This document shows, one piece after another, positions 1 to 40,504 of a stretch of 40,504 nt of DNA. Source of the stretch: Desulfobacteraceae bacterium. GTDB taxonomy: Bacteria; Desulfobacterota; Desulfobacteria; Desulfobacterales; ETH-SRB1. A program made the position numbers and the translations under genes. Where the stretch lies: NCBI GenBank assembly GCA_014237365.1, contig JABZFQ010000250.1, positions 1 through 40,504 of the forward strand, written 5' to 3'. Under the pieces are notes generated by a model. That model searched no databases and was not told the origin of the DNA. It saw only the letters and a list, made by a program, of their open reading frames with translations. Numbering within the stretch: the stretch's first letter is position 1; every line of letters begins with the position of its first letter.

Positions 1-45
1 AGAAAGGACGAAGCTTCGGCAATTATGATAGAGAAGGAGCGGTAA
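1..45 (+). CDS. C-terminal end of an upstream gene, probably FeoA (partial)
   Basis: An open frame runs from the window edge to a TAA at 43-45 and encodes the last 14 residues of a protein, ending in a charged Glu/Lys/Arg tail. Only three bases separate it from the feoB start, and the feoB ribosome binding site (gaaggag) lies inside it, so the two genes are translationally close. A small FeoA protein normally precedes FeoB, so FeoA is the best guess. That is inference from position; the visible residues are too few to identify the family. Confidence 0.4.
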   Translation, partial: RKDEASAIMIEKER

Positions 46-48
46 ACT

Positions 49-2373
49 ATGAGTGATTTTATTATTGGTGTTGTAGGCAATCCCAATTGCGGCAAGACCA
101 GCTTGTTCAACGCGCTGACCGGCGCCAGTCAGCGGGTCGGGAACTGGCCCGGGGTCACCGTGGACCGTAAAATTGGTGTGTACAAGCATGAAGGCAAGGA
201 AATTGAGGTAGTCGATCTTCCCGGCATCTACTCGCTTGCTGCGACCTCGATAGATGAACAGGTGGCCAGGGATTACATCCTTTCAGGAGAGGCGGACATT
301 ATTGTTAATATTGTAGATGCTTCCAACGTGGAACGGAACCTCTACCTCACGGTTCAGCTTCTTGAGATGAAGGTGCCGATGGTGGTAGCGCTCAACATGA
401 TGGACATTGCCAGGAGTCGCAAGATTGATATTGATGTTACTGAATTGTCCAAACGGTTGGATTGCACAGTTCTTCCCGTCGTTGCTACGAAACAGGAAGG
501 TGTTCAAGAACTCAAGTCAATGATCAATAAAGCCTGTGAGGAAAAATCTGTTTCAGATACCAGGGTAATGTATCCTGCTGAAATCGAAAAGGCCATTGAT
601 GAATTGGTTCCGGTCATACAGAATACGGTTGACAGCAGGAAGATGGACGCACACTGGGCTGCGCTCAAGCTTCTTGAAGGCGACGAACTGATGTCCAGCT
701 TCGTGGAAGATGACACCTGCGAGATTGTTGCCCGTTGCCAAAAAGAAATTGAAGACAAGATAGGTGATGAAGCCGATATTATTGTGGCTGACAGCAGGTA
801 TGGACTTATCACGTCGTTGACCATGGACACGGTCAAAAAGGCTACCCAGGTGCGGAGAACCGTATCAGACAGGATCGACAGGATTGTGCTCAATCGTGCC
901 ATGGGGATACCCATCTTCCTGGCGGCCATGTACCTGATGTTTATGATCACCATTAACCTTGGAGGCGCGTTCATCGACTTTTTCGACATATTCGTCGGCA
1001 CCATATTTGTAGATGGGTTTGCAACAGTGCTTTCCACCATTGGTGTTCCTGACTGGCTGAATACTATTCTCGCCGGCGGACTTGGAGGCGGCATTCAGAC
1101 TATTGCCACATTCATTCCGCCTATCGGCTTTATGTTTCTTTTTCTTTCCTTTCTTGAGGACTCAGGCTATATGGCCCGTGCTGCATTTGTTATGGACAGG
1201 TTTATGAGGTTTATCGGATTGCCGGGCAAATCCTTTATTCCTATGCTCGTGGGCTTTGGTTGTAATGTTCCGGCCATCATGGCAACTCGAACTCTGGAGA
1301 ATCAACGGGACCGTACGCTGACCATCATGATGAATCCCTTCATGTCTTGCGGGGCGCGTTTGCCGGTTTATGCGCTTTTTGCTGCCGCGTTTTTTCCTGT
1401 TGGCGGGCAAAACCTGGTCTTTGGTCTGTACTTACTCGGCATCGGCTTTGCGGTTCTGACAGGACTGGTATTGAAAAATACCCTGCTTACAGGAGGCATC
1501 ACACCATTTGTGATGGAGCTTCCACCTTATCATATTCCAACACTAAGAGGGGTGCTTTTGCGGACATGGGATCGGTTAAAGACCTTTATGTTCAGGGCCG
1601 GCAAAGTGATTATTCCCGTGGTCGTGGTTTTGAGTTTTCTTAACTCCCTGGGAACCGATGGTACTTTTGGCAATGAGGACACCGACAAGTCCGCACTAAG
1701 CGCTGTCGGAAAATCAATCACACCTGTTTTCAAGCCTATGGGAATTGCCGAGGAAAACTGGCCCGCAACTGTAGGAATTTTCACTGGAATATTTGCGAAA
1801 GAAGCCGTGGTGGGGACTCTGAATTCTATGTATTCCCAAATGGATATAAGTCTCGCTGATGAGACGGCAGAAGAGCCGTTCGATTTTTGGGGTGGTATTA
1901 AAAGTGCTTTTGCCAGCATTCCGGACAACCTGGCAGGTCTGGCCGGCACATTACTTGATCCCCTCGGGATCTCTGTCGGTGATGTAAGCAGTATTGATGT
2001 GGCTGCGGAGAACCTGGAAATAGACGCCGGCGTCTTGGGCTCCATGTCCAAGTTGTTTGACGGCAAAATCGGGGCATTTGCCTATCTTCTTTTCATCTTG
2101 CTCTATTTCCCATGTGTGGCCGCGATAGCTGCGGTCTATCGCGAGACCAATCTCAAGTGGTCTGTCTTTATTTGTGCCTGGACGACAGGTCTGGCATACA
2201 TGGCCGCGGTATTATTCTATCAGCTTGGCACAATAGGTCGCCATCCAGTATCATCTTTATCATGGATTGGCATCATGCTTGGCATTTTCGCTGCTGTGGT
2301 GTTCGTCATGAGATACCTGGGCCAGGGAGAAAGAAGAGCCGAACACGCTATTTTTGGAGCGGCAAGGGCATAG
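49..2373 (+). CDS. feoB: Ferrous iron transport protein B (FeoB), GTPase-coupled Fe(II) permease
   Basis: FeoB imports Fe(II) across the inner membrane and carries an N-terminal G-protein domain. The G1 loop GNPNCGKTS is at residues 10-18, the G2-type segment GNWPGVTVDR at 31-40, G3 DLPG at 56-59 and G4 NMMD at 116-119. A helical insertion follows, then many membrane segments from about residue 285, including the two gate-type regions (around GFGCNVPAIMATRT and GIFAKEAVVGTLNSMYSQ). The length of 774 aa is full for the family. The ATG at 49 has a good ribosome binding site (ggagcgg) within the preceding frame. It heads an iron locus with a FeoC-like protein 17 bases downstream. Nothing in the sequence suggests loss of function. 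Confidence 0.97.
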   Translation: MSDFIIGVVGNPNCGKTSLFNALTGASQRVGNWPGVTVDRKIGVYKHEGKEIEVVDLPGIYSLAATSIDEQVARDYILSGEADIIVNIVDASNVERNLYLTVQLLEMKVPMVVALNMMDIARSRKIDIDVTELSKRLDCTVLPVVATKQEGVQELKSMINKACEEKSVSDTRVMYPAEIEKAIDELVPVIQNTVDSRKMDAHWAALKLLEGDELMSSFVEDDTCEIVARCQKEIEDKIGDEADIIVADSRYGLITSLTMDTVKKATQVRRTVSDRIDRIVLNRAMGIPIFLAAMYLMFMITINLGGAFIDFFDIFVGTIFVDGFATVLSTIGVPDWLNTILAGGLGGGIQTIATFIPPIGFMFLFLSFLEDSGYMARAAFVMDRFMRFIGLPGKSFIPMLVGFGCNVPAIMATRTLENQRDRTLTIMMNPFMSCGARLPVYALFAAAFFPVGGQNLVFGLYLLGIGFAVLTGLVLKNTLLTGGITPFVMELPPYHIPTLRGVLLRTWDRLKTFMFRAGKVIIPVVVVLSFLNSLGTDGTFGNEDTDKSALSAVGKSITPVFKPMGIAEENWPATVGIFTGIFAKEAVVGTLNSMYSQMDISLADETAEEPFDFWGGIKSAFASIPDNLAGLAGTLLDPLGISVGDVSSIDVAAENLEIDAGVLGSMSKLFDGKIGAFAYLLFILLYFPCVAAIAAVYRETNLKWSVFICAWTTGLAYMAAVLFYQLGTIGRHPVSSLSWIGIMLGIFAAVVFVMRYLGQGERRAEHAIFGAARA

Positions 2374-2390
2374 AATTCAGGGGTTAGATC

Positions 2391-2612
2391 GTGATCCTTT
2401 CAGATATAAGGAAATACCTTTCCGAAAACAGGATAGTGAGCTTGAAGGACCTGTCCGTCCATTTCGATATCGAACCGGATGCCATGCAGGGGATGCTCCA
2501 GGAATGGATTCGGAAAGGGAAGGTTCGAAAGTGTTCCGGAGAACCCCATTGCAGTTATGCATGTGCGCAATGCTCGGATCCTGCCGCTATGGAACTATAT
2601 GAATGGACTTAA
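2391..2612 (+). CDS. feoC: FeoC-like winged-helix protein with four cysteines
   Basis: This 73-aa protein starts at a GTG 17 bases after feoB, with an agggg ribosome binding site. Residues 1-45 look like a small winged helix (SLKDLSVHFD followed by MQGMLQEWIRKGKV), as in FeoC. The C-terminal part has Cys48, Cys54, Cys58 and Cys61, the kind of cluster that in FeoC proteins can hold an oxygen-sensitive iron-sulfur centre. FeoC proteins bind FeoB and affect its stability or activity, and some may act in transcription. Size, domain order and position directly after feoB all agree. The last codons overlap the ATG of the next gene. Confidence 0.85.
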   Translation: MILSDIRKYLSENRIVSLKDLSVHFDIEPDAMQGMLQEWIRKGKVRKCSGEPHCSYACAQCSDPAAMELYEWT

Positions 2613-3256
2613 CCGATCGAGGCGTGGGGAAAACGCTTCTCATTATTGGCATACACATAGAGGAGCTTCGTTTTGGGGAAAGAGTTGCGGAAGGTGCGAA
2701 AGAGCTTGGAATAGATGTGTTGCGTATTGAACACGGACTGTCCAATGACCGGTTCCTTTACAGCAATCTCTTCTACCACGATACCTTTCTCCGGGAGCTT
2801 TATCTACAGACGCACATGCAGATTCGGGGAAAATACAGCATTGCAATAGACCTGCATACAGGGTTTAACCAGGCGGGTTGTTGCGCGGACGTATTTTGTA
2901 AGGAGACCTGCGTTCTTGACTGCCTGCATTGTGTTTTGCAAAACAGGCTTATCGGAGGCAGCCTGCTATTGAAAAAAGTCCGTTTGCTGAAAATCGTCAA
3001 AAATGTGGCCGTACGTCCAAAGCTTGCAGATGTGAGCTACTTGCGTTGCAAGACCTTTATACCGGAAACTGTTTGGAAAGGACGCCATTATCACTACGTG
3101 GGGCTTGAGATATACTTGCCCAGGCCGGGCCAGGAAAGTCGAGAAGACTGGCTCTTTGCCCGGCAGTTGGTGAAGTGCATACATGAGTGCGGCAAAAAAC
3201 TTAAGAGGAACAAAAGCAATGAAATCCGTGGAAACTGCCAGGGAAAACCGGTTTGA
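2603..3256 (+). CDS. Putative M14/aspartoacylase-like zinc hydrolase of the Feo locus
   Basis: This 217-aa protein starts inside the 3' end of the FeoC-like gene and runs past the start of the next gene, so it is tightly packed in the operon. I do not recognise it at once. It does show the zinc-ligand layout of succinylglutamate desuccinylase/aspartoacylase proteins: an H-x-x-E pair in GIHIEELRFGE (His18, Glu21), a DLHTG motif with His85, and a late acidic residue in GLEIYLP (Glu169). The middle is cysteine-rich (Cys93, Cys94, Cys99, Cys103, Cys107, Cys110), which is not usual for that family and could bind metal. The function is inferred from motifs only; no substrate can be proposed. Confidence 0.5.
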   Translation: MDLTDRGVGKTLLIIGIHIEELRFGERVAEGAKELGIDVLRIEHGLSNDRFLYSNLFYHDTFLRELYLQTHMQIRGKYSIAIDLHTGFNQAGCCADVFCKETCVLDCLHCVLQNRLIGGSLLLKKVRLLKIVKNVAVRPKLADVSYLRCKTFIPETVWKGRHYHYVGLEIYLPRPGQESREDWLFARQLVKCIHECGKKLKRNKSNEIRGNCQGKPV

Positions 3257-5327
3257 GATTGCCCATGAGATTTCGGGAAGAATTCGAATTCTCAGCTCAT
3301 CTCTTAGTGATCCCTATCTGGACACTCGTTATCTTGAAGCCTATATTGAGGGACTTCCAGGGGTGGAAACTGTGCGTTTAAACAAGATGGCTGGATGTAT
3401 CGTGGTTACGCACGACGACGAGCCGGATACCAGGGCAAGTATTCTCGGAATTCTGGAAAATCCGCCCCGGGAATTTTTTTGCACCCGATACGACCTGTCT
3501 AATCCACCGGATCTTACGAACACCTTCAAGGTCGGCACAGTTCTTTTCTCTGTAGTATTTCTTCCCAGGCGGCTGAAGGCGATTTTGTCCTGGATTACAG
3601 CCGCTCCGATCATATCGAAAGGGATCAAGAGCTTTTTTGCCGGAAAGATTACAGTTGACATTCTTGATGCCAGCGTGGTTGGCTTTACTCTGCTGAGAGG
3701 AGACTATTTTGCAGGCAACGCCATCGTTTTGCTACTGACCTTTGGCGAGTATCTCGAAGGGCTTACCGAGCACAGGTCCAACAGGCTTCTCCTGAGTCTT
3801 TACAAGCACGAAGCGGATGTGGTCTGGATTGAGGTGGAGGGAGTTGAGACAGAAATTCCGGTCAGGGATGTGCGTATTGGTGATATAGTTATTTGCGGGC
3901 ACGGTGAACTTATTTCTGTGGACGGTGTTGTGGCGGAAGGATCTGCTACCGTCAACCAGGCCTCCATTACAGGGGAGCCCTTGCCAGTGGACACCACTAT
4001 CGGTGACGAGGTCTTTTCAGGAACGTTTATTGAAGAGGGTCGTATCAAAATCAGGGCCGGCAGGGTCGGCGCTGAAGCTACAACAGCCAGGATCAGTCAG
4101 TATATAGAAAAATCGCTGAACAATAAGTCGATTGTTCAAACCGAGTCCTCTGCCCTTGCGGATCGTCTTGTTCCCATCACCTTTGGGATGGGGATCGCCA
4201 TTCTCGCAGTCACAGGCGACTTCCGCAGGGCATCAGCCGTGCTGACCGTGGATTACTCCTGCGCATTGAAACTCGTGAGCCCGGTGGCCGTAAAAACCGG
4301 TATGAGCTCAGCGGCCAAGGGGGGTGTTATCATCAAGGGTGCGTCTGCATTTGAGGCCGTTGCAAGGGCAGATACCTTTGTTTTCGACAAGACCGGAACC
4401 CTTACAAAAGGATCTCCTGAGGTCACGGATGTAATTTCATTCAATGGCAGCACAGCAAAAGAGGTTCTCAGCCTGGCAGCCGCAGCAGAAGCCCATTATC
4501 GTCATCCTGCGGCTACAGCGATACTCGAAGAAGCGGCACGTCGCAAGATAACGGTTTCCCAGGCGGCTGAATGCGATTTTATTGTTGCACATGGGGTCTC
4601 GGCATTTGTCAATTCGTTTAATGTGCTGGTGGGCAATTTTCATTTTATCGCGGAAGACGAAGGGATCGATTGCTCTGTGAGCGAGGCCAGTGCCGAAAAA
4701 CTGCGATCCCAGGGAAAGAGCCTGCTTTATGTGGCCAGAGAGGAGAAGCTCATCGGTCTGATAGCGGTTCGCGATATTGTTCGGCCAGAGGCCGCAGCAG
4801 CACTGAAGAGGCTCAAAGCGGCAGGAGTGAAACGCCTCGTTATACTGACCGGCGATCAGAAAGAAAGCGCCGAGGCCCTGGCCCTGGAGCTGGGTCTTGA
4901 TGAAATCCACTGGAAGCTTTTGCCCGAAGACAAGGGCGATATCATCGAGCAGTTGCAGGAGCAGGGTCATGTTGTGGCTTTTGTTGGGGACGGCGTTAAC
5001 GATGCGCCGGCCCTTGTCAAGGCAGACGTTGGAATTTCCATGCCGGGAGGTGCTGATCTTGCCAAAGAATCGGCACATGTGGTATTACTTAACGAAGACC
5101 TGACGTCTCTTGCCTTTTCCCGTGAGGTTTCTCAGAAGGTTATGTCAGTTATAAGAAAGAACTTTTACATGAATCTGAGCATCAACTCCTTTGCTTTACT
5201 GCTTGCAGTATTCGGGTTTGTGTCACCGCTTACGGCAGCGCTCATACATAACTGCAGCACGATCGGGCTACTTGGCTACGCTCTTAAAGCCACATCCATC
5301 AAGCCACGGGATAAACAAGATTTGTAA
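3219..5327 (+). CDS. P1B-type metal-transporting ATPase with YSC instead of CPC
   Basis: A 702-aa heavy-metal P-type ATPase. The N-terminus resembles an HMA fold (GRIRIL..., then PGVETVRLNKMAG) but lacks the metal-binding CxxC. The actuator loop has TGEP at 251-254, the phosphorylation site DKTGT has Asp390, the P1B signature His-Pro is at 429-430, and the hinge GDGVND is at 590-595. The membrane metal-binding motif is Tyr346-Ser347-Cys348 (DYSCALKL) rather than CPC, so the usual Cu/Zn specificity cannot be assumed. Its place between feo genes suggests Fe(II) or Mn(II) handling, but this is inference. I chose the ATG at 3219 over the upstream ATG at 3183 because it has an agagga ribosome binding site and less overlap with the previous gene. 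Confidence 0.88.
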   Translation: MKSVETARENRFEIAHEISGRIRILSSSLSDPYLDTRYLEAYIEGLPGVETVRLNKMAGCIVVTHDDEPDTRASILGILENPPREFFCTRYDLSNPPDLTNTFKVGTVLFSVVFLPRRLKAILSWITAAPIISKGIKSFFAGKITVDILDASVVGFTLLRGDYFAGNAIVLLLTFGEYLEGLTEHRSNRLLLSLYKHEADVVWIEVEGVETEIPVRDVRIGDIVICGHGELISVDGVVAEGSATVNQASITGEPLPVDTTIGDEVFSGTFIEEGRIKIRAGRVGAEATTARISQYIEKSLNNKSIVQTESSALADRLVPITFGMGIAILAVTGDFRRASAVLTVDYSCALKLVSPVAVKTGMSSAAKGGVIIKGASAFEAVARADTFVFDKTGTLTKGSPEVTDVISFNGSTAKEVLSLAAAAEAHYRHPAATAILEEAARRKITVSQAAECDFIVAHGVSAFVNSFNVLVGNFHFIAEDEGIDCSVSEASAEKLRSQGKSLLYVAREEKLIGLIAVRDIVRPEAAAALKRLKAAGVKRLVILTGDQKESAEALALELGLDEIHWKLLPEDKGDIIEQLQEQGHVVAFVGDGVNDAPALVKADVGISMPGGADLAKESAHVVLLNEDLTSLAFSREVSQKVMSVIRKNFYMNLSINSFALLLAVFGFVSPLTAALIHNCSTIGLLGYALKATSIKPRDKQDL

Positions 5328-5415
5328 CTATTCAGGTAGATAGACTGAAGGCCAAAGGCTGAAGGTAAAAACCACACCCAATTGAAAACAGTTATTGGAA
5401 TGGGGGATCGAAAAA

Positions 5416-6132
5416 ATGATGACCCTTGAAGAAGCTCACGCAGGTGACATCCTGCGCTTGGTCCGGATCAGTGACAGCAAACTCGAAAAAAACCTTAACA
5501 GAATCGGGTTGTCGCCAGGATCAACATTTGTCAAGTTTCAGAAAGAAGAAATCGGGTATCAGTCAGTCCGCGTGCGGGGCGAGAAAACAAACGTTGTTCT
5601 TGGCGGGGGGATGAGCGCCAAGATTATCGTAACAAGGGCCGACGGCAGCAAGACACCTCTTTTTGAGATGAACTCAAAGGAGGAAGGCAGGATTGAAGCC
5701 TTATCAGGTGGGCCCAAACTACATGAGACACTGGAAACACTCGGGCTGAAGATCGGAGATCGCATAAAGTTTTTGCGCAAGCTGCCTCCGATGGAATACG
5801 TGACCGTCTTAGACAAGAAAAGGCACCTCCATCTACAGGAAGGGATAGCTTCGAAAATTTGGGGCGTGACTGAAAACCAGGAAATTCAATTTACATCGGC
5901 CAGGGTCTGGAAGGAATTTAAAGTGTGTAAACTGCTCGGAGGAACTCGTGCCCAGAGGTATCTGACGAATTTAGGAATCAAACCGGGGACATCCTTGATC
6001 CTGATAGGAATAGAAGAGGGCAAACGAATTGGGTATGGTCCAAAGGGCCATATTGCCATAGAAACCAAGGACGGATTTCATATCTATCTTGGCCCGGTTG
6101 AAGCCGATTCCATATATGTGGATGTGGTGTAA
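5416..6132 (+). CDS. Protein of three tandem FeoA domains
   Basis: FeoA proteins are usually about 75-85 aa with one SH3-like fold. This 238-aa protein holds three such units. Unit 1 starts MMTLEEAHAGDILRLVRI and continues to the NRIGLSPGSTF signature. Unit 2 has ETLGLKIGDRIKFL and a following beta-rich stretch. Unit 3 has LLGGTRAQRYLTNLGIKPG and ends in a typical hairpin (GFHIYLGPVEADSIYVDVV). The repeated phrase is L-x-x-[LI]-G-[LI]-x-[PI]-G. An upstream TTG at 5395 is possible, but the ATG at 5416 has a gggggat ribosome binding site at the right distance. It probably acts as a scaffold or regulator for FeoB. The single-domain FeoA presumably lies just before the window. Confidence 0.85.
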   Translation: MMTLEEAHAGDILRLVRISDSKLEKNLNRIGLSPGSTFVKFQKEEIGYQSVRVRGEKTNVVLGGGMSAKIIVTRADGSKTPLFEMNSKEEGRIEALSGGPKLHETLETLGLKIGDRIKFLRKLPPMEYVTVLDKKRHLHLQEGIASKIWGVTENQEIQFTSARVWKEFKVCKLLGGTRAQRYLTNLGIKPGTSLILIGIEEGKRIGYGPKGHIAIETKDGFHIYLGPVEADSIYVDVV

Positions 6133-6185
6133 TAGTGGCCGACTACTTCACCACGCCTTAGCAAAGAAAAGTGGAAATATCTATT

Positions 6186-6794
6186 ATGCAAAAAAAAATA
6201 ACTATTATATTCACCATATCCATCATCCTTCTGGTAATATTTTGCAGCATTGCTTTGTCACACCCGCATGTTTTTATCGCTCAAAGGATAAAAATAGTTT
6301 TTGATGATCAAGGGCTTGCAGGCTTCAACATTTACTGGACGTTTGATGATATGTTTGCCAGCATGATAGCCGGCGATTATGACAAAAATCAAAACAAAGT
6401 TTTAGAAAAAAGTGAAGTAGCGCTAATAAAAAAAGAGGCTTTTTCATATGTATCCAACTACAATTACTTTACTTTTGTGAAAATTGATGGGAAACTTTTT
6501 GATGTTAAGTTTATTCAAGATTTTTCGGCTGAGTTTCATGATAAAAAATTAGTTTACAAGTTTTTTATCCCTTGTCATGTTACGGCCACAAGTAACTTTA
6601 AACATGTTACTGTTGCCTCATATGATCCATCGTATTACAGCGCTATTTTCTTTGCGAATAACGGTTCAGTATCATTAGATCATTCTGAACCCTTTAAAGT
6701 AAAAACGGCTATTAAAGAAGATAAGTCAACATCAATATACTATGGACAAATCAATCCATGGGCGCTATTTTTGGATTTTCGCACAAAACAATGA
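6186..6794 (+). CDS. DUF1007-family periplasmic protein
   Basis: This is a 202-aa secreted protein. The signal peptide runs from the ATG at 6186 through a hydrophobic core and is expected to be cut just before HPHVF, the typical mature N-terminus of DUF1007 proteins. The rest is beta-rich, with one D-x-N-x-N-type acidic stretch (DYDKNQNKVLEKSE). DUF1007 proteins are often found beside NicO/RcnA-type nickel/cobalt transporters, as here, where the stop overlaps the start of the next gene. A GTG at 6171 is an alternative start but would put charged residues ahead of the signal core. The biochemical role is unknown; metal handling in the periplasm is inferred from its partner. Base composition is clearly AT-richer than the feo genes just upstream. 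Confidence 0.75.
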   Translation: MQKKITIIFTISIILLVIFCSIALSHPHVFIAQRIKIVFDDQGLAGFNIYWTFDDMFASMIAGDYDKNQNKVLEKSEVALIKKEAFSYVSNYNYFTFVKIDGKLFDVKFIQDFSAEFHDKKLVYKFFIPCHVTATSNFKHVTVASYDPSYYSAIFFANNGSVSLDHSEPFKVKTAIKEDKSTSIYYGQINPWALFLDFRTKQ

Positions 6795-7690
6795 AACAAT
6801 CTGTAATCTTTCTAATTTTATTGTTATTTTTTTCGATTGCCACTTTGGCAAGTGCCAACAATCCTTTTACAACAAAGCCGGAAAATCAGCATGTTGCATC
6901 CATGCCTGTTATTAGCAATAAATTTTTTGCGAAAATAATTATATGGCAGCATAAATTAAAAGCAAAAATGTCTTCACTTGTCCGGCAGGCTGAATCGACA
7001 GGAAGCATAAAACCATTATTGCTGCTTATTATGGCCTCATTTGCATACGGAGTAATCCACGCTGCCGGCCCTGGTCATGGGAAGGCCATTGCCTTATCTT
7101 ACGTATTGTCACAACGGCCTTCATATATCCAGGGTCTGCTGTTCAGTAATTGCATGGCCCTATTTCACGGCGCTTCAGGTATTATTTTCGTGCTTGTTAT
7201 ACGCTTTGTTCTAAAAACAAACATTATCAAAAACCTTGAAACCGTCACAAACATAACCCAGGTCATCAGTTACAGCATCATCACCTGTTTTGGCCTTGGC
7301 ATTTTTATACACAGCATTTACAAATTGATAAAAAAAAATGACCAAAAACAGCACACATATGAAACTTTTAAATCTGGTAAATACACTAATCCTGTTCTGT
7401 TAGCGCTTGTTGTCGGCAGTATTCCCTGCCCAGGCGTTGTAATGGTTATGCTGTTTACATTATCAATGGATCTAATTGCCCTTGGGATAATATTAGGGAT
7501 AACCATTTCAATCGGAATGGCGCTTACAGTATCAATTGTTGTATTAATCACCATATCAGGAAAAATAGCCTCACTTACCGCAATTTCAAAAAACAGTAAA
7601 CGGACAGTTCTTATTGAATTCGGCATTGAAGTATTTTCCGGTCTATTGTTAATGACGCTCGGAATATTATTTTTAGGAGCAAATTTATAA
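6791..7690 (+). CDS. NicO/RcnA-type nickel/cobalt transporter
   Basis: This 299-aa membrane protein has about six to seven hydrophobic segments. It carries the family motifs YGVIHAAGPGHGKAIALSY (histidine-rich first motif), LFHGASGI and GSIPCPGVVMVML. These fit the NicO group, which includes RcnA exporters. An N-terminal signal-like segment ends near SAN, followed by a periplasmic-type linker. The ATG at 6791 overlaps the TGA of the DUF1007 gene (ATGA), which implies translational coupling. The direction of transport cannot be read from sequence. The RcnA resemblance suggests export; cation choice (Ni, Co or Fe) is open. It ends before a repeat-filled gap of about 520 bases. Confidence 0.8.
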   Translation: MKQSVIFLILLLFFSIATLASANNPFTTKPENQHVASMPVISNKFFAKIIIWQHKLKAKMSSLVRQAESTGSIKPLLLLIMASFAYGVIHAAGPGHGKAIALSYVLSQRPSYIQGLLFSNCMALFHGASGIIFVLVIRFVLKTNIIKNLETVTNITQVISYSIITCFGLGIFIHSIYKLIKKNDQKQHTYETFKSGKYTNPVLLALVVGSIPCPGVVMVMLFTLSMDLIALGIILGITISIGMALTVSIVVLITISGKIASLTAISKNSKRTVLIEFGIEVFSGLLLMTLGILFLGANL

Positions 7691-7951
7691 ACCTTGCACA
7701 CCACGCAACATACGGGTCCGTACTGAGCGGTTCGGCTGAAACATGTTACCGGCATCCCGTGCACTGAGATGAAATGTCCTGAAAACTTTGAGCACATAGG
7801 TTTCTTTTGTTTTTGACCCACTCAATAGTATGGCAAGAAAATTATTTGGGATTAAATTGAAAAAAAGGTTGATAAACATCTCTTTTTTAGTTGGGAATTT
7901 CTAACAATATTTTATTGTATAGGAAGTTATAAAATTATGTTTTCTGTATTC

Positions 7952-8168
7952 GTCCACTAATTTCACGAATTTACACTAAATAGTGTCCGAACGAAAACTA
8001 GAAAATTTTTTCAAGTTCAAGGAAGGCGCAAATTTTAACCGCAGGAATACATTGAGTATTTTGAGGATTAAATTTTAAGCCTAACGCAGAAATTGGGAAA
8101 ATTAGCAGTTTTCGTTCAGGCACTAAATAGAAACTAATGATTAGTGCTGATTCGTGAAATTAGTGGAC
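7952..8168. repeat. Palindromic element (hairpin arms) interrupted by a second element
   Basis: The outer arms are a perfect 19-bp inverted repeat, GTCCACTAATTTCACGAAT at 7952-7970 and its complement at 8150-8168. They extend inwards imperfectly with TTACACTAA against TTAGTGCTG, giving a hairpin of about 28 bp per arm. The space between the arms is filled by the inverted-repeat element described separately. Without it, the arms would be separated by only a short loop of about 14 bases. Confidence 0.8.
7981..8125. mobile_element. MITE-like element inserted in the loop of the outer hairpin
   Basis: The ends are near-perfect inverted repeats: TAGTGTCCGAACGAAAACT at the left, and TAGTGCCTGAACGAAAACT when the right end is read in complement. 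The 10-bp word CACTAAATAG occurs at 7974-7983 and again at 8121-8130. The element is therefore either TA-flanked (Tc1/IS630 style) or bounded by an 8-10 bp target duplication; the overlap of ends and flanks prevents a decision. At about 140 bp it has no coding capacity, so it must have been moved by a transposase elsewhere. Confidence 0.75.
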
Positions 8169-8216
8169 AAATTAATGTTTTTTATTTTTTAATTATTAAT
8201 ATAAGGAGTAATGGTT

Positions 8217-9389
8217 ATGTACAAACGAAATGGGATTATAATTGGAATTACGCTCTTTTTAGCAATGTTCATTCTTAATTCTAATGCTTTTGCAATAAGC
8301 CGGGAAACCGAACAACTGCTGAAAATTCTGGAAAAGAAAAATATCATTACCGACAAAGAATCTGCCGACATGAAGCAGGAAATGGAATCTTCTTCGCAAA
8401 CTGGAGACAAGGAAGCCTATGATGGCTTGCTTGGTAAATGGGCGGATAAAATACTTCCCAGCGCTTGCATAGAGGTCGAGGCTTCTTATGAAGACTACAA
8501 TTTTCATGATCCATCAGTAAGAGACACGGACACAAGTGATTTTGTTCTTGCAACAGTCGAAATCGGCTTTGATGTTGATATTGCAAAGCATGTTAAAGCA
8601 AGTCTTTTCTTTTTATATGAAGAAGACGATACAGAATTTGATGTGGACCAGGGAATCATCACAATTGATGGAGCGGATGTGGTGCCTCTTTATGTTGATT
8701 TAGGGAAAATGTATATCCCTTTTGGAAAATTTGAGAGCCATTTTATTAGAGATCCTCTTACCTTGGAGCTTGGAGAAACAAACGAAAGCGCTGTTGTTGG
8801 AGGTTTCAGGAATGACCTGCTGGAACTTTCCGTTGGTGTCTTCAATGGAGATATAGATGAAACAGGAGAGGATGATCATATAGATAATTACCTTGCAAGC
8901 GCATGTTTTACTCTTCCGGAAACAACAGTACCTGATTTGGGTTTAACTGCCGGAATATCATGGGTATCAAACATTGCCGACAGTGACAGCCTTCAGGAAG
9001 AATTAGCGGGAGCAGGAACAATCAAAAATCATGTTGACGGGTTCAATGCATTCATAATTGCTTCTTTTCTGGATAGATTTTTCTTCAATGCAGAATATCT
9101 CGGAGCCATTAATCATATTGAAATGGATACGTTTGACGAAGGGGAATCCTATAAACCGGAAGCCTGGACTATCGAGCTTGCTTATGGTGTTACCGACAGT
9201 CTGAATCTTGCTGTTTGTTATGAGGGAAGTGATGACTGTGATGATTTTCTGCCCCAAAAACAATTTGGCGGTGTCGTCAGTTATGATCTGTTGGAAAACA
9301 CATCTGTTGCGCTTGAATACTTATACGGCAAATTTGAAAATAAAGACACAAGGCATTTGATGACTACCATGCTTGCTATAGAATTCTAA
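8217..9389 (+). CDS. LbtU-like siderophore porin, outer membrane
   Basis: A 390-aa outer-membrane protein with an N-terminal signal peptide (cut near NAFA-ISRETE). A short coiled-coil-like stretch (TEQLLKILEKKNIITDKE) follows, then a series of amphipathic beta strands ending in a terminal Phe (LAIEF), as expected for a beta-barrel. It resembles the LbtU family, first known from Legionella as a TonB-independent siderophore import porin. The acidic loops (DFVLATVEIGFDVDI, SDDCDDF) fit a cation-handling channel. I chose the ATG at 8217 because AAGGAG lies eight bases upstream; an ATG at 8211 would be too close to that site. Its place downstream of iron and nickel genes agrees with iron uptake, but its substrate is not shown. 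Confidence 0.75.
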   Translation: MYKRNGIIIGITLFLAMFILNSNAFAISRETEQLLKILEKKNIITDKESADMKQEMESSSQTGDKEAYDGLLGKWADKILPSACIEVEASYEDYNFHDPSVRDTDTSDFVLATVEIGFDVDIAKHVKASLFFLYEEDDTEFDVDQGIITIDGADVVPLYVDLGKMYIPFGKFESHFIRDPLTLELGETNESAVVGGFRNDLLELSVGVFNGDIDETGEDDHIDNYLASACFTLPETTVPDLGLTAGISWVSNIADSDSLQEELAGAGTIKNHVDGFNAFIIASFLDRFFFNAEYLGAINHIEMDTFDEGESYKPEAWTIELAYGVTDSLNLAVCYEGSDDCDDFLPQKQFGGVVSYDLLENTSVALEYLYGKFENKDTRHLMTTMLAIEF

Positions 9390-9498
9390 ATTTAAGTGCT
9401 TTTGTCAGGTTGTTGACAACTCTTTAAAAAAGCCTTGACAGAGGTTATTTTTTGGATTAATAGACATTTCTATCTAAATTAGAATAATAAAACTTTAA

Positions 9499-9583
9499 GG
9501 GACATCTTACGGTTGCCGCATAGACGGCAAAAGTGAAGGCGTAACTTGGATTGCGATAAGCAATCGGGTTGCGCCTTTTTTGT
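9499..9583 (+). ncRNA. Structured RNA motif ending in an intrinsic terminator (copy 1)
   Basis: Downstream of the porin gene lies TCTTACGGTT, a small hairpin (TTGCCG catag-type loop CGGCAA), the word AAGTGAAGGCGT, and a strong two-part terminator hairpin. The terminator pairs GGCGTAAC at 9538-9545 with GTTGCGCC at 9568-9575, and GATTGC with GCAATC, followed by a run of T. The same order of elements occurs on the other strand at 15907-15999. CGGTTGC at 9510-9516 can also pair with GCAATCG at 9560-9566, competing with the terminator stem. I do not recognise a known riboswitch class. It could simply terminate the porin transcript. Confidence 0.55.
9538..9581 (+). terminator. Rho-independent terminator
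   Basis: GGCGTAAC pairs with GTTGCGCC, and GATTGC with GCAATC inside it. The final stem is followed directly by a six-T run. It would end transcription of the LbtU-like porin and forms the last part of the RNA motif. Confidence 0.8.
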
Positions 9584-9599
9584 TTTAGTCCCTCCGCTG

Positions 9600-9679
9600 A
9601 AGGTCAGAAGGTCAGAAGGTCAGAAGGTCAGAAGGTCAGAAGGTCAGAAGGTCAGAAGATTGGAAGATTGGAAGATTGG
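9600..9679. repeat. 8-bp tandem repeat array
   Basis: Seven perfect copies of AAGGTCAG (9600-9655) are followed without a break by three copies of AAGATTGG (9656-9679), also 8 bp. Shorter relatives (AAGGCTG, AAGATTAG) occur on the minus strand at about 13438-13470. The array lies between the RNA motif and the next gene. Copy number is likely to vary by slippage. Confidence 0.9.
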
Positions 9680-9877
9680 AAGAGAGTAAATGCCCTTATC
9701 TCGTGCCCCTGCAGATGAGAAACTTTCCGACAGCCGGCACTGGGCAAAAACAGACGATGATGGGACAGTCGATGGTTGGGAGCTTGGTTATGATCCCCCA
9801 CCCCAGAAAAGGATTAATAAGTTACTCATTTTCAATTACCTCTATCTAAAATCACAGCTAAAAGAAAAGTTGTAAAG

Positions 9878-9925
9878 GAATGTCTTACGGTTTGAGGGAA
9901 GTGTGGAAGTAATTGTCAGTGCGAT
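9878..9925 (+). ncRNA. Diverged or partial copy of the RNA motif
   Basis: The 16-mer GAATGTCTTACGGTTT at 9878-9893 is identical to the start of the minus-strand copy at 15999-15907. An AAGTG word follows, but the first hairpin and the terminator are lost or changed. It lies 76 bases before the start of the next gene and may be its leader. Confidence 0.35.
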
Positions 9926-9968
9926 GGTAGTTGCAGGAACAAGAATTATTGGCAGTAAAGGAGGCAAC

Positions 9969-10400
9969 ATGGCAAAGGTGGGAAAGAGGGTCAGAAGCGA
10001 TTGGGCCATAGGAGCCCACACAGTAAATTCCTATAAGGCCAGAGTCGGCGATCCGGCTGTAAAAAGAAAAAGGAGGAGTTCAAAAGAAATATGTGGCGTT
10101 CTTGCTAGGGCTCTAAACAAGGTAAAAGGTCATGGCAGGGATGTAGATGTCAGATCGAAAAGGTTCAACGGCAAAGCAAAAATTAAACAATTATACAAAA
10201 TCAATCTTTTTAAGTCGGATTATTATATACTATGTTCCAATCAGGTAGTGATTACGCTATTTACTTCCGAAATGATTGAAAAGGATGCCAAAAGAGGCGG
10301 GTTGATATTTTTAGGCACTGAACCCTTTGAAGAAGTGAAAAACTATTATCCTCAACTTGATTCCAGATGCCCTATGCTTGCAAGTGGCCGAATGTATTAG
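9969..10400 (+). CDS. Unknown small basic protein
   Basis: I do not recognise this 143-aa protein. The ATG at 9969 has a very strong ribosome binding site (aaaggaggcaac), so it is preferred to an upstream frame start at 9903. The first 65 residues are rich in Lys and Arg (AVKRKRRSSKE, GHGRDVDVRSKRF). The second half looks like a small folded domain with beta strands (YKINLFKSDYYILCSN, VVITLFTSEMI). The basic N-terminus would fit nucleic-acid binding, but this is only suggestive. It is followed 30 bases later by a STAS-like gene and preceded by a partial copy of the RNA motif that also leads the opposite-strand operon. Confidence 0.6.
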   Translation: MAKVGKRVRSDWAIGAHTVNSYKARVGDPAVKRKRRSSKEICGVLARALNKVKGHGRDVDVRSKRFNGKAKIKQLYKINLFKSDYYILCSNQVVITLFTSEMIEKDAKRGGLIFLGTEPFEEVKNYYPQLDSRCPMLASGRMY

Positions 10401-10430
10401 TAAAACATTGAAACAAAGGAGTGTTACATC

Positions 10431-10721
10431 ATGGCATCTAATTTTAGAATCTATGTTCAAAGAAATAGCGACGATCTTCACATAAAATTAGAGGGTGATT
10501 TCGACGGGACCTCTGCATGCCAACTGCTTGACGTTATGAAAGAAAATCAGCGTGGTGTATCAAAGATTTTTATAGATACCAGTTTACTTGACTATATATA
10601 TCCTTTCGGGCGGGATGTTTTTCACAATAATCTTAAGGCTGTTGACGTACAACAGACTTCTCTTCTATTTACTGGAAACAGCACATTACAACCGGCTCAG
10701 GAAGGGAACAGATTATGTTGA
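10431..10721 (+). CDS. STAS-like domain protein
   Basis: A 96-aa protein with a clear ribosome binding site (aaaggagtgttacatc). Its pattern of alternating strands and helices resembles anti-sigma-factor-antagonist STAS domains: DDLHIKLEGDFDGTSACQLLDVMKE, then SKIFIDTSLLDYIYPFGRDVF, then TSLLFTGN. The Thr/Ser of IDTS lies where STAS proteins usually carry a phosphorylatable Ser or Thr (normally after Asp), so regulation by phosphorylation is possible but not shown. It lies 30 bases after the unknown basic protein and converges on the MoxR gene, with 30 bases between the two stops. Confidence 0.6.
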   Translation: MASNFRIYVQRNSDDLHIKLEGDFDGTSACQLLDVMKENQRGVSKIFIDTSLLDYIYPFGRDVFHNNLKAVDVQQTSLLFTGNSTLQPAQEGNRLC

Positions 10722-10751
10722 TCCGAGGGATGAGATGAGGACAGTCCGATC

Positions 10752-11897
10752 TCACACGATATCAAAAAGTTCCTGGATAATCTGTTTGTCTGTGGTCAGC
10801 CTCTGGATTATGGTTGTTTTGCCTGTTTCGGCCTTTTCGCCAAGGAGGAGGAGTTTGAGTCCCAATGGTACGATTTCTTTGTGGTAGCGGATCATCTCGG
10901 TTAGAATGCCGGCAAAATTGTCGATACTGCGATTCATGAATTCTGTCAACTTGAACCTGTTTTGTCTGAGGTTTTTAAGTAAGTAGGTAACGCAGGAACT
11001 CAGCATGGCATAAGATTGAATTTTGGATAAGCTTTTGAATTGAATCGAAGTATGGTTGCTGAGGATTTCTGCGGCATTCCATTTGGCGTACAGCTCATAA
11101 TATTCTATAAATCTGGTGGTTGCCTCTGTGCCGACATGACCTGTCAAAATGGTAAACATGATCTGATTGCTCAGGGATTCTCCAAAGGAATCAATGGTCA
11201 TAGAGGCATAGCTCCACGATCTTGGAGATGGCCATGACCCGGATTCTATCGGTTTTCCTGTAAGAAATTCCGGATAGTTCTGGAGGAAGGTGATGATATC
11301 GCTTCGGATTCCATTTTTTAATGCGTAATCTTGCATCCACTGGTCAACGTCTGCATGGAGCTCGACAAAAAACATCCGATTGGCAACAGGCGCAAGAATT
11401 TCCTGGAAACCGGCTTTATCATTACCCCTGTTGCCTGCTAAAATAATGGCAACATTTTTTGGCAGCCTGTGGTCGTGGATAGATCTATAGGTTAAAAGCT
11501 GAAACATATAGGCCTGAATCTGGCGGTTGCACAGATGGGCATCATCCAGAAACATAATAATCGCATCTTGATCGGATTTTGGGAAAACCTCTAGATGATT
11601 GAAGTTAAAGATTTCCGGCCTCGACCACACGATAAACTCAGTCTTTGTATCCTCTTCCTTTCCAATCTTTGGCAGTCCTGTAATTTGTTCCAGCATGATC
11701 GTGGCCATATAAACCACCTTCAGGCCCCAGCCCCTGTCTTTGCAAATCTGACGAATCACTTCGGATTTCCCAATGCCCGGTGCGCCTGACAGCCAGGGTA
11801 TAGAAGACAAATGCCCATTATGGTTTGCATCGCACTGAAGCATAATGCTTCGGTCCACAAAGCTTGTTGCCTGATTCAAGTTCAGGGTCGTTTCCAT
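10752..11897 (-). CDS. MoxR-like AAA+ ATPase
   Basis: A 381-aa AAA+ ATPase. Walker A GAPGIGKS is at residues 38-45, the Walker B segment IIMFLDDAH at 113-121, and a sensor-type LAGNRGND near 155-160. MoxR-type ATPases act with VWA-domain proteins as chaperones or assembly factors. Here the gene directly downstream of a VWA/metallopeptidase-like gene on the same strand supports that pairing. The C-terminal region (about 250-381) is helical and ends with a second GKTTI-like loop (EKAETGKTTIIQRL), which may be coincidence. An aaggagat ribosome binding site precedes the start. It is the last gene of the minus-strand cluster. Confidence 0.8.
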   Translation of the reverse strand: METTLNLNQATSFVDRSIMLQCDANHNGHLSSIPWLSGAPGIGKSEVIRQICKDRGWGLKVVYMATIMLEQITGLPKIGKEEDTKTEFIVWSRPEIFNFNHLEVFPKSDQDAIIMFLDDAHLCNRQIQAYMFQLLTYRSIHDHRLPKNVAIILAGNRGNDKAGFQEILAPVANRMFFVELHADVDQWMQDYALKNGIRSDIITFLQNYPEFLTGKPIESGSWPSPRSWSYASMTIDSFGESLSNQIMFTILTGHVGTEATTRFIEYYELYAKWNAAEILSNHTSIQFKSLSKIQSYAMLSSCVTYLLKNLRQNRFKLTEFMNRSIDNFAGILTEMIRYHKEIVPLGLKLLLLGEKAETGKTTIIQRLTTDKQIIQELFDIV

Positions 11898-11967
11898 ATG
11901 ATCTCCTTGTTAATATTATTAGTCATTAGTTCAATCCACCAATCATCCAGCAACCAGTAACCAGTAA

Positions 11968-13398
11968 CTAACGGAAGTTAATTACCTTTCCTATTATTCC
12001 TTCCGGCAATGATCCGGCATTTGTAAGATATATTTTTGGTATAAAACCGGGGAGTAAATCTTGAGATTTCGGGATGTCAGACTCCATATCGGTAATACCT
12101 ATATAGGCTGAGACTAAATCCCCTTCATTAGACCTGACGTACCGCATAATTTCTTTAAAAACATTTCTATGAGAAGTACCCCCTGAGTGTCTTCTCTCGA
12201 GCAATGTCTTTTTTTCACAGGGTCCTATGTTTTCGTATTCTTTAGTCCAGGTAACATTTACATCATGTTTGATCACATAGATTTTTTTGTATTTGTTTTT
12301 AGCCTGACAGATAATATCTATAGCGCTGGCGACTGTCCTGTCAGACATCGATGCCGATTCATCAATACTCATAATAATGGTTCCCAGCCTCGGTTCTTCT
12401 GTGTAGCTTGGCAGGTAGGGAAGTCTGTCTGCGTTAACCAGCCAGGATAGCCTTGGTTTGCTCCATGTCAGTTCGGCAGATCTGTCTAAAGCCCTGTTCA
12501 GGGAGTCTCTCAATATCCTTTTCCAGTCAACTTTTACACCAGACAACAAACTTAAGAATTTTCTTGATTCCATTGAAGTCTGGTCACGAAGCGCTTCTTC
12601 AAACATTCGTTTAAACAGGAATATTTCATTTTTTTGCTGTTTCGTTGATTCAAAGAAAAGATCCTTATCTTTTGGCCTTACAGGTGAATTGCCTTCAACG
12701 TCCTCTTTGATCCCTTCTTGTTCATCATCGTTTTTTTCGTCAAAAAACTCTTTGTCATCAGATGATTGACTGCCCATTGTAGGCATGCCTTTAATATCAG
12801 TTCGTCTGATTGTTTCTTTGCGAAGCATAACTTCAGATCGAACAACGCGTGGCATTCCATTCAGATGTTGTTTAGACAAGGCATTGTTTTTGTCTTCGGA
12901 GAACATATCCTGCGTGACCCTGGAAATAATGTCGGAGGTTTTAGCAAGTTCGTCATATATTTCCTCTTCCAGCATGCTGGAGTATTTGGAATCAAACAGG
13001 AAACGGTCCTCACCTGAAAACATCTTGTGAGGATCATATTTGATCAGGTTTTCGTCAAACAGTCTGCTGAGGTAGAGGAGAAGACCGTTAACCATATAAT
13101 CGGTGGCCATATCCCACAGTGTATGATCCCGTTGTTTGCGCCTTGCATCATGAAAAAACATTATGTGGCAAATTTCGTGTAATAAAAGGAAGGTTACAGC
13201 CTCTTCATTGTTTCTGGCCTTCAGAAACCTGCTCTTTTTATTAAGGTAGATGGTATCTGTCCCTCTGAAAACGGTAATGTCTTCATCCAGATTCAGAAAA
13301 TGTATGTCATAATTCAAAAGAGCGAGCCCCATTGGCAAGCAATTGGGATCTCTAAGCATTCTGGAAATAATTCTTTTTATGATTCCATTTGCATCCAT
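11968..13398 (-). CDS. Metallopeptidase-like and VWA-domain protein (DUF2201 type)
   Basis: A 476-aa protein with two parts. The N-terminal part has a zinc-protease signature HEICH at residues 74-78, plus His83, in a helical context typical of the metallopeptidase-like DUF2201 domain. The middle (about 190-260) is acidic and low in complexity, probably a flexible linker. The C-terminal part (from about residue 340) is VWA-like with MIDAS motif DESAS at 346-350, a later GGTS threonine, and an Asp in GITDMESD, so metal-dependent ligand binding looks intact. The pair with the next gene, a MoxR ATPase, is a known combination. Whether the HEICH site is catalytic is not known. Confidence 0.8.
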   Translation of the reverse strand: MDANGIIKRIISRMLRDPNCLPMGLALLNYDIHFLNLDEDITVFRGTDTIYLNKKSRFLKARNNEEAVTFLLLHEICHIMFFHDARRKQRDHTLWDMATDYMVNGLLLYLSRLFDENLIKYDPHKMFSGEDRFLFDSKYSSMLEEEIYDELAKTSDIISRVTQDMFSEDKNNALSKQHLNGMPRVVRSEVMLRKETIRRTDIKGMPTMGSQSSDDKEFFDEKNDDEQEGIKEDVEGNSPVRPKDKDLFFESTKQQKNEIFLFKRMFEEALRDQTSMESRKFLSLLSGVKVDWKRILRDSLNRALDRSAELTWSKPRLSWLVNADRLPYLPSYTEEPRLGTIIMSIDESASMSDRTVASAIDIICQAKNKYKKIYVIKHDVNVTWTKEYENIGPCEKKTLLERRHSGGTSHRNVFKEIMRYVRSNEGDLVSAYIGITDMESDIPKSQDLLPGFIPKIYLTNAGSLPEGIIGKVINFR

Positions 13399-13474
13399 TT
13401 TTCGTTTCTCGTTACTGGTTTCTCGTTGCTGTCTAATCTTCTAATCTTCAGCCTTCAGCCTTTGACAGGAGCGT

Positions 13475-14098
13475 TCACTTTGCCAGTTTATATAAGAGAT
13501 AATCCTGTGCCCAAATATCTTTGAAATCTCCACAGTGCATCTTGAGCAGCTCGCATAATCTGTCGGTCAGTTGAAAATAGTCTGTGCAATACCAAATCGG
13601 AAAATAAGCAACGCAGTATCGGATCAGTATCTCCTCAACACTTATATTGCCAAAGAGGAATTTTGTGCCCCAGGGGAGTTTTTCATCATCCCACCAGGTT
13701 TCAAATTTGTCATTGAAATCTTTAATAAGGTATATAATATTTGTTTCCCAGGGAAAGGATTTCGGATCCCACCAGGAGTCGAAATGCTCTTTGCAATAAT
13801 TCATCAAAAATCTTGTTGACCGCGGTTTCCAGTCGAATCTTTCAGGATCCCACCAGATGTGGAAATATTGACGGCAGTAACGAATCAGGTCGCTGCTCGA
13901 CTGCCAGTTATACCTGTCAGAATCCCACCACTGCTCAAAGTGGTGACTACAATATCTTGGCAAGTACTTGCTGTACGTCCAATCAAATTTTTCCGGATTC
14001 CACCACTGGCGAAAGTCAGAGTCAGTGTGAACATCAAAACCCTTCAAAAAGCGATAATCGAACCGGTTTTCACTATATCTATGCATTTCCATAGTCAT
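13475..14098 (-). CDS. Trp-rich WWDP tandem-repeat protein, unknown
   Basis: A 207-aa protein built of tandem repeats of about 25-27 residues. The core is F-x-x-W-W-[DN]-x-[ED]-[KR]-[FY]-x-W. Clear copies are at 29-40, 54-65, 79-90, 106-117 and 132-143, with degenerate copies near 166-177 and 192-203. Each core is preceded by a helix-like stretch often ending in YC (for example IRYCRQYF). I do not recognise the family. The start at 14098 overlaps the stop of the 33-aa membrane peptide (ATGA), so it is probably translated by coupling. A longer frame from 14161 would read through that peptide in another phase and is less likely. Repeats of this kind usually bind a partner; none can be named. 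Confidence 0.65.
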   Translation of the reverse strand: MTMEMHRYSENRFDYRFLKGFDVHTDSDFRQWWNPEKFDWTYSKYLPRYCSHHFEQWWDSDRYNWQSSSDLIRYCRQYFHIWWDPERFDWKPRSTRFLMNYCKEHFDSWWDPKSFPWETNIIYLIKDFNDKFETWWDDEKLPWGTKFLFGNISVEEILIRYCVAYFPIWYCTDYFQLTDRLCELLKMHCGDFKDIWAQDYLLYKLAK

Positions 14099-14196
14099 TC
14101 TAATAATGCCCAAATAACCATAAACAGCATTCCTGCCACGCTGCCAACATATACGATCCATCCGATTCTGTCTAGTTTATTGATTGTTTCCATCAT
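14095..14196 (-). CDS. 33-aa single-span membrane peptide
   Basis: A short frame of 33 codons encodes MMETINKLDRIGW followed by one hydrophobic segment of about 19 residues (IVYVGSVAGMLFMVIWALL) and a final Glu. The start has an excellent ribosome binding site (aaaggagaccgtgc). The TGA overlaps the ATG of the WWDP-repeat gene. Start signal, composition and coupling support a real gene. Function is unknown; it may anchor the operon products at the membrane. Confidence 0.6.
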   Translation of the reverse strand: MMETINKLDRIGWIVYVGSVAGMLFMVIWALLE

Positions 14197-14243
14197 GCAC
14201 GGTCTCCTTTCACGCCAAGTAGTTTCCAGGGCAACTGTAGTAT

Positions 14244-14438
14244 CTATTTGGGTTCAATATCCTGTTTTGAAAAGCATCGGCGATCAATTTCAGCTTTTAT
14301 CTTGGCGCTCAAGCTGTTTCTTTGATTCAGGTGTGAACCGAAATTAATGTATCCTGGCTGGATACCTGAACTGTTACCGGAGCAAGTTGCAGAAAGGATA
14401 GCCCTCTCGAAAAGCTGTTTTGACTCTTTGGTTGTCAT
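14244..14438 (-). CDS. Unknown 64-aa protein
   Basis: This small gene starts at an ATG that overlaps the stop of the HTH gene (ATGA) and has an aaaggagatat ribosome binding site. The protein is hydrophilic, with a Ser/Gly/Asn-rich middle (ATCSGNSSGIQPGYINFGS) and a charged C-terminal helix (SAKIKAEIDRR). No family is recognised. Its position and start signal, not its sequence, support it. Confidence 0.55.
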   Translation of the reverse strand: MTTKESKQLFERAILSATCSGNSSGIQPGYINFGSHLNQRNSLSAKIKAEIDRRCFSKQDIEPK

Positions 14439-15232
14439 GATATCTCCTTTGTCTGGTTTTTAGGGGTCAGCAGATGCCAGGCCTCCTTGAATAAGGAGTA
14501 CTTGCTTTTACCAGGCCATGCATCGGGTAAAAGGTAAATTCTGTATTTTGGCATGGCAAGCCGCGGAATAATGTAATGGATACTTTCTCCATTGTTTCTG
14601 CAAACGCAAATGATAAAGTCAAAATTTTGACTTGCTTCAGTTGTATTGGTGATGCGGAAATATCGCTTTTTTCCGATCATGAGAGGCGTTGAGGTACACT
14701 TGAGAAGAAGCTTGTAACCGTTCGTCAAAATTTCATACGGATGTTCCCGAGTTCTGAGATGTGGAGTTAAGCCCATGGACTCCATTTTTGTTTTGACCTT
14801 TATCAATAGATCAAGACGTTTGGATTTTTTCCTGTTAGCAAGCCTTTTGCGCCTTCTTAGTTTTATCTTGCTTTGGAAGGCTTCAGTATAGGGGTATCCA
14901 TAGACCTTTTTATATACCTGCCGGGCGTATTCTCTGGAAAACCCGAAATGTCTGGCTACGCCAGCCAGACTATTGTCTGGATTCTCTATGATGTTTTTAA
15001 ATTTCTTCACAGCGCCGGCACCGTAAGTCCGTTCAAACTGTCTTAGAAATCCGGCAGTCTTCTTTATTTCAAAGGTTTTTTTCAACTTTCCGATAAATGA
15101 CCCATTTACATTTAAAATGCCGGCTAGCTCGTAATTGTAAAGGTTTTCCATCTCTACTTTCTGTTTGATAAATTTATATAGTTCCATATTAAATTGCTCT
15201 TTTACATAAGCTTCCAGTTGTATCGTCGTCAT
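14435..15232 (-). CDS. HTH protein with a possible nuclease-like C-terminal domain
   Basis: A 265-aa protein. Residues about 70-120 contain a sigma-region-4-like helix-turn-helix (SLAGVARHFGFSREYARQVYKKVYG). A strongly basic linker follows (KIKLRRRKRLANRKKSKR). The C-terminal domain has a beta-rich pattern with EILTNGYKLLLKC, KKRYFRI and NFDFIICVCRNNGESIHYIIPR. This looks like the core of PD-(D/E)xK-type nuclease-like folds, but I cannot align an intact D...ExK triad, so this is only a suggestion. I prefer the ATG at 15232, which has gagg seven bases upstream, over a GTG at 15244. It may regulate the operon or bind foreign DNA. Confidence 0.6.
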   Translation of the reverse strand: MTTIQLEAYVKEQFNMELYKFIKQKVEMENLYNYELAGILNVNGSFIGKLKKTFEIKKTAGFLRQFERTYGAGAVKKFKNIIENPDNSLAGVARHFGFSREYARQVYKKVYGYPYTEAFQSKIKLRRRKRLANRKKSKRLDLLIKVKTKMESMGLTPHLRTREHPYEILTNGYKLLLKCTSTPLMIGKKRYFRITNTTEASQNFDFIICVCRNNGESIHYIIPRLAMPKYRIYLLPDAWPGKSKYSLFKEAWHLLTPKNQTKEIS

Positions 15233-15310
15233 CTTAAACCTCACATTTTTCAGTTTATATAAATTTTCTGGTGCGTATCTCCGCGGTTCACTCCGCGTTC
15301 CTAAACATTA

Positions 15311-15712
15311 TCAATTCGTTTTTGTATTTTTTGATAATGCCTGTGAAATAGAGCTCAAACTGGAGCTGGGAAGCATATGGACGCGCTTGCAATATTTTTT
15401 GCATAGCTTTTTGACGTTTAAACAGGCATTGTGGCTATTGCAGTTGACCGGGCACAAAACCATGTCCGAGCGCCTGACCAGTACCTCCAGGCCATGTTTT
15501 CCCCAACCATCATGATATTCAAAGACAGCGCCTTTTTTTTCGATTGCCCGGCGGTAAAATGCTTTGATTTTGGTTATTCCACCTACAATAAGAATACGTT
15601 TTCCGCAAAAATCGAATAATGGACAAGCCTCTGCTCCCAATGTTCGTTTTTGCACCGGTCCTAGTTTACGATTACGCCTGTTGTTGCGGGCTTGAACGTT
15701 AGTAACCTGCAT
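15311..15712 (-). CDS. DUF2325-family protein, first gene of the operon
   Basis: This 133-aa protein has the DUF2325 core: a Rossmann-like first strand KRILIVGGITKIKAFYRRAIE, then FEYHDGW, then SDMVLCPVNCNSHNACLNVKKLCKK, and a final YCKRVHMLPSSSLSSI. DUF2325 proteins are small and of unknown function, often encoded beside regulators or defence-type genes. Cysteines in ACPLFDFCGK and CPVNCNSHNAC could bind metal. A strong ribosome binding site (aaaaggaggaatatca) precedes the ATG at 15712. Further upstream are a 159-bp inverted repeat and a structured leader with terminator, suggesting regulation by attenuation. Confidence 0.75.
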   Translation of the reverse strand: MQVTNVQARNNRRNRKLGPVQKRTLGAEACPLFDFCGKRILIVGGITKIKAFYRRAIEKKGAVFEYHDGWGKHGLEVLVRRSDMVLCPVNCNSHNACLNVKKLCKKYCKRVHMLPSSSLSSISQALSKNTKTN

Positions 15713-15741
15713 TGATATTCCTCCTTTTCAATATCTTTGAA

Positions 15742-15900
15742 CCTAAATTGAGCGATTTTTTACTCGACCTGCATCAATCTTTTGCGCATCAAGGACTTGC
15801 GAAAAGTCTCGACATATCCATTGGTATACCTGCACTTTTCGCAAACCTTGCTGTATCAAAGTCTCGGCACATTTCTTCGCAAAAAATCGCCCAACTTAGG
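15742..15900. repeat. 159-bp palindromic element between the leader and the DUF2325 gene
   Basis: CCTAAATTGAGCGATTTTTT at 15742-15761 matches the complement of 15881-15900 with two differences. Further arms are found inside (AAGGACTTGCGAAAAGT against ACTTTTCGCAAACCTT). The whole would form one long hairpin in RNA. It is either a MITE-like insertion or part of the operon leader. Confidence 0.75.
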
Positions 15901-15906
15901 TTGAAA

Positions 15907-15999
15907 TAAAAAAAGGCATGATAGAAACCGGTTTTCTGCTGTTTCCAATCACGCCTTCACTTTTTTCGCCTCTGCGAAAACCGTAAGACATTCTTTTAC
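15907..15999 (-). ncRNA. Structured leader RNA motif with terminator (copy 2) upstream of the DUF2325-MoxR operon
   Basis: Read on the minus strand it shows GAATGTCTTACGGTTT, a hairpin TTTTCGC-agag-GCGAAAA, the word AAGTGAAGGCGT, and a terminator. The terminator pairs GGCGTGAT (15955-15948) with ATCATGCC (15922-15915), enclosing GGAAAC/GTTTC, and is followed by seven T. CGGTTTTC at 15983-15976 can pair with GAAAACCG at 15936-15929 in the terminator loop. The same alternative pairing exists in copy 1 with different bases, which hints at conserved structure. It lies about 195 bases before the first gene. A short hairpin (GACCTC...GAGGTC, 16019-16049) lies just upstream. Confidence 0.6.
15908..15955 (-). 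terminator. Rho-independent terminator in the operon leader
   Basis: A stem of about 13 bp (GGCGTGAT/ATCATGCC and GGAAAC/GTTTC) is followed by a T run at 15914-15908. Because it lies upstream of the DUF2325 operon, it may act as an attenuator. Confidence 0.75.
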
Positions 16000-16056
16000 T
16001 TTTTTCCTGAATAAAGATGACCTCCGGATAATCTTTTATCATAGAGGTCAATCATT

Positions 16057-16238
16057 AGGAACGGGGACGAAATAACTTCCTCAACTATGCATCACAGCTT
16101 CAAGCCATCTTTGCACGATCTCAAATCACAAAAATATCGAAATAGCCTGCTATTCCATCAACTTTTGAGATTTGAGATCGAACAAATTTGACCCAAATCT
16201 ATGCGCCTACCTGGGGAAGTTATTTCGTCCCCGTTCCT
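16057..16238. mobile_element. MITE family 1, complete copy
   Basis: The element has 24-bp perfect inverted ends beginning AGGAACGGGGACGAAATAAC, flanked by TTA on the left and TA on the right. It is 182 bp long, exactly the length of the copy at 17411-17592, which lies in the opposite orientation. The interior is also nearly palindromic (GATCTCAAATCACAAAA against TTTTGAGATTTGAGATC). It has no coding capacity. Confidence 0.85.
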
Positions 16239-16319
16239 TATTATTTCATGGTTTCATATAAGGGTTTGGTAAAAAATTAGATTAAACAAAATAAGTTAGA
16301 TATGTCTAATTTAACATAG

Positions 16320-16344
16320 AAAAAAACCTTGTCAAGGTTTTTTT
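16320..16344. terminator. Symmetric hairpin, possible bidirectional terminator
   Basis: AAAAAACC-TTGTCAA-GGTTTTTT forms a stem with A and T runs on its two sides, so it could end transcription in either direction. It lies between two MITE copies in a region without genes. Confidence 0.5.
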
Positions 16345-16411
16345 GATGATTTTGTAAAAAACTTTTAATTTCTGTCAGGGTTTAATTCCCAGCAGCTTGT
16401 TGCGATTCCTT

Positions 16412-16508
16412 AGGAACGGGGACGAAATAACTTCCCCAAGCAGGCGCATAGATTTGGATCAAATTTGTTCGATCTCAAATCTCAAAAGTTGATGGAATAG
16501 CAGGCTAT
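16412..16508. mobile_element. MITE family 1, half copy
   Basis: One intact end (AGGAACGGGGACGAAATAAC) and the neighbouring half of the element are present. Similarity stops near 16508, at a GCTAT word that is central in the complete copies. The lost half lies next to the truncated PIN gene, so a deletion may have removed both. Confidence 0.75.
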
Positions 16509-16562
16509 ATGTTCTTTAACGGACCCAAGGACTCCAGGCTTGGCCAGTTCAGCCATAATGGT

Positions 16563-16960
16563 TCAATTTGCTTCCATGTCAGCAACAAAGCGGCAGGGCA
16601 CACCCAAGACAGCCGCTGAAGTTTCTAATACTTCATCACAAATCACTATTTCCATTCCAGCCCCGAAGCAGCACGCCAAGTGTAAGGCATCGAGGGTACG
16701 AAGAGCTGTTTTTCTGGAAGAAATCCACTTTTGCGTTTGTCGATAGTATTTCGTACTGATGGAAAGCCGCCTGAACAGACCTGAACGGGTATCCTCTGCA
16801 AAGGCGTTTTCCACCAGACTGGCCTGCGCCTCAGTGATTTCCTTCATGCGGATCCAACGGGAAAGGGCATAAGCAAACTCCAATCCGGTAAGATCGCTGA
16901 TGCCAACGGGAAATCTGAGTGATGACAGAAAATCCTGTATCGTATGACTTATTATCTCAA
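16563..16960 (-). pseudogene. N-terminally truncated PIN-domain toxin-like gene
   Basis: The open frame from a Met at 16883 gives 106 aa, but PIN-like sequence continues upstream of it without a start (FLSSLRFPVGISDLTGLEFAYALSRW). The typical C-terminal half is present: TLDALHLACCFGAGMEIVICDEVLETSAAVLGV. The N-terminal segment with the first catalytic Asp (usual form YLDTS) is missing, and a stop closes the frame about 25 codons above the Met. It is therefore probably a dead type II toxin gene. No antitoxin partner is visible. Two MITE family 1 copies lie just beyond its 3' end. Confidence 0.65.
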
Positions 16961-17105
16961 AATTTAAACAAATTTAAATAGTTATAGCTGTATGATAAAT
17001 TTTGGAACTATTTGCTTTTAAATGAATGACATTGGGAGATCACTCCCGGGGAAATATGCTGTGACTGCGTCAATTTCACTGGGCACGGAGGTCGGAGGTG
17101 AGAGG

Positions 17106-17384
17106 TCAATTACTAACTGCTAATTGGTCTGAGGTTTTACGCTCAAATATCCTGTGATTAGCTATAAACTTACCTGAAACAGGTAATTGAATTTCCTCTT
17201 TCTTATCTATTATTCTGTGCTTAAAATTTAATATGGTAAGTCCTATAACTTCATCTGTATCCGGGTCCAACTGCAGAAAAATGTCATTGTCTGTATTGAA
17301 CCCTATTGCTTCTTTATTTTCCCCAAAATATAGATTCATTTCATCCGACATGGGATCATATTTGTATGTTAGTCTTTTTTCCAT
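17106..17384 (-). CDS. DUF2283-family small protein
   Basis: A 92-aa protein with the DUF2283 pattern: LTYKYDPMSDEMNLYFGE, a middle strand set with DNDIFLQLDPDTDEVIGLTILNF, and a short tail. The ATG at 17384 has an aaggagat ribosome binding site. DUF2283 proteins are small, of unknown function, and often occur beside toxin-antitoxin-like genes, as here near a PIN remnant. A complete MITE family 1 copy begins 26 bases upstream of the start and may separate it from its promoter. Confidence 0.75.
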   Translation of the reverse strand: MEKRLTYKYDPMSDEMNLYFGENKEAIGFNTDNDIFLQLDPDTDEVIGLTILNFKHRIIDKKEEIQLPVSGKFIANHRIFERKTSDQLAVSN

Positions 17385-17410
17385 AGAAGCTCATCTCCTT
17401 TATTGAAGTT

Positions 17411-17592
17411 AGGAACGGGGACGAATTAACTTCCGCAAGTAGGCGCACAGATTTGGGTCGAATTTGTTTGATCTCAGATCACAAAAGTTGATGGAATAGC
17501 GAGCTATTTCAATATTTTTGTGATTTGAGATCGGACAAAGGCGGCCTGAAGCTGTGATGCATAGTTGCGGAAGTTATTTCGTCCCCGTTCCT
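17411..17592. mobile_element. MITE family 1, complete copy (inverse orientation)
   Basis: 182 bp between AGGAACGGGGACGAATTAAC and the matching CCCCGTTCCT end. It is the reverse orientation of the copy at 16057-16238 and is flanked by TTA/TA. Confidence 0.85.
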
Positions 17593-17862
17593 TATATACG
17601 AGAAATGAGGTCTTGATATATAAGGCATCTTTCACAATATCAGGACTTGCTACAACCATTAGGTATTTTGGCCTTGGAGAAATGCTTAGGTTTCTATAAT
17701 AAAGCAAAGATTTTTGGTAGTCCCTACAAAATAATGCAGGTGATTAAAATTATAATACACCAGCGATGCAGATGGAACTTACAAATTTTACACCAAGATG
17801 AAAAAAAGGAAATTGGCGTAAGTTTTAATCTCTTGTAATCATTAAACAAACGGTAATAATGG

Positions 17863-18248
17863 TGGTGGAGGCGGCGGGAGTCGAACCCGCGTCCGAAAAT
17901 ATTCCACACAGGCATCTACATACTTAGCCTGAACTTTAGTTTTCGCCTATTCAAGTCTCCTCCAGGCAGGATGCTTGAAAAGCTATCCTGTTTAAGTTTC
18001 GCTAAGGAACGGGGAAGTTATTTCGTCCTCGTTCTTAATCCTGAAACAGGAAATCAGGAAAAGCTATCCTGCTAATCGTCGCCCTTACCGGATGCGCAGG
18101 AATAACCCGGCAGAACGTTAGCCTAAGCGGCTAAAGCGTAATTATAATCATCTGCGATTATATTTATGTCCCAACCTTTTTTACGAGTAGGCAGGAGCTC
18201 GGTATGCAGCCAATGCTTCTTTATTTCCGTCGAAGCCATTTCGCCCCC
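17863..18248 (-). ncRNA. ssrA: tmRNA (ssrA) with a MITE remnant inside
   Basis: The 5' end GGGGGCGAAATGGCTTCGACGG and the 3' end GGTTCGACTCCCGCCGCCTCCACCA form the tRNA-like part; the acceptor arms GGGGGCG and CGCCTCC pair. The tag frame at 18155-18123 follows a TAATC and reads ADDYNYALAA then stop, a typical degradation tag. In the pseudoknot region, 18005-18036 is a shortened MITE family 1 element (both ends kept, middle deleted). Removing it, with one TTA, leaves a plausible uninterrupted GATTAGCGAAAC. smpB lies on the same strand 186 bases upstream of the RNA start. The length of about 386 nt is normal to slightly long. Confidence 0.95.
18005..18036. mobile_element. MITE family 1 remnant within tmRNA
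   Basis: Ten bases of one end (AGGAACGGGG) join directly to 22 bases of the other end (AAGTTATTTCG...CGTTCTT). Flanks are TTA on each side. The transcript can still form a short stem from the two ends. Confidence 0.75.
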
Positions 18249-18433
18249 ATAGTGAGGAAATTTGCAGATATATTGAAAAGAACATTATGAAGACCTCTAA
18301 AGCATTTTCTAAAAGACTTCATATAATACAAAAATAAGGGATAAATGTTTTAATGTCAAGCTCGAAAGGTTGATAAAAAAGTTGTAAGGAACGTTGAACC
18401 GAAAAAAACGCAATTTATGACCTTCCGAGGTAG

Positions 18434-18895
18434 TCACTGATTTTCTTTTTTTTCTCTGTCTAATTCTCTTTTTTGGTCGCGCCTTCTGATTGTATCTCTT
18501 TTATCATACTTGCGCTTTCCCCTGGCAAGAGCAAGTGTCATTTTGGCTTTCCCTTTTTTAAAATAAATACTTAAGGGAATAAGGGTATGACCCATTTCAT
18601 TTACTTTACCATACAACTTTTTTATTTCACGCTTGTTCAAAAGCAGTTTTCTGGGCCTTAAAGGCTCATGATTGTTTTCTTGTGCAAAAGGATATGCCCC
18701 AATATGCACCTGACAAACAAAAACCTCTCCGTTCTTAATCTTGGCGTACGAATCCTTAAGATTTACACGACCAATTCTGAGGGATTTGACTTCAGTCCCC
18801 ACAAGTACCATACCAGCCTCATAAGTATCTTCTATAAAATAATTATATCTGGCCTTTCTATTTTCTGTAACATTTTTTTTATGTTCTGTTCCCAA
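18434..18895 (-). CDS. smpB: SsrA-binding protein SmpB
   Basis: SmpB binds tmRNA and brings it to stalled ribosomes. The core ENRKARYNYFIEDTYEAGMVLVGTEVKSLR, the LKDSYAKIKNGEVFV segment and the basic C-terminal tail (LARGKRKYDKRDTIRRRDQKRE) are all present. I chose the TTG at 18895, with ggagg seven bases upstream, giving 153 aa; upstream ATGs at 18925 and 18913 would lengthen the N-terminus inside ptsI. The gene overlaps the 3' end of ptsI by 17 bases, and ssrA follows on the same strand. Confidence 0.95.
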   Translation of the reverse strand: MGTEHKKNVTENRKARYNYFIEDTYEAGMVLVGTEVKSLRIGRVNLKDSYAKIKNGEVFVCQVHIGAYPFAQENNHEPLRPRKLLLNKREIKKLYGKVNEMGHTLIPLSIYFKKGKAKMTLALARGKRKYDKRDTIRRRDQKRELDREKKENQ

Positions 18896-20672
18896 ATGCC
18901 TTCCTCCGTGCATACACCTTTTCAAAAAGAATGCTGCCGTACGTTTCTCTTATCAATTCCTCAACTTCTGAGGCTGTATTCTGTTTAAAAACTTCTTTCA
19001 TGAAGGCTTTGGCGTCTTTAACTTTAAATGCCCTTATCATACTCTTTACAGCAGGAATCGACTGAGGATTCATGCTTAATTCATCTATACCTAACCCTAA
19101 AAGTATAGGCAAATTAATCGGATCAGAAGCCATCTCGCCGCACATGAATAGCTTTATCCCCTTGTTTCTAGCAACATCGGCAAGTTGTTTTATCATACGG
19201 ATAATAGCGGGATGAAGCGAATGATAGAGGTGCGCTACATTTCTGTTTCCTCTATCTATTGCCAGTGTGTACTGGATAAGATCATTGGTACCTAAACTGA
19301 AAAAATCTACTTCTCCTGCTAAAATATCTGCAATTATTACGGCAGAAGGAACTTCGATCATTATCCCTAATTCAACATTTCTATTAAAGAGAGTTCCTTC
19401 TTTGTCCAGAGAATCAGCAACTTCATTCAATATTCTTTTTGTTTCAAGGACTTCCTCATAGCTTGATATCATGGGAATCAAAATCCTGACATTGCCAAAA
19501 GCCGCAGCCCTTAATATAGCTCTGAGCTGTGTTCTGAAGACATCAGGATTCTTCAGGCAATATCTTATGGCTCGCAAGCCAAGAGCAGGATTGGCTTCCA
19601 CGTAATCAGGATTATTACTAAATGCTTTATCGCCGTTTATGTCGAGGGTACGGATAGTTACCGATTTTGGCGCAATTACCTCGACCACATCTTTGTATTT
19701 ATCAAAAAGCTCATATTCATTTGGCAAACTATAGCTGCTCAAATACTGGAACTCTGTTCTGTAAAGCCCGATTCCATCTCCGCCGTAATCAATAACTGAT
19801 ACAACTTCTTCAGGAAGCTCAATATTGCCCATAACTTTTAACTGGAACCCATCAGCAGTTTCAGCTCGAAGATGGCTGTCACGGGTAATAGCTGCTTTAA
19901 GTTCTTCGTATTTGGCGCTACGAACTCCATACTCCAAAAGAGTTTCTTCAGTAGGATGAATAATTACTATGCCGACCGTACCATCAATAATAATTAAATC
20001 ATCATTTTTAATGATATTAGTAGCATTCCCCAGACCCATGACAGCAGGAAGCTCAAGGGTTCGGACTATAATGCTTGTATGAGATGCTTTTCCGCCCCTG
20101 TCAGTTACAAGTCCCTTTATCCGCTCAAGATTTATCTGGCTTGCCTCTGCCGGGGAAAAATCGTTGGCAACAAGTATTACCCGTTTATCAATATCAGCAA
20201 TTTTTTCTGATTCTGCTCCGACTAGATTTCTCATTATGCGGTCAGATACATATACTATGTCAGTAGCGCGCTCTTTTAAATATGAGTCAGACATATTTTT
20301 AAACATGGATTTTACGTCTGATACCACCTTTTTGAGAGCCCACTCCGCATTTACCTTTTCATTTTTAATTGTTTCAATTGTCTTGCCATATAGCAGCTTA
20401 TCTTTAAGCAGGGTTTTGTGAGTTTCAAGTATATATGTATGCTCGCGCAATTCCTCAGGAGCGTTAGTTATAATAGTAAGCATTTGCTGCTTTGCCTGAT
20501 TCACAGCGCTTTTGAAACGTTTTATCTCATCTGGCACATCATCTTCGCTGATAAAATACTTCTTTATAACGTCTACGCCTTCTATATCGACTAGATAAGC
20601 CTTTCCTATACAAATGCCCGGAGAAACATTTATTCCGGTTAATATAATTTCTCTTGAATCAGTATCTGTCAT
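18879..20672 (-). CDS. ptsI: PTS enzyme I (phosphoenolpyruvate-protein phosphotransferase)
   Basis: Enzyme I takes phosphate from PEP and passes it to HPr. The phosphorylated His198 lies in GGKASHTSIIVRTLELP. Further family signatures are GIGLYRTEFQYL, IMIEVPSAVIIADILA, SLGTNDLIQYTLAIDRGN and the C-terminal MCGEMASDP. At 597 aa it is full length. It starts two bases after the HPr stop. No sugar-specific PTS components are seen, so this may be a regulatory rather than a sugar-uptake PTS, as is common in such bacteria (inference). Confidence 0.97.
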   Translation of the reverse strand: MTDTDSREIILTGINVSPGICIGKAYLVDIEGVDVIKKYFISEDDVPDEIKRFKSAVNQAKQQMLTIITNAPEELREHTYILETHKTLLKDKLLYGKTIETIKNEKVNAEWALKKVVSDVKSMFKNMSDSYLKERATDIVYVSDRIMRNLVGAESEKIADIDKRVILVANDFSPAEASQINLERIKGLVTDRGGKASHTSIIVRTLELPAVMGLGNATNIIKNDDLIIIDGTVGIVIIHPTEETLLEYGVRSAKYEELKAAITRDSHLRAETADGFQLKVMGNIELPEEVVSVIDYGGDGIGLYRTEFQYLSSYSLPNEYELFDKYKDVVEVIAPKSVTIRTLDINGDKAFSNNPDYVEANPALGLRAIRYCLKNPDVFRTQLRAILRAAAFGNVRILIPMISSYEEVLETKRILNEVADSLDKEGTLFNRNVELGIMIEVPSAVIIADILAGEVDFFSLGTNDLIQYTLAIDRGNRNVAHLYHSLHPAIIRMIKQLADVARNKGIKLFMCGEMASDPINLPILLGLGIDELSMNPQSIPAVKSMIRAFKVKDAKAFMKEVFKQNTASEVEELIRETYGSILFEKVYARRKAFGNRT

Positions 20673-20674
20673 AT

Positions 20675-20950
20675 TTAGCTTAATTCTCCAAATCCTGTAT
20701 CAAATTGCCTTACAGTATCGTTTAAAACATCAATGTCTGATTGATCATCGATCTTAAGTGTAATTTTAGACCCTTTTGTGCACTCAAGGGTCAGGATATC
20801 AAGGATACTTGAAGCATCCACCCTTTTTTTGTCTTTAATTATCCAGACGTTATAATCTGCTTTCCTGGCGATCTCCGCAATCTTAGCAGCGGACCTCGCA
20901 TGAAGGCCGAGTTCGTTTATTACAATAACATCACGTGAAAATTCAGTCAT
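20675..20950 (-). CDS. ptsH: Phosphocarrier protein HPr
   Basis: A 91-aa HPr with the active-site His17 in NELGLHARSA. The segment RVDASSILDILTLECTKG corresponds to the region of the regulatory serine (Ser47 or Ser48 here), though its surroundings differ from the usual KSIMGVL, so HPr kinase regulation is uncertain. It is directly followed by ptsI. No obvious ribosome binding site precedes the start. Confidence 0.93.
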   Translation of the reverse strand: MTEFSRDVIVINELGLHARSAAKIAEIARKADYNVWIIKDKKRVDASSILDILTLECTKGSKITLKIDDQSDIDVLNDTVRQFDTGFGELS

Positions 20951-21029
20951 CAGTATAATCGAATAATAAGAATTCGGGAAAATTATAAAAGAAATTTATA
21001 TATTCTGCATCCTTCATTTGCCTGGCTCT

Positions 21030-21080
21030 CATGCTCCAGCGTGGGAATCCATATGCTATCCATTCCCACTCTGGAGCATG
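21030..21080. repeat. Short palindromic repeat
   Basis: CATGCTCCAGCGTGGGAAT at 21030-21048 and ATTCCCACTCTGGAGCATG at 21062-21080 are inverted copies with one mismatch around a 13-base loop. It lies upstream of ptsH in a region without genes. Confidence 0.8.
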
Positions 21081-21109
21081 GGAACGAAAAAAACCTTGAA
21101 CCTGAATAG

Positions 21110-21213
21110 TTAGGACTCGCCCAAAAATAACTTCACATTTTGATGCGCCGATCCATCCCGCATGACTGCGTTGCGCGTCGGTTAAATAGCTCGCTATTCG
21201 TCCACGTTCCTTA
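21110..21213. mobile_element. MITE family 2, partial or chimeric copy
   Basis: The left end (TTAGGACTCGCCCAAAAATA) and half of the interior match the complete copy at 26835-26997. The right end reads CACGTTCCTTA, closer to the end of MITE family 1. It may be a fusion of two elements or a deletion product. Confidence 0.6.
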
Positions 21214-21342
21214 TAACTTGTCAATCTTCAGCAATTCTCATTTTTCTGATTTTAATCAGACCAGAATGGAATTGAAACGGTATTGTTGATATTGTTTGCA
21301 TCATAGATTTTCTTATGGCATCAATGGTGTTACTAAAATTTT

Positions 21343-23325
21343 CTATTGGGATTTTTCATAGTACAATTCACGAAGATACGAATGGATCGGGTTATTGGGA
21401 GAAGCATAAAGCTCATTTTTTAACCGGGTGCTACGATAACGGGTCTCAATTCCTGGGATTGATTTTGCTAAAACATGCAAATCTGCTGGCAAAGCAATTT
21501 GAATAATGTCATTCAATGTTTTATTTTTGTCTGTGAAATCTTGTATGGCTATTGAAGAAAGCGTATCATGAATTATTTTTTCTGAACAGCTATTTTTCAA
21601 AGCCATCAGCAGTTTGATCATAACTACTGTTTTGTTGTACACGCTTTCCTCTGAATCCGAACCAACTGAATTCCGCAGGAAATTAACAAGGAAACATGCG
21701 TTATCAATAATATCAGGAATTATATTGGATATCATGGCAAGATTGTTGTTGTAATCTGTAGAATGATTGTTCAACCAGATACTGGTAACTTTTGAAGCCC
21801 TTAAACGCGAAGCAAGCGGGCTGACATACTTCCGATATCGATTGTGCCGACCTTCCTGATTGGTCTGATGCGCGAGTTTTAAAATACCAATAATATCAAT
21901 GGGAAATATTTCAACTGCTTTGAGTTGAAAGGCAAGGGCTAAATCGTTGACCTTAATTTTCGTGCTGTAATTCATTGCTTGTCTGTATAATTCAGACAGT
22001 TCGTTTTTCGCGTATGCGGCTAAGAAAAACGCATTATCAGGAATTATTTCGGAATTTTTCTTGGCATATTTATAAAATAATGAAAGATATCTTAAAAGCA
22101 CATTTTCTGCGACATTCTTGTATAGTTTCTGGTCGGTTTTGTAATAGGAAAAGAGCATCATCAAAAGCTGGGCAGAGGAGTCCCATAACTGGTGCATGGC
22201 TTCTATATAGTCACTTTTTTTATTAAAACCTTCCGCCGCGAATTCACTTTTTATAATTCGCGGTTTATATAGTTGACCATAAAGAGCCATTGAATCCTCA
22301 ACAAGTTTATTCCCTTTTGCGGGTAAAGTTGTAAAAAATGGATTTGATGCAAGTAAATTATCTCCATCAATTAGCCGTCTTATTACGTAATTGTTGAACC
22401 CCATGTATTGGGTTAAAATTGCAGCTTTGCCTTTACGGGTGTTAGCCCAGGATAAAGCCAGCTCGTAATAAATTCGAGCTAAATTATATTTTGCAACAAC
22501 TAAATCTGATGATTTCTCATCTTCAAAATCATACTGGTTCGCAGTCGCTTCTACAAAGGAAACCGCGAAATTTAAATTGAAATTATCTGATTTCAGACCA
22601 TGCATACGTTCAGCTATTGCCTTAACAATATTTTTATATCCATTCTCGCTGGTTAATTTGTCCTTAACGGACAAGATGATAACGCTTAAGGGATAAAGAT
22701 CGGGGATTGTATTTTGAACAATAGCCCGGGTGATAATTAAATGAGCAATATTTTCATAAACAAATTCTGTATCGAAGACTTCGGAACCTGTAAGAATATC
22801 GTCAACCTCAAGTTTGAGAATAACATCCTGCCAGAGATGAAATACGTTTTTGACAAACGCGTCCCTGTCTTTCTTAACTAAATCGCTATATGCCTGGAAG
22901 AGATAATGCCAAAATGCAACATTAGAGAGCTCTTGCTTATTAGACAGCACAGAAAGTACCGATTTGGCATTTTCAAGATATAACTGATTGTCATTTTCAA
23001 GAAAGAGACAAAATTGCGCTATGGCCAATCGGTAATACTTTTTCCATGGCTTGTTCCTGATAAATAAATCAGGATTAACCCTTCCGCCATTTCCGCCTTT
23101 TGTCAACTCTTTCATAACAAGATTTTGGTATTCCTCTAAGCCCTGTTCATATTCCACTGCCTTTTTCGCTAACAGATCCCGCAAGTCTTTTTTAGGATAC
23201 CAGGTAAATTTGTATGCGATATCAAGGAGATTGTCCCATTTATTTGAAGGCTCTTTTGCAGCTAATTCTGGAGAGTAAATAGCACAAACAAGTAATAAAA
23301 CGATCGCTATCTTGCATATTTTCAT
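21343..23325 (-). CDS. Large secreted helical protein of the Exb/Tol-like operon
   Basis: I do not recognise this protein of about 660 aa. The ATG at 23325 gives a signal peptide (MKICKIAIVLLLVCAIYSPELAAKEP); a GTG at 23340 overlaps the previous stop (GTGA) and is an alternative start. The rest is mostly helical and rich in Tyr, Leu and Lys, with segments such as YYRLAIAQFCLFLENDNQLYLENA that recall TPR/SEL1-like solenoids, but no clean repeat can be drawn. It probably works in the periplasm. As last gene of a tight five-gene operon with ExbB-, ExbD- and TonB-like proteins, it may be the periplasmic effector of that complex (inference). Confidence 0.65.
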   Translation of the reverse strand: MKICKIAIVLLLVCAIYSPELAAKEPSNKWDNLLDIAYKFTWYPKKDLRDLLAKKAVEYEQGLEEYQNLVMKELTKGGNGGRVNPDLFIRNKPWKKYYRLAIAQFCLFLENDNQLYLENAKSVLSVLSNKQELSNVAFWHYLFQAYSDLVKKDRDAFVKNVFHLWQDVILKLEVDDILTGSEVFDTEFVYENIAHLIITRAIVQNTIPDLYPLSVIILSVKDKLTSENGYKNIVKAIAERMHGLKSDNFNLNFAVSFVEATANQYDFEDEKSSDLVVAKYNLARIYYELALSWANTRKGKAAILTQYMGFNNYVIRRLIDGDNLLASNPFFTTLPAKGNKLVEDSMALYGQLYKPRIIKSEFAAEGFNKKSDYIEAMHQLWDSSAQLLMMLFSYYKTDQKLYKNVAENVLLRYLSLFYKYAKKNSEIIPDNAFFLAAYAKNELSELYRQAMNYSTKIKVNDLALAFQLKAVEIFPIDIIGILKLAHQTNQEGRHNRYRKYVSPLASRLRASKVTSIWLNNHSTDYNNNLAMISNIIPDIIDNACFLVNFLRNSVGSDSEESVYNKTVVMIKLLMALKNSCSEKIIHDTLSSIAIQDFTDKNKTLNDIIQIALPADLHVLAKSIPGIETRYRSTRLKNELYASPNNPIHSYLRELYYEKSQ

Positions 23326-23336
23326 AAAATAGTATC

Positions 23337-24677
23337 TCACTTTTTGGAATTCTCAATTGATTCTATAGCTAGATGAAGAACAGAACACCTATCCTGAAAA
23401 CGTTCTCCTTGTGGGTTATAAATATCAATATCAATAGTGTATCCGGTTTCTGTGTATTTGAAAAAAAATATTATCCCATTTTTCGCGAATTTTGAGGGTC
23501 CATCCAGGCGGGCAGCCAATTCTGTCTTAAGCCTGAATTCTTCTTCGGGATCAGCGCATACGCTGAACTTTTTTAAATTGATGAGATACGTTGGATCAAT
23601 TTCAACAGTCATAGCACTTGAAAAGTCGGGAGCTTGTTTGCCACCTATGGGATCGCCTTGTATCGGCCGAGATTTCTTAGAAACTGACTTTGTGTTGATT
23701 AGTGGCGTCAAAGTCAGGTGTTCCTTCTTATTTTGATGTGCAAAAGATAACGATTGATTATCAGTTTGTGACAAAGGTGACAATTGATAGGGTCCACCAT
23801 GTTTTGCCAATGAATATCGCTCATTTATTTGGTTTGTTTCAGGTAAAGTCATATTATTAGACTTAATTGATTGACTGGAACCAAAAACATTTGATCCTGA
23901 CATTTTGTCAGAAGGAGTGGAAATTCTCTGATTTGAAGTATTGATCGTATATTTTTTTTGGGAAGAGTTTGCTTGAAAAATAATTACAGCCGGAGTATCC
24001 GGTTGTTTGGAAAAAGAATTGGATATGAAATCTGGCTGCGTTGCTCTGAATTTTCTTAAGTTCCGATTAATACTGTAATTTCTTTCAGGAACAACTGAAC
24101 CTGAGATTCTGATGATTTCTTCATTTTGTGTCGTTTTATCGAAAGAGGAATTTTTCGATGCAGCGAATTGAGTTATTTTCGGTCGTTTTTTAATTTTAGG
24201 AATCACTCTCATATTGGGCAACGATATCTCAAGAGTTATCTTTTCTTCTTGTATGGGAGCGGGTTTCGGTTTTTCTATGTGTTTTGCCTTCACAACAGGT
24301 TCCAATGTGGGCTTTTGTTCAACCTTTTTCGAGGGCAGAACTGCTTTCTCCTCTTCTATCACGCTGATAATCATATCAACTGACATGGATAGCTGCCTGG
24401 CCGGACGTTCTGGGATTGTCTTGCTTATCATATAAATCAAGGCAAAACACAATAGTGAAACGAAACTCAGCACCAAAACTTGAATCCACGGAAAATTGTG
24501 AATGAGCAACCCCAAAACAATCGACAAAATGCTTTGCCGTACATTTTTACTCCGTCTATCTAAAAAAAGAATCCGTTTGGTCAGTCTCCGTCTATCTGAC
24601 AAAGTTTGATATGCGGCTCTGGGCATTGCAAGATCATACATTCCCAGGCCGTACATGCTTTCGCTCAAAAACATCAT
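23337..24677 (-). CDS. TonB/TolA-like protein
   Basis: A 446-aa protein laid out as in TonB or TolA: a cytoplasmic N-terminus of about 65 residues (longer than usual), one membrane segment at about 66-85 (IQVLVLSFVSLLCFALIYMI), a long Pro/Lys/Ser-rich periplasmic stretch (for example KKVEQKPTLEPVVKAKHIEKPKPAPIQEE, quoted in two parts elsewhere as KKVEQ and KPKPAP), and a small C-terminal domain of about 95 residues. That domain (EEEFRLKTELAARLDG, GYTIDIDIYNPQGER) does not show the classic TonB YP motif, so the family match is by architecture only. It starts eight bases after the ExbD-like stop and overlaps the next gene by a GTGA. Confidence 0.6.
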   Translation of the reverse strand: MMFLSESMYGLGMYDLAMPRAAYQTLSDRRRLTKRILFLDRRSKNVRQSILSIVLGLLIHNFPWIQVLVLSFVSLLCFALIYMISKTIPERPARQLSMSVDMIISVIEEEKAVLPSKKVEQKPTLEPVVKAKHIEKPKPAPIQEEKITLEISLPNMRVIPKIKKRPKITQFAASKNSSFDKTTQNEEIIRISGSVVPERNYSINRNLRKFRATQPDFISNSFSKQPDTPAVIIFQANSSQKKYTINTSNQRISTPSDKMSGSNVFGSSQSIKSNNMTLPETNQINERYSLAKHGGPYQLSPLSQTDNQSLSFAHQNKKEHLTLTPLINTKSVSKKSRPIQGDPIGGKQAPDFSSAMTVEIDPTYLINLKKFSVCADPEEEFRLKTELAARLDGPSKFAKNGIIFFFKYTETGYTIDIDIYNPQGERFQDRCSVLHLAIESIENSKK

Positions 24678-24685
24678 TTTTAAAA

Positions 24686-25150
24686 TTACTCAGGCATAGG
24701 TTTCACAATTGTATGACTTTGTACAGACATCCAGACTTTTGCGATTGATCCGGCGGCAAAAAGAAAATTTTGGCTTAACGACTTTTTTTCTGGCAGCAGC
24801 ATTGGACAAATGTTACGTTTTTTTAGCGATTCCAATTCAATGATAAGATCATCTTGATCAAGATATTTTGAATAGAGTTCCGTTAAGTTGTTTTGATCCA
24901 ATCCGACCTCAACAAGTTTAAAGGGCGTGGGATGATTTTCCGATTTTGCATACACATGCAGCTCCCATACATCATGTAACTCATCAACCGCTGACATATT
25001 CGGGTTTGAGGGTATGACAGGGATATCCATTTGAGAAAAATGAATGCAGATATCAGGAGAACCGCTCGGTATCATGCTCAAGGTAAGCACAAGCAAAAAG
25101 GCAAGGTCAGTAAAAGCAAACAACCAAATATGATTCTGTTTGATTTTCAT
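24686..25150 (-). CDS. ExbD/TolR-like protein
   Basis: A 154-aa protein with an N-terminal membrane segment (HIWLFAFTDLAFLLVLTLSM) that has an Asp at position 15, the site of the proton-relay Asp in ExbD/TolR. A periplasmic domain follows, ending in SLSQNFLFAAGSIAKVWMS. It starts at an ATG overlapping the stop of the ExbB-like gene. The two would form the proton-driven motor that powers the TonB-like partner. Confidence 0.7.
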   Translation of the reverse strand: MKIKQNHIWLFAFTDLAFLLVLTLSMIPSGSPDICIHFSQMDIPVIPSNPNMSAVDELHDVWELHVYAKSENHPTPFKLVEVGLDQNNLTELYSKYLDQDDLIIELESLKKRNICPMLLPEKKSLSQNFLFAAGSIAKVWMSVQSHTIVKPMPE

Positions 25151-25827
25151 TTCTTGCCTTGATCTTGCTTATTATTGTTATCCTTTTTATATCTGTTTTC
25201 GGAAACGGCTGCCAGGCCTTCATCAATACGTTTCTGGGCAAGCGTATAAGAAATCCTTTTTATAAATTCAAGAAACGTATAACAAATCAAACCGATAAAT
25301 GTCGTATATAATGCCGTTGCTATACCACTAATCATAATTTCACTCTTTAAACCTTCAGTATTAGATAGAAAATGAATAACCATTCCCATAATTGTTCCAA
25401 TGAACCCCAACGGGGGCAGTATGTTCGCTAACATACTGATGGGTTCAAGAAATGTTCTTTCAAAATATCTCTCGGTGAATTGAAACGCCGCATCTCTGAT
25501 AAAAGCATCCGGTGGAATGATCTTATCAGCTCCTTGATCGTTTTCCTTTTCTTCTAAATAGTGCTTTTTTGCCTTTTCAAAGAAGGTTACGGCAATAACA
25601 AAAAGAGGGGTTTTTATGTTAATGTAAAAATTACCAAATGATCTTTTTTTTGCAATTTCGTCAGGGTTACAATATGCTAATATACAAAATGACTGATACG
25701 TTTTTATAAGAGCGGAACAAAATGTGATGATCATCAAACAATAGACAGCTATTTGTAATATGCCAGAATTTGTAGTTATAATATACGTTAATGTTTTGAT
25801 GATTGAATCAGCCAGAATATCAAACAT
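25147..25827 (-). CDS. ExbB/TolQ/MotA-like proton channel protein
   Basis: A 226-aa membrane protein with three hydrophobic segments. The conserved MotA/TolQ/ExbB core is clear: ISMLANILPPLGFIGTIMGMV followed by ISGIATALYTTFIGLICYTFLEF. The large cytoplasmic loop between segments one and two contains a long charged stretch (KKHYLEEKENDQGADK). It overlaps the lipoprotein gene by eight bases and the ExbD-like gene by four, so the genes form one translational unit. Confidence 0.8.
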   Translation of the reverse strand: MFDILADSIIKTLTYIITTNSGILQIAVYCLMIITFCSALIKTYQSFCILAYCNPDEIAKKRSFGNFYINIKTPLFVIAVTFFEKAKKHYLEEKENDQGADKIIPPDAFIRDAAFQFTERYFERTFLEPISMLANILPPLGFIGTIMGMVIHFLSNTEGLKSEIMISGIATALYTTFIGLICYTFLEFIKRISYTLAQKRIDEGLAAVSENRYKKDNNNKQDQGKK

Positions 25828-26500
25828 ATTGTCTCCCGATAATGTAACCCCTTTCCCCCAGCAATACCCCGTTCCTTACTTTTTTTGTATTCTTCTTGCC
25901 TTTTGTTTGAAATAAGATTTGATTTTGTAAATCCTTTATTCCCTCAGCAATTGTACTGAAACCAATATCAGTTTGATCAATTATTATATCTAAAACAGCC
26001 AAATCGTCTCCATAACGCTTATTGATTAGATTGAGATAATCTTGGGCCTGATTATACAGAGCTAAATCAAAATATAAAATAACGGTAAGTAAATGAAGTT
26101 TTGCAATTTCCAGCTTTGTTTCTAAATGCTGAATTGCTTCAGAATCATTTAGAATCGGCTTGACGTAGATTTTAATATATTTTCTTGCCTCACGGCAAAG
26201 CTCCTCCCTAATGCCAAGAGATTCCTCGCGTTTGCCGGCGTTATCAGCAATCGAAGCAAATAGCTTGAGTGTGTTTTTTGTACTCTGGATATATATTTTT
26301 TTCTTTTTAATATCCCTGTAAGGTAATATCATTGGTATTACAGGCACAGTCAACTTCTTTTTCGAATCAGGAGGCTCAAGAAAAACATCGTGAACGAATT
26401 TTTTTTTCAAATCTATAGGTTTAAAAACGACATTGTAACCACAAGCGGAAAAAAGGAACAGTGATACTATCGTTATTAAGATCATCTTTTTTGATTGCAT
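25820..26500 (-). CDS. Predicted lipoprotein, first gene of the Exb/Tol-like operon
   Basis: A 226-aa protein with a lipoprotein signal (lipobox FSAC, Cys20) followed by GYNVVFKPI. The mature part is helical and may be TPR-like (for example IAKLHLLTVILYFDLALYN, QDYLNLINKRYGDDL). I do not recognise the family. It is expected in the outer membrane or periplasmic face. The start has an agaggg ribosome binding site. Confidence 0.7.
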   Translation of the reverse strand: MQSKKMILITIVSLFLFSACGYNVVFKPIDLKKKFVHDVFLEPPDSKKKLTVPVIPMILPYRDIKKKKIYIQSTKNTLKLFASIADNAGKREESLGIREELCREARKYIKIYVKPILNDSEAIQHLETKLEIAKLHLLTVILYFDLALYNQAQDYLNLINKRYGDDLAVLDIIIDQTDIGFSTIAEGIKDLQNQILFQTKGKKNTKKVRNGVLLGERGYIIGRQYV

Positions 26501-27229
26501 GCGTTCCCTCTCTGGTTATGTTCAACTGACTTAGGAACATGGACGAAATAATTTAACCTTTTACACAAATAGCAGATTTCAGATTTTGCTAGTTCGAATC
26601 ACGCTGTGATTCCAAAGTGATAATTAACAATATATTTAAGTTGTTAACTGATATCCTATCTTTTACACAGAGGCGTATGTCACATATTTGTTTATCAGGT
26701 ATCCATATTTCACAGGTATCGGATAAAAAGCGCCTTTTATTGCTTAACTCGGGTCAAATACCCCGCCGCTTGCGGCGTTTTAAAGATCGAAGTTCCGTAA
26801 CAATACCCCGCTTGAGCGAAGCGAAAGTCGAGCCTAAGGATTCGCCCAAAAATAACTTCACATTTTGATGCGTCGATCCATCCCGCATGAACTGCGTTGC
26901 TCGTCGGTTAAATAGCTCGCTATTCGCCCTCCTCGCGCCTTGTCATGCGAGCGCCTCGACACCTGAAAATGTAAATTTATTTTTGGGCGAATTCTAAGCG
27001 AGAGGGCTTGCCCCGGGGAATTTTATTCTGCCTTTGCGTAAAAAATTAAAAACGCCCTAAAATTAATCAATAAATGGATTCTGTGTCAAGACAAAAATGC
27101 AGCAATTCTAATTATGGCTTTCGGGGTAGTACCTACAAAACAATGCTGATCAATAATTTCAATAAGTTATATATCATGTCTTCTGGCAACACATAGCGAA
27201 AAACCAGTTCTTTATAAAGTAAAACAGGG
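26501..27229. other. Intergenic region filled with repeat remnants
   Basis: No gene is supported. It holds one worn end of MITE family 1 (26531-26555), two GC-rich words of the type ATACCCCGC with short palindromes (CCGCCGCTTGCGGCG near 26763), a complete MITE family 2 copy, and AT-rich sequence. The family 2 copy splits what looks like one GC-rich hairpin (ACCCCGCTTGAGCG... before, ...GGCTTGCCCCGGGG after). Confidence 0.6.
26835..26997. mobile_element. MITE family 2, complete copy
   Basis: A 163-bp inverted-repeat element. Left end TAAGGATTCGCCCAAAAATA and right end TTAGAATTCGCCCAAAAATA (complement), continuing with ACATTTT on both sides. It carries no gene. A second, incomplete copy is at 21110-21213. 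Confidence 0.8.
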
Positions 27230-30025
27230 TCAATGAAGAACCAATCCTGACGGAAGAGTTTCACCAAAAATGGCATTTTCTTCACTTTTAGCCATTGGAA
27301 TTACATCTTCCAAGAATTTTATATGAGGACCTAAAATATCATATTGATTCATCCAGTCTATGATAATGTCCACAATTGATGAATCAAGATCTTTCATTCT
27401 ATCACCGGTTTTGCGGGCAAGTTGAGCAATTGCCATGCCAACCGGTTTTGGATTGCGCCACGTCTTAGACAATATTTCTTCAATCCAGGAAGATATTTCT
27501 TCAGGTGGTATTACCCTGTCAACAGGGCCATAAAGAAGTTCACGAGCGCCTATTCGCGAAAGAGACCATAAATACTGGGGGTTGCATTTTTGGGGTTTAA
27601 TCTCTGAAAGAAGCATACGACCCCATTGAATCTTATCTTTTACCAGGAGCCTTTCCATATTCGCAACCGCCATCCAGATTTCCAGACGCTCCTGGTGCGG
27701 CAGTCTGATCTTTGTTCCCTTTTTAGGCATTATAATGGGAGCAAGTTCCTGAATGAACTGTCTTTGCTGACCTGCGCTAAGCCCCCCTGCCACTCTTCTC
27801 CACAATATCCACCATTCAGAACATACCTGTGCATTTTTTGAATGAATAGCGCCATTCTTATGAATTTTCCATAAACTCTTTACCCGATACTCATCAAAAC
27901 CATCTCCAAATCCAGGCCTCATACAAAATCCAGTTAGATTAAGCCACCTGCTTTCATGTTCAGGCCCGAAAGTGCGAGTTTCAACAAGTTTAATCAGTTC
28001 GTCGGAAATTCTCCGAATAAATCCAAGCGGCCATCTTTCCCTGGATCTTCCGACTTTTTTCATTATAACTTTGCTTAAATTTTTAAGCTCACTGCTATCT
28101 GTTCTGTCCGAAAAGATATTTCTAACATATGAACGAACTTCATCCACAATAGAGTCTTCAAATATTTCTTTATCAGCGATATCTACAGGTGTTAATGCAT
28201 CCCGCAATTGAAACTGTAGCTTCCACCTGTGATTGCTTATTAAAGAACGGCACCAGAGAGCAAGTGTGCCCATTTCAGTATAATCTGATTCAATCTGAAC
28301 GGGGAGCCTTGTCTTAACGCCCTTTTTCCCATACTGAACAACTGTTTGTATGGGCGGAAGGCAAGTTAGTGAATCATCTATTTCAACAAGGTCGCCGCAT
28401 CTGTCTCCTGAACGAAAGCTTGAGCTGTAAATATCAAAACTAACCGGCTGATTTGCAAGAACCTCAAATTTTTTATTCTTTAGCTCAATAGTTGTGCCCT
28501 CCTCAAGACCGCGTTCTACCAGACAAACAGCAAATTTTTTATCAGTCTTTTTTGGCAACCCTTCAATAGTATCTGACTCCTTTTTTGAAACACCTAGATA
28601 ATAAGCTCTTGCGCTTCCACTTCCAACCCGCACTCCCTTTCCAATTTTAACAAGGCCATAGTATGATGCACCAAGCGCTACAGAAAGATCATGATCTGTA
28701 TTTTCCAATACTTGAGGAAGATCTGAATCTCTTTTATTAAACCAGTAACCTATGGCTGCTCTTATTCTTTCTTGAATAACAGCAGGTTTTAATGATCCGC
28801 CATTAAAGAGGATAAGATCAGGAGCATGATCTTGTTTGTTTAATACTTTTATAACATCCTTTTTATGTTTATCCATGAAATAACCCAGATGCCTTGTTAT
28901 GGCCGGCTCCTGTTCATATGGAAGACCGAATTCAGTTATTCCTTCCCTGATATTTATTTTTTTTAACTCTTTTGGATCAGCAAGCGGGAAAAAACCTTCC
29001 AACACTGTTTTCTCAATCTCTTTACGTCCAAGTTCTGCTGAAACCGTTCCCGCAATAAGCTTGCTTCCCTCCCCCATTAATGTAATTTTTTCTGATTCCG
29101 CGTTTTTGTTTAAAATATTTTCCTTGGCCTTTCTGCACTGATGGCATAGAGTTCTCCACCTGTTCCCGCTTAAAGATATTCTTTTTTTGGACAAACGCCG
29201 TTCTATATTGCTTGCAAGTGCAAGATCAATATTGTCACCTCCGAGGATTAAATGATCTCCAACCGCTATTCTCTCAAACCTGGGGCTTCCATCCACCTCT
29301 CTCAAAGTTATCAATGTAAAATCAGTAGTTCCGCCCCCAACATCGCAGACAAGAATAAGCTCATTCGGATTTACAAATTTATTCCAATTGTGCTCATGAC
29401 GAATCAACCAGCTATAAAAAGCTGCAAGAGGTTCTTCCAGTAAAATCACATTGCTTAAACCCGCCATTGATGCAGCTTCAACTGTAAGGTCACGCGCAAT
29501 CTCATCAAAAGAGGCCGGCACAGTTATAATTATTATCTGGTTTTCAAGGTATAGATCCTCATCATCACCTTTTGAGCTGTTCCATGCTTTTTTTATATGC
29601 TTCAGGTATGATGCAGTGGCTTTAACAGGCGAAATTTTAAATACCTCATCATCTGCGCCCCATGGAAGAATTCGGGCATTTCTATCTACATTACTGTGAC
29701 AAAGCCAGCTTTTTGCAGATGATACAAGCCTGCCAGGTACTTTTGCCCCATGATTTCGTGCAAAAACTCCGACAAGATTTTTTTCATCGCTTATCCATGG
29801 AAGTGATACATCTTCCTGTGAAATATCATACTTTCCAGGGATATAGAGAAACGATGGTAAAACCGGAAGTCCGGAAACTTCTCCAAAACCTGTAAGCTGA
29901 GGAACTTTAAATATTTTTATTTTAAACTTTTTTTTTGCATCCGCCAGAAGATTCACATATGACACCGCGGAATTGGTAGTCCCTAAATCAATACCTATTA
30001 TGAAATGTTTCTCAAGAAGATCCAA
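27230..30025 (-). CDS. Hsp70-family protein with a DUF3731-type C-terminal extension
   Basis: A protein of about 931 aa. The N-terminal Hsp70 ATPase domain starts FIIGIDLGTTNSAVSYV, and the second phosphate loop LVCDVGGGTTDFTLI and the ILFNGGS loop are present. The C-terminal 350 residues replace the normal substrate-binding domain with a helical region (RERWPLGFIRRISDELIKL, EHESRWLNLTGFCMRPGFGDGFDE, SEWWILWRRVAGGLS) typical of the DUF3731 extension. I prefer a TTG start at 30025, with ggagaaag upstream, over an ATG at 30109 that would overlap the previous gene by 98 bases. It follows another Hsp70 and a DUF2760 gene, a known but uncharacterised grouping. Confidence 0.8.
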   Translation of the reverse strand: MDLLEKHFIIGIDLGTTNSAVSYVNLLADAKKKFKIKIFKVPQLTGFGEVSGLPVLPSFLYIPGKYDISQEDVSLPWISDEKNLVGVFARNHGAKVPGRLVSSAKSWLCHSNVDRNARILPWGADDEVFKISPVKATASYLKHIKKAWNSSKGDDEDLYLENQIIIITVPASFDEIARDLTVEAASMAGLSNVILLEEPLAAFYSWLIRHEHNWNKFVNPNELILVCDVGGGTTDFTLITLREVDGSPRFERIAVGDHLILGGDNIDLALASNIERRLSKKRISLSGNRWRTLCHQCRKAKENILNKNAESEKITLMGEGSKLIAGTVSAELGRKEIEKTVLEGFFPLADPKELKKINIREGITEFGLPYEQEPAITRHLGYFMDKHKKDVIKVLNKQDHAPDLILFNGGSLKPAVIQERIRAAIGYWFNKRDSDLPQVLENTDHDLSVALGASYYGLVKIGKGVRVGSGSARAYYLGVSKKESDTIEGLPKKTDKKFAVCLVERGLEEGTTIELKNKKFEVLANQPVSFDIYSSSFRSGDRCGDLVEIDDSLTCLPPIQTVVQYGKKGVKTRLPVQIESDYTEMGTLALWCRSLISNHRWKLQFQLRDALTPVDIADKEIFEDSIVDEVRSYVRNIFSDRTDSSELKNLSKVIMKKVGRSRERWPLGFIRRISDELIKLVETRTFGPEHESRWLNLTGFCMRPGFGDGFDEYRVKSLWKIHKNGAIHSKNAQVCSEWWILWRRVAGGLSAGQQRQFIQELAPIIMPKKGTKIRLPHQERLEIWMAVANMERLLVKDKIQWGRMLLSEIKPQKCNPQYLWSLSRIGARELLYGPVDRVIPPEEISSWIEEILSKTWRNPKPVGMAIAQLARKTGDRMKDLDSSIVDIIIDWMNQYDILGPHIKFLEDVIPMAKSEENAIFGETLPSGLVLH

Positions 30026-31829
30026 AATTTTCTTTCTCCCTAACGTTGAACTCCAGTTTCCATCTGCGGTCATCCTTCCTGGCAACACACCATAATTCAA
30101 GAGTTCCAACTTCTGTTATATCTATTTCGAGGTTTACGGGAATAACGCTGCCATAATCTCCATCCAGCGTGGTCTCAATTGTTGCTATTTCATTAATTTC
30201 ATCTTCCCAGTCATCAATAATTGTACCGAATGAATCTTCAGTTCTTAATGATGATCCTAAAAAGTCAAATTTTACAGGTTCACCCACCACTATAATAAAT
30301 TCCTGATTTTCAAGTTTTGCTTTGGTTCCTTCTTCCATACCAAAAGGTGCAACACAAAGTGCCCTTGTTGGAGCAGGCATACCTGGTACCGCGGGCATTG
30401 ATGCAGCTATGCTGATGTAGTATGATCGGCCAAGGCCGCTACGAATACGTATGCCGTCTCCGCGTCTTGCCAGACCATAATAAACTGCCCCCCTTGCAAC
30501 AGACAAATCAAAGTCTTTTGTATCAATCTCTTTGATAGATGAGGAGCTTCTATATCCAGCCCAAGATGATAATACTTCCTTTATGCGTTTTCTTATAGGA
30601 TCTGCTTTCATAACGCCGCCATTAAAAAGAATGGCATTTGGCAGCCTGTAATTTTTACCATCAATTTTCTGTCTGCCAAGAAAGGATGCAAGATGGTGAG
30701 TGATTGCCGGGTCTGCTTCATATGAAAGGCCAATCTCTTTTAGACCTGTCTTTTGATTTGTTATGGGCTCGGCAGTTATCTCACACTTTGGGAAAAAACC
30801 GTCAAGAATAAGCTGCTGCACCTCATTCATTGAAAGTTCTGTCTTAATTGTTCCCCCTATCAAGCTGCTTCCTCTGCCCAGTATTGTTACAGGACAGTTC
30901 TTTTTTTCAGGATCAGACAATACGTTTTCCTTTGCTTTGCGGCAACTGTGCCAAAGACCACGCATCTGCCATGAATCAAGTTTAGTGCCTTTTGCAGCCA
31001 TATGTTTTGAAATAGAATACGCAATGGCCAGATCCATGTTATCACCTCCAACAAGAAGATGATCGCCAACAGCTATCCTTTCCAGTAAAAGTTCACCATC
31101 ATTATCAGAAACGTTGATCAGGCTGAAATCACTTGTGCCTCCGCCGATATCGCATACAAGGACAAGATCACCCTCTTTAATGCTATCTCTCCATTGATTG
31201 CCTGAAGATTCGATCCATGCATAAAATGCAGCCTGTGGTTCTTCAAGCAAAGAAACATTAGATAGACCTGCAAGACCGGCAGATTTTACAGTAAGTTCTC
31301 TTGCAACAGCATCAAACGAGGCAGGAACGGTCAAAAAAATCTCCTGATTTTGAATTAATAGTTTTTCATCATCCCCAGCTATTATGTTATTCCATGCATC
31401 GCGAATATGCCGCAATATGGCTGCTGAAGCCTCAACCGGCGAAAGCTTTGGCTCTTTGTCCCTACCTCCCCATGGCAGAACCTGCTTATTTCTGTCAATC
31501 ATTGTGTTGCAAAGCCAGGATTTGGATGAAGAAATCAGGCTGTCTGGGATTTCAGCGCCTCTATCTCTGGCATGCTCGCCAACAACATAATGAATTTCAT
31601 TATTCCATGGCAGATTAAGCGCCTCATCCATAGCATCGTTTTTTTCGTTCATAAGAATAAAAGAAGGCAGTATTTCTCTTTTCTCTACTGTTCCTTGGCC
31701 TACTAACTGAGGTATCATAAGCATCTTTATATTGGGAGTTTCACCTTTTATAATATTAGCTTCAGTATATGCTGCAACACTATTGGTTGTACCTAAATCT
31801 ATCCCAATTATATAAACTGGTTCAGACAA
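30012..31829 (-). CDS. Hsp70-family (DnaK-like) protein
   Basis: A 605-aa Hsp70 relative starting YIIGIDLGTTNSVAAYTE, with LVCDIGGGTSDFSLI and AILFNGGVMKA. The ATPase fold looks intact. The C-terminal part is beta-rich (DFLGSSLRTEDSFGTIIDDW) and lacks the normal lid, so it is not the general chaperone DnaK. It is distinct from, but similar throughout its ATPase domain to, its downstream neighbour, suggesting an old duplication. It would act with the DUF2760 and DUF3731 partners. Confidence 0.85.
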   Translation of the reverse strand: MSEPVYIIGIDLGTTNSVAAYTEANIIKGETPNIKMLMIPQLVGQGTVEKREILPSFILMNEKNDAMDEALNLPWNNEIHYVVGEHARDRGAEIPDSLISSSKSWLCNTMIDRNKQVLPWGGRDKEPKLSPVEASAAILRHIRDAWNNIIAGDDEKLLIQNQEIFLTVPASFDAVARELTVKSAGLAGLSNVSLLEEPQAAFYAWIESSGNQWRDSIKEGDLVLVCDIGGGTSDFSLINVSDNDGELLLERIAVGDHLLVGGDNMDLAIAYSISKHMAAKGTKLDSWQMRGLWHSCRKAKENVLSDPEKKNCPVTILGRGSSLIGGTIKTELSMNEVQQLILDGFFPKCEITAEPITNQKTGLKEIGLSYEADPAITHHLASFLGRQKIDGKNYRLPNAILFNGGVMKADPIRKRIKEVLSSWAGYRSSSSIKEIDTKDFDLSVARGAVYYGLARRGDGIRIRSGLGRSYYISIAASMPAVPGMPAPTRALCVAPFGMEEGTKAKLENQEFIIVVGEPVKFDFLGSSLRTEDSFGTIIDDWEDEINEIATIETTLDGDYGSVIPVNLEIDITEVGTLELWCVARKDDRRWKLEFNVREKENFGSS

Positions 31830-31938
31830 TATAAGACTCCTTTTGTTGGGTAATGGGTACTGGTTATTTGATTGAAAATTGTCGATTGAATATTGAAGGA
31901 ATTCCGTTAATTTTATATCTTGAAAGTCTAAAGGATTT

Positions 31939-32062
31939 GGCTACCAAAGTAAGGCGGGACAGCCTGTAAATTCAATCAGTTAGCAACCTCTTGATTTTGC
32001 TTGATTGTGGAATTGCCATAGAGTCAAAATGGACAAAAATGTCCCGCTTTAAGTTGGTAGCC
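31939..32062. mobile_element. MITE family 3, copy A
   Basis: 124 bp with inverted ends GGCTACCAAAGTAAGGCGGG and, read in complement, GGCTACCAACTTAAAGCGGG. It is flanked by an exact 8-bp direct repeat AAGGATTT at 31931-31938 and 32063-32070. It lies between the DUF2760 and Hsp70 genes. Confidence 0.9.
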
Positions 32063-32131
32063 AAGGATTTTATATAAATTAATGGAGCGAAGCGATTTCC
32101 ATAAATATTCAATATTCAATTTACGAAAGTA

Positions 32132-32860
32132 TTATACTATTTCGATTTCTGCAGGAGCAATTATACTGGGGTCCTGACTGCTTGATAGTGTGGGTATTTC
32201 TAATTTTTTAGCTTTCCAGCCCCTGTGGCGAACTATGCCTTTAAAAGGCGGTTCACCCGTTATATTGCCTGTCAATTTTATGGCAGATGGATTAAAATCC
32301 TGCTGAATTGTTATCTGATCACCTTCTTTTTCGTCAATAACACTTTCCGGAGATATGGCTCTATCAACAACTTTCTTACAGCTTTCGTGAATACTTCGAA
32401 CAGCAGTGCCTATTTGTGAATCTTCGTAAAGATTAAGATCCTCGAAGAAGAAATCCATCAGACGTCCTTCCCGTTGAAAAACAGAAAGCAAATGTAAAAA
32501 CAATCGCCTGTCATTATTTTTCTTTTCTTTCTTGTTTAAAGAACCTTTAACTTTTGTATCATCTTTTTTATCTGCGATTGCCTTATCAGATGTTTTTAAC
32601 AAATCTACAAATAAAAACCTCATGCAAACCCAGAGCAGGATACCAATCAAACCGAATATCCCTGCCGACATCGGTACATAATATAATCTAAATTTTTCTT
32701 CCAGCATAACAACCAGATCAATTAAATTTTTATGTTCGGATAAAACTACTTCGGCATTTGATATAACATAAAAGGTCGAATCAACCAGCAGACATATAAG
32801 AGCCATAAAAAACATTATTATTACAAATGAACGAAAAGAATACGCTTTTATTATATCCAT
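32132..32860 (-). CDS. DUF2760-family membrane protein
   Basis: A 242-aa protein with two membrane segments in the first 90 residues and a long soluble domain. The C-terminal part shows the DUF2760 signature: LLSVFQREGRLMDFFFEDLNLY, SQIGTAVRSIHESCKK, IKLTGNITGEPPFKGIVRHRGWKA and the final IIAPAEIEIV. The ATG at 32860 has an aaggagat ribosome binding site; an upstream in-frame ATG at 32935 is less likely. It probably anchors the two downstream Hsp70 relatives to the membrane (inference). The family has no known function. Confidence 0.8.
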   Translation of the reverse strand: MDIIKAYSFRSFVIIMFFMALICLLVDSTFYVISNAEVVLSEHKNLIDLVVMLEEKFRLYYVPMSAGIFGLIGILLWVCMRFLFVDLLKTSDKAIADKKDDTKVKGSLNKKEKKNNDRRLFLHLLSVFQREGRLMDFFFEDLNLYEDSQIGTAVRSIHESCKKVVDRAISPESVIDEKEGDQITIQQDFNPSAIKLTGNITGEPPFKGIVRHRGWKAKKLEIPTLSSSQDPSIIAPAEIEIV

Positions 32861-33363
32861 ATTTTTTATCTCCTTAATTGTTTTGAGTGTACCCTCTTTT
32901 AATCGGGTGCAATACAAAAAAGTGACATAGAACAAAACGTGACCATTTTTGCGTCAAGAAGCGCCACCGGTGTATCTGCTTTGAATTCCACAAAGCTGGA
33001 TTCGCCTTTGTTAATAAGTTTGGCTACCAACGTAAGGCGGGACAGCCTGTAAATTCAATCAGTTAGCAACTACTTGGATTTTGCTTGTTTGTGAAATTAC
33101 CATAGGCCAAAATGGCGTAAAATGTCCCGTTTTAAGTTGGTAGCCATAAGTTTTAAAAGTTCTATTTTGTCCATATTAGCTATTTCCTTCAAAACTACGG
33201 ATAGTGTTGTCAAATGCTTCCTTAAAATCAATGAACAAAACTTGTGTCCAAAAAAGAATACGGAATTATCTCATCCCGCCAATAGAACAGAAATTACAGG
33301 CTCTGGCTGCCAAATTTAATAATCGCTAATAAAACAAAATGGCTTGATAAAATATATAAAATA
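32861..33363. other. Intergenic region with a MITE
   Basis: Upstream of the DUF2760 gene and downstream of the aminotransferase gene. It contains MITE family 3 copy B and otherwise AT-rich sequence in which no gene is supported. A promoter for the DUF2760 operon must lie here, but I cannot place it. Confidence 0.5.
33022..33145. mobile_element. MITE family 3, copy B
   Basis: 124 bp, the same length as copy A, starting GGCTACCAACGTAAGGCGGG. It is flanked by an exact 8-bp direct repeat ATAAGTTT at 33014-33021 and 33146-33153. Confidence 0.9.
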
Positions 33364-34518
33364 TCAGAATGTGGTGTCTATATCTTGCGAATAAAATTCA
33401 TTTATTTTTTCAACTAGATATGCCTGTTGCTCATATGAAAGTTCAGGATATACAGGAAGGGCTAAAGTATGTGAGGCAGCGTATTCACCCACAGGAAAAT
33501 CTCCTTTTCTGTAATTCAGATTTGCAAAGCAATCCTGGAGATGCATGGGAACAGGATAGTAAATCTCTGTCCCTATGCCCGCATCAGTTAAAAACATTCT
33601 AAGATCGTCTCTTTTTTCCTTCAAACTTATTACAAACTGATTGTAAATATGCCGATTTTCCTTTTCAGTCGGAAGACTAACAATATCATCCAACCCTGCG
33701 TCAATAAAAAGTTTTCTATATTTATCCGCATTTGCCTGTCGCGCCTCAGTCCAGCCGTCAAGATAATTCAGCTTAATGGATACAATAGCCGCCTGCAATG
33801 CATCCAGCCTGAAATTTCCTCCTATTTTGTTATGATAATATTTTAAATGCGATCCGTGAACTCTTAGCAAGCGTAATTTGTCAAAAAATGCATCTGAATT
33901 TGTTGTAACAATTCCGCCATCTCCAAAGGCTCCAAGATTTTTTGAAGGAAAAAAAGAAAAACAGCCGAAATCACCCATTGAGCCAGCACGCCTCCCCTTA
34001 TATTCCGCGCCAATGGCCTGTGCTGCATCTTCAATAACAATAAGATTATACTTCTCTGCTATCTCAAGGATAGAATCCATGTCACAACATTGACCATATA
34101 GATGGACCGGAATTATAGCTTTTATCTTTTTCCTTTCTTTTCCCGTCATACCATCCATCGCTCCGGAAATACTTTTAGATGAGATATTATAAGTTTCAGG
34201 ATCAATATCCGCAAAAACAGGAATTGCTCCAGTGCGGGCTATTGAACCTGCTGTTGCAAAAAAAGTATAAGTTGAAGTAATAATTTTATCCTCAGGTCCG
34301 ATATCGGCAGCCATAAGTGAAATAAGAAGAGCGTCAGTTCCTGAAGAAACGCCGACTGCATGTTTTGAAGAGCAATATTCAGCTATCTCTTTTTCCAGGT
34401 CTTTGACACGTGTACCAAGTATAAAATACTGGCTCTCAAAAATCTCTTCGGTAACTTTCATGACTTCTTCTTTAATTGTTTGATACTGCAACTTAAGATC
34501 CAGTAATGGTACTTTCAT
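33364..34518 (-). CDS. DegT/DnrJ/EryC1/StrS-family PLP aminotransferase
   Basis: A 384-aa sugar aminotransferase. Family signatures are VGVSSGTDALLISLMA, VIEDAAQAIGAEYKG and FSFFPSKNLGAFGDGG, in which Lys193 should bind PLP. It transfers an amino group to a nucleotide-bound keto-sugar. I chose the ATG at 34518 because the family N-terminus MKVPLLDLK fits; a TTG at 34542 is in frame. The gene lies downstream of a mannose-1-phosphate guanylyltransferase, which suggests a role in surface polysaccharide. The exact sugar cannot be read from sequence. Confidence 0.88.
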   Translation of the reverse strand: MKVPLLDLKLQYQTIKEEVMKVTEEIFESQYFILGTRVKDLEKEIAEYCSSKHAVGVSSGTDALLISLMAADIGPEDKIITSTYTFFATAGSIARTGAIPVFADIDPETYNISSKSISGAMDGMTGKERKKIKAIIPVHLYGQCCDMDSILEIAEKYNLIVIEDAAQAIGAEYKGRRAGSMGDFGCFSFFPSKNLGAFGDGGIVTTNSDAFFDKLRLLRVHGSHLKYYHNKIGGNFRLDALQAAIVSIKLNYLDGWTEARQANADKYRKLFIDAGLDDIVSLPTEKENRHIYNQFVISLKEKRDDLRMFLTDAGIGTEIYYPVPMHLQDCFANLNYRKGDFPVGEYAASHTLALPVYPELSYEQQAYLVEKINEFYSQDIDTTF

Positions 34519-34771
34519 AGTATTTTTAATTCTCCTCGTCAAAATTGTTGATTGTTGACTGTTGATTTGTGGTATCGCTCCTGCCCGCCATCACGAGCCA
34601 TACTCAAAATATATGCTCTTCGTCCTTTTGTTGGCTCGCTCAGGCGGGTCTTGCGTGTTGCTCTGTCATTTTAAATGGACTACGTCACAGCAAGCTTCGA
34701 GGAATTTAACCCAATAAGTCACGAAAATATGCGCAATCTGTGGATTAAAATTAATAGGATACCTTCAGTCA

Positions 34772-36130
34772 TCAATCATAAATGTCCACTCTAATAATAC
34801 AAACCGGCTCTTTCCCAGGGTTATCAATTTTAATAGATTCATTGCCGAAAATTATTTTTGACTCTCCCCTGGTTAAAGATTCGGTTTCCATGTTTAATGT
34901 GATTTTCACATGGCCTTTAATCACAATCAGGTGCTGTAAAGCCGAGTTATCAACTTTAAACTCAAGATTTGAATAAGAATATATGACAAGTCTTTCAACT
35001 CTAATATCATCTTCATGTTCAAGGACAGTCAAGCTTCCCCAGGAATGCAGGGTTGTCTTATGTTTCTGATATTCTTTTCTCTTCTTTTCCTTTAGCTGTT
35101 TAACAATAGATTTTACATCCCTGCTGTTATCAAGATCTGAAACAAATACAGAATCCGGCGTTTCAACGACAACTATTCTATTTAGATGGTTTGTAGCGAT
35201 CAGCCTATCCCTGCCCATTATAAAACAGCCTTTAGTATCCTTTGCAATAACATCTCCATCAATGACATTATTGTTTTCATCTTTTGGAAGAAAATCATAA
35301 AGAGATTTCCATGATCCTATATCGCTCCATCCAAAATTAGATGGCAGAACAACGCCTTTATCCGTTTTTTCCATTATGGCATAATCTATAGAAATGTCCG
35401 GCAGTGTCTTATATGCATCTACTGTTAAGGAACTCTTTGAAATAATATTTTCCATTATTTTAAGAAGCTCGGGCTGGTATTTGCGAAATTCTTCAATCAT
35501 GACAGAACCCATGAAAGCAAACATCCCGCTGTTCCAAAAAAAGTTTCCAGCCTTAACATATTTTTTTGCAGTTTCTGCATCCGGCTTCTCAACAAATCTC
35601 TTAATTGCCAATGCTTCATCAAATATCTCGCCAACGACTTCAACATACCCATATCCTGTTTCAGGGTAATCAGGTTTAATACCAAATGTTACAATATAAC
35701 CGTTTTTAGCAAGACGTACCGCTGAATTTAACTTTTTATAAAAACTCTCTATATCTCTAATTACATGATCAGCAGGAAAAACAAAAAGGATAGCATCCCG
35801 TTTAATTTTTAAAATATTGAGCACTGCCAGCAAAATAGCGGGCGCTGTATTTCTGCCACATGGTTCACAGATAATTTTTTCTGCAGGCTGGACGCCTATT
35901 TCAGCCATGTGCCTCGCTGTTTCATGAAAATGTTCCTTTCCGCATACAATTCTTATTTTTTCCGGACCGATCTTCGGGATCAGCCTTTTTATGGTACTCT
36001 GGACAAGAGAATCTTTACCTATAAACTTTACAAGCTGCTTGGGGTAAAGTTTTCTTGATACAGGCCAGAGACGCGTTCCGGAACCACCTGCAAGCAAAAC
36101 AGCATATACTTTTGACATTAGACTAGGCAT
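34772..36130 (-). CDS. Mannose-1-phosphate guanylyltransferase / mannose-6-phosphate isomerase
   Basis: A 452-aa bifunctional-type enzyme that makes GDP-mannose. The nucleotidyltransferase signature YAVLLAGGSGTRLWPVSRKLYPKQ is at the start, followed by FPADHVI and FVEKPDAETAKKYV. The C-terminal 100 residues form a cupin (SWGSLTVLEHEDDIRVERLVI, LQHLIVIKGHVKITL) as in type II isomerases, though the usual metal-binding residues are not all evident. The family start is the ATG at 36118; the ATG at 36130 lies in a duplicated segment and brings its own ggaag site. It begins 14 bases after the dnaE stop. Confidence 0.88.
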   Translation of the reverse strand: MPSLMSKVYAVLLAGGSGTRLWPVSRKLYPKQLVKFIGKDSLVQSTIKRLIPKIGPEKIRIVCGKEHFHETARHMAEIGVQPAEKIICEPCGRNTAPAILLAVLNILKIKRDAILFVFPADHVIRDIESFYKKLNSAVRLAKNGYIVTFGIKPDYPETGYGYVEVVGEIFDEALAIKRFVEKPDAETAKKYVKAGNFFWNSGMFAFMGSVMIEEFRKYQPELLKIMENIISKSSLTVDAYKTLPDISIDYAIMEKTDKGVVLPSNFGWSDIGSWKSLYDFLPKDENNNVIDGDVIAKDTKGCFIMGRDRLIATNHLNRIVVVETPDSVFVSDLDNSRDVKSIVKQLKEKKRKEYQKHKTTLHSWGSLTVLEHEDDIRVERLVIYSYSNLEFKVDNSALQHLIVIKGHVKITLNMETESLTRGESKIIFGNESIKIDNPGKEPVCIIRVDIYD

Positions 36131-36171
36131 TTTTTATATCTTCCTTAGACTAGGCATTTTTTATATCTTCC
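36118..36171. repeat. 27-bp tandem duplication at the dnaE end
   Basis: Two identical 27-bp units, 36118-36144 and 36145-36171, lie head to tail. One encodes the last residues of DnaE with its stop (RYKKCLV). The other supplies the ribosome binding site and alternative start of the next gene. Confidence 0.92.
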
Positions 36172-39100
36172 TTTTTTACTGTTTTCTTTTCGTTCTTTAT
36201 ATTCAGAGTCACATACTGTTTCTATAGCATTATAACCAAGAAGATCATTTACTGCACGGGTCAATAACGAGCCGGACTTTAATTTCATAGTATCAGGCAG
36301 CGCTATGACTGTATCTGTTTCTTCAGGACTAAATAAATGAATATATGCATTGCATGAACCCGGATATTTTTTAAGAATATCATTTAATCTTAAAAGCAAA
36401 TCTTTTTCTGTTTTATTTTTATTCAAATTAAAATGAATGCTTGCAGTCCAGGTTTCCTCGGCCTTTTTAATTGGCACTACGGTATCTGCCAGAATTTTTA
36501 CAGAATTTTCATCCTTTTTTACCTTTCCCTGTATAATGACAGCGTTATCCTCAAACAGAAGTTCTTGAACCGCTGCATAAACTGAAGAAAATATTATGAT
36601 CTCAACCGTTCCATGTTGATCTTCCAGGGTAACAAAGGCCATTAAATCGCCTTTTTTTGTCTTTATAATCTTAATTTTAATAACAATGCCACCGATCCTG
36701 ACAATTTCACCATCGTTTTTTTCTTTTAAAGAAATTGTATTTGCATTGGTGAATTTATCCAGCAGGTCATCGAACTTTGTCAAAGGGTGACCGGTTATGT
36801 AGAAGCCAATGGCTTCCTTTTCAAAAGCTAAAAGCTGTTTTTCATCCCATTCATCAATGCCTGACATTTTAGGGAGATTGATATTTTGTTTGACTCCTCC
36901 AATATCGAATAATCCCATCTGTGGATCTGCTTTCTCCTTTTGAACTCTTTGTCCATAATCAATAGCATTTTCCAGAGATGCCATCATCTGACAGCGATTA
37001 GCTTTTGTAAAATCAAAGGCACCACATTTAATAAGGTTTTCAACAACTCTTTTGTTAGTTTTTTTAAGATCCACTCGTTCACAAAAATCAAACAGAGAAG
37101 AAAAGCTTCCTTCTTTTCTATCATTTATTATAGATTCAATAGCTCCTTGGCCAACATTCTTAACAGCAACCAGTCCGAACCTGATCTTCGAACCTATCAC
37201 CGTAAACTCCTTGTCGCTTTCATTTATATCAGGAGGAAGTACTTGTACGCCGTGATGTCGACATTCGGCTATATATTTTACTACTCCGTCAATTGAGTTA
37301 ATCTCGCTGGTAAGCAGCGAAGCCATAAACTCAACAGGAAAATGCGCTTTAAGAAAAGCTGTCTGATATGCAATAAGGGCATAAGCTGCGCTGTGAGACT
37401 TGTTAAATCCATACCCTCCGAATTTTTCAATAAGATCAAACAATTTTTTGGCTTTTTGGGATTGAATACCCCGTTCAGCAGCCCCCTTTATAAAACGCAA
37501 CCTTTGCCTGGCCATAATTGCAGGTTTTTTCTTGCCCATAGCTTTTCTTAAATCATCAGCTTCAGACATGGAATAGTCAGCAACAGAAGCCGCAATTCTC
37601 ATAACCTGTTCCTGATAGACAATAACTCCGTAAGTTTCTTTTAATATAGGCTCCAGCTCAGGCAAAAGATACATTACATCTTTTTTCCCATGTTTTCTTT
37701 CCACATAGTCGTCAATCATCCCACTTTCCATGGGGCCTGGACGGTAAAGAGCAACAAGCGCTATAACATCATCAAAGCATTCAGGCTTTAACCTTACAAG
37801 CAGATCTTTCATGCCGGAACTTTCCAGTTGGAACACTCCAACAGTATCCCCTGAAACAAGAAGCTTGTATGTATCAGGATCATCCAGATTTATATTTATA
37901 AGATCCGGAGGGGTGCTGCCCTGTTTGGTGATAAGAGATAAAGTATTTGCAATAACGGTAAGGTTGCGAAGCCCAAGAAAATCGAATTTTACAAGTCCTA
38001 TTTTCTCGACACATTTCATATCGAACTGTGTCAGAACCTCTCCTTTTTTACCCTTATACAGCGGCAAATACTCCACAAATGGCTTGTCAGAAACAACGAC
38101 GCCGGCAGCATGAGTTGATGCATGACGGGGAAGTCCTTCCAGAACGCGACATACCTTCAGCAAATCATCAATTTCCGGTTTTTCTTCTGCAATTGACCTA
38201 ATCCTGGGCTCCTGCTTCAAAGCATCATCCAGGCTGATATTCAAAATATCCGGAACCATTTTGGCTATTGCATCTACTTCATGCAGAGGTATATCCAGAG
38301 CACGTCCCACATCGCGTATCACAGCTCTGGGCTTTAGCTTTCCGAACGTAATAATCTGGGCAACATATTCACTACCGCCATATTTTTCAACTACATACCT
38401 GAATATTTCTTCCCTGCCGTTTATGCAGAAATCAATATCAATATCAGGCATGCTTTTTCGGCCCGGGTTAAGAAAACGCTCAAAGATTAAACCATGTTCT
38501 ATTGGATCCAACCCAGTAATTCCAAGAGAATATGCAACAAGGCTGCCGGCTGCCGAACCTCTGCCCGGACCAACAGGGACATTGTGTTTTTGTGCATAGT
38601 TGATGAAATCAGCAACAATCAAAAAGTATCCGGCAAAACCCATGGAATTTATGGTTGCAATCTCGCTCTCTATACGTTTTTTATACTGACTTTCGTCAAT
38701 TTCGGGATTTTTTTCCTTAATATGCTTTATTTTTTGATTATATCCCTCTCTGGCTTTTTTTTCAAAAAACTCTTCGGCAGTCTGTCCTGATGGGGTTTCA
38801 AATTTTGGGAAGTGATAAGTTTTAAAATCAAAATCAACTTTACATCTTTTTGCTATACTGACTGTATTTTCTAAAGCTCCCGGATAACTTTTGAAATAAT
38901 TGTGCATCTCTTCTCTTGATTTGAAATAGAGCTGATCGGTTCCAAATTTAAAGTGATTAGGGTCATAAATACTCTTGCCTGTTTGTATACACAAAAGAAT
39001 CTCATGAGCACGAGCATCTTCTTTGTCAAGATAGTGGCAGTCATTGGTCGCAACCAGAGGAATTGAAAGCCTTTCGCTCATGTCAAGGAGAGCATTGTTC

Positions 39101-39669
39101 ACTTTTTCCTGTACAGGGAGGCCGTTATTTTGAACTTCAAGAAAAAAATTATCCTCACCAAAGATGTCAAGATAGATACGCGCAGCCTCATCAGCTATAT
39201 CCAGCTTGTTTTCGCTAATAAGTCCTGGAATTTCACCGTGAAGACATGCCGAAAGACCAATAAGCCCTTTACTGTGTTCTCTTAATACATTCTTGTCAAT
39301 TCGTGGCTTATGGTAAAAACCTTTGAGTTGAGCGATTGTAGCCAATTTGCATAAATTACGGTATCCTTCAGAAGTTTCAGATAGAACAACCAGGTGAGAA
39401 AGCCCTTTATGATCTAAAGCGGTTTTATCAGTAAGTTTGCGCGGTGCAACATAATATTCGCATCCTATGATTGGGTGGATCCCTACTTTACCGGCCTTCT
39501 CAAAAAATTCAAGAACTCCGAACATAGTGCCATGATCGGTAATGGCCACAGAATCCATTCCAAAATCAATTGTACGTTTTAAAAGGGCATCAATCCTTAT
39601 TGCGCCGTCTAAAAGGCTGTATTGTGTATGAACATGAAGATGAACAAAAGGGGGAACGGTATGAGTCAT
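36145..39669 (-). CDS. dnaE: DNA polymerase III alpha subunit
   Basis: A 1174-aa replicative polymerase. The PHP domain starts FVHLHVHTQYSLLDGAIRID. The catalytic core has GPGRGSAAGSLVAYSLGITG and PDIDIDFCING with the metal-binding aspartates. YRPGPMESGMIDDYVERKHG and GYGFNKSHSAAYALIAYQTA are typical, and an OB fold (VRIGGIVIKIKIIKTKKGDLMAF) lies near the end. It is the DnaE1 form by length and organisation. It is followed on the same strand by sugar-nucleotide genes. Confidence 0.97.
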   Translation of the reverse strand: MTHTVPPFVHLHVHTQYSLLDGAIRIDALLKRTIDFGMDSVAITDHGTMFGVLEFFEKAGKVGIHPIIGCEYYVAPRKLTDKTALDHKGLSHLVVLSETSEGYRNLCKLATIAQLKGFYHKPRIDKNVLREHSKGLIGLSACLHGEIPGLISENKLDIADEAARIYLDIFGEDNFFLEVQNNGLPVQEKVNNALLDMSERLSIPLVATNDCHYLDKEDARAHEILLCIQTGKSIYDPNHFKFGTDQLYFKSREEMHNYFKSYPGALENTVSIAKRCKVDFDFKTYHFPKFETPSGQTAEEFFEKKAREGYNQKIKHIKEKNPEIDESQYKKRIESEIATINSMGFAGYFLIVADFINYAQKHNVPVGPGRGSAAGSLVAYSLGITGLDPIEHGLIFERFLNPGRKSMPDIDIDFCINGREEIFRYVVEKYGGSEYVAQIITFGKLKPRAVIRDVGRALDIPLHEVDAIAKMVPDILNISLDDALKQEPRIRSIAEEKPEIDDLLKVCRVLEGLPRHASTHAAGVVVSDKPFVEYLPLYKGKKGEVLTQFDMKCVEKIGLVKFDFLGLRNLTVIANTLSLITKQGSTPPDLININLDDPDTYKLLVSGDTVGVFQLESSGMKDLLVRLKPECFDDVIALVALYRPGPMESGMIDDYVERKHGKKDVMYLLPELEPILKETYGVIVYQEQVMRIAASVADYSMSEADDLRKAMGKKKPAIMARQRLRFIKGAAERGIQSQKAKKLFDLIEKFGGYGFNKSHSAAYALIAYQTAFLKAHFPVEFMASLLTSEINSIDGVVKYIAECRHHGVQVLPPDINESDKEFTVIGSKIRFGLVAVKNVGQGAIESIINDRKEGSFSSLFDFCERVDLKKTNKRVVENLIKCGAFDFTKANRCQMMASLENAIDYGQRVQKEKADPQMGLFDIGGVKQNINLPKMSGIDEWDEKQLLAFEKEAIGFYITGHPLTKFDDLLDKFTNANTISLKEKNDGEIVRIGGIVIKIKIIKTKKGDLMAFVTLEDQHGTVEIIIFSSVYAAVQELLFEDNAVIIQGKVKKDENSVKILADTVVPIKKAEETWTASIHFNLNKNKTEKDLLLRLNDILKKYPGSCNAYIHLFSPEETDTVIALPDTMKLKSGSLLTRAVNDLLGYNAIETVCDSEYKERKENSKKGRYKKCLV

Positions 39670-40119
39670 TTAGTTTTGGTTTCATCCTGTTAATAAAAGT
39701 TTCTCAAATGAATTATTATACTATAATTTTAATGGTTTAGATTGAAAAGTGAATATTTGTGGAATTGCTTCGCTCTACTATTTTTTATAAAATTAATAGA
39801 ATACCTTCAATATTCAATTGACAATTAAAAGTTTCCCAAACGTAAATCACATTACCAAGTCCTACCTTTTTAATCAATAGCAGGATAGAGAATATCACGT
39901 TACGTTAGGCTGTTTCTTTGATAAATCAGACATGAAATCAACGAAATATGGAGCAATTAGTAGAAAAACGGTGAAAATCTATTAAAAAAATTGTAGATTG
40001 ATAGGTAATTGCAGACAAATAGTTGTTGTTATGCTCAATTGCTGTAGATTGGATTAGACAAGCTGCTGCAACAAAAGGTAGATACGGTATATCAGTCTAA
40101 TTAATGAGATACCTTATCT
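39670..40119. other. Intergenic region without supported gene
   Basis: AT-rich. It includes a word (GGAATTGCTTCGCTC, with AATTAATAGAATACCTTCA) that recurs in variant form near 32080-32110 (complement) and 34745-34770. No coding frame or clear structure is seen. Confidence 0.5.
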
Positions 40120-40416
40120 ATGAAACAACAGTTATCACCCAATATAACGTTTCAGGTTTCTGAAAACGAAATTCCGGAGTCGCCCAAATTGAGCGCCATC
40201 GCCTTGCAAGAGATGAGCCGGCAACTGGGTTTAGAGGAAATAGCAATTGAGCTAGAGATGGAAAAACATCATGGAGTATCCGTCCATGACATTATATTTG
40301 TGTTGCTGCTGTATTCAAGCTATGGCGTCACATCAATTGCAGGATTAGCAAGCAAAGCGAGGAAAGACCAGTCTTTAGCAAGCGTGGCTACCAACGTAAG
40401 GCGGGACACCTTGTAA
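40120..40416 (+). pseudogene. N-terminal fragment of a transposase-like protein, cut by a MITE
   Basis: The frame starts MKQQLSPNITFQVSENEIPE and continues with a helical segment (SVHDIIFVLLLYSSYGVTSIAGLASKARKD) resembling the N-terminal region of IS4-type transposases. The catalytic part is absent. From 40386 the frame runs into a MITE family 3 copy, so its last residues (ATNVRRDTL) are not native. The window ends soon after, so the rest of the gene may lie beyond it. Confidence 0.5.
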
Positions 40417-40504
40417 ATTCAACAAGTTAGATATAGCCAAAATTTGAGAAATCAAAGACGTTATTATCCAACTATTTTGCTTCGTTACGACAATCTTGCA
40501 CGAT
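40386..40504. mobile_element. MITE family 3, copy C (runs to the window end)
   Basis: GGCTACCAACGTAAGGCGGG matches the left end of copy B exactly for 23 bases, then diverges after CTTGTAAATTCAA. The right end is not seen inside the window. Confidence 0.65.

Follow-up and report, generated by a model that had tools for sequence, protein, structure and literature searches.

Seven minus-strand genes in the window, by which we mean the whole 40,504-nucleotide stretch of Desulfobacteraceae DNA that was analysed, probably constitute an iron-limitation operon with a candidate RNA switch and a possible metallation or assembly chaperone. The operator palindrome and the leader RNA that precede these genes are shared with FeoAB, TonB-receptor, TonB-motor, and DUF2325 genes in the same and in related bacteria. 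Because both elements are also placed before iron-uptake genes, they point to iron management and not to defence, and on the sequence evidence it is very likely that the operon belongs to an iron regulon.

Gene content of the locus

All seven open reading frames of the initial annotation are present on the minus strand. The first encodes a DUF2325 protein of 133 aa (15311-15712; PF10087, E=2e-23). DUF2325 genes usually lie in Feo/DtxR iron islands and encode 385-444 aa; the protein encoded here corresponds to the C-terminal part and lacks the N-terminal ~300 aa. It is followed by an HTH protein of ~265 aa with weak HTH_AraC and sigma-region-4 similarity (14435-15232), a 64-aa protein conserved among relatives (14244-14438), and a 33-aa single-TM peptide identified from its translation (14095-14196). 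The last three genes encode the WWDP repeat protein of 207 aa (13475-14098), a DUF2201 metallopeptidase-VWA protein (11968-13398; PF13203, E=6e-19), and a MoxR-type AAA+ ATPase that falls just below the AAA_5 cut-off of Pfam (10752-11897). The stop/start overlaps noted earlier are also there, an ATGA being shared by the HTH and 64-aa genes and another by the TM and WWDP genes. Pairwise comparisons with G003, which has the closest copy, indicate purifying selection on all seven genes (dN/dS 0.16-0.38), the small proteins included (0.38 for the 64-aa protein, 0.23 for the TM peptide).

The HTH protein has two HTHs; its N-terminal half is modelled well and its C-terminal half poorly. The sequence of the C-terminal domain, which is unassigned, may be read as nuclease-like. 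A single ORF covers the HTH and 64-aa proteins in L123 and L142, and the TM peptide is kept in G003, G056, Meg22_46, G012, G008, G013, G590, and G670. The WWDP protein is predicted by AlphaFold2 to consist of helical repeats (mean pLDDT 80, ~93 across the repeats), and it has no Pfam family and no match in PDB or BFVD. In the metallopeptidase-VWA protein, which ends with the VWA domain, the HExxH and MIDAS motifs are intact in a motif alignment, as are the Walker A/B, sensor, and PRSW motifs in the window MoxR. Walker A/B, sensor 1, Arg finger, and PRSW in MoxR, and a VWA domain with MIDAS in its partner, were found in all WWDP-type copies checked.

A small STAS-like protein, recognised by eye and without a Pfam match, is encoded convergently on the plus strand (10431-10721) after a 165-aa ORF (9903-10400). 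The STAS-like gene adjoins MoxR in G000, G002, and G003, and its relatives occur within other Feo islands.

Modular organisation

The seven genes had been proposed to form one undescribed system. Gene orders in relatives indicate that they are a composite operon of three separable units, DUF2325, HTH-64aa-TM, and WWDP-VWA-MoxR, because these cassettes occur with or without each other and recur separately. The complete seven-gene order is found in the same genus (G000 and G003) and nowhere else. In Meg22_46 the order is HTH-64aa-TM-WWDP-VWA-MoxR and DUF2325 is absent; in G012 it is DUF2325-HTH-64aa-TM and the remaining genes are absent; in G013 it is DUF2325-WWDP-VWA-MoxR, with the HTH cassette on a different contig. 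HTH-64aa-TM therefore makes a second cassette, which may or may not accompany WWDP-VWA-MoxR. The seven genes may plausibly be transcribed together after a structured, terminator-bearing leader, but they are not a single indivisible system.

The suggestion that WWDP, VWA, and MoxR belong together is borne out. Of 114 relatives, 8 have WWDP, in one case as a remnant only, and seven of these have VWA; two further WWDP loci came from a scan of 84,980 species. With the remnant excluded, nine loci share the fixed order WWDP-VWA-MoxR (G056 is split over two contigs and G005 has masked bases), and every one of them is from a Desulfobacterota MAG. The species-wide scan itself returned only eight loci, all in Desulfobacterota or Deltaproteobacteria MAGs, and as it relied on sequence patterns, distant WWDP members may escape it. 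The hosts of the cassette include partners of methane and ethane oxidisers.

In many families DUF2325 recurs with DtxR, FeoA, orf97, STAS-like, flavodoxin, porin, and FeoB genes. The same position in these iron islands is occupied by WWDP-VWA-MoxR in G013, by HTH-64aa-TM in G012, and in G008 by a remnant in which one WWDP repeat is joined to the end of MoxR.

Promoter and operator

A consensus scan predicts a promoter, TTGACA(16 nt)TAAATT, at 16296-16335 on the minus strand, overlapped by the operator TTAGACATATCTAA (16296-16309). The region is conserved in G003. A repeat-bearing insertion at ~16058-16276 parts the promoter from the leader in the window genome, not in G003. In 361 kb of iron and cassette loci the palindrome TTAGA-N4-TCTAA has 10 exact copies where shuffles give 0.4; 180 kb of type A and type B control loci have none. 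Genome-wide it does not outnumber its reversed control; the evidence of the operator is its placement, not its copy number.

The palindrome is rare in the window genome, which comprises 3,489,866 bases and has four copies; another of these lies between DtxR-FeoA and orf97-P-type ATPase. In other loci the palindrome also precedes DUF2325, FeoA-orf97, and both cassettes. The sole exact copy in G012 precedes orf97-DUF2325-HTH-64aa-TM, and G008 has one copy before orf97-DUF2325 and another before its HTH cassette (L140) 26 kb away. The WWDP cassette of G005 (L017) has an upstream operator that is one half-site base off. The two cassettes are thus preceded by the operator even where they stand apart from Feo genes (HTH in G008, WWDP in G005, and G012). 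A palindrome shared before iron-uptake genes, together with a PF01325/PF02742 repressor in the islands, is the arrangement of a DtxR-type regulon. The published delta-Fur box is absent.

Leader RNA

A leader RNA of ~100 nt lies at 15904-16003 on the minus strand; it scores 82 bits (E ~1e-18) with a covariance model whose 28 training sequences include this copy. A second copy (92 bits, E=2e-21) is at 9490-9586 on the plus strand, upstream of the 165-aa ORF and the STAS-like gene. The leader is built of AUGUCUUACGG, a P2 hairpin, AAGUGAAGGCG, and an intrinsic terminator. The structured leader with a terminator that the initial annotation described is real and is conserved in G003. The strongest hairpin of the region, which folds at -69.5 kcal/mol, is a different element: a MITE-like palindromic repeat of 171 bp (15735-15905, minus strand) that lies outside the system. 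It was ruled out as a regulatory RNA as it is a dispersed repeat, with over 40 copies in the window genome; the matches number 44 in G000 and 59 in G002, and G003 has a stub only.

In the 28-sequence alignment, compensatory changes are seen in 14 of the 22 predicted pairs and 94% of cells pair; all five covariation measures beat 500 shuffles and slid controls. An alternative helix, GUCUUAC:GUGAAGGC, would keep the terminator from forming, and in predicted folding the antiterminator forms in 26 of 28 truncated transcripts and the terminator in 27 of 28 full transcripts. The antiterminator helix (P1) is nearly invariant, so P1 gains less support from the covariation than P2 and the terminator do. 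These results leave little doubt that the leader is a regulatory RNA, and its conservation, covariation, and mutually exclusive terminator and antiterminator are those expected of riboswitches in general.

Matches to the model were found in at least 32 of the 192 genomes of the class and at least 20 of the 345 of the phylum; the true numbers may be higher, as scoring was confined to the best candidates. Among ~40 copies examined in genomes outside the model, 12 lie directly upstream of FeoA/FeoB (two of them via a small NifX-like gene), 6 before TonB receptors, 4 before DUF3450-TolQ operons, and 2 before DUF2325. Others precede porin, DUF4198, STAS-like, CobW, pseudopilin, HU, or unknown genes, and for about one third of the examined copies the downstream genes have no obvious iron role (pseudopilins, HU, unknowns). 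Of 54 leaders, 24 have an operator in the preceding 160 nt, in most cases at -42 to -44; the share among random windows is 4%.

The leader is best regarded as a candidate iron-responsive attenuator or riboswitch. The chance that it is a ligand-binding riboswitch falls a little short of even. There is an appreciable, though minority, probability that it is instead the target of an RNA-binding protein or acts by another attenuation mechanism; the short invariant core and small P2 hairpin agree with this, but the internal loop is flanked by invariant nucleotides and one leader (L248) is a tandem copy. Both features are common in riboswitches.

Neither a gathering-threshold scan of the window nor a relaxed scan of the nine loci gave a match to Rfam 15 beyond chance, and no description of the leader was found in the mostly open-access literature searched. 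A response to Fe2+ has been reported for the NiCo (czcD) riboswitch, as cited in PMC11477304. Both RNAs are linked to transition metals, but the leader matches neither NiCo nor any other Rfam family, and it precedes uptake genes. Fe2+-responsive riboswitches are rare, and the leader differs from the class cited for that response. In an important group of sulfate reducers, some of them partners of methane-oxidising archaea, this compact, terminator-coupled RNA precedes FeoAB, TonB receptors, and a putative iron-linked chaperone operon. It offers a testable handle on the iron supply of these uncultured bacteria.

Iron limitation and the WWDP-VWA-MoxR unit

In the proposed scheme a DtxR-type repressor would act on the operator. 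Under iron limitation the operator would be released and the leader would read through; with sufficient iron the leader, sensing an iron-related signal, would terminate transcription. DUF2325, the HTH cassette, and WWDP-VWA-MoxR would be produced together under iron limitation, HTH-64aa-TM as a co-regulated accessory. WWDP-VWA-MoxR may, with less assurance, be a three-part ATP-driven chaperone: by analogy with NorQD, MoxR hexamers would pull on the VWA protein while the WWDP helical repeats dock the client. The client would be an iron protein or membrane complex that is metallated or remodelled, as nitric oxide reductase is by NorQ-NorD. In favour of an iron-limitation operon, WWDP cassettes are near Feo/DtxR/DUF2325 genes or the leader in 5 of 9 loci and paralogous type A cassettes in 0 of 12 (p=0.006, in a comparison that ignores shared ancestry).

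NorQD serves in iron insertion (PMC13036017, PMC9976466), and the two systems have in common a MoxR ATPase, a VWA protein with intact MIDAS, and a link to iron. They differ in that the VWA partner here is a DUF2201 metallopeptidase-VWA protein, in the third component WWDP, and in that no nitric oxide reductase genes were noted near the window cassette. A NorQD-like role in metallation or assembly is accordingly an analogy, to which we give close to an even chance. A further likeness comes from one sulfate reducer, Desulfovibrio desulfuricans G20, in which Fur regulation is predicted for a MoxR-like/CoxE-like operon (PMC545781). It resembles the present operon, by description, in its MoxR and VWA-type partner, its place in an iron regulon, and its related host (PMC545781 Table 3), but it has a Fur box instead of TTAGA-N4-TCTAA and no WWDP is reported. 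Another DUF2325 gene, cj1384c, is PerR-regulated and adjoins katA (PMC9426514). We tentatively suggest that the leader may be a new riboswitch class for iron or an iron-linked metabolite that governs an iron-uptake regulon throughout Desulfobacterota, and that it may switch on a new, WWDP-type form of MoxR-VWA machine in syntrophic sulfate reducers.

The unit could alternatively carry out ATP-fed proteolysis, in which MoxR unfolds a client, the DUF2201 zincin cleaves it, and WWDP serves as substrate adaptor; one use would be the removal of an iron-rich protein when iron is limiting. As this model would have it, HExxH and the downstream Asp persist in each of the seven VWA proteins of WWDP type that were checked, and most of type B have lost the Glu; the motif may, however, just bind zinc, and we consider the model unlikely. 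We know of no established MoxR-VWA protease.

It is likewise improbable that WWDP-VWA-MoxR merely hitch-hikes in iron operons and has an unrelated function. Three of the nine loci have no iron link: the flanking DNA examined of Meg22_46, G079, and UBA3076 contains no leader, no operator, and no Feo genes. Related type A cassettes stand beside other genes, e.g. acyl-CoA dehydrogenase (by eye). Against this, the G005 cassette has its own operator and its own leader, so that there the cassette, and not DUF2325 alone, appears to be in the regulon, and some type B pairs are part of iron-type gene groups or adjoin them (L104, L107, L161).

A conflict or defence system, with the WWDP repeats as invader sensors and MoxR-VWA as the means of deploying an effector, is very improbable: the patchy distribution, the remnants (a MoxR C-terminus with just one fused WWDP repeat in L018, a truncated second copy in G002), the G008 HTH cassette a few kb from Vsr-, methyltransferase-, and GHKL-type-ATPase-like genes (by eye), and the occurrence of MoxR-VWA pairs in conflict systems (PMC7159879) are outweighed by the iron operator and leader, the iron-uptake neighbours, a PADLOC search with no match above chance, the lack of an effector domain, a dN/dS of 0.16-0.23 that speaks against rapid evolution, and the lack of WWDP in phage, plasmid, or IMG/VR records. 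The conflict-type role considered at first is thus not sustained. The VMAP/iSTAND MoxR-vWA ternary systems (PMC7159879) share the three-gene plan of MoxR-VWA and a third protein, but the present unit has another gene order, slow evolution, and no VWA-borne effector domain, and no VMAP-C/iSTAND third protein was found among the window proteins with Pfam, NCBIfam, and PADLOC.

Other MoxR-DUF2201 pairs

DUF2201-MoxR pairs in the phylum often have a third gene, and the third proteins differ between pair types at the same position. In type A it is a helical-type repeat protein with 'YIYxAGxxWKxFD', and in type B a protein of ~155-180 aa. The WWDP type forms a separate clade in both the MoxR and the VWA trees (100/100 support). 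Profile comparison reveals no relation between WWDP and the type A repeat protein; their likeness is a parallel of position, and homology is not proven. No function has been assigned to MoxR-VWA pairs with DUF2201 in the literature searched. These pairs now gain a first regulatory context, and lineage-specific third proteins are shown to travel with them. A phage MoxR/VWA pair (PHROG 1297, 1314) has clear profile similarity to both proteins, but identity is at most 30% among the matches listed and the phage records are without WWDP; MoxR relatives occur in 756 phage records. Near the G002 locus, small proteins are encoded beside P-type ATPases, which may hint at a ferrosome link.

Dispersed repeats and leader RNA copies

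Two kinds of repeat surround the leader RNA of the operon. A 171-bp palindromic repeat (window 15735-15905), with ends AACCTAA...TTTAGGTT, has at least 44 copies in the window genome and is scattered across the genomes of the family; in one relative, G012, a copy lies close to FeoA-FeoB. REP-like inverted repeats with GGAACGGGGACGAAATAACTTCC ends (window 16050-16245 and 16142-16508) separate the promoter from the leader by insertion in the window genome, but not in G003, which carries the closest copy of the operon. Elsewhere, the leader RNA occurs as a tandem pair 5' of a DUF2325 gene (locus L248 of genome G271, about 1500-1640), and copies in loci L210, L219, L220 and L235 lie 5' of genes that resemble those for type II secretion pseudopilins, a branch of the regulon that was not expected.

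Partial cassettes and neighboring genes

The WWDP-VWA-MoxR cassette also occurs in incomplete form. Genome G002 has a second, truncated copy (contig C93; L013 1-852) consisting of the WWDP end, the last 38 MoxR residues and the STAS-like gene; it may be a paralog or a strain variant within this MAG. The truncated copy adjoins a TonB-type receptor. In G008, a 107-aa ORF (L018 8203-8526) fuses a single WWDP repeat to the MoxR C-terminus and is the remnant of an internal deletion; it occupies the site where G013 has the intact cassette.

Within iron islands, the gene for a protein of ~141-165 aa (MAKVGKRV...), for which Pfam gives nothing above cut-off, adjoins or overlaps the cassette (window 9903-10400; L015 3838-4263; L018 7779-8216; L123 3427-3858). 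Small 'WKGILIGG' membrane-type proteins encoded near the cassette of G002 (L012 4688-8940) adjoin P-type ATPases, and a ferrosome-like arrangement is suspected.

The related type A MoxR-VWA cassettes encode a W-rich protein of ~30-aa repeats without a Pfam family (L116 144-866; L118 3208-3990; L121 6266-7036; and others). Several adjoin apparent acyl-CoA dehydrogenase and enoyl-CoA hydratase genes. The window also contains a tmRNA gene (17863-18248; tag ADDYNYALAA).

Follow-up and report, generated by a model that had tools for sequence, protein, structure and literature searches.

The window, a 40,504-nucleotide stretch of a Desulfobacteraceae genome, carries on its minus strand a gene for a tryptophan-rich repeat protein, here called W (14098..13475, stop included). 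The open frame extends from 14161 to 13475 (228 aa), and translation most likely begins at the ATG at 14098, the coordinate of the original prediction, which gives a protein of 207 aa. Seventeen of these residues (8.2%) are Trp. WW occurs at residues 32, 57, 82, 109, and 135 (spacings of 25, 25, 27, and 26), and two degenerate copies follow, one with WY at 169 and one with a lone W at 196; in the DNA, the five WW[DN] cores fall at 13691..14005 (-). The original prediction, made from the letters of the DNA, had described just this arrangement of five repeats 25–27 residues apart and two degenerate copies, and the pattern proved real. At least two WW[DN] motifs arose in 27 of 100,000 composition-preserving shuffles, and W itself has five. 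A unit of the form S..LA.YCS..FD.WWDPEKFNW, with a period of 25–26 residues, recurred over about 20 relatives (the L027 row was left out of this comparison), and repeat number varied from 5 to 13 units among homologues. Tandem Repeats Finder detected no DNA-level tandem repeat within the gene, so the protein repeats must be old. Against four homologues, W had dN/dS values of 0.19–0.32, a sign of purifying selection that identifies it as a functional protein gene.

We modeled W with AlphaFold2, using as input a 13-row alignment of the window protein with bacterial and phage relatives (mean pLDDT 85.3, pTM 0.76). From about residue 40 onward, pLDDT was about 90 or higher, except for a lower block at 141–150. 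Each repeat of ∼25 residues was modeled as a helix of ∼10 residues, a break, a second helix of ∼7 residues, and a loop. The W gene product is thus predicted to be a short α-solenoid of ∼25-residue Trp-rich repeats, and the earlier guess of a helix-turn repeat or small solenoid agrees with this confident two-helix model. A disordered chain had been named as one outcome that would refute the repeat reading; only residues 1–24 were predicted to be disordered. The other such outcome, a match to a named repeat family, did not occur either, since no curated model matched W. Searches of Pfam, NCBIfam, PADLOC, PHROG, and PDB sequences with the W protein returned no family match (in Pfam, nothing at E ≤ 1 for the window protein); for one phage relative, Pfam gave only PRESAN, below cut-off. 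Structural searches gave a similar picture. Foldseek found no near match to the model in the PDB (best E 0.79) and nothing better than E 1.5 among the BFVD viral models. VIA-align reached a best Z of 6.5 (CRM1, PUF, and PPR-like proteins), the level of common helical arrangements, with no convincing Z for any named repeat family. W therefore resembles the known α-solenoids (ankyrin, TPR, HEAT, PUF, and PPR) in its predicted stacked two-helix repeats but differs from them in its short repeat, just ∼25 residues long and built around WW[DN]P, in the lack of a curated-model match, and in structural matches that are only weak. A search of open-licence papers for Trp-rich repeats in phages or for WWDP returned nothing relevant. 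W proteins form an apparently new repeat family of predicted small helical solenoids, common to a few Desulfobacterales and large uncultured phages.

W is the first gene of a cassette; neither this operon nor the link to phages was part of the original prediction. Downstream on the same strand lies a protein with a zincin-type metallopeptidase domain and a vWA domain (11968..13398; DUF2201_N, E 6.4e-19; phrog_1314, E 3.1e-34), with the zincin motif HEICHIMFFH (HExxHxxxxH) at 13179..13150 and the MIDAS motif DESAS (DxSxS) at 12363..12349. The metallopeptidase domain is N-terminal, and the gene stands beside that of a MoxR-type AAA+ ATPase (10752..11897, minus strand; phrog_1297, E 1.1e-56), as in the phage MoxR-MPTase-vWA system. 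The ATPase has a Walker A motif GAPGIGKS (11786..11763), a Walker B motif LDDAH (11549..11535), and a sensor 1 AGN. The spacer between W and the vWA gene (13404-13462) contains short imperfect tandem repeats, and its length differs between genomes (about 360 bp in L014).

Two small ORFs precede W on the minus strand. The nearer encodes a 32-aa peptide with a single transmembrane segment (METINKLDRIGWIVYVGSVAGMLFMVIWALLE; 14193..14095) in another frame than W, its TGA stop sharing the tetranucleotide ATGA with the W start. Both the peptide and the overlap are conserved in L011, L013, and L014, making four genomes with the window; the ORF is too short for ordinary ORF calling. The other, of 64 aa (MTTKESKQLFER...DIEPK; 14244..14438), starts on the stop of an upstream helix-turn-helix (HTH) gene and is kept in L011, in L014, and in part in L013, and also in L192 and L193. 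The HTH gene encodes a predicted DNA-binding protein (14435..15244, minus strand; HTH_AraC below cut-off, E 0.00096, with a weak match to a PHROG DNA-binding family) and occurs in only part of the bacterial W loci. A DUF2325 gene (15311..15712, minus strand) flanks the cassette and accompanies it in most bacterial loci with enough flanking sequence, the L051 deletion scar included.

W homologues occurred in about ten Desulfobacterales chromosomes of three families, and one came from a MAG labeled EthSRB1. They were present in 8 of 94 close-relative genomes (one being a remnant) and 9 of 389 genomes of the order; a spread of 395 genomes over the phylum returned the source genome alone, so the family is rare. 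Every bacterial locus with enough intact DNA had the order W, zincin-vWA, MoxR; the three genes share order and strand in the window, L011, L012/L053, L014, L048, L049, and L050, and in L048 the W stop overlaps the vWA start. Searching the 389 genomes with the MoxR protein gave the same distribution from the other side: members of its clade were found in 10 genomes at E ≤ 1e-120, the next best match being at 1e-26. Eight of these ten have W, the contig of one ends before W, and the last, G698 (L192), has lost W and the vWA gene by deletion and keeps MoxR, preceded only by what may be a piece of W and by a short sequence resembling an insert (L192:3538-4007). In the L051 remnant (8206-8560), about 50 W residues are joined to the MoxR C terminus in an apparent in-frame fusion, and L052 (1-530) holds another remnant of the deleted cassette. 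There are thus at least three independent deletion scars (L051, L052, and L192). The same position and the repeated remnants indicate a bacterial locus that is stable in place and repeatedly lost. A passing prophage in the window was rejected as an explanation: we saw by eye no phage structural genes among the neighboring ORFs, and the locus has the same flanks in L048 and L051.

Relatives of W were also found in ten uncultured IMG/VR viral contigs of large phages, using an alignment-based scan together with a degenerate DNA pattern; a first viral scan with the window W protein alone had found nothing. Searches by tblastn with the window and phage W proteins against GenBank phages, and with the window protein against plasmids, likewise returned nothing, but repeats of this kind may be masked by the low-complexity filter. 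The W protein is the same in L027, L028, and L030, and we treat these three of the ten contigs as near-copies. Paralogues stood in tandem in some contigs, with four in L016 and five ORFs in L026. A phrog_1297 MoxR and a phrog_1314 vWA protein occur together in eight of the ten contigs; the two without the pair are a 9.7-kb fragment and a 119.6-kb contig. In most of these phages, W is not adjacent to the MoxR-vWA genes. All vWA partners have the zincin HExxHxxxxH, and all but that of L028 have the DxSxS MIDAS. Phage partners of this kind, both in phrog_1314 and in GenBank, are widely annotated as HNH endonucleases; among the phrog_1314-type proteins examined, all had the zincin HExxH and all but one the vWA MIDAS, and judged by these motifs the HNH name looks wrong.

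The phylogeny of MoxR tied these phages to the bacterial loci. Seven of the eight W-phage MoxRs, 35–41% identical to the bacterial one and with LDDxH at Walker B, fell into a strongly supported clade with it, and the maximum-likelihood tree grouped the bacterial proteins with those of phages L017, L018, L020, L028, and L029 at 100/100 support. Outside this clade were the MoxRs of phage G, Phosso, VBP47, S-TIM66, two vequintaviruses, other Desulfobacterota, and the W-phage G476, which has a generic MoxR and four W paralogues lacking the C-terminal tail described below. Walker B is LDDxH in all W-clade MoxRs and LDE[LI]N in the others with a readable motif. When we used the window MoxR alone as a viral query, 14 contigs were found, 8 of them with W; the six without it are fragments of 15–55 kb. 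W was absent from all six complete phage genomes that have other MoxRs. By gene content and phylogeny, W is co-inherited with one MoxR-vWA clade across phages and chromosomes. The bacterial cassette presumably came from phages, a direction that the MoxR tree, rooted at midpoint only, does not itself fix.

W ends in a conserved C-terminal tail (WAQDYLLYKLAK; 13478..13513, minus strand), in which W196, D199, L201, Y203, and L205 are invariant over eight bacterial rows. With some variation, the form D..[IL][ILM][FYL]K[LI] ends the W proteins of bacteria and of clade-matched phages. In four phage contigs, the tail, in the form D..[IL][ML][FY]K[LI], is common to W and to small proteins of ∼95 aa. 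In G484 and G479, vWA and MoxR are followed by a series of ∼95-aa proteins with the ending ...LFKIEHDIA and then by W, and in G477 about fourteen tail-bearing small proteins flank W; arrays with diverse bodies lie at L106:3262-8663, L114:5073-6062, and L116:7848-11227. A fixed tail pattern ended 4–15% of ORFs in G477, G478, G484, and G479 compared with 0–0.6% of internal windows taken from those ORFs. Tail ORFs numbered 30 of 511 in five W-phages and 2 of 510 in four W-less phages with other MoxRs (Fisher p 1.7e-7), a value that is optimistic because these sequences had themselves served to derive the pattern and because Phosso, in which tails are present, lies outside the four. In the bacterial loci, W was the sole convincing match among 149 ORFs. 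We modeled one of the small proteins and obtained a small β-barrel whose last helix is the tail (pLDDT 88); Foldseek returned weak matches to bL19 and other small barrels (best E 0.01). The tail is thus the terminal helix in the models of both W and the small protein. Sinorhizobium phage Phosso (PV764938.1; L141, L142, and L159), a cultivated phage of 469 kb, has about 13 small proteins with D.MMLFKL-like tails, a MoxR-vWA pair of a different clade, and no W. Conversely, no tail proteins lay within 10 kb of MoxR in seven contigs of the clade (six of them without a W match). Given Phosso and these seven tail-less MoxR regions, the tail and the W-MoxR clade are not strictly coupled.

To our knowledge, ViaA has no zincin domain and RavA-ViaA no solenoid partner gene. 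What the cassette has in common with RavA-ViaA of Escherichia coli (PMC3893208, PMC10585395) is the combination of a MoxR ATPase with a vWA partner; the literature on RavA-ViaA and CbbQ-CbbO includes PMC3893208 and PMC4660213. Another related system is the MoxR-MPTase-vWA pair of group 2.2 jumbo phages, for which a part in virion assembly with peptide processing has been proposed, not shown (Iyer et al. 2021, PMC7824862). That pair likewise joins MoxR to a vWA protein with an N-terminal zincin domain; the system described here differs in its LDDxH clade, its third component W, and its three-gene chromosomal cassette, and we found no mention of a repeat partner in the passages of that paper examined. 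The vWA-MoxR ternary conflict systems with VMAP (Kaur et al. 2020, PMC7159879) also combine MoxR, vWA, and a variable third protein in one operon. In contrast to these, W has no Pfam match to VMAP or to an effector domain. The vWA protein carries a DUF2201_N zincin only, and we saw no effector fusions among the genes classified.

The predicted structure of W and its linkage to MoxR-vWA are well supported, and they suggest that W is a previously unnoticed third part of an ATP-driven MoxR-vWA machine. The best reading is that W serves this remodeling machine as an adaptor or as a dedicated client. To the more specific proposal, that the W solenoid makes up a third part of a MoxR-vWA machine of phage type in which the tail docks and the solenoid binds a client, we assign a probability of roughly one-half. 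W would then work physically with MoxR-vWA: the aromatic-rich surface of the solenoid would bind a client protein, the conserved C-terminal helix would dock on the metallopeptidase-vWA co-chaperone or on the MoxR ring, MoxR would remodel this client at the expense of ATP, and clipping by the zincin domain may follow. The ∼95-aa tail proteins of the phages would represent additional adaptors or clients, with virion assembly as their most likely setting, and these Desulfobacterales would have kept a minimal three-gene cassette of W, vWA, and MoxR and repurposed it. An extension in which the tail is a transferable docking tag, recruiting both W solenoids and small-barrel proteins to MoxR-vWA, with bacteria keeping the machine and one tagged adaptor, seems doubtful to us. 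How the widespread MoxR-vWA pairs of phages and bacteria choose their clients is poorly known; W and the shared tail are concrete, testable candidates for the recognition step, and they connect stable chromosomal loci of sulfate reducers with a little-known phage system for which a role in virion assembly has been proposed.

MoxR-vWA pairs such as RavA-ViaA and CbbQ-CbbO often mature a dedicated client, and W might be such a client, a structural solenoid whose assembly or insertion would require a chaperone, perhaps into the virion in the phages and into a membrane-linked assembly in the bacteria. The position of W ahead of vWA and MoxR in bacteria, the single-TM mini-protein coupled to it in four genomes, and the expansion of phage paralogues (in L016 and L026), which would suit a structural part, all point this way. 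But the bacteria keep the cassette without any other gene common to the W-phage regions searched, and a tail shared by many different small proteins looks more like a docking signal, so we hold the client role to be possible but tentative. The presence of the same MoxR clade and tail in phages and chromosomes would also be expected if the host had kept phage-derived W, vWA, and MoxR as a putative interference module that poisons or diverts the assembly of infecting relatives. An accessory locus of this sort would fit the patchy spread through the order and the repeated deletions, but PADLOC gave only weak partial matches to defense genes and no recognized defense genes lie beside the cassette, which makes this role unlikely. 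Sugar-binding repeats are typically rich in Trp, and on that ground W could be an extracellular carbohydrate- or cell-wall-binding protein; its α-helical model with Trp in every helix pair, the lack of an evident signal peptide (by eye), and operon partners, an ATPase and a vWA protein, that are expected in the cytoplasm together make this highly improbable. A putative adaptor role of W in the MoxR-vWA machine remains our preferred reading.

Elsewhere in the window, two small minus-strand genes at 16563-16883 and 17106-17384 resemble, by eye, a PIN-domain toxin and a DUF2283-type protein. Farther on, the minus-strand region 24686-31829 contains two adjacent Hsp70-like genes (27230-30109 and 30012-31829) close to what appears by eye to be a TolQ/ExbB- and ExbD-type membrane pair, an unusual combination.
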